The notes beneath the pieces were generated by a model. It saw only the letters and a list, made by a program, of their open reading frames with translations. It did not search any database and was not told where the DNA came from. From Gammaproteobacteria bacterium (GTDB taxonomy: Bacteria > Pseudomonadota > Gammaproteobacteria > Pseudomonadales > JAUIET01), in contig JAUIET010000015.1 of NCBI GenBank assembly GCA_030429735.1, forward strand, positions 1-64,000: 64,000 nucleotides of DNA, given 5' to 3'. The position numbers and the translations under genes are program-made. Of the stretch, positions 1 through 64,000 are shown piece after piece. Each line of letters opens with the position of its first letter. The stretch's first letter is position 1.

Positions 1-44
1 AGGGACACAACAACGAAGAACGCCATTGTGCTGGCTCCCGGAGG

Positions 45-142
45 GCCCGCCATTCGAGGCCTCCAGCTTCGTTGAACTCTTTGCGAATAGAGCCCGCTAT
101 TCACTGCAGAGTTCGCCTCGATGGAGGCCTCGGATGACGGGC
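45..142. repeat. Large imperfect inverted repeat at window edge
   Basis: The arms at 45-65 and 122-142 are 21 bases each and pair with two mismatches. Nested pairs follow at 74-80/108-114 and 85-90/97-102, leaving a 6-base loop, so the whole element could fold as a hairpin of about 98 bases. A competing 8-bp pair joins 11-18 to 67-74. The octamer AGGGACAC occurs at 1-8 and again at 165-172. No open reading frame covers 1-203. It may be a REP/MITE-like element or a structured end of the rsmE operon. No poly-T tract follows, so a simple terminator is not supported. Confidence 0.6.
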
Positions 143-203
143 TAAATGGTACGAACTTATGTTAAGGGACACTAGCTATGCAACGATATTGATAAGGGCC
201 TAT

Positions 204-971
204 CTAACTACCTTGTTGACCTGAGTCGCCGGCTGCAAACTGCAGGGCACTCAGCAGGGCGATGGGGGCGGTTTCCGCGCGGAGGATGCGCGGTCCGAAC
301 TGATAGGGCCTAAACCCCGCTGTTTTAAAGTCACCGTACTCATCATCATTAAAACCGCCCTCGGGCCCGCTAGCCACTACCCAACTGCGTGCGGTTGTGT
401 CGGTAGATAAACTGTCCAGCGACAGCGGCTCACCGTCGGGATGTAAAAGCAGCCGCTTACTGCCTGCTTGCAAGCTGGCAATCCACTCATTGAGTTTTGT
501 AGGTGGATTTAAGCAGGGCACAATATTCAGACCACACTGCTCGCAGGCTGAGCGTAGTACGCCCTGCCAATGTTGCATGCGCTTGCCGACTTTATCAGGG
601 CTGAGTTTGAACTCAGAGCGCTGGCTTAGTAAGGGTGTTATTTCAGTTGCGCCGAGTTCACAGCACTTTTGCAACGCGTATTCGAAGCGGTCTCCGCGCA
701 GCGCTGCAAATGCCATATGAACGCTCAGCGGCGAGGCGCGGTCATCAGACTGAAACGTCAACAATTCGAGTTCAACCGATTTTCGGCCAAGGCTGTGTAT
801 GCGGCCAAAATATTCACCGCCATTGCCATCGAACACAATCACGTCGTCGCCAGCCTTGCGACGCAAGACATTCATCAGATAATGGGCGGCATGCTCTTCA
901 AGTGTGTGGAGCATTGGCAGTGATTTGCTTCGATCAATCGATTGCGGGCTGAACAGGCGGCTGGTGCGCAT
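204..971 (-). CDS. rsmE: 16S rRNA m3U1498 methyltransferase RsmE
   Basis: 255 aa, the normal RsmE length. RsmE methylates N3 of U1498 in 16S rRNA of the assembled 30S subunit, using SAM. The N-terminal part is a PUA-like RNA-binding domain (LEEHAAHYLMNVLRRKAGD). The C-terminal half is a SPOUT trefoil-knot domain, marked by ASGPEGGF near residue 201 and FGPRILRAETA near 227, which form the SAM pocket. It is the last gene of the leftward SAM-recycling operon, 7 bp after metF. In many Gammaproteobacteria rsmE sits beside gshB or metK. Here a SAM consumer is placed at the end of an operon that remakes SAM. Confidence 0.95.
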   Translation of the reverse strand: MRTSRLFSPQSIDRSKSLPMLHTLEEHAAHYLMNVLRRKAGDDVIVFDGNGGEYFGRIHSLGRKSVELELLTFQSDDRASPLSVHMAFAALRGDRFEYALQKCCELGATEITPLLSQRSEFKLSPDKVGKRMQHWQGVLRSACEQCGLNIVPCLNPPTKLNEWIASLQAGSKRLLLHPDGEPLSLDSLSTDTTARSWVVASGPEGGFNDDEYGDFKTAGFRPYQFGPRILRAETAPIALLSALQFAAGDSGQQGS

Positions 972-978
972 GGCGGCA

Positions 979-1830
979 CTAGTGCGTTGTCCAACCGAGA
1001 TTTCTGCAGATTTCGGTGGTCGGTTCGCTGTTGTTCATTGTGTAAAAATGAATGCCTGGTGCGCCGCCTTGCAATAACTGCTCGCAGAGCCGGCTGACTG
1101 TCTCTATGCCCAGCCTGGTTGTCGCTTCCGTATCATCCTGAATCGGTTCAAAGCGCTGATGCATCCACCGCGGTACATCAAAGCCGCTCTTTGCAGCGAA
1201 CCGACTTATATTTTTAAAATTGGTGATCGGCATAATGCCGGGGTAGATGGGTGCGTTCATTCCTTGCCGCTGGCACTCCTCCACATAATAGAAATACGCG
1301 TCCGGGTTGTAAAACAGCTGGGTGATCGCTGCATTGGCACCTGCGTCTATCTTGCCTTTCAGATAATGCACATCATCATGATACGACTTGGATTCCGGAT
1401 GTACCTCGGGATACGCGGCCACCTCAATCTCAAACTGGTTGCCGAAATGCCGGCGAATAAAGCTCACCAGTTTATCGGCGTGTACTAATTGCGAGGAAGT
1501 ACCCAGACCGGATGGCGTATCGCCGCGCAGGGCGACGATACGCCTGACGCCGAGATCCGCGTATTGCTGGAGAAACGCCAGCATGGCCTCTTCGTTATCC
1601 CCGCCGAAAGAAAGATGCGGCGCTACATCGGCAGCGCCACGGACAAATTCACTGACAATACCAAAAGTGGTTTCCCGTGTGCTGCCACCGGCACCATAGG
1701 TAATAGAGAAGAACTCGGGCTTAAGTGCGCTGAGTTCAGCCCAAACACCTTTAAGTTTGGTTAAGCCTTGCTCGGTTTTCGCCGGGAAAAACTCGAAACT
1801 TAGACGTTTGTCTGTGATTGTGTATGCCAT
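979..1830 (-). CDS. metF: 5,10-methylenetetrahydrofolate reductase
   Basis: 283 aa, close to the single-domain bacterial MetF. This FAD enzyme reduces methylene-THF to methyl-THF, the methyl donor for methionine synthase, in the cytoplasm. The sequence starts with the family signature SFEFFPAKTEQG (residues 11-22), which carries the conserved Glu of the active site. YGAGGSTRE and VALRGD follow, and then the flavin-binding TIM-barrel core. It lies 27 bp downstream of ahcY in the same leftward operon. This placement links one-carbon supply to SAM recycling and suggests control by the upstream SahR regulator. Confidence 0.96.
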   Translation of the reverse strand: MAYTITDKRLSFEFFPAKTEQGLTKLKGVWAELSALKPEFFSITYGAGGSTRETTFGIVSEFVRGAADVAPHLSFGGDNEEAMLAFLQQYADLGVRRIVALRGDTPSGLGTSSQLVHADKLVSFIRRHFGNQFEIEVAAYPEVHPESKSYHDDVHYLKGKIDAGANAAITQLFYNPDAYFYYVEECQRQGMNAPIYPGIMPITNFKNISRFAAKSGFDVPRWMHQRFEPIQDDTEATTRLGIETVSRLCEQLLQGGAPGIHFYTMNNSEPTTEICRNLGWTTH

Positions 1831-1857
1831 ACAGGGTCTCTTTCTTGCGTGCTCGTG

Positions 1858-3270
1858 CTAGTACTTGTAGCTCTCAACCTTATACGGGCCATCCACATCC
1901 ACATTGATGTAGTCGGCCTGGTCGGCCGTCATGCGTGTAATCACGCCACTGAAACCCTTGACCATATAACTGGCCACTTCTTCGTCGAGCTTCTTGGGCA
2001 ATACCACAACGCTGATTGCCTCTTTTTGAGCCGCTTCATCCAGATCGGCAAATTTGCGTTCGTAAAGATACATTTGCGCCAATACCTGGTTTGCAAAAGA
2101 GCCATCCATAATTCGCGATGGATGACCGGTTGCATTGCCGAGATTGACCAGACGACCTTCAGCCAACAGAATCAGGTAGTCGTCATCTTTCAGATCAACG
2201 TCAGCGTTTGGTTTGGCACCACGATAGATTTTATGTACCTGAGGCTTTACTTCCTCCCAGGCCCAGTTGTCGCGCATGTACTGAGTATCTATCTCATTGT
2301 CGAAGTGACCAATGTTGCAAATCACGGCACCTTTCTTAACGCTCTGCAGCATATTGGCGTCGCAGACATTGGTATTACCGGTTGTCGTCACAATCAAATC
2401 AGTTTGGCCCAGCAGGTGCGTGTCAATACAGCCGAGGGTGCCGTCATTAATGCCATCGATATAAGGTGAGGCAACTTCAAAGCCATCCATACAGGCCTGC
2501 ATGGCGCAGATAGGATCGATTTCCGATACACGAACTATCATGCCTTCCTGACGCAAACTTTGTGCAGAGCCCTTACCAACGTCACCATAGCCCACAACCA
2601 GCGCGCGTTTGCCAGCCAGTAAATGGTCGGTGCCGCGTTTGATGGCGTCGTTCAGGCTGTGCCGGCAGCCGTACTTGTTGTCATTCTTGGACTTGGTCAC
2701 CGAGTCATTGACATTGATCGCGGGCACTTTCAGGCTGCCTTCTTCCAGCATTTCCAGCAAACGATGAACACCCGTGGTTGTTTCTTCGGTGAGGCCGTGA
2801 ATATCGGCCAGCATTTCCGGGTACTTTTCATGAACCATTGCGGTCAGGTCACCACCATCGTCCAGCAACATATTGGCATTCCACGGCTTGCCGTCTTTGA
2901 GGATAGTCTGCTCAATACACCAGTCGCCTTCTTCCAGGGTTTGGCCTTTCCATGCATACACAGGCACACCGGCGGCGGCCATTGCTGCTGCTGCATGGTC
3001 CTGAGTTGAGAAAATATTGCATGAAGACCAGCGTACCTCGGCACCCAGTTCGCGCAAAGTCTCGATCAATACTGCAGTTTGAATGGTCATGTGAATACAA
3101 CCAATAATTCTGGCACCGGCCAGTGGTTGCTCCTCTTTGTACTTGGTGCGTAATGCCATCAGTGCAGGCATTTCAGATTCCGCGATAGCGATTTCCCGCC
3201 GGCCGAAATCAGCCAGGCTCATGTCTGCTACTTTGTAATCTGTGTCTGTAATTTGCTCGTTAGCGTTCAT
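1858..3270 (-). CDS. ahcY: S-adenosylhomocysteine hydrolase
   Basis: 470 aa, typical of the long bacterial form with an internal insertion. AhcY reversibly splits SAH into adenosine and homocysteine, which removes a product inhibitor of all methyltransferases. Landmarks: [17 protein letters not shown] (56-72), the NAD-binding loop GYGDVGKG (227-234), and the C-terminal PYKVESYKY that closes the neighbouring active site. Gammaproteobacteria of the E. coli type use Pfs/LuxS instead, so an AhcY route marks this lineage. It lies between metK (30 bp upstream) and metF (27 bp downstream), the expected core of a SahR regulon. Confidence 0.98.
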
Positions 3271-3300
3271 TGTGTGTTCCAGTGAGTTAAAAAATAAGAA

Positions 3301-4458
3301 TTAAAGAGCTGCTTTGAGAACGTCGGCTTTATCCGTCTTCTCCCAGGTAAAGCTGTCTTCCGTGCGACCAAAGTGACCGTAAGCGGCTGTCTTTTGATAA
3401 ATCGGGCGTTTCAGGTCCAGCATCTTGATCAGGCCGCCGGGTGTAAGATCAAAATGCTCACGAACGAGAGCAACAATTTCGGTATCACTGAGTTTGCCGG
3501 TACCAAAGGTATTCATGCTGATCGAGGTGGGTTCAGAAACACCAATCGCGTAAGACACCTGAATTTCACATCGATCCGCCAGGCCGGCTGCAACGATGTT
3601 CTTGGCCACATAACGACCTGCATAAGCGGCAGAGCGGTCAACCTTTGAGGGGTCTTTACCTGAGAACGCGCCACCACCGTGACGGGCCATACCGCCATAG
3701 GTGTCAACGATAATCTTTCTGCCGGTCAGACCGCAGTCGCCAACTGGCCCACCGATGACAAAATTTCCGGTTGGGTTGATAAAGTAGTTGGTGTCAGCGC
3801 TTAACCACTCTTCAGGCAAGACAGGCTTGATGATGTCTTGCATGACTGATTCACGTAGGTCAGCCAGGCTGATCGAGGCACTGTGCTGGGTTGACAGTAC
3901 CACGGCGTCGATGCCGGCCGGTTTGCCGTCATCGCCATAGCGGAAAGTCACCTGACTTTTTGCATCCGGGCGCAGCCAGTTGTGCGAGCCCGCCTTACGA
4001 ATGATCGATTGTTGCTCTACCAGACGGTGAGCGTACGTGATGGGTGCCGGCATTAATACATCGGTTTCATTGGTGGCGTAGCCAAACATCAAGCCTTGGT
4101 CGCCAGCGCCGAGGTCTTTCTCATCACCTTCGTCAACACCCATCGCAATATCGGCAGACTGTTTGCCGATCGCATTCAAAACAGCGCACGACTCCCAGTC
4201 AAAGCCCATCTCTGAGCTGTTATAACCGATGTCGCGGATAACGCCGCGCGCAATCTCCTCGATGTCGACCCATGCCGTAGTGCGTACCTCACCGGCAACT
4301 ATGACCATGCCGGTTTTGACCATTGTTTCAACCGCAACGCGCGCGTTAGGGTCTTCAGCGATAATGGCGTCTAGAATGGCGTCAGAGACCTGATCTGATA
4401 CTTTGTCAGGGTGTCCTTCGGACACTGATTCCGATGTAAATAAAGAATATTCGCTCAT
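3301..4458 (-). CDS. metK: S-adenosylmethionine synthetase
   Basis: 385 aa, the standard MetK length. It makes SAM from methionine and ATP as a tetramer. Signatures include SEGHPDK (13-19) near the methionine/ATP site, [12 protein letters not shown] (the conserved hexapeptide region, near 118), and [19 protein letters not shown] near 260, which holds the P-loop-like ATP contact. The start is supported by an upstream AGGAGT on the minus strand. The gene follows the SahR-type regulator by 30 bp. No SAM riboswitch was recognised before it, so control is more likely by the protein and palindrome at 5578-5603. Confidence 0.98.
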
Positions 4459-4488
4459 GAGGAGTCCTTTAGTTTTAGGGCGTTTGAT

Positions 4489-5517
4489 TTATTGCCAGGT
4501 TGAAGAAATGGGTTTGGAAAATTGTCGAATTTGCAGTTGAAAACCGTTTCGCAGGCTCAAGTACTGCCCGCTGCCAACTTCGCTCAGCTGATGTTGAGCG
4601 GTCCACTCGCTCAGGGTCTCGGGTGCTATGCCCAGCCATAGATCACCACAGGATTCGCGGACCCAGTCCTGATCGTGTGCGCAAAGCTCAGCAATGATTA
4701 ACTGGCCGCCGTCGAGCAGCAATTCGCTGATGTCGCGCAGCATTTCCGCGGGCGATGCGAGGTGGTGCAACACCATATTGACTACCACGGTGTCTACCCG
4801 CAGCCCTTGTTGCAGAGCCTCCGATGTATCACCATGAATGAATTCTATGCTGCGGGTGTTTATCAGCGGGTTTTGCTCGCTGTTTGTGCGCGCTGCGTCC
4901 AGCATTTCGCGTGAGTTGTCCAGCGCGAAGACCGTGTTGTACCGTTGTGCTAGCTCACCCAGAAACTGGCCAGTGCCTGGCCCGATTTCCAAGACCTTAT
5001 TGCGCTGCTCAAGCGGCAGCTTGTCGAGCAAGTTTGCCACCGGTGAGGCGTACACTGAAAATTCCGAAATTTGTTCCTGATGTCGACTGAACTCACCCGC
5101 GTGTTGTTCAAAGAAGGATCGTGAATGCGACGCTCTTTGTTCTCGAATATCTGCCAGTCGCTGCTCGATTTCAGTGGGAAGCACGAGTTCGTCAGTCAGT
5201 TGCAGCAAATGTTGTTGCAGATCACCGAGCGCATCAACAGGCGCCTGGTGGGCACGGCTGTAGAAAATACTATTACCCTCGCGGCGGCGACTGACCAGGC
5301 CGGCGTTGGCCAAAACCTTCAGGTGGTGGCTCATGCCGGATTGGCGAATATCAAAAATACTGGCCAGCTCCATCACTCCATAACTGTCGCGATGCAATAC
5401 CCGCAAAATTTCCAGGCGCAGTTCATCGCCCGCGGCCTTATTGAAGGCGGCCAGGGTGGCGCAAGAAGCCGAGGCATGGTTGTGCGAGGGCGCAGTGTGA
5501 GATTCGGCAACAGCCAT
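4489..5517 (-). CDS. sahR: SahR-type ArsR/methyltransferase-fusion regulator
   Basis: 342 aa with two domains. Residues 30-90 form an ArsR-family winged helix (LRLEILRVLHRDSYGVMELA, then SGMSHHLKVL and LVSRRREGNSIFYS). Residues about 135-335 form a class I SAM-binding fold with motif I VLEIGPGTG (175-183) and post-motif VVNMVLHHL. ArsR metal-binding cysteine motifs are absent. Proteobacterial SahR regulators have this fusion and control metK, ahcY and metF, sensing SAH rather than acting as enzymes. Here the gene is the first of that operon and lies 60 bp behind a perfect palindrome. The regulator role is inferred; a catalytic role for the C-terminal domain cannot be excluded. Confidence 0.88.
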   Translation of the reverse strand: MAVAESHTAPSHNHASASCATLAAFNKAAGDELRLEILRVLHRDSYGVMELASIFDIRQSGMSHHLKVLANAGLVSRRREGNSIFYSRAHQAPVDALGDLQQHLLQLTDELVLPTEIEQRLADIREQRASHSRSFFEQHAGEFSRHQEQISEFSVYASPVANLLDKLPLEQRNKVLEIGPGTGQFLGELAQRYNTVFALDNSREMLDAARTNSEQNPLINTRSIEFIHGDTSEALQQGLRVDTVVVNMVLHHLASPAEMLRDISELLLDGGQLIIAELCAHDQDWVRESCGDLWLGIAPETLSEWTAQHQLSEVGSGQYLSLRNGFQLQIRQFSKPISSTWQ

Positions 5518-5577
5518 TTTACTGGTACAGGGCCTGCTTGGTTCGGTAAAGGCAGCGAAGTATACGTACCCGTGGCA

Positions 5578-5603
5578 TCTATATCAAAATATTTTGATAT
5601 AGA
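5578..5603. promoter_or_regulatory. Perfect 26-bp palindrome, likely SahR operator
   Basis: The half site TCTATATCAAAAT is followed directly by its exact reverse complement ATTTTGATATAGA, with no spacer and no mismatch. It is AT-rich in otherwise GC-rich DNA and lies 60 bp upstream of sahR, in the gap divergent from tkt. ArsR-family operators, including those known for SahR, are palindromes with an ATATCAA-type half. No second copy was noticed at the starts of metK, ahcY or metF, which fits one operator governing the whole leftward operon. Effects on tkt are possible but unproven. Confidence 0.85.
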
Positions 5604-5636
5604 GTGAAGTAATTACACCCGTTTTCCGATGAGCGG

Positions 5637-5665
5637 TTGCCCGTGCGGGGCAGCTGAGGGACAAT
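5637..5665 (+). promoter_or_regulatory. Candidate sigma70 promoter for tkt operon
   Basis: TTGCCC and GACAAT are separated by 17 bp. The expected start site would be about 30 bp before the tkt ATG. It lies 34 bp to the right of the SahR-type palindrome, so the two divergent promoters are probably close but separate. Called by eye from consensus only. Confidence 0.45.
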
Positions 5666-5702
5666 AGCGCGCCTTAAAATCCGCCCCCAGAGACTCTCGC
5701 AG

Positions 5703-7688
5703 ATGCCCACCCGCACAGATTTAGCTAATGCCATTCGCGCCCTGAGTATGGACGCTGTTCAGCAGGCCAATTCAGGTCATCCCGGTGCACCCATGGGAAT
5801 GGCGGATATCGCAGAAGTGCTGTGGAATGACTTCTTGAAGCACAATCCCGGAAACCCGGATTGGTCGAACCGTGATCGATTTGTGTTATCCAACGGCCAC
5901 GGTTCCATGCTGCTGTATTCGCTGCTGCACCTCAGTGGCTACCAACTGTCTATCGATGAAATTCGTAACTTCCGCCAGCTGGGTTCAAAAACACCGGGTC
6001 ATCCGGAATACGGGTACGCGCCCGGCGTTGAGACAACCACTGGCCCGCTTGGACAAGGCCTGGCGAACGCGGTTGGCATGGCGCTGGCTGAAAAGGTGCT
6101 AGCAGCCCAATTCAATCGGGGTGCGCTGAATATAGTCGACCATCAAACCTATGTATTCCTTGGTGATGGCTGTTTGATGGAAGGCATATCACATGAGGCT
6201 GCTTCTCTGGCGGGCACCCTGGGCCTAGGAAAGTTGGTTGCCCTGTATGACGACAACAATATTTCCATTGATGGTGAGGTGGATGGCTGGTTCACCGACA
6301 ATACACCCGTGCGCTTTGAAGCCTATGGCTGGCATGTGGTTGCAGATGTTGATGGCCACAACCCCGAAGCCATAAAAGCGGCAATTGAATCGGCGCGAGC
6401 GGAGACCAGCAGACCAAGCCTAATATGCTGCAAAACCGTGATTGGCAAAGGTTCGCCAAACAAACAAGGCACGGCCGCCACCCACGGCTCGCCATTGGGC
6501 GCTGAGGAAGTTGCCGCTGTTCGGGAGGCGATCGGCTGGCAGCACGAGCCTTTCACCGTTCCAAACGATGTGTACGCCGGCTGGGATGCCAGCGATACAG
6601 GTGCTGCCAATGAGCAAGCCTGGAACAAACTGTTTGCAGACTACCAGGCGGAATTCCCTGAGCTTGCCGCAGAATACCAACGCAGAACCAATGGCGAGCT
6701 GCCTGCGAATTTTGCCGAACGCTCGGCGGCCTGCGTTGTGGAAGCGCAACGTGCGGCTGACAACATCGCCAGCCGCAAAGCGTCGCAAAAAGCACTCAAT
6801 GCGTTCGGCCCAATGCTACCGGAGTTATTGGGTGGTTCTGCCGATCTAACCGGCTCCAATTTGACGTTGTGGGATTGCTCCAGCCCGATCAGTGCCGAAG
6901 ATGCTCAAGGCAATTATCTGTACTACGGTGTTCGTGAGTTTGGTATGGCCGCGATCATGAACGGTATCGCCTTGCATGGCGGCTTTATCAATTACGGTGC
7001 CACCTTCCTGATGTTTATGGAATACGCGAGAAATGCGGTACGCATGGCCTCTCTCATGAAGCAGCAGAGTATTTTTGTGTTTACGCATGACTCGATTGGC
7101 CTGGGTGAAGACGGCCCAACACACCAGCCAGTTGAACAGCTCACGGCATTGCGCTGCACACCTAATCTGCACACCTGGCGCCCGTGTGACGCCGTTGAGT
7201 CAATGGCTGCATGGCGCTCGGCATTGTTGCGCCGGAATGGCCCGGCCGCGTTGGTGTTTTCACGTCAAACTCTTAATCACCAACCGCGGAATGATGAGCA
7301 ATTGGACGCAATATCAAGAGGTGGCTACGTCCTGCGCGACAGCAACGGCGCGCCAGAGGCCATCATTATTGCCACCGGGTCCGAAGTGGGCATTGCTGTG
7401 GAAGCAGCACAACAGCTGGGGGACAAGGTTCGGGTAGTGTCCATGCCTTGTGCTGAGCTGTTTGAACAACAGGACGAAAGTTATCGCGAGTCGGTGCTGC
7501 CATCAGACGTTCGCAATCGCGTGGCCGTAGAAGCTGGCCACGGGGACTATTGGCGCAAGTTCGTTGGTCTGGACGGCAAAGTCATCAGCATCGATCGATT
7601 TGGGGAATCAGCTCCCGGGGGTGAGTTGATGAAAGAGTTTGGTTTCACCAGCGATAACGTGGTAGCTGCATTACGGCACATGCTGTAG
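5703..7688 (+). CDS. tkt: Transketolase
   Basis: 661 aa, the size of E. coli TktA. It moves two-carbon units between pentose, hexose and erythrose phosphates in the non-oxidative pentose phosphate pathway, using thiamine diphosphate and a divalent cation. [11 protein letters not shown] (24-34) and the GDG of the TPP motif (154-156, [14 protein letters not shown]) mark the pyrophosphate domain. The pyrimidine domain has [17 protein letters not shown], and [13 protein letters not shown] carries the substrate-binding His. It is the first gene of a rightward block with epd, pgk and an aldolase. The erythrose-4-phosphate it makes is the substrate of the next gene. Confidence 0.98.
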
Positions 7689-7705
7689 CACGTGACCATC
7701 GAGCC

Positions 7706-8722
7706 ATGAAACGCCTGGCCATTAATGGCTTTGGTCGCATCGGGCGGTGCGTGTTTCGCGCCTTGCAAGAGCGTAGCGCTGACTTCGACCTGCAACTGGT
7801 TGCCATCAATGAATTAGCTGATATCGATACCATTGCGTATCTGAGTCGATACGATTCTACCCATGGCCGCTTCCCCGGCACTATCGAGCTGGAAGACCAG
7901 CGCCTGCTGGTCAATGGTTCGGCAATAGCCGTGTCACATTATGAGCAGATACACGACCTTCCCTGGCAGCACGAAGCCATAGATCTGGTTCTGGAGTGCA
8001 CCGGCGTGCACGGCGACAGGGCAGCCGGGCTTCAACATTTAGCGGCTGGTGCGCGTCGTGTGCTGTTTTCGCAGCCCGCCAGCGTAGACGTTGATTGCAC
8101 CATCGTTCGCGGTGTCAACCATCAGCAATTAAGCGCGGAGCATCGCATAGTATCCAATGCCTCGTGTACTACGAATTGCATTGTGCCAGTCCTTAGTATT
8201 TTGCACGAGGCGTTTGGCATTGAGTCCGGCAATATCACGACCTTGCATTCCATGATGAATGATCAGCCGGTACTGGACGCCTACCATCACACCGACCTGC
8301 GCAAAACCCGCAGCGCCAGCCAGTCCATGATCCCCGTGGACACTGAACTGGTGAAAGGTATTGGCAGACTGCTGCCCGATCTCGAAGACCGTTTATCGGC
8401 CAAAGCAATTCGGGTTCCCACTGCCAACGTGTCAGCGATGGATCTTGTCGTGCAGCTGTGCAAGGATGTTACCGTAGCTGAAGTTAATAACATTTTTCAT
8501 CAAGCCATTTCGTCCAGACTGAAAGGAGTGCTAGATTGCGCAACAGAACCATTGGCCAGCTGCGACTTTAACCACGACCGGCATTCTGGAATAGTTGATG
8601 TTGCGCACACCAGCGTCAGCAATGGACGCCTGTTAAATGTGCTGACCTGGTTTGACAACGAATGGGGGTTTGCCAATCGTATGTTGGAAGTAGCGGATCA
8701 AATGCTCCGTGACTGTGGCTGA
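7706..8722 (+). CDS. epd: Erythrose-4-phosphate dehydrogenase (Epd, GAPDH family)
   Basis: 338 aa. It starts with the Rossmann motif INGFGRIGR (5-13). The catalytic Cys is C154 in SNASCTTNC, and DNEWGFANRM lies near the C terminus. Several segments match Epd rather than GapA as I recall them: INELADIDT, AEHRIVSNASC, TTLHSMMNDQ and RKTRSASQSMIP. Epd oxidises erythrose-4-phosphate to 4-phosphoerythronate for pyridoxal phosphate synthesis. The tkt-epd-pgk order is the classical gammaproteobacterial one, and the gap to tkt is only 17 bp. A glycolytic GAPDH role cannot be excluded if no gapA exists elsewhere. Confidence 0.88.
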   Translation: MKRLAINGFGRIGRCVFRALQERSADFDLQLVAINELADIDTIAYLSRYDSTHGRFPGTIELEDQRLLVNGSAIAVSHYEQIHDLPWQHEAIDLVLECTGVHGDRAAGLQHLAAGARRVLFSQPASVDVDCTIVRGVNHQQLSAEHRIVSNASCTTNCIVPVLSILHEAFGIESGNITTLHSMMNDQPVLDAYHHTDLRKTRSASQSMIPVDTELVKGIGRLLPDLEDRLSAKAIRVPTANVSAMDLVVQLCKDVTVAEVNNIFHQAISSRLKGVLDCATEPLASCDFNHDRHSGIVDVAHTSVSNGRLLNVLTWFDNEWGFANRMLEVADQMLRDCG

Positions 8723-8768
8723 ACCAAGGCTCGCTGCTACACTATAAGCAGCACAAAGTGAGGACAAT

Positions 8769-9944
8769 ATGCCAATTCTGCAAATGAACGAGCTTGATCT
8801 TGGCGGTAAGCGGGTTTTGATCCGCCAGGACCTCAATGTGCCTGTCAATGATGGGAAAGTAAGCAGCGATGCGCGTATACAGGCGTCTTTGCCAACTCTG
8901 CGCGCGGCGCTGGAGCAAGGCGCAAAAGTTATGGTCATGTCCCATCTGGGCAGACCAGTAGAAGGTGGCAGCGACGCGGAAAACGCCCAATTTACTTTGC
9001 AACCTGTGGCTCACCGTTTGAGCGAGTTGCTCGATCGTGACGTTCCTTTGATTAAAAACTGGCTGAATGATGGTGTTGACGTGGCCGATGGCCAGTTGGT
9101 GCTGCTGGAGAACGTCCGCTTCAACGCCGGTGAAAAAAAAGACGATGATGCGCTGTCGAAAAAAATGGCAGCGCTGTGCGATGTGTACGTCATGGATGCA
9201 TTCGGCACTGCGCATCGCGCTCAGGCGTCTACCCATGGGGTCGCAAAGTACGCGCCTATTGCCTGTGCGGGTCCATTGTTGGCGGGAGAACTCGATGCAC
9301 TGACGCGAGCGCTGGATAATCCCGCCAGACCAATGCTGGCGATCGTTGGTGGCAGCAAGGTATCTACCAAGTTAACAGTACTTGAAACTTTGTCTGACAA
9401 AGTCGATCAGCTAATTGTGGGTGGCGGTATTGCCAATACGTTTCTGGCAGCTTCCGGTCTACCGATAGGAAAATCTCTGTCCGAGCCGGATTTGCAGGAT
9501 CAGGCAACGAAGTTGATGAATAAAACTGAGATACCGTTGCCGACAGACGTCGTGGTTGGTCAGGAATTCTCAGAAAGCGCTCATGCCGAGCTCAAACAGG
9601 CGAGTGACGTTGACGAAGATGATATGATTTTTGATATTGGCCCTGACACCGCAGCCAGGTTTGCCGGCATTATCAGGCAAGCGAAAACCATTATCTGGAA
9701 CGGGCCGGTTGGTGTGTTTGAGTTTGATCAATTTGGAGAAGGCACTCGCGTCATTTCAGAAGCCATTGCTGAATCCGATGGTTTTTCAATTGCGGGTGGT
9801 GGCGATACACTGGCGGCAGTTGATAAATACGGTATAGGCGATAGGGTTTCATATATATCTACGGGCGGTGGCGCGTTTTTAGAGTTTGTTGAGGGCAAGG
9901 AGCTACCTGCGGTGGCGGTGCTCAAGCGTCGTGCCAAGCCGTAG
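8769..9944 (+). CDS. pgk: Phosphoglycerate kinase
   Basis: 391 aa, the usual bacterial size. It transfers phosphate between 1,3-bisphosphoglycerate and ADP. N-terminal substrate contacts are visible as [13 protein letters not shown] (18-30) and MSHLGRP (57-63). The C-terminal nucleotide domain contains [19 protein letters not shown] and the GGGDTLAA loop. A good ribosome site (TGAGGA) lies 5 bases before the ATG at 8769. It is third in the tkt-epd-pgk-aldolase block, 46 bp after epd. Confidence 0.98.
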
Positions 9945-9995
9945 CGAAACAAAAACATACATTTACTATTTGGATACAGAGTAACGGAATCAATT

Positions 9996-10889
9996 ATGTC
10001 GACATTTTCGGAACAACTTCAAAAAATTGCGAACACCACCGGTTTTATCGCTGCGTTGGATCAAAGTGGCGGTAGCACCCCAAAAGCGCTTAAGCTTTAT
10101 GGCGTTGATGAAGATTGTTACGGTTGTGAGCAGGAAATGTACGACATGGTGCACGCCATGCGCACACGTATCATGACCGATCAGGCCTTCGAGGGTTCAC
10201 ATGTACTCGGTGCCATTCTGTTTGAAAACACCCTCGACCGCGAAGTAGAGGGCAAGCCCAGCAGTCAGTATCTCTGGTTTGAAAAACACGTAGTGCCGTT
10301 TTTGAAAGTGGACAAGGGCCTGGCCGACGAAGCCGACGGCGTACAAGTGATGAAAGACATTCCCGGGTTGGACGATTTATTGGACAAAGCTGCGGCAAAA
10401 GACGTGTTTGGGACCAAAATGCGATCGGTCATCAAATCTGCCAATCCAGAGGGTATTAAAGCCGTCGTTGATCAGCAGTTTGAGATTGGCCGTCAAATAC
10501 TGGCTAAAGGTCTTGTGCCCATTATTGAACCGGAAGTCGATATCAACAACCCGGACAAATCGGAATGCGAGGCCTTGCTCAAAGAGCAGTTGTTAGCGCA
10601 GTTGGATGCCCTGAATGATTCTCAGCAGGTCATGTTGAAACTCACGCTACCTGAACAAGCGAACTTCTACGCCGACTGCATCAAGCACGACAGAGTGCTT
10701 AAGGTGGTTGCCCTGTCCGGTGGTTATCAGCGTGATTTGGCGAACCAGAAATTACGTGAGAATAATGGCATGATTGCCAGCTTCTCACGCGCGTTGACAG
10801 AGGGCTTATCGGCCCAGCAATCTGATGAAGAATTTCACGCGGCGCTTAGTGACGCGATTAACAGTATTTTTGAAGCGTCAGCCACCTAA
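9996..10889 (+). CDS. fda: Class I fructose-bisphosphate aldolase, short bacterial type
   Basis: 297 aa. It splits fructose 1,6-bisphosphate by Schiff-base chemistry, without metal. [17 protein letters not shown] (16-32), DREVEGK (81-87), PFLKVDKGL (101-109), GTKMRS (139-144) and IIEPEV (176-181) are family landmarks. The Schiff-base lysine is very probably K215 in MLKLTLP. The sequence resembles the roughly 296-aa Staphylococcus-type Fda, not class II FbaA. FbaA is the enzyme that usually follows pgk in Gammaproteobacteria. The position right after pgk suggests replacement of fbaA in place. Confidence 0.93.
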
Positions 10890-10940
10890 TTTACAACTTT
10901 TTATCAAGGCCACTTCGGTTTGGATCTAGAATAATTGTCA

Positions 10941-11906
10941 ATGGATCTGGATCAGGTGCGCCACCAGCTGCAGCCCTTGGATTTCGCTGCGCGGCCTGTG
11001 CATGGTAACGCCATTCGCGCCTACTTTCGGTTCTATGGTATCGATTTTACGGAAAGCTTCAGCGATTTGACGCATCGTTTTGGTACGCTCAAATCAGGCG
11101 AATTTGACCTGGCATGCCACAGTTTTCAGCGCGCCGAGGCGGCGTCTACGGCGTACGTGGTTCACGGCTACTTCGATCACGCGGGTTTGTACAAGCATGT
11201 GATCGAGTTCCTGCTTAAGCGCAACGTAAATGTTATCGTGTTTGATCTGCCAGGGCATGGTTTAAGTACCGGCCCCAGGGCTAGCATCGGTGCCTTTTCG
11301 GATTACGTTGAGGCCCTGGGTGCGTGTGTAACACAGAGTGCGCGGTTAATGCCGCAGCCCACCCTGTTTTTAGGGCAAAGCACCGGAGGAGCTGTGATCA
11401 TGCAGTATTTGTTAGATAAACAATGCGGTCAATTGATGGGTGAGCCCAAACATATTGTGTTGTTTGCGCCATTGGTCAGACCTGCCAGATGGTCAGTGCT
11501 GCGATTTGTGTTCAGCGTAAATCGCCATCTGATGGACAGCCTGCCCCGGCGTTTTAGCAATAATTCACACGACCCTGAGTTTCTTGAATTCCTGCGTGAC
11601 ATTGACCCCTTGCAGTACCGTGGATTACCGATGCAATGGTTGTTGGCGATGAAGGTGTGGATTAAGCGCTTCCTGGCATCGCCGACCTCGCAATTGACTC
11701 CGCTGATAGTTCAGGGCGAACAGGACAAAACGGTGGACTGGAAATACAATCTCAAAAAAATTCGCGATAAGTTTCCAGCGGCAACGTTCAAACTGATTCC
11801 CGAAGGCAAGCACCACCTGGCGAACGAGAGTGCTGAAATCAGAGAGCAGGTGTTTGCACTGGTAGGCGATTACATCGACACTAACGACATGAGTGTGAAA
11901 GCGTGA
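10941..11906 (+). CDS. Alpha/beta hydrolase, serine aminopeptidase S33-like
   Basis: About 321 aa from ATG 10941; a TTG two codons earlier is an alternative. The fold is a lysophospholipase/monoacylglycerol-lipase-like alpha/beta hydrolase. The core shows VVHGYFDHAG (oxyanion region), FDLPGHGLSTGPRA and the nucleophile elbow GQSTG. VQGEQDKTVD carries the probable acid, and EGKHHLAN carries the catalytic His. No signal peptide is visible, so it is probably cytoplasmic. It lies 51 bp after the aldolase, and its stop overlaps the start of a small secreted protein, which implies joint translation. The substrate is unknown; a lipid ester is plausible. Confidence 0.85.
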   Translation: MDLDQVRHQLQPLDFAARPVHGNAIRAYFRFYGIDFTESFSDLTHRFGTLKSGEFDLACHSFQRAEAASTAYVVHGYFDHAGLYKHVIEFLLKRNVNVIVFDLPGHGLSTGPRASIGAFSDYVEALGACVTQSARLMPQPTLFLGQSTGGAVIMQYLLDKQCGQLMGEPKHIVLFAPLVRPARWSVLRFVFSVNRHLMDSLPRRFSNNSHDPEFLEFLRDIDPLQYRGLPMQWLLAMKVWIKRFLASPTSQLTPLIVQGEQDKTVDWKYNLKKIRDKFPAATFKLIPEGKHHLANESAEIREQVFALVGDYIDTNDMSVKA

Positions 11907-12157
11907 ATCGCCTGTGTTTTGCTTTAGCTTGTGTGCTGTGGCAGACGCTGGTTTTTGCAGCTGAACCGGCAGCGAACGAAGAGCAAAAAGTGCAGGCCTA
12001 TATTAGCCAGCAAAAAGCGGCGGGCGTGCCGCCTAAACCCGATAACCCGCATTGGAAGCCTGGCTATACCTGCAATGACCTGAGAAAGCACTCATTTTCT
12101 GAGTATAAGGAATGCCGCTACTACTATGCCGTGCACGGGCGTTTTTACCCTGGATAG
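11903..12157 (+). CDS. Small secreted protein, unknown function
   Basis: 84 aa from a GTG that overlaps the hydrolase stop (GTGA). Residues 1-20 look like a signal peptide (MNRLCFALACVLWQTLVFA, then AEPA). The mature part is about 64 residues and polar. It has a PPKPDNPHWKPGYTC segment and a second cysteine in YKECRYYY, so one disulfide could form in the periplasm. I recognise no family. The 4-base overlap suggests that the hydrolase and this protein are made together. It ends 2 bp before the convergent rpiA stop. Confidence 0.75.
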   Translation: MNRLCFALACVLWQTLVFAAEPAANEEQKVQAYISQQKAAGVPPKPDNPHWKPGYTCNDLRKHSFSEYKECRYYYAVHGRFYPG

Positions 12158-12159
12158 AA

Positions 12160-12834
12160 TTACTCGGGTAACAGGGTTTTTACTCCGTCAGCGCTCGCAA
12201 CAACGAGTACGTCTGCACCGCGGTTAGCAAACAATCCATTGCATACCACACCAACTATTTGGTTGATGCGTGATTCCAATTCCGGCGGATTGAGAATTTC
12301 CAGATTGTGGACATCAATAATCTCGTTGCCATTGTCGGTTACTACGCCTTCTCGGTACACGGGGTCACCACCGAGTTTGACCAACTCGCGAGCAACGTGG
12401 CTGCGCGCCATTGGAATCACTTCCACGGGCAATGGAAACGCGCCCAGAAGATCAACCATTTTGCTGTCATCCACTATACAGACAAACTCTTCGGCGACAG
12501 CAGCAACAATTTTCTCCCGCGTCAGCGCCGCACCGCCGCCTTTGATTAACTGCAGATGTTGATTGCTTTCATCTGCGCCATCAACGTACACCGCAACAGG
12601 GCCTGCGGAATTCAAATCAAGCACGTCAATGCCATGCGCGCGAAGGCGTTCAGTACTGGCATCCGAACTGGAGACAGCTGCGGCAAACCAGCCTTTTAGT
12701 TCCGCTAATTGATCGATAAACAGGTTGGTGGTCGAGCCTGTTCCGACGCCAACGATGGTTTTATTGTCGAGCTTGGGCTTGATGTAGTCGATCGCTGCGT
12801 TCGCCGCTAGTTGTTTGAGTTCGTTTTGGTCCAT
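12160..12834 (-). CDS. rpiA: Ribose-5-phosphate isomerase A
   Basis: 224 aa, near the E. coli RpiA length (219). It interconverts ribose-5-phosphate and ribulose-5-phosphate. [15 protein letters not shown] (30-44) is the phosphate-binding loop. DGADE (85-89) and [11 protein letters not shown] (99-109) hold the catalytic acid and base. It is divergent from ilvA, as in E. coli, where the two genes are also near neighbours. It converges with the short secreted-protein gene with almost no gap, and no terminator was seen there. Confidence 0.97.
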
Positions 12835-12914
12835 GAGTCGCCGGTAGTGAGTTGATAGTTGCGCCCAATATAGGCGAGCGCGCAGACTGGTACAAGGTCG
12901 ATGAAGACTTTAAT

Positions 12915-14468
12915 ATGCGCCATCACTTTGTCAGAGCGTTGAACGCGATGCTGAACAACTATCTTAAAAAAATACTGCAGGCACCGGTGTACGATGTGGC
13001 GGCCCAAACGCCAACCCAGTTTGCTCCAAAACTGTCAGCCAAGCTTGATAACCAGGTTTTTCTCAAGCGGGAGGATCTGCAACCTGTATTTTCGTTCAAA
13101 TTGCGAGGCGCCTACAACTGCATGGTTCAGCTGGATGCGGCCAGCCGTGCGCGTGGCGTGATCACAGCATCGGCTGGTAATCATGCGCAGGGAGTTGCTT
13201 TGGCAGCAAAAAAGCTGGGCATTAAGGCCACAATTGTTATGCCGCAGACCACGCCAGCGATCAAGGTGGATTCTGTGCGTGCTCTTGAAGGCAAGGTGGT
13301 ACTGCATGGCGATACCTATGATGAAGCGTTCGCGCATGCCCAGACCCTGGCCGCTAAGCGCGGTTTGCGCTACGTACATGCCTATGATGACCCGGATGTT
13401 ATCGCAGGTCAGGGCACGGTCGGTATGGAAATTCTGCGCCAGGTAAGCAGCCAACTGGATGCGGTGTTCGTACCTGTTGGTGGCGGAGGTTTGTTGGCAG
13501 GCATAGCGGCTTACGTAAAAAGCGTGCGTCCAGAGGTTCGGGTAATTGGGGTAGAGCCGGAAGATGCTGCGTGCTTGCATGCAGCACTTGAAAAAGGACG
13601 CCGGGTCACACTGTCGCATGTTGGATTATTTGCAGATGGCGTCGCGGTAGCGCAAATTGGCAAGGAGCCATTTCGAGTGGTGAAACACCTTGTTGATGAG
13701 GTAGTGACCATCAGCACCGACGAAATGTGCGCAGCGATCAAAGATATTTTTGAGGAAACCCGCAATATCTGCGAGCCTGCGGGAGCGTTGGCATTGGCGG
13801 GCTTAAAAAAGCATGTCCAGCAGACAGCCTGCAGTGGTCAAACACTGGTGGCGATAAACAGCGGCGCGAATACCAATTTTGATCGACTTCGTTACATCTC
13901 GGAGCGTACCGATGTGGGCGAACAGACTGAAGCGGTGCTGGCAGTTACCATCCCCGAGCGAGCTGGAAGTTTTCGAGCGTTCTGCAAAGCGATTGGTAAG
14001 CGCAACATCACCGAGTTTAACTACCGCTACAGTGCGAATGGTGACGCGCATATCTTTGTCGGCATCAAACTCGCGCCCACCAGTGATGATCGCCAGCAAC
14101 TACTCCAGCAATTGCGCAAAAAAAAGTATCCGGTTGTTGATCTCAGTGATGACGAAATGGCCAAATCCCATATTCGCTACATGGTCGGTGGGCGGCCACC
14201 GGCACCGGCAGCGGCCGATGAGCTACTCTACCGGGTGAGGTTTCCGGAGCGCCCCGGTGCCTTGCTTGCATTCCTGAACGGTCTTGAGCCACGCTGGAAT
14301 ATATCCTTGTTTCATTACCGCAATCACGGCGCAGCGTACGGTCGAATTTTGCTCGGTTTACAGGTGCCAGCAAGTGAGCGGAAGGAATTTGCACGGCGCA
14401 TCCATGCAAGCAAATACGACTACGTTGAAGAAACACACAATCCGGCCTACAAGTTGTTTCTTAGCTAG
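12915..14468 (+). CDS. ilvA: Threonine dehydratase, biosynthetic
   Basis: 517 aa from ATG 12915. It deaminates threonine to 2-oxobutyrate, the first step to isoleucine. The PLP lysine is K62 in FSFKLRGAYN. This start gives the same lysine number and nearly the same length as E. coli IlvA (514 aa), which supports it over the TTG at 12852 or the ATG at 12948. VGGGGLLAG is the PLP-phosphate loop. Two ACT-like regulatory domains follow, near 335-410 (IPERAGSFRAFCKAIG) and 430-505 (FPERPGALLAFL), so isoleucine feedback is expected. It is divergent from rpiA, with about 80 bp between the starts. Confidence 0.95.
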   Translation: MRHHFVRALNAMLNNYLKKILQAPVYDVAAQTPTQFAPKLSAKLDNQVFLKREDLQPVFSFKLRGAYNCMVQLDAASRARGVITASAGNHAQGVALAAKKLGIKATIVMPQTTPAIKVDSVRALEGKVVLHGDTYDEAFAHAQTLAAKRGLRYVHAYDDPDVIAGQGTVGMEILRQVSSQLDAVFVPVGGGGLLAGIAAYVKSVRPEVRVIGVEPEDAACLHAALEKGRRVTLSHVGLFADGVAVAQIGKEPFRVVKHLVDEVVTISTDEMCAAIKDIFEETRNICEPAGALALAGLKKHVQQTACSGQTLVAINSGANTNFDRLRYISERTDVGEQTEAVLAVTIPERAGSFRAFCKAIGKRNITEFNYRYSANGDAHIFVGIKLAPTSDDRQQLLQQLRKKKYPVVDLSDDEMAKSHIRYMVGGRPPAPAAADELLYRVRFPERPGALLAFLNGLEPRWNISLFHYRNHGAAYGRILLGLQVPASERKEFARRIHASKYDYVEETHNPAYKLFLS

Positions 14469-14537
14469 TCTAAAAATCCATCATTCTGATTGTTGATTGC
14501 ACTCTTAACGTTAAATCTAGAATATTTCGCTAAATAA

Positions 14538-14565
14538 TTGTGTGATATTCACATTTTGGTATACT
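14538..14565 (+). promoter_or_regulatory. Promoter with internal operator-like repeat, first micro-membrane gene
   Basis: TTGTGT and TATACT are separated by 16 bp, and the start site expected near 14572 lies about 35 bp before the ATG at 14608. The spacer contains the inverted repeat TGTGATATTCACA (14541-14553). The arms pair perfectly around three bases, and this is the kind of position where a repressor would sit. It is not a standard CRP site, because the spacing between arms is 3 rather than 6. Confidence 0.5.
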
Positions 14566-14607
14566 GCCCTACCCAATAGAGACGTGGTTTAGGGCAGGAC
14601 AATAACA

Positions 14608-14763
14608 ATGCAAAGGCGACCTGATTTTTTAACAGTGCTTGTAGTGCTCTTCGGACTGGGTGTGGTCATCACTGGAGTGAGTGCCAGCCAGCCAAAGACA
14701 ATCGATATTCCAAACGCCAGTCAAATGCCTGGTATCGTGGCCGAGTACAACTTCCGCAACTGA
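14608..14763 (+). CDS. Micro membrane protein A, unknown family
   Basis: 51 aa. The N terminus is MQRRPDFLTV, then a hydrophobic helix at about residues 8-25 ending in VVITG. A polar tail follows, with a QPKT segment and ending EYNFRN. A purine-rich site (AGGGCAGGA) and its own promoter precede it. It resembles the 29-aa product at 14934-15023 in the same spacing: MQ-x2-PD-x2-TV-x3-LF-x2-G-x-V-x-T. Two such products in one gap are unlikely by chance. I do not recognise a named family. A one-helix inner-membrane protein with a short cytoplasmic N terminus is the simplest reading. Confidence 0.7.
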   Translation: MQRRPDFLTVLVVLFGLGVVITGVSASQPKTIDIPNASQMPGIVAEYNFRN

Positions 14764-14933
14764 AGCTCTTACAATCGCAGCCCAAATAGCGGCTGCTGAA
14801 ACGTGACGCGCCTCACAGTTCAGGCGCTACCCCCTATAAACGCTTGCATGATTTTTGCTCATTAGCCGTGGCCTGTCTAGGTTTAAAGAGTAACAGCACA
14901 ATTCACACCCTGAACTCCCCACAGGTGATAACA

Positions 14934-15023
14934 ATGCAGGCCAAACCCGACATCGTAACCGTAGTGATAGCTCTATTTGTAATTGGAACTGTGTTAACTG
15001 CTACGGTTCATGCATTTTCGTAA
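14934..15023 (+). CDS. Micro membrane protein B, paralogue of A
   Basis: 29 aa: MQAKPDIVTV, then a hydrophobic helix to about residue 25, ending in HAFS. A strong ribosome site AGGTGA sits 5 bases before the ATG, and both genes share the bases ATAACAATGCA around the start. It aligns without gaps to the first 25 residues of the 51-aa protein and lacks its polar tail. Its last 30 bases overlap the 3' end of the opposite-strand cyclo-ligase gene. The 170 bp between the two genes hold two small hairpins, at 14777-14796 and 14808-14827. The function is unknown. Confidence 0.65.
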   Translation: MQAKPDIVTVVIALFVIGTVLTATVHAFS

Positions 15024-15602
15024 GCCCGATTCGGTAATGTGCCAATCGAGCCGCAGATCCCATTTTTCTCTCGGTAACACTCCAAACCCGGCTTGCTGGG
15101 ATTGATGCGCGACCCCCACCAGTAACGGCTTTCGTCCAGGCGCATTGCGTTTAAAGGCAAAGCACCGATCGTAGAACCCGCCGCCCATGCCCAGGCGCAC
15201 CCCTTGCGCATCAAATGCAACCAGTGGCAGGAACACCAGGTCCAGTTCAGCGGGTGCAATTAAGCGTCTGTGTGAAAATGCAGATTGAGGTTTTAGCGGA
15301 GTGTCTTGTGTGGCACCGAGGACATCCAGTGACGCAAAGCGCATGCACTTGCCGTGAATGACTGGTACAAAAACGCGTTTACCTCGCCGCCTCAAAGCGT
15401 GAATTAAAGGCAGTGTCCCGACTTCCCCGTCAAACTCCAAATACACCGCTACGTTTCGTGCGCAACTGTGTCTGTCCAGAAGTGGTTTGGCATGGCGGGC
15501 TAGCAGCCAGGCATGGCGCCGCTGCACGGAGGGGCTAAGCGCGCAACGAGTGCTGCGAAAATGCGCACGCAATTGTCGCTTGGCATTGGCTGCAGTATTC
15601 AT
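14994..15602 (-). CDS. fau: 5-formyltetrahydrofolate cyclo-ligase
   Basis: 202 aa, matching the YgfA/FAU family. It converts 5-formyl-THF to 5,10-methenyl-THF with ATP and so salvages a stable folate form. The N-terminal basic helix (KRQLRAHFRSTR) is typical. YLEFDGEVGT contacts the folate, and LGMGGGFYDR near residue 137 is the family glycine-rich signature. It lies directly downstream of the 6S RNA on the same strand. This is the conserved ssrS-ygfA arrangement, in which the RNA and mRNA can share one transcript. Confidence 0.95.
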   Translation of the reverse strand: MNTAANAKRQLRAHFRSTRCALSPSVQRRHAWLLARHAKPLLDRHSCARNVAVYLEFDGEVGTLPLIHALRRRGKRVFVPVIHGKCMRFASLDVLGATQDTPLKPQSAFSHRRLIAPAELDLVFLPLVAFDAQGVRLGMGGGFYDRCFAFKRNAPGRKPLLVGVAHQSQQAGFGVLPREKWDLRLDWHITESGLRKCMNRSS

Positions 15603-15629
15603 TGAGACAAATAAAGGAGGGAAGATAAA

Positions 15630-15810
15630 TAATGCCCCAATACACCGTTAAGCAGTGTGGCCCTTGAACCGAAAGGTTCAAGGCGGTGGCCTCTGTAATA
15701 GATCGGGCTTCCCGTCGTGCGGGCCTGCGCTCCCCTATTCGCTAGAAACCCCCTGGGTATATAGAATCGGCTCGAGGACGAACTGCATCGCGTATGTACC
15801 AGGGCACCCT
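15630..15810 (-). ncRNA. ssrS: 6S RNA
   Basis: About 180 nt, between zapA and the cyclo-ligase gene, the standard 6S position. The conserved hairpin is present: CCTTGAACC, a short loop, then GGTTCAAGG (minus strand, 15661-15683). The 5' GTGCCCTGGTACA (15806-15794) pairs with the 3' end around 15631-15645 (GGGGCAT side) to make a closing stem of about 13 bp. 6S RNA mimics an open promoter and holds sigma70 RNA polymerase in stationary phase. A -10 element TATACT lies at 15819-15814. Ends are estimated from the stem and the promoter. Confidence 0.92.
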
Positions 15811-15842
15811 CTAAGTATAGCGCAGTCAAAATAAGTGGATAA

Positions 15843-16154
15843 TTAAATCTCCAATTGCTTGCAGAAATGCAGAGCGTCCTCGATTTTGTTTGACAAACGG
15901 ATTATTTTATCGCTTGAGCCTTCGGTGACTTGCACTTCTTTAGCTTGTGACTGGAGTAGCTCGTAGGTGGTGTTCAGGGCGGCCATAACGGCCAGTCGGT
16001 CAAGGCCCACAATTTTTCCGCTGTCACGCATGGTGCGCATGCGCTGGTCAAGGTGTTGAGCGGAATCTTGCAGAGCGGCCTGTTGATCGGCCGGGCAGCT
16101 GACCTGAAACTCTTTATCAAGAATGTTCACACTTACTGTGATTACGTCGCTCAA
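15843..16154 (-). CDS. zapA: Cell division protein ZapA
   Basis: 103 aa. ZapA binds FtsZ and bundles its filaments at midcell. The N-terminal head begins VITVSVNILDKEFQVSCPADQQAAL, shortened here in meaning to the ZapA head fold. MAALNTTYEL and a coiled-coil tail (about 60-103) follow. Its start overlaps the stop of the upstream short coiled-coil gene by 4 bases, so the two are translationally coupled. The downstream 6S RNA gene completes a gammaproteobacterial neighbourhood. Confidence 0.93.
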   Translation of the reverse strand: MSDVITVSVNILDKEFQVSCPADQQAALQDSAQHLDQRMRTMRDSGKIVGLDRLAVMAALNTTYELLQSQAKEVQVTEGSSDKIIRLSNKIEDALHFCKQLEI

Positions 16155-16360
16155 GAATCTTCCTCCAGGGCACGCAAACGTGCAATCATGTTCTCAACCT
16201 TGGATCGGGCAACTTCATTTTTTTTCATGAGTTGCGCGCGTTCACTGCGCCACAGATCATTCTTGGCTTTCAGTGTTTTGTTTTCCTGATTGAGCTCGGT
16301 ACACAATTTGATAAGCTCATCAATTTTGCGCTCAAGCAGTTTGAGCTGTTTGTTTTCCAT
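16151..16360 (-). CDS. Short coiled-coil protein, TIGR02449-type (ZapB-like)
   Basis: 69 aa. Nearly the whole chain is a predicted coiled coil with heptads (LKLLERKIDELIKLC, then NQENKTLKAKND). Proteins of this size upstream of zapA form a named but uncharacterised family in Gammaproteobacteria (TIGR02449). ZapB is also a short coiled coil that acts with ZapA, so a division role is a reasonable inference. The overlap with zapA (ATGA) supports joint production. It is probably the first gene of a zapA-6S-cyclo-ligase transcription unit. Confidence 0.85.
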   Translation of the reverse strand: MENKQLKLLERKIDELIKLCTELNQENKTLKAKNDLWRSERAQLMKKNEVARSKVENMIARLRALEEDS

Positions 16361-16608
16361 GGTGGTGCGGCTTTTCGTTTATCTGGTATTTATTGGTACG
16401 TAATCAGTAGAATTACACTCGAGTTTCACCATTGTCGGGCGAGGTCAGTACGCGGCTGACATCTGATCTTTGTCCGAAGCCGGAATTGTTCAGATATTCC
16501 CCTGTTGCGGGTACTATAGAGGCCTGTTGCGGGCGGGTCAATGACGCACAACGGCAGTTTATACTCACGTTCTGGAATAGTGGCTGACATGCACATAATG
16601 GCTAAAAG

Positions 16609-17265
16609 ATGGTAGACAGTGGCGGCATTGAGCCGGGCGACTACGAACTACTGGGTTTTGAAGATTTGCAGGCCCTGATCGAGGCGGTGGATGGCAGTGT
16701 TGGTGCCGCAGAATTGCACGGCATGCTGACGGCCGAGTTGTGCGTGGGTATGGAATCGGATTTGTCGGCCCTGGTGACCTCGTGCTTGCAATTTGCCGGT
16801 GAGGATCTTCATCCGGCACCTGCCGATGAGCAAGAGCTGCGCGCGGTAGCTGCTCAGACACTACAGAGCCTGCAAGACCCGGATATGGGGTTTCAGATGC
16901 TGTTGCCAGATGACGATACGGTGCTCATTGCCAGGGCAACTGCCCTCGGAGAGTGGTGCCAGGGATTTATGTTCGGCTTTGCAGTCGCTGAAAAAAAAGC
17001 CGGTCTGAGCCTGTCCGAGCATGATGAAATTGCCGAAATTTTGCAGGATTTCGCGGCGATATCCAAGGTGGATGCTGAATTGGGGGTGAGTGAGGCGGGT
17101 GAGGAAGTCGAATCCGGGCTGGATGAAGACGATGTCGAAAGTGAAGAAGACCTGATGCAGCTTGCAGAGTATGTGCGGGTTGCCGCCCTGAATGTGTATG
17201 CCCAATGCATTGAACTGAATCCACAGGGATCGGCAGTCGATAGTGGCTCGCTGACCCTTCATTAA
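16609..17265 (+). CDS. UPF0149 family protein (YgfB-like)
   Basis: 218 aa and very acidic, with a long Glu/Asp run near residues 158-180 (EEVESGLDEDDVESEEDL). The family core is visible as LHGMLTAELC (near 37), LGEWCQGFMFGF (near 111) and EISKVD-like text near 145. The pattern is the YgfB/YecA helical fold. It lies divergent from the zapA unit and 9 bp before pepP, as ygfB does in E. coli. In Pseudomonas, YgfB is reported to influence beta-lactamase expression. No function can be assigned from sequence alone. Confidence 0.9.
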   Translation: MVDSGGIEPGDYELLGFEDLQALIEAVDGSVGAAELHGMLTAELCVGMESDLSALVTSCLQFAGEDLHPAPADEQELRAVAAQTLQSLQDPDMGFQMLLPDDDTVLIARATALGEWCQGFMFGFAVAEKKAGLSLSEHDEIAEILQDFAAISKVDAELGVSEAGEEVESGLDEDDVESEEDLMQLAEYVRVAALNVYAQCIELNPQGSAVDSGSLTLH

Positions 17266-17274
17266 GGTGCGCTC

Positions 17275-18594
17275 ATGATCGGTAAACGCGAGTTCTCCCG
17301 GCGCCGGCGCAAGGTAATGGCCGAAATGGAACCTGGCAGCATCGCCATTGTGCCCTCGGCCAGTATTCATACCCGCAACCGAGACACAGAATACCGATTT
17401 CGCCAGGACAGCGACTTCTACTACCTCACCGGTTTTGACGAGCCAGACGCCGTTGCCGTATTGATGCCAGAGCGCAAGCATGGTGAGTTTGTGTTGTTCT
17501 GCCAGGAGCGCGATCCGGCACTGGAATTATGGACAGGCTATCGGCAGGGTCCGGAAGGGGCGTGTAAGAACTATTCAGCCGATGATGCCTTCCCTATTGG
17601 GGATATCGACGAGATTTTACCCGGTCTGATCGAAGGTCGTGAGCGCGTGTACTACGCGATGGGGCGTAATGCAGATTTTGATCAACAGCTCATGCAGTGG
17701 GTGAACACTATTCGCAATAAGGCCCGAACCGGCGCCCAGCCACCCGGCGAATTTCTTGATCTTAACTACTTGTTGCATGAGCTGCGGCTGTTCAAAAGTG
17801 CTGCCGAAATTCGTCAGATGCAAGCCGCTGCGGATATCTCAGTCCGTGCGCACAAGCGCGCGATGAAAGCCTGTAAACCGGGACGCTTCGAGTATCACCT
17901 TGAAGCCGAGCTCATCCATGAATTCATGCAGGCAGGTTGCCGACACCCTGCCTATGAGAGCATCGTGGGCAGTGGCAAAAACGCCTGCATCTTGCACTAC
18001 ACACAAAATTGCGACGAGCTTGTAGCGGGCGACCTGGTGTTGATTGACGCCGGCTGTGAGTACGGTTATTACGCCTCAGATATTACTCGAACATTTCCAG
18101 TAAGCGGCAAGTTCAGCAAGCCGCAAAGAGCGCTGTATGACCTGGTTTTAAAATCTCAGTTGGCGGCCATTGATGCGACCATAGCAGGTCGTCACTGGAA
18201 CGAGCCTCATGAGGCCTGCGTTAGAGTGCTTACCCTGGGCCTGCTGGAGCTGGGGCTGTTAAAAGGCAAGTTGGAGACATTACTGAAGAAAGAAGCTTAT
18301 AAGCCTTTCTATATGCACAGAACCGGGCACTGGTTGGGTATGGATGTGCACGATGTCGGAGACTATCGTGTTGGTGAGGAGTGGCGTTTGTTGGAACCCG
18401 GCATGGTTTTAACCGTAGAGCCTGGCTTATACATCGCTCCGGACAATAAAAAGGTTGATAAGCAGTGGCGGGGAATTGGGATTCGAATTGAAGATGATGT
18501 GCTGGTGACCAAACAAGGCCCGCAAGTGTTAACGAAAGCGCTGCCTAAGAAGGCCGCCGATATTGAGAAAATGGTGGGTGGGCGACGCAAATGA
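17275..18594 (+). CDS. pepP: Xaa-Pro aminopeptidase II
   Basis: 439 aa, as in E. coli PepP. It removes N-terminal residues that precede proline, using two manganese ions. The C-terminal pita-bread domain shows the ligands: D in LIDAGCEYG, D in YASDITRTFP, H in HRTGHWLGMDVHDVG, E in TVEPGLYI and E in IRIEDDVLV. The N-terminal creatinase-like domain precedes it. It lies between UPF0149 and ubiH, the same order as in E. coli, and its stop overlaps the ubiH start by 4 bases. Confidence 0.97.
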   Translation: MIGKREFSRRRRKVMAEMEPGSIAIVPSASIHTRNRDTEYRFRQDSDFYYLTGFDEPDAVAVLMPERKHGEFVLFCQERDPALELWTGYRQGPEGACKNYSADDAFPIGDIDEILPGLIEGRERVYYAMGRNADFDQQLMQWVNTIRNKARTGAQPPGEFLDLNYLLHELRLFKSAAEIRQMQAAADISVRAHKRAMKACKPGRFEYHLEAELIHEFMQAGCRHPAYESIVGSGKNACILHYTQNCDELVAGDLVLIDAGCEYGYYASDITRTFPVSGKFSKPQRALYDLVLKSQLAAIDATIAGRHWNEPHEACVRVLTLGLLELGLLKGKLETLLKKEAYKPFYMHRTGHWLGMDVHDVGDYRVGEEWRLLEPGMVLTVEPGLYIAPDNKKVDKQWRGIGIRIEDDVLVTKQGPQVLTKALPKKAADIEKMVGGRRK

Positions 18595-19865
18595 AACCAG
18601 ACACCACACGGGCTTTCCCCGCCAGGGGTGATGTCGAAGCCGGGCAATATGACATTGCCATTATAGGTGGCGGGATGGCTGGCCTGGCTCTGGCGGCCTC
18701 ACTCAAGCACACTGCATTGCGTATAGCGCTGGTTGAAGGAAGAGGTTTGCCGGAACTGGCTGTCGAGCCCTTGCTCGCATTCCCGCCGGCAACGGATGTT
18801 GGTGAATACGATGCGCGAGTAAGCGCCTTAACACCGGCCAGTATTGAACTACTCAGCGATGTTGGTGCCTGGCGGTATATTGAAACTGCTCGTCATCAAG
18901 CGTTTCAAACCATGCATGTCTGGGACGCAATGGGAACCGCCGATATGCAGTTCAGTGCTGACGAAGTGGGCGCTGAACTGCTGGGTTGCATTGTTGAGAA
19001 TTCGGTGACTCTGGACGCCTTGTATCGCACGCTTAAGAGAGCGGGTAATCTGGATATTTTTTGCCCCCGAACGCTTGTTGCATTGCGTACCAATGCAGAT
19101 GCAGGTGCTGTGCAACAACTGGACCTTGATGATGGCTGCACGCTGCATGCACAGCTGGTAGTGGCGGCCGATGGCGGTAATTCACAAGTCCGTCAGCTGG
19201 CAGAGTTTGATTCGCGACACTGGAGCTATCAGCAAAAAGCCGTGGTGGCGACTGTACGCACGAGCAAACCGCATCAGAATACGGCCTGGCAGCGTTTTTT
19301 ACCGGAAGGGCCGCTCGCCTTTTTACCACTGGGCGACCCAGACAAGCGGCTAAGTTCTATCGTTTGGTCAGCCGATACAGAAGTGGCTGAATCAATTCTG
19401 GAAAGAGGGGACCAATCATTTCGCCAGTCGCTGGAGCGGGCTTTCGAGTCCCGGCTGGGGGCAATTGAGGAAACGTCGCGCCGATATTGTTTTCCTCTAC
19501 AGCAAAATCACGCAACCGATTATGTGAAACCGGGAATTGCGTTGATTGGCGATGCCGCCCATGTCATTCATCCGCTGGCAGGCCAGGGTGTAAATCTTGG
19601 TTTTAAAGATGTGCGTATTCTCAGCCAGGAAATCCTGCGCGCACGCGAGGCCGGCGTGAGCATGGGCGATGAGCTGTTTCTGCAACGCTATCAACGACGT
19701 CGCAAGTCAGACAATCTGGCAATGATGGCTGCGGTAGAAACTTTCAAGCGCTTGTTCGGCAGCCGACTGCTGCCGTTAATCTGGTTGCGCAACGAAGGCA
19801 TGCGCCGTGTGTCCGGCATCACACCTCTGAAAAAACGCATAGTGCGCCATGCGATGGGTTTGTGA
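18591..19865 (+). CDS. ubiH: 2-octaprenyl-6-methoxyphenol hydroxylase (UbiH)
   Basis: 424 aa. This FAD monooxygenase hydroxylates C1 of the ubiquinone ring, probably within a membrane-associated Ubi complex. IAIIGGGMAGLALAAS (near 20-35) is the ADP-binding motif. VVAADGGNSQVR is the DG motif, and ALIGDAAHVIHPLAGQGVN (near 315) is the second FAD motif of the UbiH/UbiF/VisC family. The start is an ATG overlapping pepP. In E. coli ubiI follows; it is absent here, so another hydroxylase must act at C5. UbiI or UbiF activity cannot be ruled out from sequence, but gene order favours UbiH. Confidence 0.9.
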   Translation: MKPDTTRAFPARGDVEAGQYDIAIIGGGMAGLALAASLKHTALRIALVEGRGLPELAVEPLLAFPPATDVGEYDARVSALTPASIELLSDVGAWRYIETARHQAFQTMHVWDAMGTADMQFSADEVGAELLGCIVENSVTLDALYRTLKRAGNLDIFCPRTLVALRTNADAGAVQQLDLDDGCTLHAQLVVAADGGNSQVRQLAEFDSRHWSYQQKAVVATVRTSKPHQNTAWQRFLPEGPLAFLPLGDPDKRLSSIVWSADTEVAESILERGDQSFRQSLERAFESRLGAIEETSRRYCFPLQQNHATDYVKPGIALIGDAAHVIHPLAGQGVNLGFKDVRILSQEILRAREAGVSMGDELFLQRYQRRRKSDNLAMMAAVETFKRLFGSRLLPLIWLRNEGMRRVSGITPLKKRIVRHAMGL

Positions 19866-19954
19866 ACTGAATTGAATATTCAGCCGCGCCAGGCTTGTTT
19901 TTGAAAGGCTCGCCGTTAGAATAAAAGGCTTTACACACGCACGAGAAAGCAACC

Positions 19955-20341
19955 ATGACTAGTACACCTGATGATCTTCACTACGCAGAAACACACGAGT
20001 GGGCTCGATTGGAAGATGATGGTCTGGTCAGTGTTGGCATCAGTGACCATGCTCAGGAAGCCTTGGGTGACATCGTATATGTCGAGGTGCCCGAGATAGG
20101 CGCGCATCTGAGCGCCGGTGAACAGGCGGGTGTTGTAGAGTCGGTTAAAGCGGCCTCAGACATCTATAGCCCGATGCAGGGCGAAGTGGTGGAAGTTAAC
20201 GAAAACCTCGAAGACCAGCCCGAAACCGTTAATGGCAGCCCCTATGAAGATGGCTGGATATTCCGGCTTAAGCCAGATGCAAACGATTTCTCGCATTTGC
20301 TTGATGCTGAAGCCTATATTCAGCAATGTGAGGACGAGTGA
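19955..20341 (+). CDS. gcvH: Glycine cleavage system H protein
   Basis: 128 aa. This small lipoyl carrier shuttles the aminomethyl group between the P, T and L proteins. The lipoylated lysine is K65 in [13 protein letters not shown], preceded by [12 protein letters not shown]. It stands alone here: gcvT and gcvP are not in the window, whereas E. coli has gcvTHP just beyond ubiH. Its stop overlaps the rppH start (GTGA), an unusual coupling of a lipoyl carrier gene with an RNA pyrophosphohydrolase. Confidence 0.97.
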
Positions 20342-20823
20342 TAGATCGGGATGGTTTTCGCCCAAATGTTGGCATTATGGTGGCAAATGGCCGGGGCCAG
20401 GTGCTGTGGGCGCGCCGCATAGGTCAGGATGCCTGGCAATTCCCGCAGGGAGGAATCAACCGCGACGAAACACCGGAAGAGGCATTGTACCGAGAGCTTG
20501 TCGAAGAGATTGGCTTGCAGGCCAACGACGTTGAGCTGTTGGCAACAACACGAGGCTGGCTGCGTTACAAACTACCCAAGCGATTCATCCGAAAAGGCAG
20601 TAAACCGATCTGTATTGGCCAAAAGCAAAAGTGGTTTTTGCTGCGACTGGTTGGCACTGAAGACCGTATTCGTTTTGATATTGACGAAAAGCCGGAGTTC
20701 GATGGTTGGCGTTGGGTAAGCTACTGGTACCCAATGGGCAACGTAGTGGCCTTTAAGCGCGAGGTGTACCGCAAGGCGCTGCTTGAGCTTGCTCCTGCAC
20801 ACAGCAAACTGGTTGCCAACTGA
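20338..20823 (+). CDS. rppH: RNA pyrophosphohydrolase RppH
   Basis: 161 aa from a GTG that overlaps gcvH. RppH removes pyrophosphate from the 5' end of mRNA and so starts decay by RNase E. The Nudix box is complete: [20 protein letters not shown] (residues 37-56) followed by [23 protein letters not shown] matches RppH at the N terminus. Its last base shares the ptsP start, giving a 1-base overlap. The order rppH-ptsP-lgt-thyA is the same as in E. coli. Confidence 0.95.
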
Positions 20824-23129
20824 TGGCCGACACTAAAATGCTGAGCTCGCTGCGCCAGATTATTCAGGAGGTGAACACCGCACCGTCCCTGCAGAAGGCG
20901 CTGGACCTGATTGTGCACAAGGTGCGCAACGCCATGGGTACGGAAGTGTGTTCCGTGTACATGTTGGATTCCACCAGTGGAGACTATGTATTCGCCGCAA
21001 CCGAGGGGCTTAATCCCGAGTTGCTTGGCAAGGTGTCTTTGTCCATTAACGAAGGTCTGATCGGCCAGGTGGCGGCCCGTGAAGAGCCATTAAACCTGGA
21101 TCGCGCAGAAAAACACCCGGCCTATAAGTATTTCCCGGAAATTGGCGAGGAGAGCTTCAACTCGTTTCTTGGTGCGCCGATAATCCATCAACGCAAAGTG
21201 TTAGGTGTGCTCACCGTTCAGCAGCGAGAGACTCGCCGCTTTGATGAGAGCGAAGAAGCGTTTCTGGTCACCATGTCTGCGCAGCTGGCTGGCGTTATCG
21301 CCCACGCTGAAGCTACCGGTGCGCTGGAACAGGTTTCCAGTAGTGCAAACCCGGTGCGCAGGCCAGCGCGCTTTAAAGGTGTTCCCGGTGCGCCCGGTAT
21401 CGCCATGGGTGAAGCCATTGTGGTTTCCTCACCTGCTGATTTGAATACTGTTCCCGACCGGGTTGCGGTTGATATTGATGCCGAGCTGGAGTTTTTCTGG
21501 AGCAGCCTGGCGCAGGTGCGCATTGATATTGAGCAGCTGGGAACAACGCTGGCCGGTCAATTACGACCGGAAGAGCGAGCGCTGTTTGATGTATACCTGC
21601 AGATGCTGGATGACAAGGCTCTGGGTGGCGAAATCAGTGACAAAATTCGCCAGGGCTCATGGGCTCAGGGCGCCGTGCGGTCCGTAATTCTCGAGCATGT
21701 GTACACGTTTGAACGCATGGAAGACAGCTATCTGCGCGAACGTGCTGCTGATGTGAGAGACCTTGGTCGCAGGGTTCTGGAATACTTGCAGCAATCCAAT
21801 GCCGGGCCAAGAGATTATCCTGAAAACAGCATCTTGATTGGCGAGGAGCTTACCGCTTCTATGCTGGGTGAAGTGCCAACAGAGAAACTGGTTGGTTTGG
21901 TGTCCATCAAGGGCTCCAGCAACTCACACGTGGCCATTATGGCCAGAGCCTTGGGCATACCTACGGTGATGGGCGCTGTTGATATTCCCCTGCAGCGTAT
22001 GGAAAAAGCAGCGCTGGTGGTCGACGGCTATAACGGTGAAATTCATTCCAACCCCAGCGATGAGCTGAGTGAGTACTTCGCCAATATTATCGCCGAGGAA
22101 CAACAGCTCAGCCTCGAGCTGGAGTCTTTGCGTGATCTGCCCTGCGAAACGCTCGACAAACACAGTTTGCCACTGCACGTGAATACCGGTCTGATGTCCG
22201 ACGTGGCTCGGTCGCTCGATCGAGGTGCCCAGGGTGTGGGTTTGTATCGTACTGAAGTGCCGTTTTTATTGCGTGACCGGTTCCCTACCGAAGAAGAGCA
22301 GCGCCAGATTTATCGCGAACAACTGGAAGCGTTTGAGCCAATGGAAGTGACCATGCGCACGCTGGACATTGGCGGTGATAAATCCCTGCCCTATTTTCCA
22401 ATTGAAGAGGAAAACCCGTTTCTGGGCTGGCGCGGTATTCGGGTAACGCTTGATCACCCGGAAATTTTTCTGTCTCAGGTACGCGCCATGCTGAAAGCCA
22501 GCGAGGGCTTGAACAATATCCGCATCATGCTGCCCATGGTCACGCATTTAAGTGAAATAGATGAGGCGCAGGGCTTGATCAAGCGTGCATATACCGAGCT
22601 GATTGATGATGGCTATGATCTGAAGCTTCCACCAGTTGGTGTTATGGTTGAGGTGCCCGCGGCTGTTTATCAGGCCCGGGCATTTGCGCGTAAAGTCGAT
22701 TTTTTGTCGGTGGGCAGCAACGACCTTACCCAATATCTTCTGGCCGTAGACAGAAACAATACCCGGGTAGCCGGGCTGTATCATTCGTATCATCCCAGCG
22801 TATTGCAGGCTCTGGAAGCAATTGCGGATGCCGCCAATATAGAAGGTAAACCAGTGACCATCTGTGGCGAGTTGGCAGGTGAACCGGGGGCTGCGATTCT
22901 ACTGCTGGCGATGGGCTACGATGCTTTGTCAATGAATGCGGCCAGCATCCCCAAAGTGAAGCAGGCCATCAGGAGCGTGACGTCCGAACAGGCTGAGGAA
23001 ATGCTGGGTAGGGTGATGCAATTGGAAGATGCAGAAATGGTGTATGGCTATATGCAGTCAAAACTCGACAAGCTTGGCATCAGCCAGTACTTGAGCCCGG
23101 GCGCGTTGATCGCCGCGGGGGACTTGTGA
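20823..23129 (+). CDS. ptsP: PEP-protein phosphotransferase of the nitrogen PTS (EI-Ntr)
   Basis: 768 aa. A GAF domain (about 15-165, with GLIGQVAAREEPL) precedes the enzyme I core. It takes phosphate from PEP and passes it to NPr and EIIA-Ntr, linking nitrogen and potassium status to regulation. The phosphorylated His is H369 in SSNSHVAIMARALGIPT. The PEP-binding barrel has GLYRTEVPF, FRTLDIGGDKS-like text (MRTLDIGGDKSLPYF) and FLSVGSNDLTQYLLAVDR. E. coli PtsP is 748 aa. It sits between rppH and lgt with overlapping ends. Confidence 0.96.
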   Translation: MADTKMLSSLRQIIQEVNTAPSLQKALDLIVHKVRNAMGTEVCSVYMLDSTSGDYVFAATEGLNPELLGKVSLSINEGLIGQVAAREEPLNLDRAEKHPAYKYFPEIGEESFNSFLGAPIIHQRKVLGVLTVQQRETRRFDESEEAFLVTMSAQLAGVIAHAEATGALEQVSSSANPVRRPARFKGVPGAPGIAMGEAIVVSSPADLNTVPDRVAVDIDAELEFFWSSLAQVRIDIEQLGTTLAGQLRPEERALFDVYLQMLDDKALGGEISDKIRQGSWAQGAVRSVILEHVYTFERMEDSYLRERAADVRDLGRRVLEYLQQSNAGPRDYPENSILIGEELTASMLGEVPTEKLVGLVSIKGSSNSHVAIMARALGIPTVMGAVDIPLQRMEKAALVVDGYNGEIHSNPSDELSEYFANIIAEEQQLSLELESLRDLPCETLDKHSLPLHVNTGLMSDVARSLDRGAQGVGLYRTEVPFLLRDRFPTEEEQRQIYREQLEAFEPMEVTMRTLDIGGDKSLPYFPIEEENPFLGWRGIRVTLDHPEIFLSQVRAMLKASEGLNNIRIMLPMVTHLSEIDEAQGLIKRAYTELIDDGYDLKLPPVGVMVEVPAAVYQARAFARKVDFLSVGSNDLTQYLLAVDRNNTRVAGLYHSYHPSVLQALEAIADAANIEGKPVTICGELAGEPGAAILLLAMGYDALSMNAASIPKVKQAIRSVTSEQAEEMLGRVMQLEDAEMVYGYMQSKLDKLGISQYLSPGALIAAGDL

Positions 23130-23974
23130 TTATGAATTCGTTAGCAGGCGCGTTAGTTCATCCGAACTGGGACCCTGTGGCAGTCAGCCTGGGCCCGCTT
23201 AGCATACACTGGTATGCGTTAATGTATCTGCTGGGTTTTTTTGCAGCCTGGAAACTGGCGATGCGGCAAACCAGGCATCACTGGGTGCCGATAAAACCGG
23301 AAGAAATCGAGGACATGATTTTCTACGCCGCGCTGGGCGTGGTGCTGGGTGGTCGTTTTGGTTATGTGTTTTTCTATGGCTTTCAGCATTTCCTGGAAAA
23401 CCCGCTGTGGTTGTTCGCGGTGTGGGAAGGCGGCATGTCGTTTCATGGCGGCCTGTTAGGCGTGATTGTGGCCATGTATTTGTTTGCGCGAAAAACCGGG
23501 CACAGCTGGGGCCAGGTGCTTGACCTGAGCGCAGTGATTACGCCGATTGGTCTGGGCCTGGGGCGCTTGGGTAATTTCATTGGGCAGGAGCTGTGGGGGC
23601 GGCCCAGCGATGTGCCTTGGGCAATGGTCTTCCCCAAAGATCCGGATGGTTTGGCGAGGCATCCGTCGCAGCTGTATCAGGTGGCGCTGGAAGGCGTTTT
23701 GCTTTTTATACTGGTGTACTGGTACGCTCAAAAACCGCGCCCGACCTGGGCGGTTGCTGCCGTTTTCCTGCTTGGCTATTCAAGCTTTCGTTTTTTCGTC
23801 GAGTTTTTCAGACAACCTGACGCGCACATCAATTTCGAATGGTTTGGTTGGATGACCCGGGGCCAGGAGCTGTGTATCCCCATGTTTATACTGGGCATTA
23901 TTCTTATTGTGCACTCCCATCGCCAGCCAACCGCAGTAGCGCCAAATACAAAGCGCTCGCCCGCCAAACCCTGA
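23126..23974 (+). CDS. lgt: Prolipoprotein diacylglyceryl transferase
   Basis: 282 aa. Lgt adds diacylglycerol from phosphatidylglycerol to the lipobox Cys of prolipoproteins in the inner membrane. At least seven hydrophobic segments are visible. WEGGMSFHGGLLG (near 100) and LGRLGNFIGQELWGRPS (near 144) are the family signatures, with the essential Arg and the catalytic-region His. The start is a GTG overlapping ptsP, or an ATG at 23132. It precedes thyA by 26 bp, as in E. coli. Confidence 0.97.
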   Translation: MIMNSLAGALVHPNWDPVAVSLGPLSIHWYALMYLLGFFAAWKLAMRQTRHHWVPIKPEEIEDMIFYAALGVVLGGRFGYVFFYGFQHFLENPLWLFAVWEGGMSFHGGLLGVIVAMYLFARKTGHSWGQVLDLSAVITPIGLGLGRLGNFIGQELWGRPSDVPWAMVFPKDPDGLARHPSQLYQVALEGVLLFILVYWYAQKPRPTWAVAAVFLLGYSSFRFFVEFFRQPDAHINFEWFGWMTRGQELCIPMFILGIILIVHSHRQPTAVAPNTKRSPAKP

Positions 23975-24000
23975 TTAGACTTTAACCTGACGAAGCAAAC

Positions 24001-24795
24001 ATGCAGCAATATCTTGATCTAATGCGCCACGTGATCGATCACGGAGTTGACAAACAAGACCGCACGGGCACTGGTACCCGCAGTGTTTTTGGTTACCAGA
24101 TGCGGTTCGACCTGCAACAGGGGTTTCCTTTGCTGACAACCAAAAAGCTGCATCTGCGTTCCATCATCCATGAGTTGTTATGGTTTCTCAGTGGTGACAC
24201 GAATATTCGTTATTTGAAAGACAATGGGGTCAGTATTTGGGACGAGTGGGCCGATGAACAGGGCAATCTGGGTCCTGTCTACGGGTCACAGTGGCGCAAT
24301 TGGCCATTGCCTGATGGTGGGCACATAGATCAGATTAGCCAGGTCATTGAGCAGATCAAAAGCAACCCGGACTCCAGGCGCCTGATTGTCAGTGCCTGGA
24401 ATGTGGCTGATGTCGATAACATGGCACTGCCGCCGTGCCATCTGTTGTTTCAGTTTTATGTGGCCAACGGAAGGCTATCGTGCCAGCTCTATCAGCGCAG
24501 CGCGGATATTTTCCTCGGCGTGCCGTTTAATATTGCGTCTTATGCGCTGCTCACCATGATGATCGCGCAGGTGTGCGCGCTTGAGCCTGGTGAGTTTGTG
24601 CATACTCTCGGAGACGCGCATCTGTACAGCAATCACATGGAGCAGGCGGCATTACAGCTGACCCGCACGCCGCATGCCCTGCCGACCTTGAAGATCAATT
24701 CGCAGGTTCGCAACGTATTCGATTTTGTGTTTGACGATTTTGAGTTGCTTGATTACGCACCCAGCCCGCATATCAGCGCGCCAGTCGCGGTGTAG
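24001..24795 (+). CDS. thyA: Thymidylate synthase
   Basis: 264 aa, exactly the E. coli length. It methylates dUMP to dTMP using methylene-THF, giving dihydrofolate. [12 protein letters not shown] binds phosphate and folate. The nucleophile is the Cys of [12 protein letters not shown], about residue 146, and [20 protein letters not shown] lies near 165. The C-terminal APVAV closes the active site. folA follows within 13-14 bp, so the dihydrofolate produced is recycled by a neighbour. Confidence 0.98.
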
Positions 24796-24808
24796 TGTTT
24801 AATTGGGC

Positions 24809-25363
24809 ATGGTGACATTAAAGGACCGCTCGGCCGATTGCGGAGCACAGGGAGAACCTGAGCTGATATTGTTGCTGGCTATGTCACGCAACGGCTGCAT
24901 AGGTGTTAACAATAGCTTGCCGTGGCATCTGCGTGATGACCTGCTGAATTTCAAGCGGCTAAGCAGTGAACATGCCATCATCATGGGCCGCAAGACCTTT
25001 GACTCGATTGGTCGTGCCCTGCCAAATCGACACAATATTGTGGTCAGTCGACAATCTGGGCTTGATCTGGAAGGCTGTGAAGTGGTTGATTGCGTGGATC
25101 GAGCATTGGAAAGCGCGTGCGCCTGGTCTCTCGAGCACGAAAAGAGAGCGTATTTTGTGATTGGTGGCGCTGATATTTACCGTCAGACCATAGACCGTGC
25201 AGAACAAATGTACCTGACCGTGGTCGACGCTGATGTACAAGGCGACGCCTGGTTTGCTTTTGACGACACCGCCTGGCAAGAGCTTGCGCGCAGGGAATTT
25301 CATCAAAACGATGATAATGATTGGAATTTCAGCATCTTACATTTGAAGCGCAAAACGCAGTAG
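24809..25363 (+). CDS. folA: Dihydrofolate reductase
   Basis: 184 aa from ATG 24809; a TTG lies at 24803. It reduces dihydrofolate with NADPH. LLLAMSRNGCIGVNNSLPWHLRDDL shows the DHFR core, in which the family's LPWHL and the following acid sit in the folate pocket. IMGRKTFDSIGRALPNR and FVIGGADIYRQ are the NADPH contacts. About 20 residues precede the usual family start. A purine-rich site GGGAGA lies 8 bases before a CTG at 24863, which would give a standard-length enzyme, so the true start is uncertain. Confidence 0.93.
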   Translation: MVTLKDRSADCGAQGEPELILLLAMSRNGCIGVNNSLPWHLRDDLLNFKRLSSEHAIIMGRKTFDSIGRALPNRHNIVVSRQSGLDLEGCEVVDCVDRALESACAWSLEHEKRAYFVIGGADIYRQTIDRAEQMYLTVVDADVQGDAWFAFDDTAWQELARREFHQNDDNDWNFSILHLKRKTQ

Positions 25364-25403
25364 CGTTACCAGACAGACAACATCAATGTTTTTCAATTGG
25401 TCG

Positions 25404-25433
25404 TTGATTTATTTCGAAAAGTGGTTTTACAAT
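25404..25433 (+). promoter_or_regulatory. Candidate promoter for TonB operon
   Basis: TTGATT and TACAAT with an 18-bp spacer lie in the 194-bp gap after folA, about 120 bp before the DUF3450 gene. The rest of that gap holds no reading frame of note. I saw no convincing Fur box, although such operons are often iron-controlled. Confidence 0.4.
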
Positions 25434-25557
25434 GGGGGCAAGACATTGCGACTGTTTCTTGTCCGTTGGGCTCACCTTGAGCTCCCGAGGCTCATGCAAT
25501 AGTCGCTAATAAATGCAATAAAGTTTTACATCCTCATCAAAAGGTAAAAACAAGTCC

Positions 25558-26334
25558 ATGAATATGCATCGAATAAAAGTCGTTGCCTGTGCCGTGCCTC
25601 TGCTCGGTGCGCTATTAGGTAACGCAGCCAGCGCTGATACTCTTGGCTCGATTATGCGAGTCGGGCAGGCGAAAACAACCGCGGCTCAACAATCACAGGC
25701 CCGGATAGATAAAATCGCGGATCAAACTGGCGACCTTTTGAATGACTACAAGACGGTCAACAAGGAAATCGACGGTTTGCGGATTTACAATCAGCGGCTG
25801 GAAATTCAGATTGCCAATCAGTTGGCGCGTCTGGAAGAGCTGGAAGAGTCGATTGGCCAGGTCACCGTTATTCAGCGCCAGATTACGCCGCTGATAATCC
25901 GGATGATTGACGGCCTTGAGCAATTTATCAGCCTGGATATCCCGTTTAAGTCTGAAGAGCGTAACGATCGCGTTGCGTTCCTGCGAGCCAATGTTGACCG
26001 ATCTGAAATATCAGCCGCTGAGAAATTCCGTCAGGTCCTTGAAGCGTACAAGATCGAGAATGAGTACGGTCGGAAGGTGCAAACCTACGCAGATGAAGTT
26101 GATATTGATGGTAGTGGTACCTCTCGCAAAGTAGATATTCTGCAAGTGGGTCGAATTGCATTGTTGGCACAAACCACTGACCGTGAAGTAACAGCGGCCT
26201 GGGGCGACAACGGTTGGGAGGTGCTGGATGGCTCCTACACCAGCTCAGTATCCAAGGGCATTCGGATTGCCAAGAAGCAAGCCGCCATCGATATTATGAC
26301 CTTGCCAATCCCGGCTCCGGAGGCAGCACAATGA
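25558..26334 (+). CDS. DUF3450 periplasmic protein of TonB2-type system
   Basis: 258 aa with a signal peptide (residues 1-25, ending NAASA). A long coiled coil follows at about 35-110 (QSQARIDKIADQTGDLL, IYNQRLEIQIANQLARLEE), then a helical and beta C-terminal part with VGRIALLAQTTD. DUF3450 proteins head operons with TtpC, ExbB, ExbD and TonB in marine Gammaproteobacteria. The role is probably as a periplasmic partner of the TtpC-like protein, but the biochemical function is not established. Its stop overlaps the next start (ATGA). Confidence 0.88.
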   Translation: MNMHRIKVVACAVPLLGALLGNAASADTLGSIMRVGQAKTTAAQQSQARIDKIADQTGDLLNDYKTVNKEIDGLRIYNQRLEIQIANQLARLEELEESIGQVTVIQRQITPLIIRMIDGLEQFISLDIPFKSEERNDRVAFLRANVDRSEISAAEKFRQVLEAYKIENEYGRKVQTYADEVDIDGSGTSRKVDILQVGRIALLAQTTDREVTAAWGDNGWEVLDGSYTSSVSKGIRIAKKQAAIDIMTLPIPAPEAAQ

Positions 26335-27704
26335 AAACATCACTAAGAATAATCAGCCTCGTACTGGGCGCAGCGCTGCTGAGTTCTGGCGGTGTCGCCA
26401 TCGCTCAAGAAAAAGCACGTTCGTTAGATCAGTTGCTGCGTTTGGTTCAGCAAGGCAAAACCAGCGAAGCGCGTGAAAACGCAAAGCGTGAAGCAGAGTT
26501 TAAGCAGGCAAAGAATCGACAAGCCGCGCTGCTGAGTCAGGCCAAGCAAACCCGTTCGAATGAAGAGGCGCGCAGTGTGCGTCTTGAAAAGAGCTTTGAA
26601 GAAAATGAAGTTGCAGTGAGCCAAAAGCAGCAACAGCTCAAGGAGCGACTTGGCTCGTTGACAGAACTGTTTGGCCACATTACGTCGGCTTCCGGTGACT
26701 TGCGCGCCAACCTGGAAACCTCGCTAACCAGTGTTCAATACCCGGGCCGTGAGAAGTTTCTGGGCGATCTGGTAGAGAAGATGAGTGGCAACGACAAACT
26801 GCCAAGCATCGAAGAAATTGAGCGTTTGTGGTTTGAGCTGCAACGTGAAGCTGTTGAAACGGGCAAAGTGGTCAAGTTCAATACAGAGGTTGCGAAGCCA
26901 AATGGCGATAAGGCAACCGTGCCAGTTGTGCGAGTCGGCAGCTTTAACGTGGTCACTGAAGATGGACAATATCTGCGCTTCGACCAGGGCTCACTTGAAG
27001 AGTTGGCGCGCCAGCCCGGTGAATTCAATGGTATGGCCAGTGATTTAGCGTCGGCCAGCGAAGGCTTGCACCCATTTGGTGTTGATCCCACTGGACCTTC
27101 CGGCGGTTCTTATCTGTCGGCTTTGATTGACAGCCCAACCATCGTTGAGCGCTGGCACCAGGGTGGTATCGTCGGGTACATTATTACCGCGGTCGGTGCA
27201 TTTGCTCTGCTGATTGCCATCTGGCGTCTGATCGTACTCGGTGCAGTTGGCGCGAAGGTAAGCTCGCAGTTGAAGAGTGCCTCGCCGAACAAGAACAACC
27301 CGCTGGGACGTGTGCTTGCCGTACAGCAGGAAAACCCAAACTCTGATGCTGAAACACTGGAGCTGAAGCTTAATGAAGCGGTGTTGAAAGAGCAGCCTTC
27401 ATTGGAAAACTCTCTGACCTTGCTGAAGATCATTGCGGCCGTCGCGCCATTGCTCGGACTGCTGGGTACGGTAACGGGTATGATTCTGACCTTCCAGGCC
27501 ATCACAATCTTCGGTGCGGGTGACCCGAAAGCCATGGCTGGCGGTATTTCAAGCGCCTTGGTTACCACGGTATTGGGTCTCTGTGTTGCGATCCCAACCT
27601 TGCTGCTGCATACGGTGGTAAACGGTCGAGCGAAGAAGATAATGCACATTCTTGAGGAACAAAGTGCCGGTCTGATTGCCAAACAAGAAGAGGCTAATGG
27701 CTAA
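26331..27704 (+). CDS. TtpC-like MotA/TolQ/ExbB proton-channel protein
   Basis: 457 aa from the ATG that overlaps the DUF3450 stop. A signal peptide (1-25) leads into a periplasmic coiled coil (about 40-110, rich in K/Q/E) and a globular part. The C-terminal third has the ExbB fold with membrane segments near 280-310, 364-390 and 405-430. KIIAAVAPLLGLLGTVTGM is the family signature. In Vibrio, TtpC is a third ExbB-like component needed by the TonB2 system. The large periplasmic extension separates it from ordinary ExbB, the next gene. Confidence 0.9.
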   Translation: MKTSLRIISLVLGAALLSSGGVAIAQEKARSLDQLLRLVQQGKTSEARENAKREAEFKQAKNRQAALLSQAKQTRSNEEARSVRLEKSFEENEVAVSQKQQQLKERLGSLTELFGHITSASGDLRANLETSLTSVQYPGREKFLGDLVEKMSGNDKLPSIEEIERLWFELQREAVETGKVVKFNTEVAKPNGDKATVPVVRVGSFNVVTEDGQYLRFDQGSLEELARQPGEFNGMASDLASASEGLHPFGVDPTGPSGGSYLSALIDSPTIVERWHQGGIVGYIITAVGAFALLIAIWRLIVLGAVGAKVSSQLKSASPNKNNPLGRVLAVQQENPNSDAETLELKLNEAVLKEQPSLENSLTLLKIIAAVAPLLGLLGTVTGMILTFQAITIFGAGDPKAMAGGISSALVTTVLGLCVAIPTLLLHTVVNGRAKKIMHILEEQSAGLIAKQEEANG

Positions 27705-28237
27705 TGATTACCTTCTTCGAACTGGTCGGAGAGCTGCGCGGCTTCATGGAAGCCGGCGGCAACGTGCTCTGGCTGATTGCCTTCACCACCTTGCTGATGT
27801 GGACCATTGCGTTTGAACGCATCTGGTATTTCAAAAGCAAGAATGGCCTGAAGAGTGATGTAGCCAATGTGATCGACCAATGGGAATCGCGTGCTGAACG
27901 CAGGTCCTGGAATGCTCTGAGCATACGGGAAATGTTGATTTCGGAAACGTCACTTAACATCAACGCGTTCATGCCGCTGCTAGCCACACTGGTTAAGCTC
28001 TGCCCTTTGTTGGGATTGCTCGGTACGGTAACAGGTATGATCGAAGTGTTTAACGTAATGGCCGTAACTGGCGGCGGTGACGCCAAGTCAATGGCAGGTG
28101 GTGTGTCAAAAGCGACGATTCCAACCATGTCAGGCATGGTTGCTGCTATCTCGGGTTTGTTTGCCAATAGCTATCTGACCCAGGTAGCGGATCGGGAGAA
28201 AGCATTGCTCGAAGACCACCTGACAATGGATCATTAA
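27704..28237 (+). CDS. exbB: ExbB-type biopolymer transport protein
   Basis: 177 aa. It has three membrane helices: about 18-42 (NVLWLIAFTTLLMWTIAFE), 90-116 (LVKLCPLLGLLGTVTGMIEV) and 125-150. ExbB and ExbD form the proton channel that powers TonB. The start shares one base with the TtpC-like stop. It is shorter than E. coli ExbB (244 aa), which is usual for ExbB2 proteins in TonB2-type operons. Confidence 0.92.
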   Translation: MITFFELVGELRGFMEAGGNVLWLIAFTTLLMWTIAFERIWYFKSKNGLKSDVANVIDQWESRAERRSWNALSIREMLISETSLNINAFMPLLATLVKLCPLLGLLGTVTGMIEVFNVMAVTGGGDAKSMAGGVSKATIPTMSGMVAAISGLFANSYLTQVADREKALLEDHLTMDH

Positions 28238-28239
28238 TT

Positions 28240-28632
28240 ATGGCCCGTAAAGCAGAAGACAATGATGGCGCAATCGACCTGACTCCGATGTTGGACGTTG
28301 TGTTCATCATGTTGATTTTCTTCATCGTGACAGCATCTTTCGTTAAAGAATCGGGTATCCAGGTGATAAAGCCTGAAGGTGTGACGGCAACTGATCGTAA
28401 CGCCAAGATTCTGATTGCCATCAGTGGCAATGACGAGGTCTGGATTGATAAGAACCCGGTTGATAAGCGCTCGGTCAAAAATCATATCGAGCGGTTACGC
28501 GCTGAAAACCCGAAGGGTGGTGTTGTTTTGCAAGCTGATATGGGTGCGACCGCAGAAATGGTCGCCCATGTATTGGACATGGCACGTGAAGCGGGTGCTA
28601 TCGACGTTGCTTTGTCCACCGAGCGGAATTAG
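28240..28632 (+). CDS. exbD: ExbD-type biopolymer transport protein
   Basis: 130 aa with one N-terminal membrane helix (about 17-38) and a periplasmic domain. The proton-coupling aspartate is D19 in LTPMLDVVFIM, matching Asp25 of E. coli ExbD. It starts 2 bp after exbB and is followed by tonB after 14 bp. It should assemble with the ExbB and TtpC-like products in the inner membrane. Confidence 0.95.
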   Translation: MARKAEDNDGAIDLTPMLDVVFIMLIFFIVTASFVKESGIQVIKPEGVTATDRNAKILIAISGNDEVWIDKNPVDKRSVKNHIERLRAENPKGGVVLQADMGATAEMVAHVLDMAREAGAIDVALSTERN

Positions 28633-28646
28633 GAGGGCTACATACT

Positions 28647-29249
28647 ATGGCTGCACTCAGACTTGGAATCGGCCTGCCTCTGGCGGCTTTGGTCACTTTT
28701 GCTTTGTTCATGTTGATGCATTCGCTGATTTTCATGGCGGATACAAGCATCGATGAATCAGGTGCCACCAAGCTGGCGGACATTTTTATGCCAGATGTTG
28801 AAATCGAAACGAATCTGAAAGAGGCAAAGCCTGACAAGCCGGAAGACCCGGAAGAGCCGCCGCCAGATATGCCACAGCCTGAATTCCAGGACTTTGATGT
28901 ACAGGCGACAGCTATGAATATGAGCACGCCGATTAATGCGGACATCAACGTAGAAATGAACGGTGCAAGCGCAAGCGACGGCGAGTATTTGCCGATCGTA
29001 AAAGTGGCGCCTATTTACCCGAACCGTGCAGCCACCCGGGGCATTGAAGGGTATTGCATTGTGTCCTACACGGTAACAACCACGGGTGCTACTCGTGACC
29101 CCGTCGTCACCGATTGCCCCAATTCAGTGTTTGCCAGTGCATCCAAGAAAGCCGCATTAAAGTTTAAGTACAAGCCGCGTGTGGTAGACGGTGTCGCCAC
29201 TGAAGTACCGGGTGTGCGCAACAAGTTTACTTATACACTGGATAAGTAG
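28647..29249 (+). CDS. tonB: TonB family energy transducer
   Basis: 200 aa. A membrane anchor lies at about 11-32 and a short proline-rich spacer at about 58-80 (KPDKPEDPEEPPPDMPQP). The C-terminal TonB domain follows (VAPIYPNRAATRGIEGYC, VTDCPNSVFASASKKAAL). TonB links the ExbBD motor to outer-membrane receptors. The spacer is much shorter than in E. coli TonB, a feature of TonB2-type proteins. AGGAGG lies shortly before the ATG. Confidence 0.93.
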   Translation: MAALRLGIGLPLAALVTFALFMLMHSLIFMADTSIDESGATKLADIFMPDVEIETNLKEAKPDKPEDPEEPPPDMPQPEFQDFDVQATAMNMSTPINADINVEMNGASASDGEYLPIVKVAPIYPNRAATRGIEGYCIVSYTVTTTGATRDPVVTDCPNSVFASASKKAALKFKYKPRVVDGVATEVPGVRNKFTYTLDK

Positions 29250-29267
29250 GTAACGGACTGTCACACG

Positions 29268-29281
29268 TTCGAACGTTCGAA
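29268..29281. repeat. Perfect 14-bp palindrome between tonB and TPR gene
   Basis: TTCGAACGTTCGAA reads the same on both strands and lies about 18 bp after tonB and 25 bp before the TPR gene. There is no poly-T tract, so it is not a terminator. It might be an operator or an RNA-processing site. Its role is unknown. Confidence 0.6.
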
Positions 29282-29306
29282 AGACCTTAAATAATTGAGC
29301 AAAGCT

Positions 29307-30698
29307 ATGAGCCGCGAAATTCAATTTAAACTCACAGGCAAGGCACTGCGTGCAGGCTTTGCGGCGGTTGCCGTGTTTTTTGCCCTGTCGCTGGTTGCTG
29401 TCGTACCTGGCAGCCCACTCGGCGTAGTCGCTGCCCAGGATGAAGAGAAGCCACCGGAAAAGACACGCAAAACACAGGCGATCAGTGCAAAGGTCTATGA
29501 AAAATTAGCCAAGGCCCAGGAAGCGGCGGAAGCCAAGCAATACAACCAGGCAATATCCATACTGGACGCACTGCGCAGAAGTCAGGGCGACAAGCTCAAG
29601 GGCTATGATGCGGCCAGCGTATGGAATGTGTATGGCTTTATTTATTACTCTCAGGAACAGTATAGAAAAGCCATCGACGCGTATCGAAAAGTGGTTTCGC
29701 AAGGGGAGATTCCAGAAGCGTTAGAGGTTGGCACCAAATACACCATAGCTCAGCTGTACTTTGTGGTTGAAGACTATCCAGCTGCTATCCGCGCCATGAA
29801 TGACTGGTTTAAGGTAGCGAATAATCCGGGCCCAGACCCCTACATTCTGCTTGGCCAGGCCTATTACCAAACCAAAGACTACAACCGCGCGTTGCAGCAA
29901 GTAGAGCGAGGCATGGCAACAGCGCGCAAGCGCGAAATTGCGCCGAAAGAGCATTGGTATTTATTGCTGCGGGTGCTTTACTACGAAAAGAACAACTACG
30001 CCAAAACAACAGAAGTGTTAGAAGAATTGGTGCGACGCTGGCCGAAGCGGGAATACTGGGTTCAATTGGCCGGCATGTACGGTGAATTGAAGAAAGAGAA
30101 ACAGCAGTTGATCACCATGGAAGCGGCCTACGTGCAGGACATGCTTCAACGTGAAGGCGAGCTTTTAAACATGGCCTACCTGTTTCTCGGCAATGACATG
30201 CCATACAAAGCAGCCAAAGTGGTTGAGAAAGGCCTGAAGGAAGAGAAGATCAAGCCAACCAGCAAGAATTACGAGTTGCTTGGCAACGCATGGCGTCAGG
30301 CTCAGGAAACCAAGAAGGCGATACCGGCTCTTGAAAACGCAGCAAGTCGATCCGACAAGGGTGAGATATACGCGCGTTTGGCAGGTGTGTATCTTGATAA
30401 TGAGGAATACGACAAAGCGATTCGAGCTGCCCGAGATGCTATCAACAAAGGCGGAGTTAAACGCCGTGATAACGTCTGGATGATCAAAGGTATGGCTGAG
30501 TTTAACTCGGATAAACTCAATGCCGCTCTTGGTTCTTTCCGAAAATGTGCCGAAGACAAGCGCAGCGAGAAAGTGTGCAATCAATGGCGAGGTTTTGTAG
30601 CCAAAGATCAAAAGCGCCGCCAGAAGCTTGCTGAAGACCTGAGGGCATTGAAGAATGCCAGAGAAGCGAAAGCGGTAGAGGCAACGTCAACCAGTTAG
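29307..30698 (+). CDS. TPR-repeat protein of TonB2-type operon
   Basis: About 463 aa from ATG 29307; a TTG four codons upstream is possible. An N-terminal hydrophobic segment (about 15-40) ending VVAAQ suggests export to the periplasm. Several TPR units follow, for example YNQAISILDAL, AIRAMNDWFK and YNRALQQVERGM, plus KAAKVVEKGL and YDKAIRAARDAI. A basic Lys-rich tail ends the chain. TPR proteins close many DUF3450-TtpC-ExbB-ExbD-TonB operons. In Vibrio such a protein (TtpB-like) has been discussed as an accessory. The role is inferred from context. Confidence 0.85.
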   Translation: MSREIQFKLTGKALRAGFAAVAVFFALSLVAVVPGSPLGVVAAQDEEKPPEKTRKTQAISAKVYEKLAKAQEAAEAKQYNQAISILDALRRSQGDKLKGYDAASVWNVYGFIYYSQEQYRKAIDAYRKVVSQGEIPEALEVGTKYTIAQLYFVVEDYPAAIRAMNDWFKVANNPGPDPYILLGQAYYQTKDYNRALQQVERGMATARKREIAPKEHWYLLLRVLYYEKNNYAKTTEVLEELVRRWPKREYWVQLAGMYGELKKEKQQLITMEAAYVQDMLQREGELLNMAYLFLGNDMPYKAAKVVEKGLKEEKIKPTSKNYELLGNAWRQAQETKKAIPALENAASRSDKGEIYARLAGVYLDNEEYDKAIRAARDAINKGGVKRRDNVWMIKGMAEFNSDKLNAALGSFRKCAEDKRSEKVCNQWRGFVAKDQKRRQKLAEDLRALKNAREAKAVEATSTS

Positions 30699-30714
30699 TC
30701 GATGCATTGAAAGC

Positions 30715-30757
30715 AAAAAAAGCCAGCGCTCTCCGCAAAGACCGCTGGCTTTTTTTT
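30715..30757 (+). terminator. Rho-independent terminator of TonB operon
   Basis: The stem AGCCAGCG (30721-30728) pairs with CGCTGGCT (30743-30750), followed by seven T. An A-run before the stem (30715-30720) can extend it and could let it act on the opposite strand for ilvD, whose 3' end is 59 bp away. It is the clearest terminator in the window. Confidence 0.92.
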
Positions 30758-30815
30758 GTATCGGTGCCTTGCGCGAACGACCCTGCTTCAATTGCTTGAT
30801 TGGATGGGGTGGCGT

Positions 30816-32660
30816 CTACTTCAACTGAGACAAATCGCGAACAGCACCTTGATCTGCGCTGGTCACCAGTTTCGCGTACGCTTTCAAGGCGGGAGATACT
30901 TTTCTTGGTCGCGATTCGAGTGGCTGCCAGCCTTCATCGCCTTTGGCGTCCATGGCTGCCCTGCGTGTCTGCAGCTCCTCATCGCTTATCATCACATCGA
31001 TGCGTCTGGCGGGGATATCTATTCGGATTGTATCGCCAGGCTCCACCAAAGCGATTGCCCCGCCGGCGGCCGCTTCCGGAGAGGCATGCCCAATCGACAA
31101 GCCCGATGTACCACCTGAAAAGCGGCCATCCGTTAGCAAGGCGCAGGCCTCGCCCAGTCCTTTTGATTTCAGGTAGCTTGTTGGGTACAGCATTTCCTGC
31201 ATGCCAGGCCCGCCTTTAGGTCCTTCATAGCGCACAATCACTACATCACCTGGTTTGACGCGATCACCGAGAATATCGTCTACCGCAGAATCCTGGCTTT
31301 CACAAATATGGGCAGGGCCTTCAAACTGCCAGTTGCTTTCATCAACACCAGATGTTTTGACTACACATCCCTTCTCAGCGATGTTGCCAAACAAAACGGC
31401 CAGACCGCCTTCCTGGCTGTACGCGTTTTCGATGCTACGGATACAGCCCTGTTCCCTATCTGCATCCAAACTGGACCATCGTGTGTCTTGCGAAAAAGCG
31501 GTTTGCGTGGGAATTCCGCCTGGGCCGGCCTGGTAGAATTTTCTAACCTCGGCATCCTTGGTAAGCATAATGTCCCACTTTTCAAGCGCTGCTTTCATGC
31601 TAGGCGAGTGGACAGTGGGGCAATCCGAATGCAGCAAACCGGCTCTCTCCAATTCACCCAAAATAGCCATTACACCGCCGGCCCTGTGCACATCTTCCAT
31701 GTGATACTTGGGCGTATTGGGAGCCACTTTGCAGAGTTGCGGAATTTCGCGTGACAATCGATCAATATCACGCATAGTAAAATTCAATTCGGCTTCTTGT
31801 GCGGCGGCAAGCAAATGTAAAATGGTGTTGGTTGAGCCGCCCATCGCGATATCGAGCATCATGGCGTTTTCAAACGCCTTGAACGAGGCGATATTTCGTG
31901 GCAGCACAGATTCGTCATCTTGTTGGTAGCGCCTATGGCATAGCTCCACGATTAACCGACCGGCTCGTAAAAATAATTGTTCACGGTCAGCGTGAGTGGC
32001 GAGCGTGCTGCCATTTCCTGGCAAGGAAAGTCCTAATGCTTCGGTGAGGCAATTCATTGAGTTCGCCGTGAACATGCCGGAGCATGAGCCACAGGTTGGG
32101 CAGGCTGAACGTTCGTATTCTGCGGCTTCCTCATCGGAGCGCGTTGGGTCCGCGCCGATCACCATCGCGTCAATCAAATCGAGTTTGTGCTCAGATAACG
32201 CAGTTTTGCCGGCTTCCATTGGGCCACCGGATACAAAGACAGTGGGTATGTTCAGACGCATGGCAGCGTTTAGCATGCCGGGCGTGATCTTGTCACAATT
32301 AGAGATACACACCAAGGCATCAGCACAGTGCCCATTGACCATATACTCTACGGAATCCGCAATTATGTCGCGAGATGGCAAGCTGTACAGCATGCCGTCG
32401 TGACCCATAGCGATGCCGTCATCCACAGCAATGGTGTTGAACTCTTTGGCAACACCACCGGCTGCTTCAATTTCTCGCGCAACCAATTGACCGAGATCTT
32501 TCAGATGCACGTGGCCGGGCACAAATTGCGTAAAAGAGTTTGAGATCGCAATGATGGGTTTTGTGAAATCATCATCCTTCATACCGGTGGCACGCCACAG
32601 CGCTCGCGCGCCGGCCATATTGCGACCGTGAGTGGATGTTTTTGAGCGATAGTCGGCCAT
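30816..32660 (-). CDS. ilvD: Dihydroxy-acid dehydratase
   Basis: 614 aa, matching E. coli IlvD (616). It dehydrates dihydroxy-acids to the 2-oxo acids of valine and isoleucine synthesis and binds an iron-sulfur cluster. The probable cluster cysteines lie in [12 protein letters not shown] (near 118-129) and [20 protein letters not shown] (near 189-208). VDDGIAMGH and [16 protein letters not shown] are further landmarks. It is the last of a leftward run of argE, argA and ilvD and pairs functionally with ilvA and ilvE in this window. Confidence 0.97.
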
Positions 32661-32690
32661 TGTTCTTCCCTATAGTGTTTTGAGCGCGGC

Positions 32691-33980
32691 CTAAAGGTCG
32701 CGTACCAGTACTTTGGAGTTGCGCTGATTGTTGTATAAGGTCTGTCGACTCACGGGCAAGGCATTTATGCCCGTTTCAATGAATCCGTTTTCCTGAAACC
32801 AGTGCGCAGCTTTTGTTGTCAATACAAACAAGCTCGACAGCCTCTGCTCTCGCGCTTTGCTGATTGAATGTTCTAACAGTTTTACAGCGCGCCCTGAGTT
32901 TCTATACTCCGGCTCCGTTACCACACAGGCCAGCTCAGCTGACGACGCGTCGGCAAAGGGGTATAGCGCAGCACAAGCAATCACCCGGCCATCACGCTCA
33001 ATGACGGCAAAAAAGCCAATCTCGTCTTCAAGTTTTTCTCGGGAGCGTCGTACCAATGTGCCGTCGTTTTCCAGTGGGGCAATCAAGTCGAGCACGGCAC
33101 TGATGTCATCAATGTTGGCGTCTCTTATCACCTCAAACGGATCATGACTGATCAGTGTGCCACTGCCATTCAGGCTAAACAATTCGGTTAAAAGTGCGCT
33201 TGAATTCGTAAAACTCACAATTTGAGTTCTGTCCACACCGGCTTCGCAGGCGCTGATTGCGCAGGCTAAGTTAGGGTCGGAATTGCGGGCGCTCAGCTCA
33301 CGTGCTTGTGCGAGGCTAAGCTCACGCTGTAACTGTTGATTGTCGAGAACTCCGTCGTTTTCGCTAAACAGTATCAGCTTGTCAGCCCCCAGGCGCGCAG
33401 CCAGCTCCCGCCCCAGCTCTTTGCCGTCCAGGGAAAACAGTTCGCCAGACGGGGACGGTGCAATTGCCGGTATCAGCACAACGTTTGCTTGGTCCAGTTG
33501 CGCTCGCACGCCGCGCACATCAACGTTGCGAACAGCGCCTGCGTGTTCATGATCAACACCATTATCTACGCCGAACGGTTTAGCGGTGACAAAGGAACCA
33601 CTAACGGCTCGAACAGGCGTACCTCTGTGTTGTGCGGTCGCAGAATTTTTCAGTAAAACGGCTTCTATCCTGGATCGCCATTCGCCATACGTAGCGGCCG
33701 CGATATTCACTGCTTGCTCGCCTAATATCAAACGGCCATTGCTTTCAGTGACGGTATTGCCTGTCTTGTGTAAAGCGTCCTTTATTTGCCGCTCAGCACC
33801 AAAACACAATACGACTTTTACGCCAAGACTGTGGAGTAACACGATGTCTTGCAGCAGGACAGCGAAGTTCTCATGGGCCAATACTTCGCCGCCCAAGGCG
33901 AGAACGAAGGTCTTGCCGCGGTTGCTATTGATGTAGGGCGAGGTGGATCGAAACCAGCTCACGTATTGTTCGGTGTTCAT
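32691..33980 (-). CDS. argA: N-acetylglutamate synthase
   Basis: 429 aa with the two-domain layout of E. coli ArgA (443). The amino-acid-kinase-like domain (about 1-280, FVLALGGEVLAHENFAVLLQ near 25) gives arginine feedback. The GNAT acetyltransferase domain (about 285-429) has CVVTEPEYRNSGRAVKLLEH, the acetyl-CoA loop. This step acetylates glutamate to begin arginine synthesis. It starts 136 bp after argE ends and is followed by ilvD 30 bp on. Confidence 0.95.
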   Translation of the reverse strand: MNTEQYVSWFRSTSPYINSNRGKTFVLALGGEVLAHENFAVLLQDIVLLHSLGVKVVLCFGAERQIKDALHKTGNTVTESNGRLILGEQAVNIAAATYGEWRSRIEAVLLKNSATAQHRGTPVRAVSGSFVTAKPFGVDNGVDHEHAGAVRNVDVRGVRAQLDQANVVLIPAIAPSPSGELFSLDGKELGRELAARLGADKLILFSENDGVLDNQQLQRELSLAQARELSARNSDPNLACAISACEAGVDRTQIVSFTNSSALLTELFSLNGSGTLISHDPFEVIRDANIDDISAVLDLIAPLENDGTLVRRSREKLEDEIGFFAVIERDGRVIACAALYPFADASSAELACVVTEPEYRNSGRAVKLLEHSISKAREQRLSSLFVLTTKAAHWFQENGFIETGINALPVSRQTLYNNQRNSKVLVRDL

Positions 33981-34116
33981 TAGCTGTTGGGTTTAACCAG
34001 GTGGGCGGACGGAACTGGTGCTGTGCGTGCTTAAAGATCGGCTCGTAAGTTCAATGCCAATATGCTGCTTTTCTATGGCTCAATGGACACACGCTGCGAT
34101 AAAACGTCGTTGCACC

Positions 34117-35268
34117 CTAATTAATACAAAACCTATCAATTAATTGGCTCAGCAATTTAACACAGGGCTTTATCTGATGCAGCTCCATATATTCATCCGG
34201 CTGATGCGCCTGGTCGATGGAGCCTGGCCCCAGCACAATGGTGTCCATGCCCATGCCTTGCAAAAACGGTGCTTCAGTACCAAAAGCGACAGATCCAGCC
34301 AATTGACCAGTGAGTTTTTCAGCTGCGCGAACAAGCTCCGAGTCAGCAGCTTGCTCATACGCGGGCACGCCATCTACCAGAGGCTGGTAATCAATACGTA
34401 CTTCGTGACGTTCCGCCACGTTGGCTATCAGTGCCGCTATATCATCGCGCAGCCCTGCATTGTTCATCCCTGGCAGGGCTCGAAGGTCAAATTGCAGCTC
34501 GCACTGACCACATATACGGTTTGGATTATCGCCGCCGTGAATACAGCCCAGATTCATGGTTGGAATTCTTACCTCAAATCCGTCGTGCGAAAAATCCCTG
34601 GCGAGTTGTTGTCGGAAACTCATTAGCTCGCCAAGCACAGCATGCATCACATCCATTGCACTGGCTCCGGCGGCGGGGTTCGATGAGTGGCCGCTGCGCC
34701 CATGCACGGTCACTTTGTCCATCACAATGCCTTTGTGCATGCGAATCGGTTGTAAGCTGGTGGGTTCGCCCACGATGGCGTATCGGGCCTGTGGCTGGCC
34801 ACTGGCAGCCAGCTCGCGCGCCCCCTGCATGGAGCTTTCTTCGTCAGCGGTGGCCAGCAGAATGATGGGCTGGCGCAGGTCTTTCGCTGTGTATTGGCGC
34901 ACGGCTTCAATCGCTACGGCGAAGAAGCCCTTCATATCGCTGGTGCCCAATCCGTAGAAGCGATTATCACGCTCCGTGAGGCGAAACGGATCGGACTGCC
35001 ATTTGCCATCATCGAAGGGTACAGTGTCTGTGTGCCCTGACAATACCAGGCCGCCAGAACCCGAGCCAAGCGTTGCGATCAGGTTGGCTTTTGCTGGATT
35101 GTCGCTGAGAGGCAGTATCTGGCAACGGAAGCCAAGCTCGCCAAGCCAGCTGGCCAGTTGTTCAATAACCGCTAGGTTGCTCTGATCATATTCCGCCGAA
35201 CAGCTACTAATCGACGGCAGGCCGATCAGTGTTTGTAGTTGTTCTTGAAGCGGCGGAAGTTTAGCCAA
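34117..35268 (-). CDS. argE: Acetylornithine deacetylase
   Basis: 383 aa, as in E. coli ArgE. This M20-family zinc hydrolase releases ornithine and acetate. LSGHTDTVPFDDGKW (near 78) has the first metal His and Asp. GTSDMKGFFAV holds the bridging Asp, and ADEESSMQGAREL holds the catalytic Glu pair. Its start overlaps the upstream Pit gene stop by 8 bases. Together with argA it covers two arginine steps. Succinyl-diaminopimelate desuccinylase is the nearest alternative, but ArgE-type motifs and the argA neighbour favour this call. Confidence 0.93.
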   Translation of the reverse strand: MAKLPPLQEQLQTLIGLPSISSCSAEYDQSNLAVIEQLASWLGELGFRCQILPLSDNPAKANLIATLGSGSGGLVLSGHTDTVPFDDGKWQSDPFRLTERDNRFYGLGTSDMKGFFAVAIEAVRQYTAKDLRQPIILLATADEESSMQGARELAASGQPQARYAIVGEPTSLQPIRMHKGIVMDKVTVHGRSGHSSNPAAGASAMDVMHAVLGELMSFRQQLARDFSHDGFEVRIPTMNLGCIHGGDNPNRICGQCELQFDLRALPGMNNAGLRDDIAALIANVAERHEVRIDYQPLVDGVPAYEQAADSELVRAAEKLTGQLAGSVAFGTEAPFLQGMGMDTIVLGPGSIDQAHQPDEYMELHQIKPCVKLLSQLIDRFCIN

Positions 35269-36532
35269 AGATAGCTCGTAAAATAAAGAAGAATAAAATA
35301 GTCAGGCCAGCACCAGCGGGCAGTGTAACCAGCCAGGAAACGAAGATCGAGCCAACCACACGCAAATTCAAAGCGGCGATACCGCGTGCCAGGCCAACCC
35401 CCAATACGGCCCCGACCAGCGTATGAGTGGTGGAAATGGGCAAGCCCGTTGCGGACGCTAAAACGACCGTGCACGCGGCGGCCAGCTCGGCGGCAAAGCC
35501 ACGGGTGGGCGTTAACTCAGTAATCTTCTTGCCAATGGTGGCCATCACTTTAAAGCCGTAGGTCGCCAAACCAATGGCTATGCCGCCACCGCCAAGAACC
35601 AGAATCCATACCGGCAGGGCCGATTTAGCCGCCACTTCCCCACCTGATGAAATAACGCTGACAATCGCAGCCAGTGGCCCGATGGCGTTGGCAACGTCAT
35701 TAGAGCCGTGTGCAAAGGCCATCGCGCTGGCGGTGAATATCATTAATATCCCAAACACGCGTTCCACATTGGCGAATCTCGATCCGGTGCGTTGTTCAAG
35801 GGCATCATCAGGTTTAATGCGTCGAAGCAGGAACACGCCAAGTGCCACCACCCCAAGACCAACCATCGTGGCGATACCCATGCTTTGGCCGTAACTGAAG
35901 TTAAGGCCCACGTGTTTTAAGCCTTTGGTCAACGTGACCATGCTGATCATCCAACCCACCAAAAACATGTACATGGGTACCCATTTCTTGGCGTTTTTGA
36001 AAGGATCGTCGGTGTCGAGTACCAGTTTTTGCACACTCATGAAGAGCAGGAATGCCATAGTTCCAGCCAGTACGGGTGATACCACCCAGCTGGCAACAAT
36101 GGAGCTGACTTTGCCCCATTGAACAGCATCAAACCCAAGACCTACAACAGCAAATCCTACCAGAGCGCCCACAATAGAGTGGGTCGTAGAGACAGGCCAA
36201 CCCGCCATGCTGGCAATCAATAGCCATGTGCCCGCGGCGAGCAGTGACGCCATCATGCCAAACACCAGTAAGTCTGGCGCGCCCTCAATCGCGTTTGAAT
36301 CAATAATGCCTTTGCGAATGGTCGACGTAACTTCGCCACCTGCAAGAAATGCACCGGCAAATTCAAATATGATGGCGATAAAAATCGCCTGCTTGATGGT
36401 AAGCGCTTTCGAGCCCACCGATGTGCCCATGGCGTTGGCAACATCATTTGCGCCAATACCCCATGCCATGAAGAACCCAAATGCGGCGGCAAGAATGAGC
36501 AGCAGAGTGGCGTGTTCAGTTATTACTTCCAT
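35261..36532 (-). CDS. pit: Pit-type inorganic phosphate transporter
   Basis: 423 aa with about ten membrane segments. PiT permeases move metal-phosphate or phosphate with a cation across the inner membrane. The two internal repeats are visible in GANDVANAMGTSVGS (27-41) and HGSNDVANAIGPL (near 260), together with two copies of P-S-TT-H-x-L/I-V-GA (VSTTHSIVGA and ISTTHTLVGA). The DUF47 gene upstream by 56 bp is its usual partner. The 8-base overlap with argE is unusual in function and may simply reflect compaction. Confidence 0.95.
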   Translation of the reverse strand: MEVITEHATLLLILAAAFGFFMAWGIGANDVANAMGTSVGSKALTIKQAIFIAIIFEFAGAFLAGGEVTSTIRKGIIDSNAIEGAPDLLVFGMMASLLAAGTWLLIASMAGWPVSTTHSIVGALVGFAVVGLGFDAVQWGKVSSIVASWVVSPVLAGTMAFLLFMSVQKLVLDTDDPFKNAKKWVPMYMFLVGWMISMVTLTKGLKHVGLNFSYGQSMGIATMVGLGVVALGVFLLRRIKPDDALEQRTGSRFANVERVFGILMIFTASAMAFAHGSNDVANAIGPLAAIVSVISSGGEVAAKSALPVWILVLGGGGIAIGLATYGFKVMATIGKKITELTPTRGFAAELAAACTVVLASATGLPISTTHTLVGAVLGVGLARGIAALNLRVVGSIFVSWLVTLPAGAGLTILFFFILRAIFG

Positions 36533-36588
36533 CGAAGATCGCCCCGGTAAATCGTTAAATCAGAGAGTTTGTGTCAGGAGTGCTGTGC

Positions 36589-37266
36589 TTATTTGGCCAT
36601 CAGCAAGCGAAGGCGGCTGCCTACTTGCTGGGCAGTATCGGCAAGGCCACCTATTTTGTCGATAATCTGATACAAAAACATCACATCGACTGGCGGGAGT
36701 TCGGACTCGAGCTTGAACAGCGCCGCGCGCAACTTTATCTGTTGCTTGTCGTTCTTGTGTTCGGCTTTGTCCAGTTTATCTAAAATGTCGCCAACGCGTT
36801 TTAACTCCATGCCGCTAAAACCCGTGCTCAGTAACTCGTCGAGTTCTTCTATTGCTTGCAGAGCATGGCGGGAAGATTGCCCTGCCGTGTCTACATAATC
36901 GGTCATTTTTTCTTGCATGCTCTCGGGAATTGTCATCTTTCGGCCCCATACCAAGCCTGTTATATCCCTGGTGCGGTTGGCTAATCGATCCTGAGCAGAC
37001 AGTAGCTCAAGTAAGTCACTTCGGTTTACCGGCAAGAACAGACCATTGGGCAGATGTTTGCGGATTGACAGCTTCTTCTTGTCGGCGTCTTTTTCAAGCT
37101 TGACTACCTGCTTACCACACTGGTTGGCTTTGTCCCAGTCTTCAGCAATCACGCTGTCAAGAAATTCACGCAAAAGCCCAACGCACTCGCAGACGGTTTC
37201 CATATGGGTTTGGATGGGTTTGATCGGAGATCGGCCAAATAATGACGCGATAGTTGGCGATGCCAT
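36589..37266 (-). CDS. DUF47/PhoU-like phosphate transport accessory protein
   Basis: About 225 aa from the ATG at 37266, chosen because GAGAAAATAACA precedes it and the chain then begins MASPTIASLFGRSPI, the family's normal N terminus. It is fully helical, with PhoU-like bundles; landmarks are CGKQVVKLEKDADKKK (near 66) and IRKHLPNGLFLPVNRSDLLE (near 85). DUF47 proteins nearly always accompany Pit transporters and are thought to tune them. An Asp/Glu-rich metal site is typical of PhoU relatives. Confidence 0.92.
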   Translation of the reverse strand: MASPTIASLFGRSPIKPIQTHMETVCECVGLLREFLDSVIAEDWDKANQCGKQVVKLEKDADKKKLSIRKHLPNGLFLPVNRSDLLELLSAQDRLANRTRDITGLVWGRKMTIPESMQEKMTDYVDTAGQSSRHALQAIEELDELLSTGFSGMELKRVGDILDKLDKAEHKNDKQQIKLRAALFKLESELPPVDVMFLYQIIDKIGGLADTAQQVGSRLRLLMAK

Positions 37267-37520
37267 TGTTATTTTCTCGCAGTGAAAAAAAGCGAGTATA
37301 AGGGGGCAGCCATGCAGTTTCACTCTTTTTTGCGGGGCTGAGCGAAATCAGATCGAATGTTTTTAGAAACAGATGCTTATATGTTAAATCGCATGTAGTT
37401 TGCTAGAATTAGATCGTAAATCATGCGACACTTGGAAAAAGTAGAGCGTCGCAAAAAGCTAGCTGTTAAGGCGCCCAGCCAGCCAAGCATTCTAAACCGC
37501 CGAGTGCCGCCCAGAGATCC

Positions 37521-39317
37521 ATGATGGCCGAACCCGCCAGCAATACCGGTAACCGGGAGATTTATCTCGATCTGCACATGTTGTTGCACGATCTGGTGAC
37601 CGATCAGCGTTTGTCCAGTGCCGATGCAGATCGGCTGCGCAGCTCTGCCAGAAGCAGCAAAGACGCGGCCAAACATCTGCTGAACTACCTTGCAGATCAA
37701 CGCCTGGATGATCAGTCCAGCCCCGGCACTACGCTGACCATCGAAAGCCTATTGGAGTGGGTGGGTCGAAAAGCGGGTCAGGAAGTAGTCCATATTGACC
37801 CTCTTAAAATTGACGCAACAGCAGTAACCGGCGTGATGTCGTTTGCATTTGCCCAGCGCCACAAAATTCTGGCGCTGAGGGTGGCGCAAGACGAAGTAGT
37901 TATTGCCAGCACCGAGCCCTTTGTATCGGACTGGGAAGCGGACCTTCAGCATGTGCTGCGCAAGCATATCACTCGAGTTATTGCCAACCCGGCAGATATC
38001 CAACGCTATCAGGTTGAATTTTACACACTGGCCAGGTCAGTCAGTAGCTATACGTCAGAAGGACACAAGGCCGGCGCCGGGCTCGCCAATCTCGAACAGA
38101 TGCTGGAGCTTGGCCAGCTTAAAGACCCGGATGCCAATGATCAGCACATAGTTAATATCGTTGACTGGTTGTTTCAGTACGCATTCGAGCAACGCGCCAG
38201 TGATATTCACATCGAACCGCGCCGCGAGCAGGGTAATGTACGCTTTCGGATCGATGGCGTGCTATGCCCGGTCTATGAATTGCCAATGCAGGTGGTCACA
38301 GCGGTCACCAGTCGAATCAAAATTCTGGGGCGCATGGATGTTGCGGAAAAACGCCGCCCGCAAGATGGCCGCCTCAAAACTGTCAGTCCGGAAGGCGTTG
38401 AAGTAGAACTGCGATTATCAACTCTGCCGACCGCATTCGGCGAAAAGTTAGTGATGCGCATCTTTGATCCGGATGTATTGCTCAAAAGCTTTGCAGAGCT
38501 GGGTCTGGCCAACGAAGATTATCGACGCTGGAATGCAATGACGGCAAAACCGCATGGCATTGTTCTGGTCACTGGGCCAACCGGGTCGGGCAAAACAACC
38601 ACCCTGTATTCCACGTTGAAACAGCTGGCCACTCCCGATGTGAACCTGTGCACTATTGAAGACCCAATTGAAATGGTCGAGCCCGCCTTTAATCAGATGC
38701 AAGTGCAGCAAAACATCAATCTGGATTTTGCCAGTGGGGTAAAGGCATTGCTGAGACAAGATCCCGACATCATTATGATTGGCGAGATACGCGATCTTGA
38801 AACCGCGGAAATGGCGATACAGGCCTCGCTGACAGGTCACCTGGTGTTATCTACCTTGCATACCAATGACGCGCCAAGTGCTGTCACACGGCTGCTGGAA
38901 TTGGGTGTGCCGGCTTATCTCATTAAGGCCACATTACTGGGTGTCATGGCACAGCGACTTGTTCGAACCCTGTGCCCTCATTGCAAGCAGTCTTCTGAAC
39001 TGGATGAGCAAGCCTGGCAACAGCTGACACACCCGTGGAAAGTAAACGCACCGAATACAATGTACAGCGCAAGTGGCTGTCTCGAATGCAGAAATACCGG
39101 GTATCTGGGGCGCCAGGGTATTTATGAAGTGATGCCGCTTAACGAAAATATGCACAAGCACATCAATTCGGATTGCGATGTTGCACTGCTTCGAACGTCT
39201 GCCATGCGTGAAGGCATGCGAACACTGCGGCTGAGTGGCGCGCAGAAAGTTGGCGTTGGTGATACAACCATCTCTGAAGTCATGCGCGTTGCGCCCGCAC
39301 CTGACAATGGTGAATGA
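37521..39317 (+). CDS. GspE/PilB-family secretion ATPase, orphan
   Basis: 598 aa. A T2SSE N-terminal domain (about 75-150, FAQRHKILALRV) and the ATPase domain follow. Landmarks: the Asp-His box SDIHIEPR (near 229), Walker A GPTGSGKTT (352-360), Walker B with LRQDPDIIMIGEIRDLETAE (near 414), the His box LVLSTLHTNDAP, and a four-Cys zinc site (CPHC and CLEC near 488 and 520). These ATPases power type IV pili or type II secretion. No other pilus or secretion gene is near. PilB or MshE-like roles are equally possible. Confidence 0.9.
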   Translation: MMAEPASNTGNREIYLDLHMLLHDLVTDQRLSSADADRLRSSARSSKDAAKHLLNYLADQRLDDQSSPGTTLTIESLLEWVGRKAGQEVVHIDPLKIDATAVTGVMSFAFAQRHKILALRVAQDEVVIASTEPFVSDWEADLQHVLRKHITRVIANPADIQRYQVEFYTLARSVSSYTSEGHKAGAGLANLEQMLELGQLKDPDANDQHIVNIVDWLFQYAFEQRASDIHIEPRREQGNVRFRIDGVLCPVYELPMQVVTAVTSRIKILGRMDVAEKRRPQDGRLKTVSPEGVEVELRLSTLPTAFGEKLVMRIFDPDVLLKSFAELGLANEDYRRWNAMTAKPHGIVLVTGPTGSGKTTTLYSTLKQLATPDVNLCTIEDPIEMVEPAFNQMQVQQNINLDFASGVKALLRQDPDIIMIGEIRDLETAEMAIQASLTGHLVLSTLHTNDAPSAVTRLLELGVPAYLIKATLLGVMAQRLVRTLCPHCKQSSELDEQAWQQLTHPWKVNAPNTMYSASGCLECRNTGYLGRQGIYEVMPLNENMHKHINSDCDVALLRTSAMREGMRTLRLSGAQKVGVGDTTISEVMRVAPAPDNGE

Positions 39318-42276
39318 CACAGAGAATATTCTGCCTCGCGCAGGTATTCCCGAGCAGCTATGGCCGGCGCTGGACTTATTTGAAAAACAGTTGTGCGGGC
39401 AAGCTGACCACAGCGGTGCAGCGGCCCTGCTGGATCATTTAAGCTCGAATTCTCTGCACGCACAGCAGCTCGCGCGACTGCTGGCACTCAGTGAATTCTG
39501 CGCCGACACCATTATTCGTTTTCCCCAGGCTACCTTAGGCCTGCTGCTGTCAGGTGATCTGGAGAAAAATTTCACTCCGGCGCTGTATACCGAACGGTTC
39601 CATGAGTTATCAGCAGAAATCAATGCAGATATACCGGTTCAATCGTCGACTGATTTGAGTCAGGCTGATTACGCGGCCAAGGTACGAACCGCGTTGGCCA
39701 GTTCGTTACGACAGTTTAGAAATATGCAGATGGTGCGACTGGTCTGGCGCGATCTGAATCGACTCTGCAGTATGCAGCAATTAACATCTGAGCTAAGTCA
39801 TCTGGCGGATGTATGCATTGAGCTCGCGCTTTCCACCAATTACGAATTGTGCTGCCAGCGCTGGGGCACACCCCAGACTGATACTGGCCAAGCCATGCGT
39901 ATGGTGGTAGTGGGCATGGGTAAACTTGGCGCACAAGAGCTGAATCTGTCGTCCGATATTGATTTGATTTTTGCGTATGAGGCCGCTGGTGAGGTGCATA
40001 AAGACGGTAAAAGCCTGAGTCATCAGGAGTTCTTTATAGACCTGGGTCGGCGCTTGATCAAAACACTGGATGAGCGAACCAGTGACGGATTCGTATTTCG
40101 CGTTGACATGCGCCTTCGGCCCTATGGCGATAGTGGTGCATTGGTACACAGTACTGCAGCGCTGGAAGAATATTATCAAAACCAGGGTCGTGACTGGGAA
40201 CGCTATGCAATGATCAAGGCGCGAGTTGTTGCCGGTGATCTGCAAGTTGGCCAGTCTATGATGTCGATGTTGACGCCCTTCACATACAGACGTTATATCG
40301 ACTTCAGTGTTATCGATAGTTTGCGGTCAATGAAGAACATGATCGTTAGAGAAGTTAATCGAAAAGGCTTGCAAGACAATATCAAGCTGGGCGCTGGCGG
40401 TATTCGCGAGATTGAGTTCACGGCGCAGGTTTTTCAACTGGTTTACGGAGGCCGCGATAAAAACCTCCAGCATCGCGAATTAGCCAGAATTCTTCCCGAG
40501 TTGAAAGAACGCGAGCTGTTACCGGCAAAGGCCGTTGACGAATTGCTGATGGCTTATGAATTTCTACGCAATGTTGAACATGCCTTGCAAGCACATCGGG
40601 ATGCACAAACACAACGGCTACCCAGTGACGATACGGGCAGGCTACGTCTGGCTGTGGCTATGGGTTTTAATGACTGGCAGGCATTTCTCAACCGTCTGAC
40701 CGCGCTGCGGCAAGACGTACGCACACATTTTGACGCAATCATCGACAATAACGGCGACGACGCCGATCATGACATTGTGGTGGCGGACAAAGATATCAAT
40801 CTATGGATGGACATTGTTGCAGAGCGCGACGCACGGCAGAGTTCAGAAACTGATTCACTCAGCGGCACAGATGACTTTTTGCAGCAACTGAGTGAGTTTA
40901 AGCGCCAAGGCAAAGTTGAAAAACTGCAAACGGTTGCACGTGAGCGGCTGGACAGAGTGATGCCCCTGTTGATATCCGAATGCAAACTGTGCGAGCAACC
41001 TGCGCTCGCGTTGCAGGGCACGCTTAGGGTGATCGATGCGATACTGCGTCGCTCAGCGTATCTTGTGTTGCTGTATGAGAACCCGCAAGCGCTGAAGCAT
41101 TTGGTCAAGCTTTGCGCCGGGAGTGCCTATGTTGCGCGCAAACTCGTCCAGCACCCCCTGCTGCTTGATGAATTGATTGACCCGCGCAGTTTGTACCAGG
41201 CCCCGGATCGCAATGAGGTGGCATCGAGTCTGCGCCAGCATATGCTGCGCATTGATCCAGCGGACACGGAGGCGCAAATGGAGCAGATGCGTTACTTCAA
41301 ACGTTCGCAGAGTTTGAGGGTAGCGGCCGCTGAATTGGCGGGTGCACTGCCGCTGATGAAAGTAAGTGATTTCCTCAGTTATATTGCTGAGGCATTGCTT
41401 GAATATGTTCTGGAGTTGGCATGGACTGACATAACGACCAAGTATGGCGAGCTTCCAGGTGCGTCTGCTTCTCACAAGCGTTTTGTCATTTTGGCATACG
41501 GAAAGCTCGGCGGTCTCGAGCTGAGCCATGGTTCCGATCTTGACCTGGTGTTTGTGTACGACGCAGACCCCAATACCGTGTCTGACGGCAGTTCCAGTCT
41601 TGACAGTGCAACGTACTACACGCGACTTGGGCAGCGAATTATTCATTTTCTGAGCACGCGCACGGCCTTGGGTCAGGTGTACGAGATAGATATGCGGCTG
41701 CGCCCGTCTGGTAACTCCGGTCTTTTGGTGACGTCCACCAAAGGGTTTGCTGATTACCAGGCGAGTAAGGCCTGGACCTGGGAACATCAGGCCCTGGTGC
41801 GGGCCAGAGCAGTGGCTGGCGATGCAGCGCTTGTCGAGTGGTTTGAACAAACACGCAAAGAGCTGCTGACACAGACGCGGGCAAAGCAGCCACTGAAGCA
41901 GCAGGTGGTCGAAATGCGCGAAAAAATGCGCGATCATCTTGTCAAGCAATTGCCAGATGGGCAGTTTCACCTGAAACACAGCCCTGGAGGTATAGTTGAT
42001 ATTGAATTTATGGTTCAATATATGGTGCTCGCGCATGCCTCAGAACAGGCCGCCGTGTGCGAGTACTCAGACAATATCCGTATACTGGATGCCTTGCAGG
42101 AATTCGCGATTGTTCCGGCGGAACGAGCCGAGCAACTTCGGTCTGCCTATATAGCGTATAGAGCGTGCTTGCATCAGCAAAGCTTGCAAGACCAGGATGC
42201 TATTGTCGATAGTGAACGATTTCGTTCAGAAATACGTATTGTGCGAGAAGCCTGGACCGCATTATTGGAGGAGTAA
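39307..42276 (+). CDS. glnE: Glutamine synthetase adenylyltransferase/adenylyl-removase
   Basis: 989 aa from ATG 39307, which overlaps the ATPase stop by 11 bases. GlnE attaches AMP to glutamine synthetase when glutamine is high and removes it when low, guided by PII. Both nucleotidyltransferase halves are present. The N-terminal removase half carries GMGKLGAQELNLSSDIDLIF (near 203), and the C-terminal transferase half carries AYGKLGGLELSHGSDLDLVF (near 730). E. coli GlnE is 946 aa. ilvE follows by 6 bp; the glnE-ilvE-waaF order is shared with Pseudomonas. Confidence 0.97.
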   Translation: MVNDTENILPRAGIPEQLWPALDLFEKQLCGQADHSGAAALLDHLSSNSLHAQQLARLLALSEFCADTIIRFPQATLGLLLSGDLEKNFTPALYTERFHELSAEINADIPVQSSTDLSQADYAAKVRTALASSLRQFRNMQMVRLVWRDLNRLCSMQQLTSELSHLADVCIELALSTNYELCCQRWGTPQTDTGQAMRMVVVGMGKLGAQELNLSSDIDLIFAYEAAGEVHKDGKSLSHQEFFIDLGRRLIKTLDERTSDGFVFRVDMRLRPYGDSGALVHSTAALEEYYQNQGRDWERYAMIKARVVAGDLQVGQSMMSMLTPFTYRRYIDFSVIDSLRSMKNMIVREVNRKGLQDNIKLGAGGIREIEFTAQVFQLVYGGRDKNLQHRELARILPELKERELLPAKAVDELLMAYEFLRNVEHALQAHRDAQTQRLPSDDTGRLRLAVAMGFNDWQAFLNRLTALRQDVRTHFDAIIDNNGDDADHDIVVADKDINLWMDIVAERDARQSSETDSLSGTDDFLQQLSEFKRQGKVEKLQTVARERLDRVMPLLISECKLCEQPALALQGTLRVIDAILRRSAYLVLLYENPQALKHLVKLCAGSAYVARKLVQHPLLLDELIDPRSLYQAPDRNEVASSLRQHMLRIDPADTEAQMEQMRYFKRSQSLRVAAAELAGALPLMKVSDFLSYIAEALLEYVLELAWTDITTKYGELPGASASHKRFVILAYGKLGGLELSHGSDLDLVFVYDADPNTVSDGSSSLDSATYYTRLGQRIIHFLSTRTALGQVYEIDMRLRPSGNSGLLVTSTKGFADYQASKAWTWEHQALVRARAVAGDAALVEWFEQTRKELLTQTRAKQPLKQQVVEMREKMRDHLVKQLPDGQFHLKHSPGGIVDIEFMVQYMVLAHASEQAAVCEYSDNIRILDALQEFAIVPAERAEQLRSAYIAYRACLHQQSLQDQDAIVDSERFRSEIRIVREAWTALLEE

Positions 42277-42282
42277 AGCAAC

Positions 42283-43209
42283 ATGTCGTTTGCAGATAAA
42301 GATGGCAAAATCTGGTTCGACGGAGAAATGGTTGACTGGCGTGATGCGCAAGTACATGTACTTACCCACACACTGCACTATGGTCTTGGTGTGTTTGAAG
42401 GCGTGCGGGCCTACCACACAGAGAATCACGGCACCTGTATATTCCGTTTACAAGACCACACACAGCGTCTGTTTAGAAGTGCGCACATCGTTGGCCTCAA
42501 AATCCCGTTTAGCGAGGAAGAATTAAATCAGGCACAGCTCGATGTCGTGAAAGCCAACGGTTTGAAAGAAGGCTACCTGCGGCCAGTCGTTTTTCATGGC
42601 TCTGAGCAAATGGGTATTCGGGCTGAGCTGCTGTCTACGCGAGTTGCCATCGCTGCATGGGACTGGCCTTCCTACATGGGGCCGGATGCCATGGAGAAAG
42701 GGATAAAAGTGCGAACCTCCTCCTATACGCGCCATCACGTTAACATCGCAATGTGCAAAGCCAAAGCAAATGGCCAGTACATCAATTCAATTCTGGCGCT
42801 GCGAGAAGCCATAGAATGTGGCGCTGATGAGGCCATGCTGCTGGACCCGGAGGGCTATGTGGCGGAAGGCAGTGGCGAAAATATTTTTGTCGTACGCGAC
42901 GGTCGAATATACACGCCAGAGTTAACCTCGTGTCTGGACGGTATTACCCGCAATTGCATCTTCCAGTTAGCTGCAGAGCTTGGCTATACCGTTGAGGAAA
43001 AGCGAATAACGCGCGATGAAGTGTACATTGCAGATGAGGCTTTCTTTACCGGCACCGCGGCGGAAGTATTGCCTATTCGAGAGGTGGATGGCCGCCAGAT
43101 CGGCAAAGGTGGCAGAGGGCCGTTAACAACTCAATTGCAGGCTATGTTTTTCGATCAGGTTCGAGGTCGCAGAGAGCAATACCCTGAGTGGCTGACACCT
43201 GTCGAATAA
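42283..43209 (+). CDS. ilvE: Branched-chain amino acid aminotransferase
   Basis: 308 aa, as E. coli IlvE (309). It transfers the amino group from glutamate to the 2-oxo acids of leucine, isoleucine and valine with PLP. HTLHYGLGVFEGVRAY (25-40) is the entry signature. The PLP lysine lies in MCKAKANGQY, near residue 160, and LLDPEGYVAEGSGENIFVV (near 187) is the fold-type IV signature. It sits between glnE and waaF. With ilvA and ilvD in this window it forms three steps of branched-chain synthesis, although not in one operon. Confidence 0.96.
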   Translation: MSFADKDGKIWFDGEMVDWRDAQVHVLTHTLHYGLGVFEGVRAYHTENHGTCIFRLQDHTQRLFRSAHIVGLKIPFSEEELNQAQLDVVKANGLKEGYLRPVVFHGSEQMGIRAELLSTRVAIAAWDWPSYMGPDAMEKGIKVRTSSYTRHHVNIAMCKAKANGQYINSILALREAIECGADEAMLLDPEGYVAEGSGENIFVVRDGRIYTPELTSCLDGITRNCIFQLAAELGYTVEEKRITRDEVYIADEAFFTGTAAEVLPIREVDGRQIGKGGRGPLTTQLQAMFFDQVRGRREQYPEWLTPVE

Positions 43210-43236
43210 TCGGCTGACCGCTGGGTACTGCAGTTA

Positions 43237-44250
43237 ATGGGCGCAACACTGGTCGTTGGTCCTTCATGGGTAGGCGATATGGTGATGTCGCAAACCCTCT
43301 ACATTGCTTTAAAACAAGCCAACCCTGATATCGATATAGACGTGCTCGCACCTGCCTGGAGTGAGCCGCTGCTGGCCGCTATGCCGGAAGTGCGACAGGC
43401 GATTCAAATGCCCTTGGGTCATGGTCAATTTGACCTGCTGGCGCGTCGCAAGCTGGGCAAGCAACTGAAAAAAGCGGGCTACCAACAAGCGTTTGTATTA
43501 CCCAATTCCTGGAAGTCGGCGCTGGTGCCCTGGTTCGCTGGTATTCCTGTGCGCAGTGGCTGGCGAGGTGAAATGCGCTACGGCCTGTTAAACGACCTTC
43601 GCGTGTTGGATAAAGACCGATTCCCGTACATGATTCAGCGTTACGTCGCACTCGCGAATCAACAAGAGGATGCGCCGCACGACATCGACCAAATTGAGAA
43701 GCCAGCGCTACGCATTGACCCTGAACAAATTGCACCATTGTGTGAAAAGTTTTCCATTGACCCAAACATGGCAATGCTCGGTTTATGTCCCGGCGCGGAA
43801 TTTGGACCAGCCAAGCGTTGGCCAGAAAAACACTACGCGAAAGTTGCTGAGGCGCGCATTGATGCAGGTGAGCAGGTTCTGATCTTTGGTTCGTCCAATG
43901 ATGAATCAGTGGCGAACTCAATAGTGCAGGCCTTGCCCGAAGAAAAGCGCGGTGCCTGCGTGAATCTGGCCGGAAAAACCAGTTTAAATGAAGCAATTCA
44001 CGCGATGTCGCTGTGTGATCGTTTTGTTACCAACGACTCGGGCCTTATGCATATTGCGGCGGCGCTTGGAAAGCCTCTGGTGGCTTTGTACGGTTCTACG
44101 TCGGCCGGGTTCACGCCACCATTGGGTGATGACGTGGAAGCCCTATCAATTCCAGTAGATTGCGGGCCGTGTTTTGAGCGGGAATGCCCGTTGGGGCATA
44201 TGAAGTGCTTGGTTGAGTTGAAGCCTGAGAGGGTTTTAGAAGCGCTGTAG
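43237..44250 (+). CDS. waaF: ADP-heptose:LPS heptosyltransferase II
   Basis: 337 aa, GT9 family. It adds the second heptose to the LPS inner core at the cytoplasmic face of the inner membrane. VVGPSWVGDMVMSQTLYIAL (residues 5-24) is the WaaF N terminus. LCPGAEFGPAKRWP (near 187) and TNDSGLMHIAAALGKPLVALYG (near 266) bind ADP-heptose. It follows ilvE by 27 bp and converges with waaC across only 9 bp, as in the Pseudomonas core locus. Confidence 0.94.
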   Translation: MGATLVVGPSWVGDMVMSQTLYIALKQANPDIDIDVLAPAWSEPLLAAMPEVRQAIQMPLGHGQFDLLARRKLGKQLKKAGYQQAFVLPNSWKSALVPWFAGIPVRSGWRGEMRYGLLNDLRVLDKDRFPYMIQRYVALANQQEDAPHDIDQIEKPALRIDPEQIAPLCEKFSIDPNMAMLGLCPGAEFGPAKRWPEKHYAKVAEARIDAGEQVLIFGSSNDESVANSIVQALPEEKRGACVNLAGKTSLNEAIHAMSLCDRFVTNDSGLMHIAAALGKPLVALYGSTSAGFTPPLGDDVEALSIPVDCGPCFERECPLGHMKCLVELKPERVLEAL

Positions 44251-44259
44251 CCAAACTTG

Positions 44260-45285
44260 CTAAAAGCTCAAAAACTGATCCCAGACTGAATAGGCTTCTA
44301 TACCCCTCAGGCATACGGAATTCTCGTGATGCGAGCCATTGTAATAACACTCGCGTTTGTAGCATGGCATACAACTATAGTTTTGAGCAGAAATATGAAA
44401 ACTGTTAGGTCCGGTAGCGCCAATTAGTTCAGGGTCGGTGGGGCCGTACATTGTCAGTGTGCGAATGCCCAGAGCTGCAGCCAGGTGAGCTAGACCAGTA
44501 TCCATGCATATTGCCCCCTTCGAGCCACGCAACAATGCGGCGATGCTTGTCAAAGAGAGCCTTGGCAAAACCGTTGCATTTTTATGGTGCGCTGCAATCG
44601 CGACGGCGGACTCACGTTCCTCCAGACTGCCCCATGGCAGTAGTACCTCAAGGCCTTTTTGTTCAGCCCGGTTCAATAGCGACTGCCAGTGCCTGACTGG
44701 CCAGTATTTGCTGGCCCAGCTCGCATTATGTACGTACACCAGGTAATCAGCGTTCGGCGCCTTGTAGCCTTGTGACTCAAAATTTGTGTTGTGCAAGCCA
44801 AAATCCGGCGCGGAATCAGGCGTCGTATATTGCAAAACGTGGGCAAACAATTGTCGCCACCGATCAATGGCAAGTTGCTGCCGGTCTATCGCATAGGTGT
44901 GATGATAGGCCCAGTGTGCTGGGTATTCGCGCACACTTTTTTTATCCGGACCGTGTTTTTCGCCGCGGCTGAGTGCCGTGACTATCGCGCTCTTGGTATT
45001 GGTTTGTGCGTCAATTACTTTCGCATACGAACTGTCGCGCAGCGATTGTTGGAAGGAGCGTAGCTCTGCAAAAGTGTCGGCGTTAAACAGATGTTTGCGC
45101 CACCGTCGGTGAGCACTGGTTATCACTTTGTGTACTGCCGGGTGCCAGCCTGGAATCTCGGCGAATGCTTCATCCACAACCCAGTCGAACTGAATGTCCG
45201 GCTGTTGTTGCCGGGCATCACTCAATGCGGGTAAGGCTTGAATGAGGTCCCCCATAGAGCTGAGTTTGATCAACAGTAAATGCAT
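44260..45285 (-). CDS. waaC: ADP-heptose:LPS heptosyltransferase I
   Basis: 341 aa from the ATG at 45285, chosen because the chain then begins MHLLLIKLSSMGDLIQALP, as in E. coli WaaC (MRVLIVKTSSMGD). A TTG 27 bases upstream overlaps the preceding gene. This GT9 enzyme adds the first heptose to Kdo2-lipid A. CMDTGLAHLAAALGIRTLTM (near 265) is the donor-site signature. A downstream oxygenase/transferase pair flanks it: a 2OG-Fe(II) oxygenase lies upstream on the same strand. Confidence 0.9.
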   Translation of the reverse strand: MHLLLIKLSSMGDLIQALPALSDARQQQPDIQFDWVVDEAFAEIPGWHPAVHKVITSAHRRWRKHLFNADTFAELRSFQQSLRDSSYAKVIDAQTNTKSAIVTALSRGEKHGPDKKSVREYPAHWAYHHTYAIDRQQLAIDRWRQLFAHVLQYTTPDSAPDFGLHNTNFESQGYKAPNADYLVYVHNASWASKYWPVRHWQSLLNRAEQKGLEVLLPWGSLEERESAVAIAAHHKNATVLPRLSLTSIAALLRGSKGAICMDTGLAHLAAALGIRTLTMYGPTDPELIGATGPNSFHISAQNYSCMPCYKRECYYNGSHHENSVCLRGIEAYSVWDQFLSF

Positions 45286-45304
45286 GCGAGTTAAGCCAGC
45301 GGCA

Positions 45305-45928
45305 TCAGTCAAAAACTTTCTTAACTTTTGCGCTCAATCCATGCAGAAAGCTATGTTTCCCCTGGGCTTTTTTGCTAACCAGATAATTAAGCTGTATTGA
45401 CAGGCGCTTGCCTACCACTGGGGTGTGGCCATGCCAGCAATTGTTGCTTACCTGAAAAGCGACCATCGTACCTGCCAGGGGGCTAATTTCCGCCACGTAG
45501 TTGTCGATGTTCTGATTATTCTCAAGCAGGCGCAGGCGTCCTCCGGCATGGGTCCAGTCTTTGTTGAAATACAAGAGCACAGTAATCAGCTTACTGCGCG
45601 AATCGGTGTGGATCCTACCGTCTTTTTCACGCATCAGCCCGCGCGCGGTTGTCACCACAGGACGGTTCTGCAGATCAATAGAAAATTTGGTTTCCAGCAG
45701 CTTGCGGAAGCGCTCGCCCTCAAGCTCCATAATAAATTGCTCAAAAGCAGGCCCGCCGTCGAGTTCGTTCACCGGCACACTGCCTGGCATATTGATGGCC
45801 GGAAACTCGGTCAGAAGGCGGTCCAGTGCATCGCCTGCAATGCAATTTGCCTGCACAAAGTGGGGAAAGGGCTGCGTGTTCACGGGCGACTCTTGTAGCA
45901 GCGAATAGTTGAGCATTGCATAAGCCAT
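45305..45928 (-). CDS. 2OG-Fe(II) oxygenase superfamily protein
   Basis: 207 aa. The metal triad is readable: H107 and D109 in GRIHTDSRSK and H166 or H168 in CWHGHTP. R175 in GKRLSIQLNYL is in the place of the 2-oxoglutarate-binding residue. This is the prolyl-4-hydroxylase-like double-stranded beta-helix. It lies directly upstream of waaC, sharing its strand with almost no gap, inside the LPS-core region. Hydroxylation of a lipid A, sugar or protein is possible. No substrate can be assigned. Confidence 0.85.
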   Translation of the reverse strand: MAYAMLNYSLLQESPVNTQPFPHFVQANCIAGDALDRLLTEFPAINMPGSVPVNELDGGPAFEQFIMELEGERFRKLLETKFSIDLQNRPVVTTARGLMREKDGRIHTDSRSKLITVLLYFNKDWTHAGGRLRLLENNQNIDNYVAEISPLAGTMVAFQVSNNCWHGHTPVVGKRLSIQLNYLVSKKAQGKHSFLHGLSAKVKKVFD

Positions 45929-46022
45929 CGCAGATGATTATGGTCATTGTAACAAACCAGCGGTGTCGCAGGCCCTGCGCATCTGCCTTACTATTGCAGG
46001 ATTTCGACTGTTTGGATTAGAC

Positions 46023-47066
46023 ATGTCTTATCAGCGAGCCTTGGTTGTGATCATGCGTCACCATGGTGATGTGCTGCTTGCCACGCCAGTGTTTCGCGCG
46101 CTCAAGCGCCATATACCGGGTATAGAAGTTGATGCCCTGATCTACTCGTACGCCGGTGACCTGTTGGCAACTTGCGAACATATTGATCAGATTCATTGTG
46201 TTGACCGACAATGGAAGAACAATGGCCTTAAACAATTGCTGACAGAAGAGTGGCAGCTTCTTGGCCAATTGCGCGCGCGCTCCTATGACCTGTTGGTAGT
46301 ACTCACTGATCAATGGCGAAGCGTATTTCTCAGCAGGGTACTGCGACCGCGCGAATCCGTCGCCTTGAGTTTCGCCAAGCGCCAGCGAGCGTTTTGGGAA
46401 AAGAGTTTTACCCGCAACTACCCGGCCATCGAGCATCGCTATATGGTCGATTTACACCTCGATGCCTTGCGTTGCCTTGGCCTGCCGGTTGATGACAAAG
46501 ATGAGGCGGTGGCGTTGTCGGTGGCTGCATCTGCACAGCAATCGCTCCATGATCTCATGACGGCAGCCGGCATCACAGCTGAGCCTTTCGTGCTGGTACA
46601 CCCAACATCCCGAGGAATGCATAAATGCTGGCAGCCAGCTGCGTATGCGCAAGTGATTGATAATGTGCGTGCCGGTGGTAAGCAGGTAGTAATCAGTGCG
46701 GCACCCGACGAGCATGAAATGGCGTTTGTTCGCGCGGTGCTTGAATGCTGTGAAAACAAGCCGATAGATCTCAGTGGCCAACTGAGCCTGATGGAATTAG
46801 CGGCCCTTATTCAGAAAGCAGAGCGGCTGCTCTGTGTAGACTCCGTGCCGATGCATATGGCGGCAGCGCTGGGCACGCCGCTGCTGGCCTTATTTGGTCC
46901 TACCGATGAGTTGCAATGGGGTCCGCGTGGTGCGCGCATCGATATTTTGGCCAGCCAGCGTCCTTGCAGACCTTGTTTCAGACAGGGGTGTGGTGGCAGC
47001 GGACGCAGCCAGTGTATGCATGATTTAAGCATTGAGCAGGTTAATCAGCGCCTGCTTGAGCTCTAG
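46023..47066 (+). CDS. GT9 heptosyltransferase III-like (WaaQ family)
   Basis: 347 aa from the ATG at 46023, after which the chain reads MSYQRALVVIMRHHGDVLLATPV, the WaaQ/RfaQ type N terminus, in contrast to WaaF and WaaC. LVHPTSRGMHKCWQPAAYAQV (near 182) and CVDSVPMHMAAALGTPLLALFG (near 279) are the GT9 donor-site motifs. C-terminal cysteines in RPCRPCFRQGCGG are common in such transferases. The waaQ label is by similarity of the N terminus; the acceptor sugar is not known. Confidence 0.88.
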   Translation: MSYQRALVVIMRHHGDVLLATPVFRALKRHIPGIEVDALIYSYAGDLLATCEHIDQIHCVDRQWKNNGLKQLLTEEWQLLGQLRARSYDLLVVLTDQWRSVFLSRVLRPRESVALSFAKRQRAFWEKSFTRNYPAIEHRYMVDLHLDALRCLGLPVDDKDEAVALSVAASAQQSLHDLMTAAGITAEPFVLVHPTSRGMHKCWQPAAYAQVIDNVRAGGKQVVISAAPDEHEMAFVRAVLECCENKPIDLSGQLSLMELAALIQKAERLLCVDSVPMHMAAALGTPLLALFGPTDELQWGPRGARIDILASQRPCRPCFRQGCGGSGRSQCMHDLSIEQVNQRLLEL

Positions 47067-47294
47067 CCACTCGCTGGCGAATGTTTCACTTGGTAAAACC
47101 TCGCCGCGTTTAACCTAATCGTAACAGCTCGATAGCGCATCAGTAGCGCCTGTTTGTTTGAAAGTGGCTCATATGTTGCTAAATGTGCCGATCATGTGTC
47201 TAACTTACCAAAAATAAGATTGTGGCGTTTTTGGCAAATTTAGCAATTACAGGTAGAATTGCGCCCCCCAGATATTACCCCCAGCAGACACCGT

Positions 47295-48614
47295 ATGACG
47301 CCGGTTGAACTCAACAGCCAAACCGCTCAGCAGCCACCTTTGCGCATCTGCCTGCTCGGCTATCGAAGCGCGCCATTTGGTGGTGGTCAGGGCATCTACC
47401 TCAGGTATTTGAGTAAGGCGCTGATGGAAGCTGGGCACTCGGTGGATGTCGTGTCAGGCCAGCCTTACCCGCATTTGGTCAAAGGGGTAGGCCTGATCAA
47501 GCTGCCGGGACTGAACCTGTTTGAAACCGGCCTGTTGTCTCTTCGACCCAGGCATCTGAGTTCCTGGGCGAACATCGTTGAGTGGTGCAGTAAGCTTACC
47601 GGCGGCTTTTCTGAACCCTATGCGTTCGGTCGTCGTGCTGCTGCGTATCTCGCCCAACACGGTTCTCAATACGACGTTATTCATGACAACCAGAGCCTGT
47701 GCTATGGCTTGCTGGATATGCAAAAGCAAGGATTGCCGCTGGTGGTCACCATTCATCACCCGATCAAACGCGATGTGGACCTGGCCTTGAAAGCCGCTCG
47801 CAACGGGTGGCAGCGTGTGCTGATACGGCGTTGGCACTCTTTTTTAATCATGCAAACGCGGGTAGTCCGTAAACTCAAGTTTATAACCACAGTATCAGAG
47901 TGTTCGCGACAAGACATCGCCAGCGCGTTCGGCATTGGGCTTGACCGAATTCGTTTGATCCATAACGGCATAGACACGGAGGTGTTCGCTCCGCAGCCGC
48001 ACATTGAGCGCCAGCACCAAATGATGGTTGCCACCGCGTCGGCTGACCAACCGCTCAAAGGTTTGCATTTTTTATTGCGGGCGTTTGCCAAACTGCGTAA
48101 GCAATACCCGAAGTTATCACTCACTGTGGTTGGCAAACCCAAACCGGGCGGTGCAACTGAACGCCTGGTTGCGAAGCTGCGGCTCGAACAGGCGGTTCAG
48201 TTCGTGCATGGCATCAGTACAGAAGAACTCGTGGCCCTATACGCCAGCGCGACGGTGGCCGTGGTGCCATCGCTGTATGAGGGCTTTGGTTTGCCGGCGG
48301 GCGAAGCGATGGCTTGCGGCACACCATTAGTGTGCGCAGACGGCGGCGCACTGCCGGAAATAACGGGCGATGCAGCACGCATGGTCCCCGCTGGTGACGC
48401 AAACGCTTTGCGACAGGCCATCGCAGAATTACTTGACGATCCGGCCGCACGGCAAGACCTGTCAATCCGTGGTCGGCAACGTATAGAAGAGTTGTTTAGC
48501 TGGAAAGTAGCTGCTGTGCAAATGACGGCTTTCTACCGGGAAGCCATTGCTGCGGCAAAGAATGAGGAAGTAGGTGACGTTGTTTCGGAGCTAGGTGTGC
48601 ATGCAAACGGTTGA
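47295..48614 (+). CDS. GT4 family glycosyltransferase
   Basis: 439 aa from ATG 47295. A GT-B fold: the N-terminal acceptor half begins LRICLLGYRSAPFGGGQGIY (near 17), and the C-terminal donor half has PLKGLHFLLRAF (near 250) and the EX7E motif in YEGFGLPAGEAMACGTPLV (near 329-347). It should transfer a nucleotide-activated sugar to a lipid-linked or LPS acceptor. The methyltransferase gene starts inside its last codons, and three genes read through with overlaps. A 228-bp gap lies upstream, with no gene and no clear terminator. Confidence 0.92.
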   Translation: MTPVELNSQTAQQPPLRICLLGYRSAPFGGGQGIYLRYLSKALMEAGHSVDVVSGQPYPHLVKGVGLIKLPGLNLFETGLLSLRPRHLSSWANIVEWCSKLTGGFSEPYAFGRRAAAYLAQHGSQYDVIHDNQSLCYGLLDMQKQGLPLVVTIHHPIKRDVDLALKAARNGWQRVLIRRWHSFLIMQTRVVRKLKFITTVSECSRQDIASAFGIGLDRIRLIHNGIDTEVFAPQPHIERQHQMMVATASADQPLKGLHFLLRAFAKLRKQYPKLSLTVVGKPKPGGATERLVAKLRLEQAVQFVHGISTEELVALYASATVAVVPSLYEGFGLPAGEAMACGTPLVCADGGALPEITGDAARMVPAGDANALRQAIAELLDDPAARQDLSIRGRQRIEELFSWKVAAVQMTAFYREAIAAAKNEEVGDVVSELGVHANG

Positions 48615-49335
48615 TTTTGATCGCGTGTCGTTCAGCTCGGGCGACGTGGTTCTGGACTTGGGCTGCGGCGAAGGGCGCCATGTCATTTCTGCGTTTCTAG
48701 AGGCTGACGTGCATTCGATTGGTGTGGATTTAAGCTACCAGGACCTGGTAACAACCCGCAGTAAGTTTGACGATTTCGCAGAAACTGAGGCACAAACTGC
48801 GGCGAACGACGACGATCGCAGTTTTGCTCTTGCACAAACCAATGCGCTTTACCTGCCCTTTGCAGACAATACCTTCGACACGGTCATATGTTCTGAAGTG
48901 CTCGAACATATACCGGACTACCAAGCTGTGATCATAGAAATTGAGCGTGTCCTGAAACCGGGAGGGCAATTTGTTGCGAGCGTGCCACGTTATTGGCCTG
49001 AATGGATTTGCTGGGCTTTTAGCGATGAATACCATGCAAATGAAGGCGGACATTTGCGAATATTCAATGCCGGAAAGTTACGTGGTCAGATAGAGCAAGC
49101 TGGTTTCTACTTTAAAGCCAGGCATTGGGCGCACGCTTTGCACTCCCCCTATTGGTGGTTGCAGTGCATGTTTTGGCGCAGCAAAGATCAGTCCCGACTG
49201 GTGAAACTCTATCAGCGCTTCCTCGAGTGGGACATTCTTGATCGTCCCCGTTTTACGCGGTGGCTTGAGACCCTGTTGAACCCGTTGATGGGCAAAAGTG
49301 TTGTGATGTATTTTCAAAAAGGAGCCATTGAATGA
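48601..49335 (+). CDS. Class I SAM-dependent methyltransferase
   Basis: About 244 aa from ATG 48601; a GTG two codons earlier is possible. Motif I is VLDLGCGEGRHVI (near 18-30). The post-motif reads DTVICSEVLEHIPDY (near 94) and PGGQFVASVPRYWPEWICW (near 120), a pattern of small-molecule or sugar methyltransferases (Methyltransf_11-like). Its start overlaps the GT4 stop by 14 bases and its stop overlaps the next start by 4. That overlap makes co-action with the glycosyltransferase likely. The methyl acceptor is unknown. Confidence 0.9.
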   Translation: MQTVDFDRVSFSSGDVVLDLGCGEGRHVISAFLEADVHSIGVDLSYQDLVTTRSKFDDFAETEAQTAANDDDRSFALAQTNALYLPFADNTFDTVICSEVLEHIPDYQAVIIEIERVLKPGGQFVASVPRYWPEWICWAFSDEYHANEGGHLRIFNAGKLRGQIEQAGFYFKARHWAHALHSPYWWLQCMFWRSKDQSRLVKLYQRFLEWDILDRPRFTRWLETLLNPLMGKSVVMYFQKGAIE

Positions 49336-50414
49336 GCGGCTTGTACCTCTCGCGCGGTCTGTATCCAAGCGAGTATCTGCGCCCGACCATTGACTACATC
49401 GTTGGGAATCAAATGCCTGACGGGTCCATACCCTGGTTTGATGGTGGCTATACCGATCCCTGGGATCACGTGGAATCCGCAATGGCGCTGAGCATTGCCG
49501 GCGAATACGCGGCTGCCGAGAAAGCCTATGACTGGCTGAATGCCACGCAACTGGAGGACGGGAGCTGGTGGGCTGCCTACAAAGACGGGCAAGTTGATAA
49601 CAAAGAGCGGCGTGAAACCAATTTCGTCGCTTACATCGCAACCGGTGTTTGGCACCACTATTTAATTACGCGCAAGCGTGAGTTTCTCGCCCATATGTGG
49701 CCGTCGGTGAGCGCGGCTATTGAATTTGTGTTGCGCAACCAGACTGAGCACGGTGACATTCATTGGGCGGTAGATACCGACGGGGTGGCAAAAGAAGACG
49801 CGCTGATCACTGGCTGCTCTTCCATATATAAGAGTCTGGAGTGTGCCTATAACATGGCTACTCAACTGGGTATAGACAAGGAAGACTGGCTGCAAGCGCG
49901 TCAGTCGTTAGGTAATGCCTTGCGTAATCATCCCGAGCGTTTTGATAGAACCTGGGAAAGCAAGGAACGGTATTCAATGGACTGGTTTTACCCAGTCTTA
50001 ACGGGCGTGATTCCAAAGGCCAAGGCGTCGGCGCATTTGCAGGCAAAATGGAAGACCTTTGTGAAGCCTGGCCTGGGTTGTCTTTGTGTTTCTGATGAGC
50101 CGTGGGTGACGGTAGCGGAAAGTTGCGAGTTGGTCATGGCCCTGTTGGCGGCCGGAGATCATGCGCGAGCGGTCACCTTATACAGCTGGTTGCACGAATG
50201 GCGCACCGACGATGGTGGTTTTTGGACAGGGTACCAATACGACTGGGATGTTATCTGGCCGGAAGAAAAACCAACCTGGACAGCGGGTGCTATTGTCCTG
50301 GCGGCCGATGCTCTGACCGAGCATACGGCGGCTGCGCAGCTGTTTACCAAGGTATCGCTGCTGGAGGAACCCTTGCCACGGGTGTTGAGCGAAACAACAC
50401 GAATTGGCGGTTAA
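49332..50414 (+). CDS. Alpha/alpha-toroid protein, prenyltransferase/glycosidase-like
   Basis: 360 aa with no signal peptide. Repeated helix pairs with aromatic and Gly motifs recur: NQMPDGSIPWFDGGYTDPW (near 30), TQLEDGSWWAAYKDGQ (near 77), NQTEHGDIHWAVDTDG (near 136) and RTDDGGFWTGYQYDWDV (near 296). They fit an (alpha/alpha)6 barrel as in terpene cyclases, prenyltransferases or GH15-like glycosidases. Databases often label such proteins prenyltransferase. No catalytic residue can be fixed. The start overlaps the methyltransferase stop (ATGA), so it is the third gene of the cassette. Confidence 0.8.
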   Translation: MSGLYLSRGLYPSEYLRPTIDYIVGNQMPDGSIPWFDGGYTDPWDHVESAMALSIAGEYAAAEKAYDWLNATQLEDGSWWAAYKDGQVDNKERRETNFVAYIATGVWHHYLITRKREFLAHMWPSVSAAIEFVLRNQTEHGDIHWAVDTDGVAKEDALITGCSSIYKSLECAYNMATQLGIDKEDWLQARQSLGNALRNHPERFDRTWESKERYSMDWFYPVLTGVIPKAKASAHLQAKWKTFVKPGLGCLCVSDEPWVTVAESCELVMALLAAGDHARAVTLYSWLHEWRTDDGGFWTGYQYDWDVIWPEEKPTWTAGAIVLAADALTEHTAAAQLFTKVSLLEEPLPRVLSETTRIGG

Positions 50415-51034
50415 ACCCTGCGCAGCAAGCCCAGAGTATTCACGACTTCAATTTCTTCAAATAACCCGGAATCGCGTGCTAATCGATAAATTGTGATCGG
50501 CGCCTGCCCCCCTTCTTCGGGGTTTGGAAACAAGTCGTGAATGGCGAGAACACCTCCCTTCATGATATGACCAGCCCAGCTGCGATAATCAGTCATTGCA
50601 GCATCCAGGCTGTGCCCGCCATCGATGAATACCATTGCCAGGGGCGTGCACCAGAACCTTGCGGCCAATGCCGAGCCAGTCACGATTGGCACCACGGCGT
50701 CTTCCAGTTCTGCTCTACTCAATGTGTGTCGAAACGCCCTGAACGTGTCGACCCTTGCAATTGATTCATCGTATACCTCGGAATCATGGTATTCCTCGCC
50801 AAACTGATGTTCTTCCGAGCCGCGATGATGGTCTATTGCGTACAGTTGCGAGCCACTCCGTTTGCAGGCCGCGCCTAAATAGACGGTTGATTTTCCGCAG
50901 TAACTGCCCACTTCCAAACATGGGCCGAGTTCGCTCAGCTGTTGAGCATAGCGATACAGGGCTGCACCTTCGTCGTCTGCGAGGAAACCTTTTACCGTTG
51001 TAATGTCCAAAGGTAAGTTGACGGCGTCTAACAT
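50411..51034 (-). CDS. Class I methyltransferase, Methyltransf_24/CmcI-like
   Basis: 207 aa on the opposite strand, converging with the toroid gene by a 4-base overlap of their 3' ends. Motif I is LEVGSYCGKSTVYLG (near 39), followed by AIDHHRGSEEHQ. FIDGGHSLDAAMTDY (near 138) and GGVLAIHDLFP (near 160) are typical of the CmcI/Methyltransf_24 type. The DxH-like acids could bind metal. It lies between the cassette and waaA, so action on a surface glycan is a reasonable inference. It is divergent from waaA by about 110 bp. Confidence 0.88.
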   Translation of the reverse strand: MLDAVNLPLDITTVKGFLADDEGAALYRYAQQLSELGPCLEVGSYCGKSTVYLGAACKRSGSQLYAIDHHRGSEEHQFGEEYHDSEVYDESIARVDTFRAFRHTLSRAELEDAVVPIVTGSALAARFWCTPLAMVFIDGGHSLDAAMTDYRSWAGHIMKGGVLAIHDLFPNPEEGGQAPITIYRLARDSGLFEEIEVVNTLGLLRRV

Positions 51035-51145
51035 GGTTCACTCTATTTGCGATTTCGTTGGCTGAACAATAGCGGAAGACAAGGCGCTTGCCTAGCAGCA
51101 AGGCGTTAAATGCTACACTGCGGTTTACCATCGCCGGACAAGTAC

Positions 51146-52417
51146 ATGCTATTTGTTTACAACCTTCTGCTCTATCTGATTACACCGTTTCTGGCGGCGT
51201 CCTTATTGCTGCGCAGTCTGCGGGCACCAGAATACCGAAAGCGAATTAAAGAACGTTTTGGAATATTGCCGCCCGGTTTGCATAAAGGGTATATATGGCT
51301 GCACTCGGTATCAGTGGGCGAAACCGTCGCCGCTGAACCGTTAGTGAAAGCACTATTGACTCACTATCCACATCGTCGCTTGTTGGTCACGACCATGACA
51401 CCTACCGGTTCGGAGCAGGTGTTTCGCAGCTTTGGAGACACAGTAGATCACGTTTACGCGCCCTATGATCTGCCCGGCAGTGTTCGACGTTTTCTTAACA
51501 CTACAGAGCCTTGCATCGCCGTGATCATGGAAACCGAGCTGTGGCCAAATGTTTTGCGTCAATGTTTCGAGCGCAATATTCCGACAGCGCTCATCAATGC
51601 GCGTCTTTCGCAAGCCTCCGCCAATGGCTACGCCCGGGCGCCCAGTGTGTCGGGGATGATGATGGCAAAGCTGGGCGGAGTGGCCGCGCAAAACCAGGTG
51701 GACGGCGAGCGGTTTGTGCAGCTGGGTTTGCCGCGCGAGCGCTTGCGCATCACCGGTAGTATCAAGTTTGATCACAGTATCTCCCAAGACGTTATGGAGA
51801 CTACGGCAATACTGCGCGAAGAGTGGCAAGGAGCGAGCAAACGACCGGTGTGGATTGCGGCCAGTACCCACAGTGGTGAGGACCAAATTATTCTGGAAGC
51901 GCACCGTTTACTTTTGAATGATGATATTTCGGCGCTGCTTATTCTGGTGCCGCGGCATCCGGAACGCTTCGAGGAAGTGTATTCGCTGTGCGCGCAAGAA
52001 GGTATGCAAATATCGCGGCGAAGTTCCAAGGAGGTGGTGCGTTCCGAAACTCAACTGGTGCTGGGCGACACCATGGGTGAGTTAGCGGCTTTGTATGGCG
52101 CTTGCGATATTGCGTTTGTCGGTGGCAGCCTGGTGGAGCGCGGTGGTCATAACCCTATCGAACCCGCAGCCTGGGGCTTGCCGGTTTTGGTTGGCGAACA
52201 CACCTTTAACTTTCAGGAAATTGTTGAGCAACTGCTGGCCCAGGGCGGAGCACATCGCGTCTACAAAGCGGAAGATATTGCAGAGCAGGTTAAATCGATT
52301 CTAACCAACGCGCAGCGTCATGCCGAGGCGGGTGCCGCCAACAAGGCAGTGGTTGAGGCGAACAGGGGGGCGACCCAGCGGCAATTGGCACTGGTGCGTG
52401 AATTGCTGCCCGAGTAA
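51146..52417 (+). CDS. waaA: Kdo transferase
   Basis: 423 aa from ATG 51146, as in E. coli WaaA (425). GT30 enzyme: it adds Kdo to lipid IVA on the cytoplasmic face of the inner membrane. The N-terminal anchor is MLFVYNLLLYLITPFLAASL. WLHSVSVGET (near 48) is the Kdo transferase motif, and GGSLVERGGHNPIEPAAWGLP (near 327) is the donor site; E in METELWP is the conserved catalytic acid. The earlier codon at 51110 is less likely because it adds 12 non-conserved residues. Confidence 0.96.
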   Translation: MLFVYNLLLYLITPFLAASLLLRSLRAPEYRKRIKERFGILPPGLHKGYIWLHSVSVGETVAAEPLVKALLTHYPHRRLLVTTMTPTGSEQVFRSFGDTVDHVYAPYDLPGSVRRFLNTTEPCIAVIMETELWPNVLRQCFERNIPTALINARLSQASANGYARAPSVSGMMMAKLGGVAAQNQVDGERFVQLGLPRERLRITGSIKFDHSISQDVMETTAILREEWQGASKRPVWIAASTHSGEDQIILEAHRLLLNDDISALLILVPRHPERFEEVYSLCAQEGMQISRRSSKEVVRSETQLVLGDTMGELAALYGACDIAFVGGSLVERGGHNPIEPAAWGLPVLVGEHTFNFQEIVEQLLAQGGAHRVYKAEDIAEQVKSILTNAQRHAEAGAANKAVVEANRGATQRQLALVRELLPE

Positions 52418-52432
52418 TGCGGGCTAACTTGC

Positions 52433-53869
52433 TCAGCCTTGTGGAGTGGTACTTGCGGAGGGTGCAGGCGGTTCAGCCAACCACTTGCTGAGCGTGTAAA
52501 TTTCCTGCGGCGTCAGCGTGCCAGCCTGCTGTTTGAGACGCAGCATATTTATGACATAGTCATAGCGAGCGTTCGAGTAATCTCTTACAGAGCGAAACAG
52601 GAAGCGCTGCGCGTCCAACACATCTACAATGTTCCGGGTGCCAACTTCGTAGCCCGCCTGGGTTGCTTCAAGAGCGCTTTGCGACGAAGTGATCGATTGC
52701 TTGCGCGCCTTTACCTTGCCAACATCGGTCACAACCGACAGATGCAGCGAGCGCGTGTTCTGAATGGTATTTCGTTGACTGGCGATATGATTCTCGCGCG
52801 TCTGAATGTATTCTTGCGCGGCCTGGCGACGGCTCGCACTGATGCTGCCTCCGGCAAACAATGGCATTGTCAGGCTTAATCCTACGCTGCTGCCATCTCT
52901 GCGGTCGTCCACCAGACCTTCTTCATTGAACACGGTCGACGAGCTGTTGCCGTCGGTTGTTGAGTCTGAATATACGTAATTTCCAACCAGTTTGGGCAGG
53001 TGTTCTGCGCGCTTCGCCTTAGCGTTTTGGTGAGCAGCCCTCTCTGACAGGCGTGCCGCTTTCAGCTGATAATTGTTTTTTAAGGCAAACTCTACCCACT
53101 CAGCACGCTGCAGAGGGCTTGGCTCGGTGACAGGAAATTCTTCGCTGAGCAACCAGATGTTCGAATGTTGTTCGCCCGTAATAACCGACAGGGCTTCATA
53201 GGCGATGCCGAGCTGGCCTTCCGCCTCCAGCCGTGTCACGACCGCCAGGTCGTGAGCAGCGCGCGACTCATGCACATCAGTGATAGCGATCAACCCAACC
53301 TCAAAGCGCTGCTCTGTTTGCTCTAACTGTCGCTGAATCGCGGTTTCTTCCGCAATTGCCGTGTCAAGATTTTCCTTGGCGCGCAGCACGTTAAAATAGG
53401 CCTCTGCAACTCTAACGATTAAGTCCTGTTGTTCAAAGGCGAATTGTGCAGCTGCAAGCTCTGAGAGCTCTTTACCTTGTTTGAACGAATACCAGGCGGG
53501 CAGGTTGAACACATTTTGCTGAAGCTCTATGTTTAATTGCTCCGTGTCGGTATCCGTCTCAATCGTTTGAATACCAGGGATAAAGGGTCTGGGGTCATTT
53601 GGGTCCTGTGGTTCCACGACGCCAATGTTTGAGCTATCAAAGTCATTCTGGGTATAGGAGTAGCTGCCATTAATTTGCGGCAGCAAGGCCGCTCTCGCGA
53701 GGTTTTTTGCTTCACTATTGGCCTTGTAGCTGGCTTGCGCTGCTTTCAGAACAGGATCATTTTCGACCGCCAGCTCATAGATGCGCGCTAGTGTCTCAGC
53801 GCTGGCTGTGTGCACAAATGCGGTGCATGTCGCCGCTAAAACAAAGTGCTTAAAAATCAAACGCAGCAT
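52433..53869 (-). CDS. tolC: TolC-family outer membrane channel protein
   Basis: 478 aa from ATG 53869. This start is decided by AAGGGA six bases upstream; another ATG at 53875 lies too close to it. The signal peptide is about 1-24, ending THASAE in the mature sequence. Two outer-membrane-efflux-protein repeats follow: ENDPVLKAAQASYKANSEA (near 30) and NYQLKAARLSERAAHQNAKA (near 265). TolC trimers form the exit duct for type I secretion and RND efflux. It converges with waaA by 15 bp and is divergent from the yqiB-like gene, as in E. coli. Confidence 0.94.
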   Translation of the reverse strand: MLRLIFKHFVLAATCTAFVHTASAETLARIYELAVENDPVLKAAQASYKANSEAKNLARAALLPQINGSYSYTQNDFDSSNIGVVEPQDPNDPRPFIPGIQTIETDTDTEQLNIELQQNVFNLPAWYSFKQGKELSELAAAQFAFEQQDLIVRVAEAYFNVLRAKENLDTAIAEETAIQRQLEQTEQRFEVGLIAITDVHESRAAHDLAVVTRLEAEGQLGIAYEALSVITGEQHSNIWLLSEEFPVTEPSPLQRAEWVEFALKNNYQLKAARLSERAAHQNAKAKRAEHLPKLVGNYVYSDSTTDGNSSSTVFNEEGLVDDRRDGSSVGLSLTMPLFAGGSISASRRQAAQEYIQTRENHIASQRNTIQNTRSLHLSVVTDVGKVKARKQSITSSQSALEATQAGYEVGTRNIVDVLDAQRFLFRSVRDYSNARYDYVINMLRLKQQAGTLTPQEIYTLSKWLAEPPAPSASTTPQG

Positions 53870-54125
53870 ATTCATTCCCTTGCCCAATAATTCTTTTCAG
53901 TTTTCTGACGGTTGTTTCTTGCGTAAGTGGTCACATTGCGTATGTGAACCTTGTCTCTAATCTTAGCAGATCAGAAGCAGGAGCAAGGCGCATATTCTTC
54001 TGTTGTGGGTTTTCTGGTCTTGTCTTTCACCTATTTTTCAGAGCTTCCCTTGCTTATGGAAGTCGGCTCGACTAGTCTGGGGGCGCGCCAAACGGCTAAA
54101 GATTAACCATTATTGAATATTAACT

Positions 54126-54572
54126 GTGCAGCAACGTCGATACCTAACTAATTTACGCGGCATACATCAGCAATGCGAAGCGAACTATGTTCGTTTGTTG
54201 CAGCTGGTCGCCGATTGGGAAGAGTTTGACCTGCTAGAACTCGCTATCGACAATGCCGACGGACCAACGGTTATAGTCAAAATTACCCTTCTGGAGCGTA
54301 ACCCTTACACAAGTACAATTATGCTGGATCAGCAGGATGTATTATTGCCATGGGCCAAGGGTCCACAACTCACGGTTCGCGTATATCATGATGCCCGAAT
54401 GGCAGAGGTGATTAGTTGGAACCGCCACCGCTTGATCAAGCCGCGGTATGCATACCCCAACCCTCAGATGTATCTGCCTGACGAGAAGGCACAGTTGAAT
54501 CAGTATCTTGGCGAATGTTTGAGCCAGTGCATAGCGCATGGTCGAACAAGAGAGCCAATCACCATTCGCTGA
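54126..54572 (+). CDS. yqiB: DUF1249 family protein (YqiB-like)
   Basis: 148 aa from GTG 54126. DUF1249 members are short cytoplasmic proteins of unknown function. RRYLTNLRGIHQQCEANYVRL is the family N terminus, shown here as five to twenty residues of the pattern only. YHDARMAEVISWNRHRLIKPRY (near 86) is the central part, and NPQMYLPDEKAQLNQYLGEC (near 111) the C-terminal part. E. coli has tolC, nudF, yqiB, cpdA in this order; here nudF is missing. It sits 80 bp before cpdA. Confidence 0.9.
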   Translation: MQQRRYLTNLRGIHQQCEANYVRLLQLVADWEEFDLLELAIDNADGPTVIVKITLLERNPYTSTIMLDQQDVLLPWAKGPQLTVRVYHDARMAEVISWNRHRLIKPRYAYPNPQMYLPDEKAQLNQYLGECLSQCIAHGRTREPITIR

Positions 54573-54652
54573 ACCTTGCGCATAGGTCGACCGCCACCGG
54601 ACGTAGAGGTCGCTACTTAACAGGAATGTTGCTTTAAGGTTCAGGTCAGGCA

Positions 54653-55477
54653 TTGCAAATCACACTTGATCATCAAGGTCACCGGCCATTGCGGGTCGTA
54701 CAGTTAACCGACAGTCACCTGGGTGCTGATGACACCGCAGAGTTGTTGGGCATGAACACCGACAACAGTCTCGATCTTGTGCTCGACATGTTGCAGCAGC
54801 GCAGTGATCAATTCGACGTCATTCTGGTTACTGGCGACATTGCATTGCACGGCGCGCGCGAAGCGTACGAACGTTTTCAAAATAAACTCGCTCGCTTTGA
54901 GCAAGCCACTTTGTGGCTGGCCGGAAACCACGACGACTCCGCCTTTATGCGCGATGTGGTTGGCTTCGGAAATGAAATGGCGCGAAGCGCACTCGTTGCC
55001 GGCTGGCAATTGATTATGCTTGATTCCGTGCAACCCAATGAAGTGGGTGGCTCGCTGAGCCAAAGTGAACTGAATTTTCTGCGCCACTGCCTGCAACAGC
55101 AACCCGACTTGCCCGCTCTGGTGGCGCTTCACCACCACCCCATGGCCGTTGGCTGCGAATGGCTTGATGAGCAGCAAATCAGTAATTCAGAGGAATTTCT
55201 CGATTTGGTGCGCTCTCACGCCAACGTTAAAGTAGTGTGCTGGGGCCATGTGCACCAGATTTTTGACACCACCTCAGCGGGTGTGCGATTCATGTCGTCA
55301 CCATCAACCTGTGTTCAGTTTGCACAAAACAGCGCCGACTTCAAACTTGACCCCGCAGCCCCTGGTGTGCGATGGATGGAGTTACACGCCGACGGTCATG
55401 TTGACACTGAAATCTGGCGCTTGAGCGGCGTGAACCTGAACGTTGATCTTGAATCAACAGGCTACGCTCAGGATTAA
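54653..55477 (+). CDS. cpdA: 3',5'-cyclic AMP phosphodiesterase (CpdA)
   Basis: 274 aa, as in E. coli (275), from a TTG at 54653. This metallophosphatase hydrolyses cAMP. The metal ligands are readable: D and H in DSHLGADD (near 19), D in TGDIALHG, N and H in GNHDD (near 93), H in HHHPM (near 156) and GHVHQIF (near 198). It lies between the yqiB-like gene and parE. The esterase yqiA that separates them in E. coli is absent. A role in lowering cAMP near TonB- and PTS-linked carbon control is plausible. Confidence 0.93.
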   Translation: MQITLDHQGHRPLRVVQLTDSHLGADDTAELLGMNTDNSLDLVLDMLQQRSDQFDVILVTGDIALHGAREAYERFQNKLARFEQATLWLAGNHDDSAFMRDVVGFGNEMARSALVAGWQLIMLDSVQPNEVGGSLSQSELNFLRHCLQQQPDLPALVALHHHPMAVGCEWLDEQQISNSEEFLDLVRSHANVKVVCWGHVHQIFDTTSAGVRFMSSPSTCVQFAQNSADFKLDPAAPGVRWMELHADGHVDTEIWRLSGVNLNVDLESTGYAQD

Positions 55478-55603
55478 TTTCACAGCCCCCTTTGTCTCGC
55501 AATTTCATTCATCAAGCGGATGAATACCATAAATTGCACTTGCTGACGTCACTGCAGAATGGAACACTGCAGAGCTTCACGCTGCTTTTTCCAATGATGT
55601 GTT

Positions 55604-57487
55604 ATGGCTGAATACACAGCTGAGTCCATTGAAGTTTTAACAGGCTTAGAGCCGGTGCGAAAACGCCCCGGCATGTACACTGATACCAGTCGTCCCAATC
55701 ACCTGGCTCAAGAGGTGATTGACAATAGCGTTGATGAAGCCCTATCTGGCCATGCCAGAAACATTGATGTAGTGCTGCGCAAAGACGGCTGGATAGAGGT
55801 CAGCGACGACGGCCGCGGTATGCCGGTTGATATCCATCCTGAAGAGGGTGTGCCGGGTGTAATTCTGATCCTGACCAGGCTGCACGCTGGTGGCAAGTTC
55901 AATAATGATAATTATCAGTTCTCCGGCGGGTTGCACGGCGTAGGCGTGTCGGTTGTGAATGCTCTGTCACAGCATCTGGAAGTAGAGATAAAACGCGACG
56001 GCAAAGTATATTCCTGCTCATTTGTAGACGGCGAATGCGTCAGCGAACTTGCAGAGACCGGCACCGTTGGTAAGCGCAACACCGGCACAAAAGTCAGTTT
56101 TTTGCCTGACCCGCAGTTTTTTGATTCCGTAAAGTTCTCGGTACCGAAGCTGATCCATGTGTTGCGGGCGAAGGCCGTACTGTGCCCCGGGCTCAAAGTA
56201 TCTTTCAAAGAAGAAAAAAGCGGCGAGAAGCAGGAATGGCATTACGTAGACGGATTGACCGATTACCTTCTTGAAGCCACCCAGGGATTTGAAGCGATAC
56301 CCGTCGCGCCATTTACCGGTAGCTTTGCAGGCAATACCGAAGCAGTTGACTGGGCTGTGCAATGGCTGCCCGAAGGCGGTGAACTAACCACAGAAAGCTA
56401 TGTAAACCTGATTCCAACCGCGCAAGGTGGCACGCACGTCAATGGCTTGCGCACCGGTCTGATCGACGCCCTGCGCGAATACTGCGATCTGCGCAGTCTG
56501 GTGCCGCGCGGCATCAAACTGACCGCTGACGATTTATGGGACAAATGCAGTTACGTTCTGTCAGCCAAGCTGCGTGATCCACAATTCTCTGGGCAGACCA
56601 AGGAACGACTGTCGTCGCGTGAATGCGCGGCATTTGTATCGCAAGTGGCTAAAGACTCGTTCAGCCTGTGGTTGAACCAACATACCGAAGACGCTGACCA
56701 ACTTGCGCAGTTCGCTATTGCTAACGCGCAGACCCGGCTTCGCACCAGCAAAAAAGTCGCGCGCAAAAAAATAGCCAGCGGCCCGGCGCTGCCAGGCAAA
56801 CTGTCTGATTGCGCCAGCCAGGACATGGATCGTACTGAGTTATTCCTGGTGGAAGGTGATTCCGCGGGTGGTTCAGCAAAGCAGGCGCGTGATAGAGAGT
56901 TTCAGGCAATACTGCCCTTGCGCGGTAAAATTCTGAACACCTGGGAGGTAGACGCCAGCGAAATACTTGCCTCTGCCGAAATTCATAACATCTCTGTTGC
57001 ATTGGGAATAGAGCCGAATTCGGCGGACCTTAGCGGATTACGCTACGGGAAAGTATGCATTCTCGCAGACGCTGATTCCGATGGTTTGCACATTGCGACC
57101 TTAATCTGCGCATTGTTTGTTCGTCACTTTCGTGCGCTGGTAGACGCCGGGCATGTATACGTTGCCATGCCACCTTTGTTTAGAATTGATGTTGGCCACG
57201 ATGTTTACTACGCGCTTGATGAAAGCGAACGACAGGGCATACTCGATACGATTGAGGCCGAGAAAAAGAAGGGCAAAATTGTCGTTCAGCGTTTTAAGGG
57301 TTTGGGTGAAATGAACCCGCTGCAATTGCGCGAGACGACTATGGACCCGGACGCCAGACGACTGGTACGTCTTTCTGTGAACAGTGGCGATGGTACAGAG
57401 AAATTATTGGATATGCTGTTGGCGAAGAAACGTTCTCCTGATAGAAAATCGTGGTTAGAGAAGAAAGGGAATTTGGCTGAGATTTAG
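55604..57487 (+). CDS. parE: DNA topoisomerase IV subunit B
   Basis: 627 aa, near E. coli ParE (630). ParE is the ATPase half of topoisomerase IV, which decatenates daughter chromosomes. RKRPGMYTD (near 18) and DDGRGMPVD (near 69) form the ATP lid, and GGLHGVGVSVVNALS (near 107) is the GHKL glycine box. The TOPRIM domain has EGDSAGGSAKQARDREFQAI (near 418) and DADSDG (near 490). It is 182 bp before parC. parE and parC lie side by side, but with a structured gap rather than an overlap. Confidence 0.97.
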   Translation: MAEYTAESIEVLTGLEPVRKRPGMYTDTSRPNHLAQEVIDNSVDEALSGHARNIDVVLRKDGWIEVSDDGRGMPVDIHPEEGVPGVILILTRLHAGGKFNNDNYQFSGGLHGVGVSVVNALSQHLEVEIKRDGKVYSCSFVDGECVSELAETGTVGKRNTGTKVSFLPDPQFFDSVKFSVPKLIHVLRAKAVLCPGLKVSFKEEKSGEKQEWHYVDGLTDYLLEATQGFEAIPVAPFTGSFAGNTEAVDWAVQWLPEGGELTTESYVNLIPTAQGGTHVNGLRTGLIDALREYCDLRSLVPRGIKLTADDLWDKCSYVLSAKLRDPQFSGQTKERLSSRECAAFVSQVAKDSFSLWLNQHTEDADQLAQFAIANAQTRLRTSKKVARKKIASGPALPGKLSDCASQDMDRTELFLVEGDSAGGSAKQARDREFQAILPLRGKILNTWEVDASEILASAEIHNISVALGIEPNSADLSGLRYGKVCILADADSDGLHIATLICALFVRHFRALVDAGHVYVAMPPLFRIDVGHDVYYALDESERQGILDTIEAEKKKGKIVVQRFKGLGEMNPLQLRETTMDPDARRLVRLSVNSGDGTEKLLDMLLAKKRSPDRKSWLEKKGNLAEI

Positions 57488-57595
57488 AGATCGAGCTTCG
57501 TAGCGGCCCAAGTAACATACAGCGCTGGGAATGTGCCAAGTTCAAAACAGAGACTGAACGATTTTTACTAACTCGGAATTTATTACCATTGTGAG

Positions 57596-57634
57596 CTGAG
57601 CCAGGTGCTTCCCATTTACAAACACCTGGCTCAG
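57596..57634 (+). repeat. 12-bp perfect stem-loop between parE and parC
   Basis: CTGAGCCAGGTG (57596-57607) pairs perfectly with CACCTGGCTCAG (57623-57634) around a 15-base loop. No T-run follows the stem, so it is not a standard intrinsic terminator. It lies 36 bp before the parC ATG. It may stabilise the parE mRNA end or regulate parC. Unknown in function. Confidence 0.75.
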
Positions 57635-57669
57635 CGTATTCGTGGCACGAAACTGAAAGCCCAAAAAAG

Positions 57670-59910
57670 ATGACAGAACCACAAGCCCCAGAAGAACTCT
57701 CACTAAAAGATTACACAGAAAAAGCGTATCTGGATTATTCCATGTACGTCATTCTGGATCGCGCGTTACCGCACATAGGTGATGGCTTAAAGCCAGTACA
57801 GCGGCGAATTATTTATGCCATGTCTGAACTTGGCCTGAAAGCATCGGCAAAATACAAGAAGTCGGCTCGCACCGTTGGTGACGTGATTGGTAAATTTCAC
57901 CCGCACGGCGACTCGGCCAGTTATGAAGCCATGGTGTTGATGGCGCAACCGTTTTCGTTTCGCTATCCGCTGATTGATGGCCAGGGTAACTGGGGTTCGC
58001 AAGATGACCCTAAATCATTTGCCGCCATGCGCTACACCGAATCGAAGCTTACCGAATTCTCCGAATTGCTGCTCGGTGAGCTGGGTCAAGGTACGGTCGA
58101 CTGGCAGGCAAATTTTGATGGCACGCTGAACGAACCCTGCGTACTGCCCGCGCAAGTACCTCATGTATTGCTGAATGGTATTACCGGTATTGCTGTTGGC
58201 ATGGCGACAGATATTCCACCGCACAATCTCAGAGAAATTGTCAGCGCCTGCATTCATTTACTGGATTCGCCCAAAGCGACGGTAGCGCAGCTGTGTGAGC
58301 ATATCCAGGCGCCGGACTTTCCAACTGACGCAGAGATTATCACGCCGCGTCGTGACATCATGGAAACCTATGAAACAGGCCGCGGCACTATGAAAATGCG
58401 CGCCGTGTATCAAATGGAGCAGGGTGACATTATTATCACGGCTCTGCCACACCAGGCTTCCGGCTCCAAGATTCTTGAACAGATTGGTCAGCAAATGCAG
58501 GCCAAGAAACTACCCATGGTGTCAGATCTGAGGGATGAGTCGGATCACGAGAACCCGACGCGTCTGGTGATTACACCGCGCTCCAATCGGGTTGATATCG
58601 AACCCTTGATGGCGCACTTGTTTGCGTCAACCGATCTTGAGAAAAACTATCGGATCAATCTGAATATGATCGGGACTGACGGTCGACCGTCGGTTAAAAA
58701 CCTGGTGACGATATTAAAGGAATGGCTGGCGTTTCGAACGGATACCGTCACACGACGATTGCAATACCGGCTGGATAAAATTCTAAAGCGTTTGCATATC
58801 CTGGATGGCCTGCTGATTGCGTTTTTGAACATCGACGAAGTTATTCACATTATCCGAACCGAGGATAAGCCTAAGCTGGCCTTGATGGAACGCTTCAGTA
58901 TTTCGGATACACAGGCCGAAGCGATACTAGAACTGAAGTTGCGGCAGCTCGCCAAGCTCGAAGAAATCAAGATCAAGACTGAGCAAAAGGAACTCAACGA
59001 AGAGCGCAAGAGCCTTGAGAAGATACTCGGTTCCAAAGCACGCATGAAAACACTGATCAAAAAAGAACTGGTCGCGGTGGCCGAGAAATACGGGGATGAT
59101 CGCCGCTCACCTTTGGTGGAGCGCGGCGAAGCCAAAGCCTTCACCCAGTCCGATTTGATGACCACCGAGCCGGTTACTGTTGTGGTGTCCCAGAAAGGCT
59201 GGGTGCGAGCGGCGCGAGGCCATGAAATAGACCCGGCCAGCTTGAGTTATAAATCAGGTGATGGTTATAGTTTTGCCGTGCGTGGGCGGAGCAATCAGAG
59301 CTTCGTTACGCTGGATTCGACCGGCAGAGTGTACAACGTTGCCGCGCATACCTTGCCGTCGGCAAGAGGCCAGGGTGAGCCGCTAACCGGTCGCATCAAC
59401 CCCCCATCGGGTGCAACGTTCACCGGTGGCATGATGGGTGACAATGAAGAATTGTATGTGCTTGCTTCTGACGCGGGCTATGGTTTCGTGGTTAAGCTCG
59501 AAGATCTGCAGACCAAGAATCGGGCAGGAAAAACAGCACTGAGCCTGCCCAAAGGGGCGCAGGCAATGATGCCGGCGAAAGTCAAAAATATGGATAATGA
59601 TTTGATAGTGGCAATCAGCAATGAAGGGCGCATGTTGGCGTTCCCGGTCAGTGAGTTGCCGCAGTTAGCGCGTGGCAAGGGGAATAAGATCATCAGTATT
59701 CCAACCGCGAGAGTGCAGTCACGCGAAGAGTTTGCCATCGCGATTGTGTGCGTGTCTGAGAAGGAAGTGCTGCGTGTGCACGCGGGTAAACGGCACCATG
59801 GGCTTAAGTGGGCCGATCTTGAACATTACCGCGGTGAACGTGGCCGGCGTGGCAATAAACTGCCACGCGGCTTCCAGAAAGTAGATTATGTGACGATAGA
59901 AGACCGCTGA
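57670..59910 (+). CDS. parC: DNA topoisomerase IV subunit A
   Basis: 746 aa, close to E. coli ParC (752). ParC is the DNA-breaking subunit. The catalytic Tyr is Y122 in [10 protein letters not shown]. The quinolone region reads [12 protein letters not shown], with S82 and E86 at positions matching E. coli S80 and E84, so the wild-type, susceptible residues are present. The C-terminal part has beta-propeller repeats such as [11 protein letters not shown] (near 513) and [19 protein letters not shown] (near 656). Convergent with the SMP-like gene, 2 bp apart. Confidence 0.97.
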
Positions 59911-59912
59911 GC

Positions 59913-61121
59913 CTAACTGAAGCTCTTGTCCCTATAAATTTCATCAACAATGGTTTGGACCTTATTGTCAATGTCTGACAGCACAACCGGTTCCAGGCCT
60001 TTCAATTCGTAGAAGCCGTTACTGTCTTTGCCACTCACTTTCAGTTCGGCGCAGTCAGGGTGCGCTACAACACTGTGGCTCAAGCTGACAGTGCCGGCGG
60101 GTTTTCCTGCGCAAGCTTGCCAGGCTTGGCGGTGGGCATCCTGCGCATACAGTTCGCGCAGCAGTCTCGCTTCGCTCTGCAGTGGTGCGCTGACATGGGC
60201 GCCAATGCGGGCTTCAAAAATAGGCTCGCTATTGGCACTGCGTTGTTTGTTGGCGATGTTCAAGGCCTTCATTAACGCATAGGCGCAGCAGGTTGTGCGG
60301 GCGACCAGTTGCTCACCGCGCTCATCCAGCAAATCGATAGTTTTAAGGCTTAGGGTGAACCCGGTTTCGCCCACCCGAATGTCGGCAGTGTACAGGCGGG
60401 CCACTTGCTCCAGCCAATACTCAAAGGTTGTCAGATACTCATACAAGGTATCTTCAGACAGCTGCTTGCGCATTAGTGGCAGCTGCAGCAGCTCTACCGC
60501 GATAATTCCGTATTCGCCTTCCGGTTCGGGTAGTTGCTCGTACGATGCGTCCTGGGATTGTTTCTCCAACAGGCTAGATGTCGCTCGTGTGTCTTCCTTC
60601 AAGGCGACTGGCTTCTGCCACACAGAACGAGCCAGCATTGCCAGGCCGGTCAATGTAAGCAGTGCGCACAGAACATTGAGTAAGCCGGTATGAATTAAAC
60701 CGGGTTCAGGTGGTAGTAACGACAAGCGGGAATAGCCGAGTAAGCGGTTCTGCATGCTGATTTCGCGCCGAATCTGCTGACCTTGCTCAGCCATGCTGCG
60801 CTTACCAGCCTGTGCCAGCAGTTCGTTACGCACATTGTAGAATGCGGCATGGGCCACGGTGTCATTTTGTGTTGCTTTCTGAGCCAGTGCCTGCAGGCTG
60901 AGCTGATTATTGCTTAACACCAGGGGCGCGGCCGCATCGGCCAGTTGCGTGCCAATCAACTCGGCAAGCGGCGTGGTGAGCCGCTCTCGGTCATCGTTAT
61001 ACTTCCAAACAGCCAGTGCGTTAGCCAGCAGTGCCAAGCCAATGGCGATCAGTCCACCGAGAAACCACATTGGTCGGCCACGATTGGGGTCTGTTTGTTG
61101 TCGATCAGTGCTAATCATCAT
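59913..61121 (-). CDS. SMP/YtjB-like membrane protein, extended
   Basis: 402 aa from ATG 61121; an upstream frame reaches 61262 but adds residues with no family likeness. Two membrane segments (about 20-40, FLGGLIAIGLALLANALAV, and about 145-165, GLLNVLCALLTLTGLAML) bracket a periplasmic loop. In E. coli, smp/ytjB lies divergent from serB and encodes a protein with this layout at about 214 aa. The cytoplasmic tail of some 240 residues here is longer than usual. It shows YGIIAVELLQLPL and VGETGFTLSLKTIDLL, and a cyclase-like fold is conceivable. The function is unknown. Confidence 0.8.
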   Translation of the reverse strand: MMISTDRQQTDPNRGRPMWFLGGLIAIGLALLANALAVWKYNDDRERLTTPLAELIGTQLADAAAPLVLSNNQLSLQALAQKATQNDTVAHAAFYNVRNELLAQAGKRSMAEQGQQIRREISMQNRLLGYSRLSLLPPEPGLIHTGLLNVLCALLTLTGLAMLARSVWQKPVALKEDTRATSSLLEKQSQDASYEQLPEPEGEYGIIAVELLQLPLMRKQLSEDTLYEYLTTFEYWLEQVARLYTADIRVGETGFTLSLKTIDLLDERGEQLVARTTCCAYALMKALNIANKQRSANSEPIFEARIGAHVSAPLQSEARLLRELYAQDAHRQAWQACAGKPAGTVSLSHSVVAHPDCAELKVSGKDSNGFYELKGLEPVVLSDIDNKVQTIVDEIYRDKSFS

Positions 61122-61334
61122 TATTGCTTTACGACTATCGATGCGCGTTGGGCTGTTCGCACTTTTGAATATCGGACATTGTGCAGGGTATGCCGAATCG
61201 ACCTGCCACGGAATCAATGAGCAAGTATAGTAATCAGTCTCAAAATCGAACAGTGTATTCATTGCACTGTTGCTGTGAATATTCTATCTTTTAGCGCCCC
61301 GCAGCCGGAGCATTTGCCGGAACAGGACATTTAC

Positions 61335-62531
61335 ATGAGCAAGACCACATTAATCAGTATCACAGGTGAGGACCAGCCAGGTCTGACGGGCAGTCTGATG
61401 CGGTTGATGGCCGAGCATGATATTCAGGTGCTGGATATTGGACAGGCGGTGATTCATCGCAGTCTTGCTTTAGGTCTCTTGGTTTCTGTACCGCAAGGCA
61501 GCGGTATTCTTAAAGAACTGCTGTTTCATGTTCATGAATTGGATTTGCAGGCAAGCTTCACCGACATCAGTAGCGAAGACTACGAACGCTGGGTTGATGC
61601 ACACGGTCAGCCAAGATACATAGTGACATTACTGGCTCGCGCGATTACCGCGGAGCACATAGCCAGAATTGGCAGCGTTACGCATAAATTTGATCTCAAT
61701 ATCGAGGATATTAAGCGCCTCTCTGGACGATTGTCGCTTGAGAAGCAGAATGGGCAAAATAAGGCCTGCATAGAATTCAGTGTACGTGGCACCGTCAGTG
61801 ATCCGGTGTTGGTTCGCCAGGAGTTTCTGGTGTTGGCCAGCGAGCTGGACATAGATATATCGTTTCAAAAAGACACGGTATTCAGACGCAATCGCCGTTT
61901 GGTGTGTTTCGACATGGACTCAACCCTGATTGAAGGTGAGGTGATCGATGAGTTGGCAGTGTTGGCGGGTGTCGGAGAACAGGTGTCCGAGATCACAGAG
62001 CGTGCAATGCGCGGTGAGCTGGACTTTACAGAAAGTCTGCGCAAACGCGTTGCTTTGCTCGAGGGTTTGCCAGAGTCCAGCCTGAATCAGGTATATGATC
62101 GCTTGCCAATCACTGAAGGCGCCGGCCGTTTGATTCATAATCTAAAGCGCGTGGGTTATCGAACCGCCATATTATCTGGCGGCTTTACGTTTTTTGGCCG
62201 GTATTTGCAACAGAAACTCGGCATAGACTACGTCTATGCCAATGAGCTTGAGCTGGTAAACGGCAAGCTAAGCGGTCAGGTCACTGGCGAAATTGTTGAT
62301 GGTGCCCGCAAAGCCTCATTGATGGCCGAGATCGCCGAACGTGAACACATTAGTTTGGAGCAGGTGATCGCGGTCGGTGATGGCGCCAATGATCTGCCAA
62401 TGTTGAGTGCAGCTGGTCTTGGAATTGCGTTTCGCGCCAAGCCTATTGTGCAGCGCAGGGCTGAACACGCCATTTCCACACTGGGTCTGGATGGCATTCT
62501 GTATCTGCTGGGATTCTCAGACGCGCAATAG
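61335..62531 (+). CDS. serB: Phosphoserine phosphatase with N-terminal ACT domains
   Basis: 398 aa from ATG 61335, preceded by AGGA seven bases upstream; a GTG at 61275 is less likely. Residues 1-180 hold two ACT-type domains (STITGEDQPG-like start and RPRYIVTLLARAITAEHIARI-like second unit). The HAD phosphatase follows: FDMDSTLIEGE (near 191) with the two catalytic Asp, then LSGGFTFFGRYLQ and VGDGANDLPML. It makes serine from phosphoserine. The tandem ACT form is common in Pseudomonas. Divergent from the SMP-like gene, as in E. coli. Confidence 0.95.
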   Translation: MSKTTLISITGEDQPGLTGSLMRLMAEHDIQVLDIGQAVIHRSLALGLLVSVPQGSGILKELLFHVHELDLQASFTDISSEDYERWVDAHGQPRYIVTLLARAITAEHIARIGSVTHKFDLNIEDIKRLSGRLSLEKQNGQNKACIEFSVRGTVSDPVLVRQEFLVLASELDIDISFQKDTVFRRNRRLVCFDMDSTLIEGEVIDELAVLAGVGEQVSEITERAMRGELDFTESLRKRVALLEGLPESSLNQVYDRLPITEGAGRLIHNLKRVGYRTAILSGGFTFFGRYLQQKLGIDYVYANELELVNGKLSGQVTGEIVDGARKASLMAEIAEREHISLEQVIAVGDGANDLPMLSAAGLGIAFRAKPIVQRRAEHAISTLGLDGILYLLGFSDAQ

Positions 62532-62547
62532 CACAGCGTTGATGAAC

Positions 62548-64000
62548 TCAAACGGAGTCTGCGAACTCGTAGTCCATTACTTCACTGGGCGCCTGTAGAT
62601 AGTAGCCTTGTATATAGTGCGCATTCATTTGCCAAAGGCTGGCAAGTGTTGCGGCATTCTCTACGTAAGGAACGACAGAACAGACACCGGCCTCTTGTAA
62701 GCGATTCAGTACCGATTTCAAGCCTTCCACATTGGTTGGGTCTTTTTGTAACTCCATCGCAAAACTGGAGTCTATGAACGCATAATCGACTTTAAAGTGC
62801 TGCAATACCTTGAACGATTCCTGGCTTCGACCAAATTCGCTCAAGCTGAATTTAAAGTTCCATTCAGCCACTTCCTGTCGAAATCGAATCGCTTGTTTCA
62901 GGTAATGTGCAACTGTCTTCTCACTGAATTGCAAGGTTATGCATTCCGGTGATAGCTGCGCGGCTTTCATCGCAACGCCTAGCCAGTTGCTGAAGGTGTT
63001 ATCGATCAGCGCATTTTGCGTGAGATTAATGGTCAGCGTAGTTGCTTTGCCAGATTCACGTTGGGCCTTAACGTTTTTTGTGCCTTCAACAACCAACCAT
63101 TTATCCAGCGATGTATCGCCTGACTTCTGATTCATTGCCTGGAACAAGGTGTCAACGCTTTGCTCCTGCCCGTCGCCATCCACCATACGCAGCGTAGACT
63201 CGTAGCTTTCTCGTGGTTCGCCGTGCAAATTGATGACTGGTTGAAACATCATGCGCAATCGCTGTTCAGAGACCAGCTCACGTATGTCATAGATATTTTC
63301 AATAGCGTCGCCGGTGCCTGGTCGGTACAGAATAATGCCAGGCATGGAACTGTCTTCAGCGAACAACTGACGCGCTTCTTCCAGCGCCAGGAATGCCGTA
63401 TCCATCGCCTCGTTGGCATCATTAAACTGCGATTTGCTCAGGTCAACCACTCCGACACAACAACTGCATTGTGCGGTTTGGTTATCAATGTCGAAAATGT
63501 GTTCTTCCACACGTTCGCACAGCTTTCTGGCGCTGACCATGGCCGTTGTATCCGCCGCAGCCGGCAACAGAACGGTAAAGCTGTCTTCACCGTAGTGTGC
63601 AACGACAGCTCCTTCGTGTTCGCTGAAGGCATGATCAATGAAATCAGCCACGCCATGGCGCACTGAGCGACTGCCAGACAGCCCCAGGCGGCTCTTGAGC
63701 TGTGAGAAATCGTTGATGCTGAAATACAACAAGCAACCAGTGCTGTGTTCGCCAACCAGAAACTGATCTAACTCGTCGACCAGGCTGTAACGCGTTTGCA
63801 AGCCTGTCAGCGGATCGACGCTGTCCGGCAGTGCATTTACCGCCACAGGTGCGGCCGATTTTTCCGTACGGCTCAGAATAAGCTGAGTACACTTTTCATC
63901 ATCAAACACGGCTGGAGCAAACCGCATTCGAACCTCGAAGCAGTCCCCCGCCGGGCTAACACAGTGTACGTTGAGTTCTTGCTCCGACTCTTCGTTATAA
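62548..64000 (-). CDS. fimX: FimX-like PAS-GGDEF-EAL protein, degenerate, 5' end outside window
   Basis: The frame is open to the last base, so the gene starts beyond 64000; 483 residues are visible. The start at 63927 inside the frame is not real: in-frame residues before it (SPAGDCFEVRM) belong to a PAS domain. The GGDEF domain follows, with the signature decayed to GEDSF. The EAL domain has EST in place of EAL (SYESTLRMV) and SEFG for the usual DDFG, so both enzymatic activities should be lost. Pseudomonas FimX has the same domain plan, decayed motifs and the serB neighbour; it binds c-di-GMP to control twitching. Confidence 0.82.
   Translation of the reverse strand, partial: YNEESEQELNVHCVSPAGDCFEVRMRFAPAVFDDEKCTQLILSRTEKSAAPVAVNALPDSVDPLTGLQTRYSLVDELDQFLVGEHSTGCLLYFSINDFSQLKSRLGLSGSRSVRHGVADFIDHAFSEHEGAVVAHYGEDSFTVLLPAAADTTAMVSARKLCERVEEHIFDIDNQTAQCSCCVGVVDLSKSQFNDANEAMDTAFLALEEARQLFAEDSSMPGIILYRPGTGDAIENIYDIRELVSEQRLRMMFQPVINLHGEPRESYESTLRMVDGDGQEQSVDTLFQAMNQKSGDTSLDKWLVVEGTKNVKAQRESGKATTLTINLTQNALIDNTFSNWLGVAMKAAQLSPECITLQFSEKTVAHYLKQAIRFRQEVAEWNFKFSLSEFGRSQESFKVLQHFKVDYAFIDSSFAMELQKDPTNVEGLKSVLNRLQEAGVCSVVPYVENAATLASLWQMNAHYIQGYYLQAPSEVMDYEFADSV

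Follow-up and report, generated by a model that had tools for sequence, protein, structure and literature searches.

Single-span microproteins such as CcoM, KdpF, AcrZ and YohP form a class in which several members serve larger inner-membrane complexes. CcoM is a 36-aa subunit of the cbb3 oxidase of Pseudomonas stutzeri (PMC10433244). MgtR of Salmonella, a 30-aa peptide (PDB 2mc7, sequence in PMC6813294) encoded in mgtCBR downstream of mgtB, promotes the FtsH-dependent turnover of MgtC (PMC6813294), and acts on a membrane protein through a small-residue helix face (an Ala-coil formed by A10, S17 and A24). In E. coli K-12, ibsC, which encodes a 19-aa membrane toxin, lies together with sibC between fau and serA-rpiA (L181:2852-2992 and 2891-2950). 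The chromosomal neighborhood zapB-zapA-ssrS-fau-EVE, with its zapA-6S RNA-fau-EVE unit and with rpiA, ilvA, ygfB, pepP and ubiH nearby, has been described in PMC7641849, and it is at this locus that the family reported here resides. The text of that paper contains none of the terms small protein, small membrane, transmembrane or microprotein, and the small gene therefore appears to have been overlooked there.

The window, by which we mean the whole stretch of 64,000 nucleotides that was analyzed, carries two small genes in surroundings made up of rpiA, ilvA, fau, 6S RNA, zapA, ygfB, pepP and ubiH, the last three names being assigned from position and translation. A gap of 525 bp separates the end of ilvA (14468) from the low end of fau (14994), and contains two frames that start with ATG. 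The features of the locus are as follows.

12852..14468, + strand: ilvA, threonine ammonia-lyase (TIGR01124), upstream neighbor of the small genes
14528..14566, + strand: predicted promoter/operator of the first small gene; 38 of its 39 bases are the same in the sister genome
14596..14599, + strand: likely ribosome-binding site AGGA of the first small gene, from sequence, 8 bases before the ATG
14608..14763, + strand: first small gene, 51 aa, MQRRPDFLTVLVVLFGLGVVITGVSASQPKTIDIPNASQMPGIVAEYNFRN; ATG start, basic N-terminus, PD, one transmembrane helix, polar tail
14923..14928, + strand: likely ribosome-binding site AGGTGA of the second small gene, from sequence
14934..15023, + strand: second small gene, 29 aa, MQAKPDIVTVVIALFVIGTVLTATVHAFS; ATG start, same helix, without the tail
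14994..15602, - strand: fau (ygfA), 5-formyltetrahydrofolate cyclo-ligase (TIGR02727, E 2.2e-37, and synteny), convergent neighbor
15630..15808, - strand: 6S RNA (ssrS), Rfam RF00013, 92.6 bits
15843..16154, - strand: zapA, PF05164, E 4.4e-21

The preliminary description of this DNA had placed the two frames in a common register, and it was correct in doing so: over their first 22 residues both proteins share, without a gap, the pattern M-Q-x2-P-D-x2-T-V-x3-L-F-x2-G-x-V-x-T, so that P5, D6, G18 and T22 are present in each. Plausible ribosome sites were found where it had claimed them, including the AGGTGA of the second gene, and the polar tail that it assigned to the longer frame is borne out, since the first protein consists of the helix followed by such a tail. 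The shared ATAACAATGCA that it noted stands at the start of both frames in the window, but the sister genome retains only the copy belonging to the first gene. Judged from their shared pattern, the two frames are paralogs that arose by tandem duplication within one family. Tail-less copies also occur elsewhere, in tandem in G069 and alone in G046 (L022), and the tailed and tail-less types may therefore both be old.

Comparison with the sister genome gave a pS of 0.77 and a pN of 0.25 for the first gene (pN/pS 0.33, falling to 0.23 for the first 27 codons), and a pS of about 1 and a pN of 0.12 for the second (pN/pS 0.12), although silent sites are saturated in this comparison and the ratios are therefore approximate. 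The pattern was lost when the frames were shifted, and when the same substitutions were placed at random 5000 times, replacements were never as few. The ratio of silent to replacing changes, which had been suggested as a check, thus shows changes that preserve the frame and are mostly silent. Among Pseudomonas sequences, pN/pS was 0.10 over codons 2-14, a segment not covered by the search pattern, and codons 24-28 gave 0.06; values from within the pattern are biased by the search and were left out. Strong purifying selection acts on both frames of the window.

A search of 57 relatives with a single sequence found similar frames, nearly all of the better matches lying beside fau. Profile A1, built from 23 sequences and run against 294 genomes of the window's order, matched 167 of them at E<=0.1 and 131, representing 63 of 118 genera, at E<=1e-4, and some genera of the order had no detectable copy. 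A reversed profile of the same composition and hydrophobicity gave zero matches in the same order, and the window proteins themselves score 46-69 bits. When a 9-residue pattern was applied to a collection of named genomes, 503 stretches were recovered and 480 were confirmed as relatives; the best 80 of these 480 come mostly from Pseudomonas (P. fluorescens, P. syringae, P. fragi, P. chlororaphis and others), and also include Azotobacter vinelandii, Stutzerimonas and one metagenome bin related to the window's genus. These names point to Pseudomonadales as the window's order. Beyond that order, some other Gammaproteobacteria also carry the family at this locus.

Neither the window proteins nor the 23 relatives scored above a curated cut-off in Pfam or NCBIfam; matches to DUF3040 (0.08) and LapA (0.05) were at chance level, and a match of a single member to GspG (1.8e-4) was judged to reflect a hydrophobic helix. 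Searches of open papers with the peptide strings found nothing. The real but unnamed family that the preliminary description suspected is thus supported by homologs in hundreds of genomes, and the lack of homologs in related genomes that would have spoken against it was not encountered; the family is undescribed as far as our searches reach, without a name or a model in the libraries searched, and some members may stand in RefSeq as hypothetical proteins. The short length of the frames and the absence of a Pfam or NCBIfam model are what one would expect of chance open reading frames, but we give that explanation next to no credence, since it is already refuted by the homologs and by the selection on the frames, and the decoy control and synteny also speak against it. 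The earlier argument that random frames would not agree in this way is accordingly sound, chance being excluded by the homologs, the zero-match reversed decoy and the codon pattern.

The strongest new fact, and one that was invisible to the preliminary description, is the fixed convergent neighborhood with fau, 6S RNA and zapA. In 100 test loci (80 named loci plus 20 from among the lower-ranking profile matches), all 101 matches were convergent with fau and within 900 bp of it, and an earlier set of best hits agrees, with one locus lacking a fau match. The window genes are likewise convergent with fau and next to 6S RNA and zapA, and 6S RNA was confirmed in five loci of the Pseudomonas (fau/EVE) type. 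The gene on the far side varies: it can be ilvA or rpiA (L180), whereas Pseudomonas, Azotobacter and others have an EVE-domain gene there, pointing away from the small gene. In Pseudomonas (L063, L064, L079, L086) the small gene is therefore embedded in the zapA-6S RNA-fau-EVE unit, antisense to it, in the interval from fau to EVE, and in the window the second small gene overlaps the 3' end of fau on the opposite strand with its last 30 bp. Work with fau/EVE deletions or transcriptomes in Pseudomonas may consequently disturb a gene on the opposite strand that has gone unseen.

This constant convergence, the 30-bp overlap and the position within the Pseudomonas unit would all suit a small gene that serves mainly as a cis-antisense device against fau, with transcripts that exclude each other and a peptide of secondary importance. 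We consider such a device quite unlikely, because purely antisense function does not need the selection that acts on the amino-acid sequence, and the intergenic stretches flanking the second gene show no conservation. A combined reading, in which a core membrane microprotein is encoded antisense to the 6S RNA-fau(-EVE) unit, the two are produced in a mutually exclusive manner, and the peptide tunes a membrane complex linked to growth phase, is unlikely in our estimation.

Members of the family begin with M-x2-[KR]-P-D, continue into a single transmembrane helix that has a G-x3-[TS] face, and end in a polar tail that is variable. The check on conservation of PD came out clearly, with 120 of the 121 distinct members carrying the motif; the residue before it is K or R in 95%, and, counted from P, G occupies +13 in 96% and T or S occupies +17 in 99%. 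An ATG start was found in 114 of the 121 and an SD-like sequence in 108, and the median length is 48 residues (range 29-73). Positions +6, +10, +13, +17 and +21 (L, F, G, T/S and Q) share one face of the helix, including the G-x3-[TS] step, which is a common helix-packing motif. For the first protein, AlphaFold2 predicts one main helix over residues 7-26, capped by PD and with pLDDT about 97 over residues 11-20, a predicted single helix being compatible with both a stable membrane protein and a cleaved signal peptide. The basic N-terminus leads, by the positive-inside rule, to a predicted N-in/C-out topology with the N-terminus cytoplasmic and the tail periplasmic.

A basic n-region and a hydrophobic core are also features of secretory signal sequences, and in some members the helix ends in an SPase-like A-x-A or V-x-A (VSA, VHA); moreover, longer proteins elsewhere carry this N-terminus ahead of a domain that looks exported. 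The possibility that the genes encode a cleaved signal sequence and a short exported peptide, and not a membrane protein, nevertheless seems very unlikely to us. Signal peptides do not usually have an acidic residue immediately ahead of the core, as the family does in its near-invariant D6; cleavage would leave about two residues of the second protein, and many members, such as those of Pseudomonas with TTGYAQSLW, have no clear site.

Of the described systems, MgtR is the closest working analog, and all that it appears to share with the family is the N-terminal xPD motif and the architecture: it is a single-helix, N-in/C-out regulatory peptide of the same size, and its start, MNRSPD, fits M-x-R-x-P-D in register and recurs exactly in one family member (L012). 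Unlike the family, MgtR has no G-x3-[TS], and its gene lies in mgtCBR, whereas the window genes lie beside fau. It reached E 0.89 in a PDB profile search and 12.7 bits against the family profile, a score that comes mainly from its first six residues and that shuffles of the remainder attain in 17% of trials; the similarity of the helix is not significant, and homology is thus not supported beyond the N-terminus. CcoM, KdpF, AcrZ and YohP are single-span microproteins like the family, and no sequence relation to them was seen in Pfam, NCBIfam and PDB profile searches.

The E. coli ibsC/sibC pair resembles the family in place and orientation, being a gene for a tiny hydrophobic peptide that is convergent with fau on the rpiA side, and this raises the question of whether the family is its counterpart, a type I toxin with an antisense-RNA antitoxin. 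We regard this as highly improbable. IbsC has no PD and no sequence similarity to the family, and its 0.1 bits against the family profile, compared with 12.7 for MgtR and 46-69 for the window proteins, led us to reject homology. According to PMC7192591, IbsC is still toxic when frameshifted, whereas PD, G and T/S hardly vary in the family. Nor does the family resemble mobile toxin modules, being mostly present once and at a constant locus from genus to genus. An Rfam scan of the window returned no match besides 6S RNA and hence no antisense RNA family, though one of a new kind may exist. Two unrelated tiny membrane peptides thus occupy one fau-convergent locus, ibsC/sibC in E. coli and the microprotein in the Pseudomonas group.

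We consider it probable that both window frames encode single-pass inner-membrane microproteins, duplicated in tandem, which bind a larger membrane protein through their conserved face. The face formed by L11, F15, G18 and T22 of the first protein would pack against this larger inner-membrane protein, as conservation and spacing lead us to infer, and the near-invariant cytoplasmic K/R-P-D cap would also contact it. Packing of this kind could modulate the assembly, activity or turnover of the putative partner, as MgtR, KdpF and CcoM do for theirs. The kind of molecule is known, in that single-span regulatory microproteins have been described, but the family itself is unnamed despite relatives in hundreds of genomes of the Pseudomonas group and a position adjoining genes as well studied as 6S RNA, fau and zapA. 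Its near-invariant P, D, G and T/S are ready-made point mutants, and its function is directly testable in P. fluorescens and A. vinelandii, genetically easy hosts that carry the family.

With respect to transcription, the near-consensus promoter claimed at 14538-14565 is weak in its hexamers, TTGTGT (14538-14543) matching at 3 of 6 positions and TATACT, after a 16-bp spacer, at 5 of 6, and a consensus promoter scan did not list it. It does have an extended -10, TGG-TATACT, at 14557-14565, and 14528-14566 differs from the sister genome at a single position, against a background in which silent codon sites are saturated. Because of the extended -10 and this identity, the promoter is very likely real, the argument being conservation and not consensus. 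The inverted repeat said to lie in the spacer is present (TGTGA-TAT-TCACA, 14541-14553), but overlaps the -35. In contrast to the first promoter, the region upstream of the second small gene is not conserved in the sister genome, and since the analysis supports neither a promoter nor a terminator between the two genes, both are probably on one transcript from the conserved promoter. Between them, at 14775-14828, are two strong hairpins without a T-run (GCAGCC..GGCTGC and GCGCC..GGCGC) that are not conserved in the sister genome and are possible processing or stabilizing elements.

The 17-mer containing the palindrome has a single exact copy in its own genome, and near copies showed no excess (8, versus 6 in a reversed control), so a regulon operator was rejected. 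CRP was rejected as the binder because 3 bases and not 6 separate the arms, and a hairpin in the 5'-UTR covering the ribosome site was rejected because folding was weaker than in shuffles (z +2.1). Neither the palindrome nor the conserved promoter elements were seen in upstream regions beyond the genus. Upstream of the homolog in L024 and L019, two genomes of another family, there is a CRP-like site (GTGATCTGGATCACA in L024).

In other Gammaproteobacteria, the N-terminal module of the family (RKPDLLxVLxxxVGLGVVxTxxxQA) also forms the start of proteins that are longer, about 110-160 aa, and encoded at other loci (L159, L163-L169, L152 and L160; for example L174:5605-5949, L173:6087-6563 and L172:5849-6325). 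These proteins are encoded near transaldolase-like genes or a ksgA-like gene, and their C-terminal part ends in FLGxxxRW. The module is possibly a signal-anchor common to two families.
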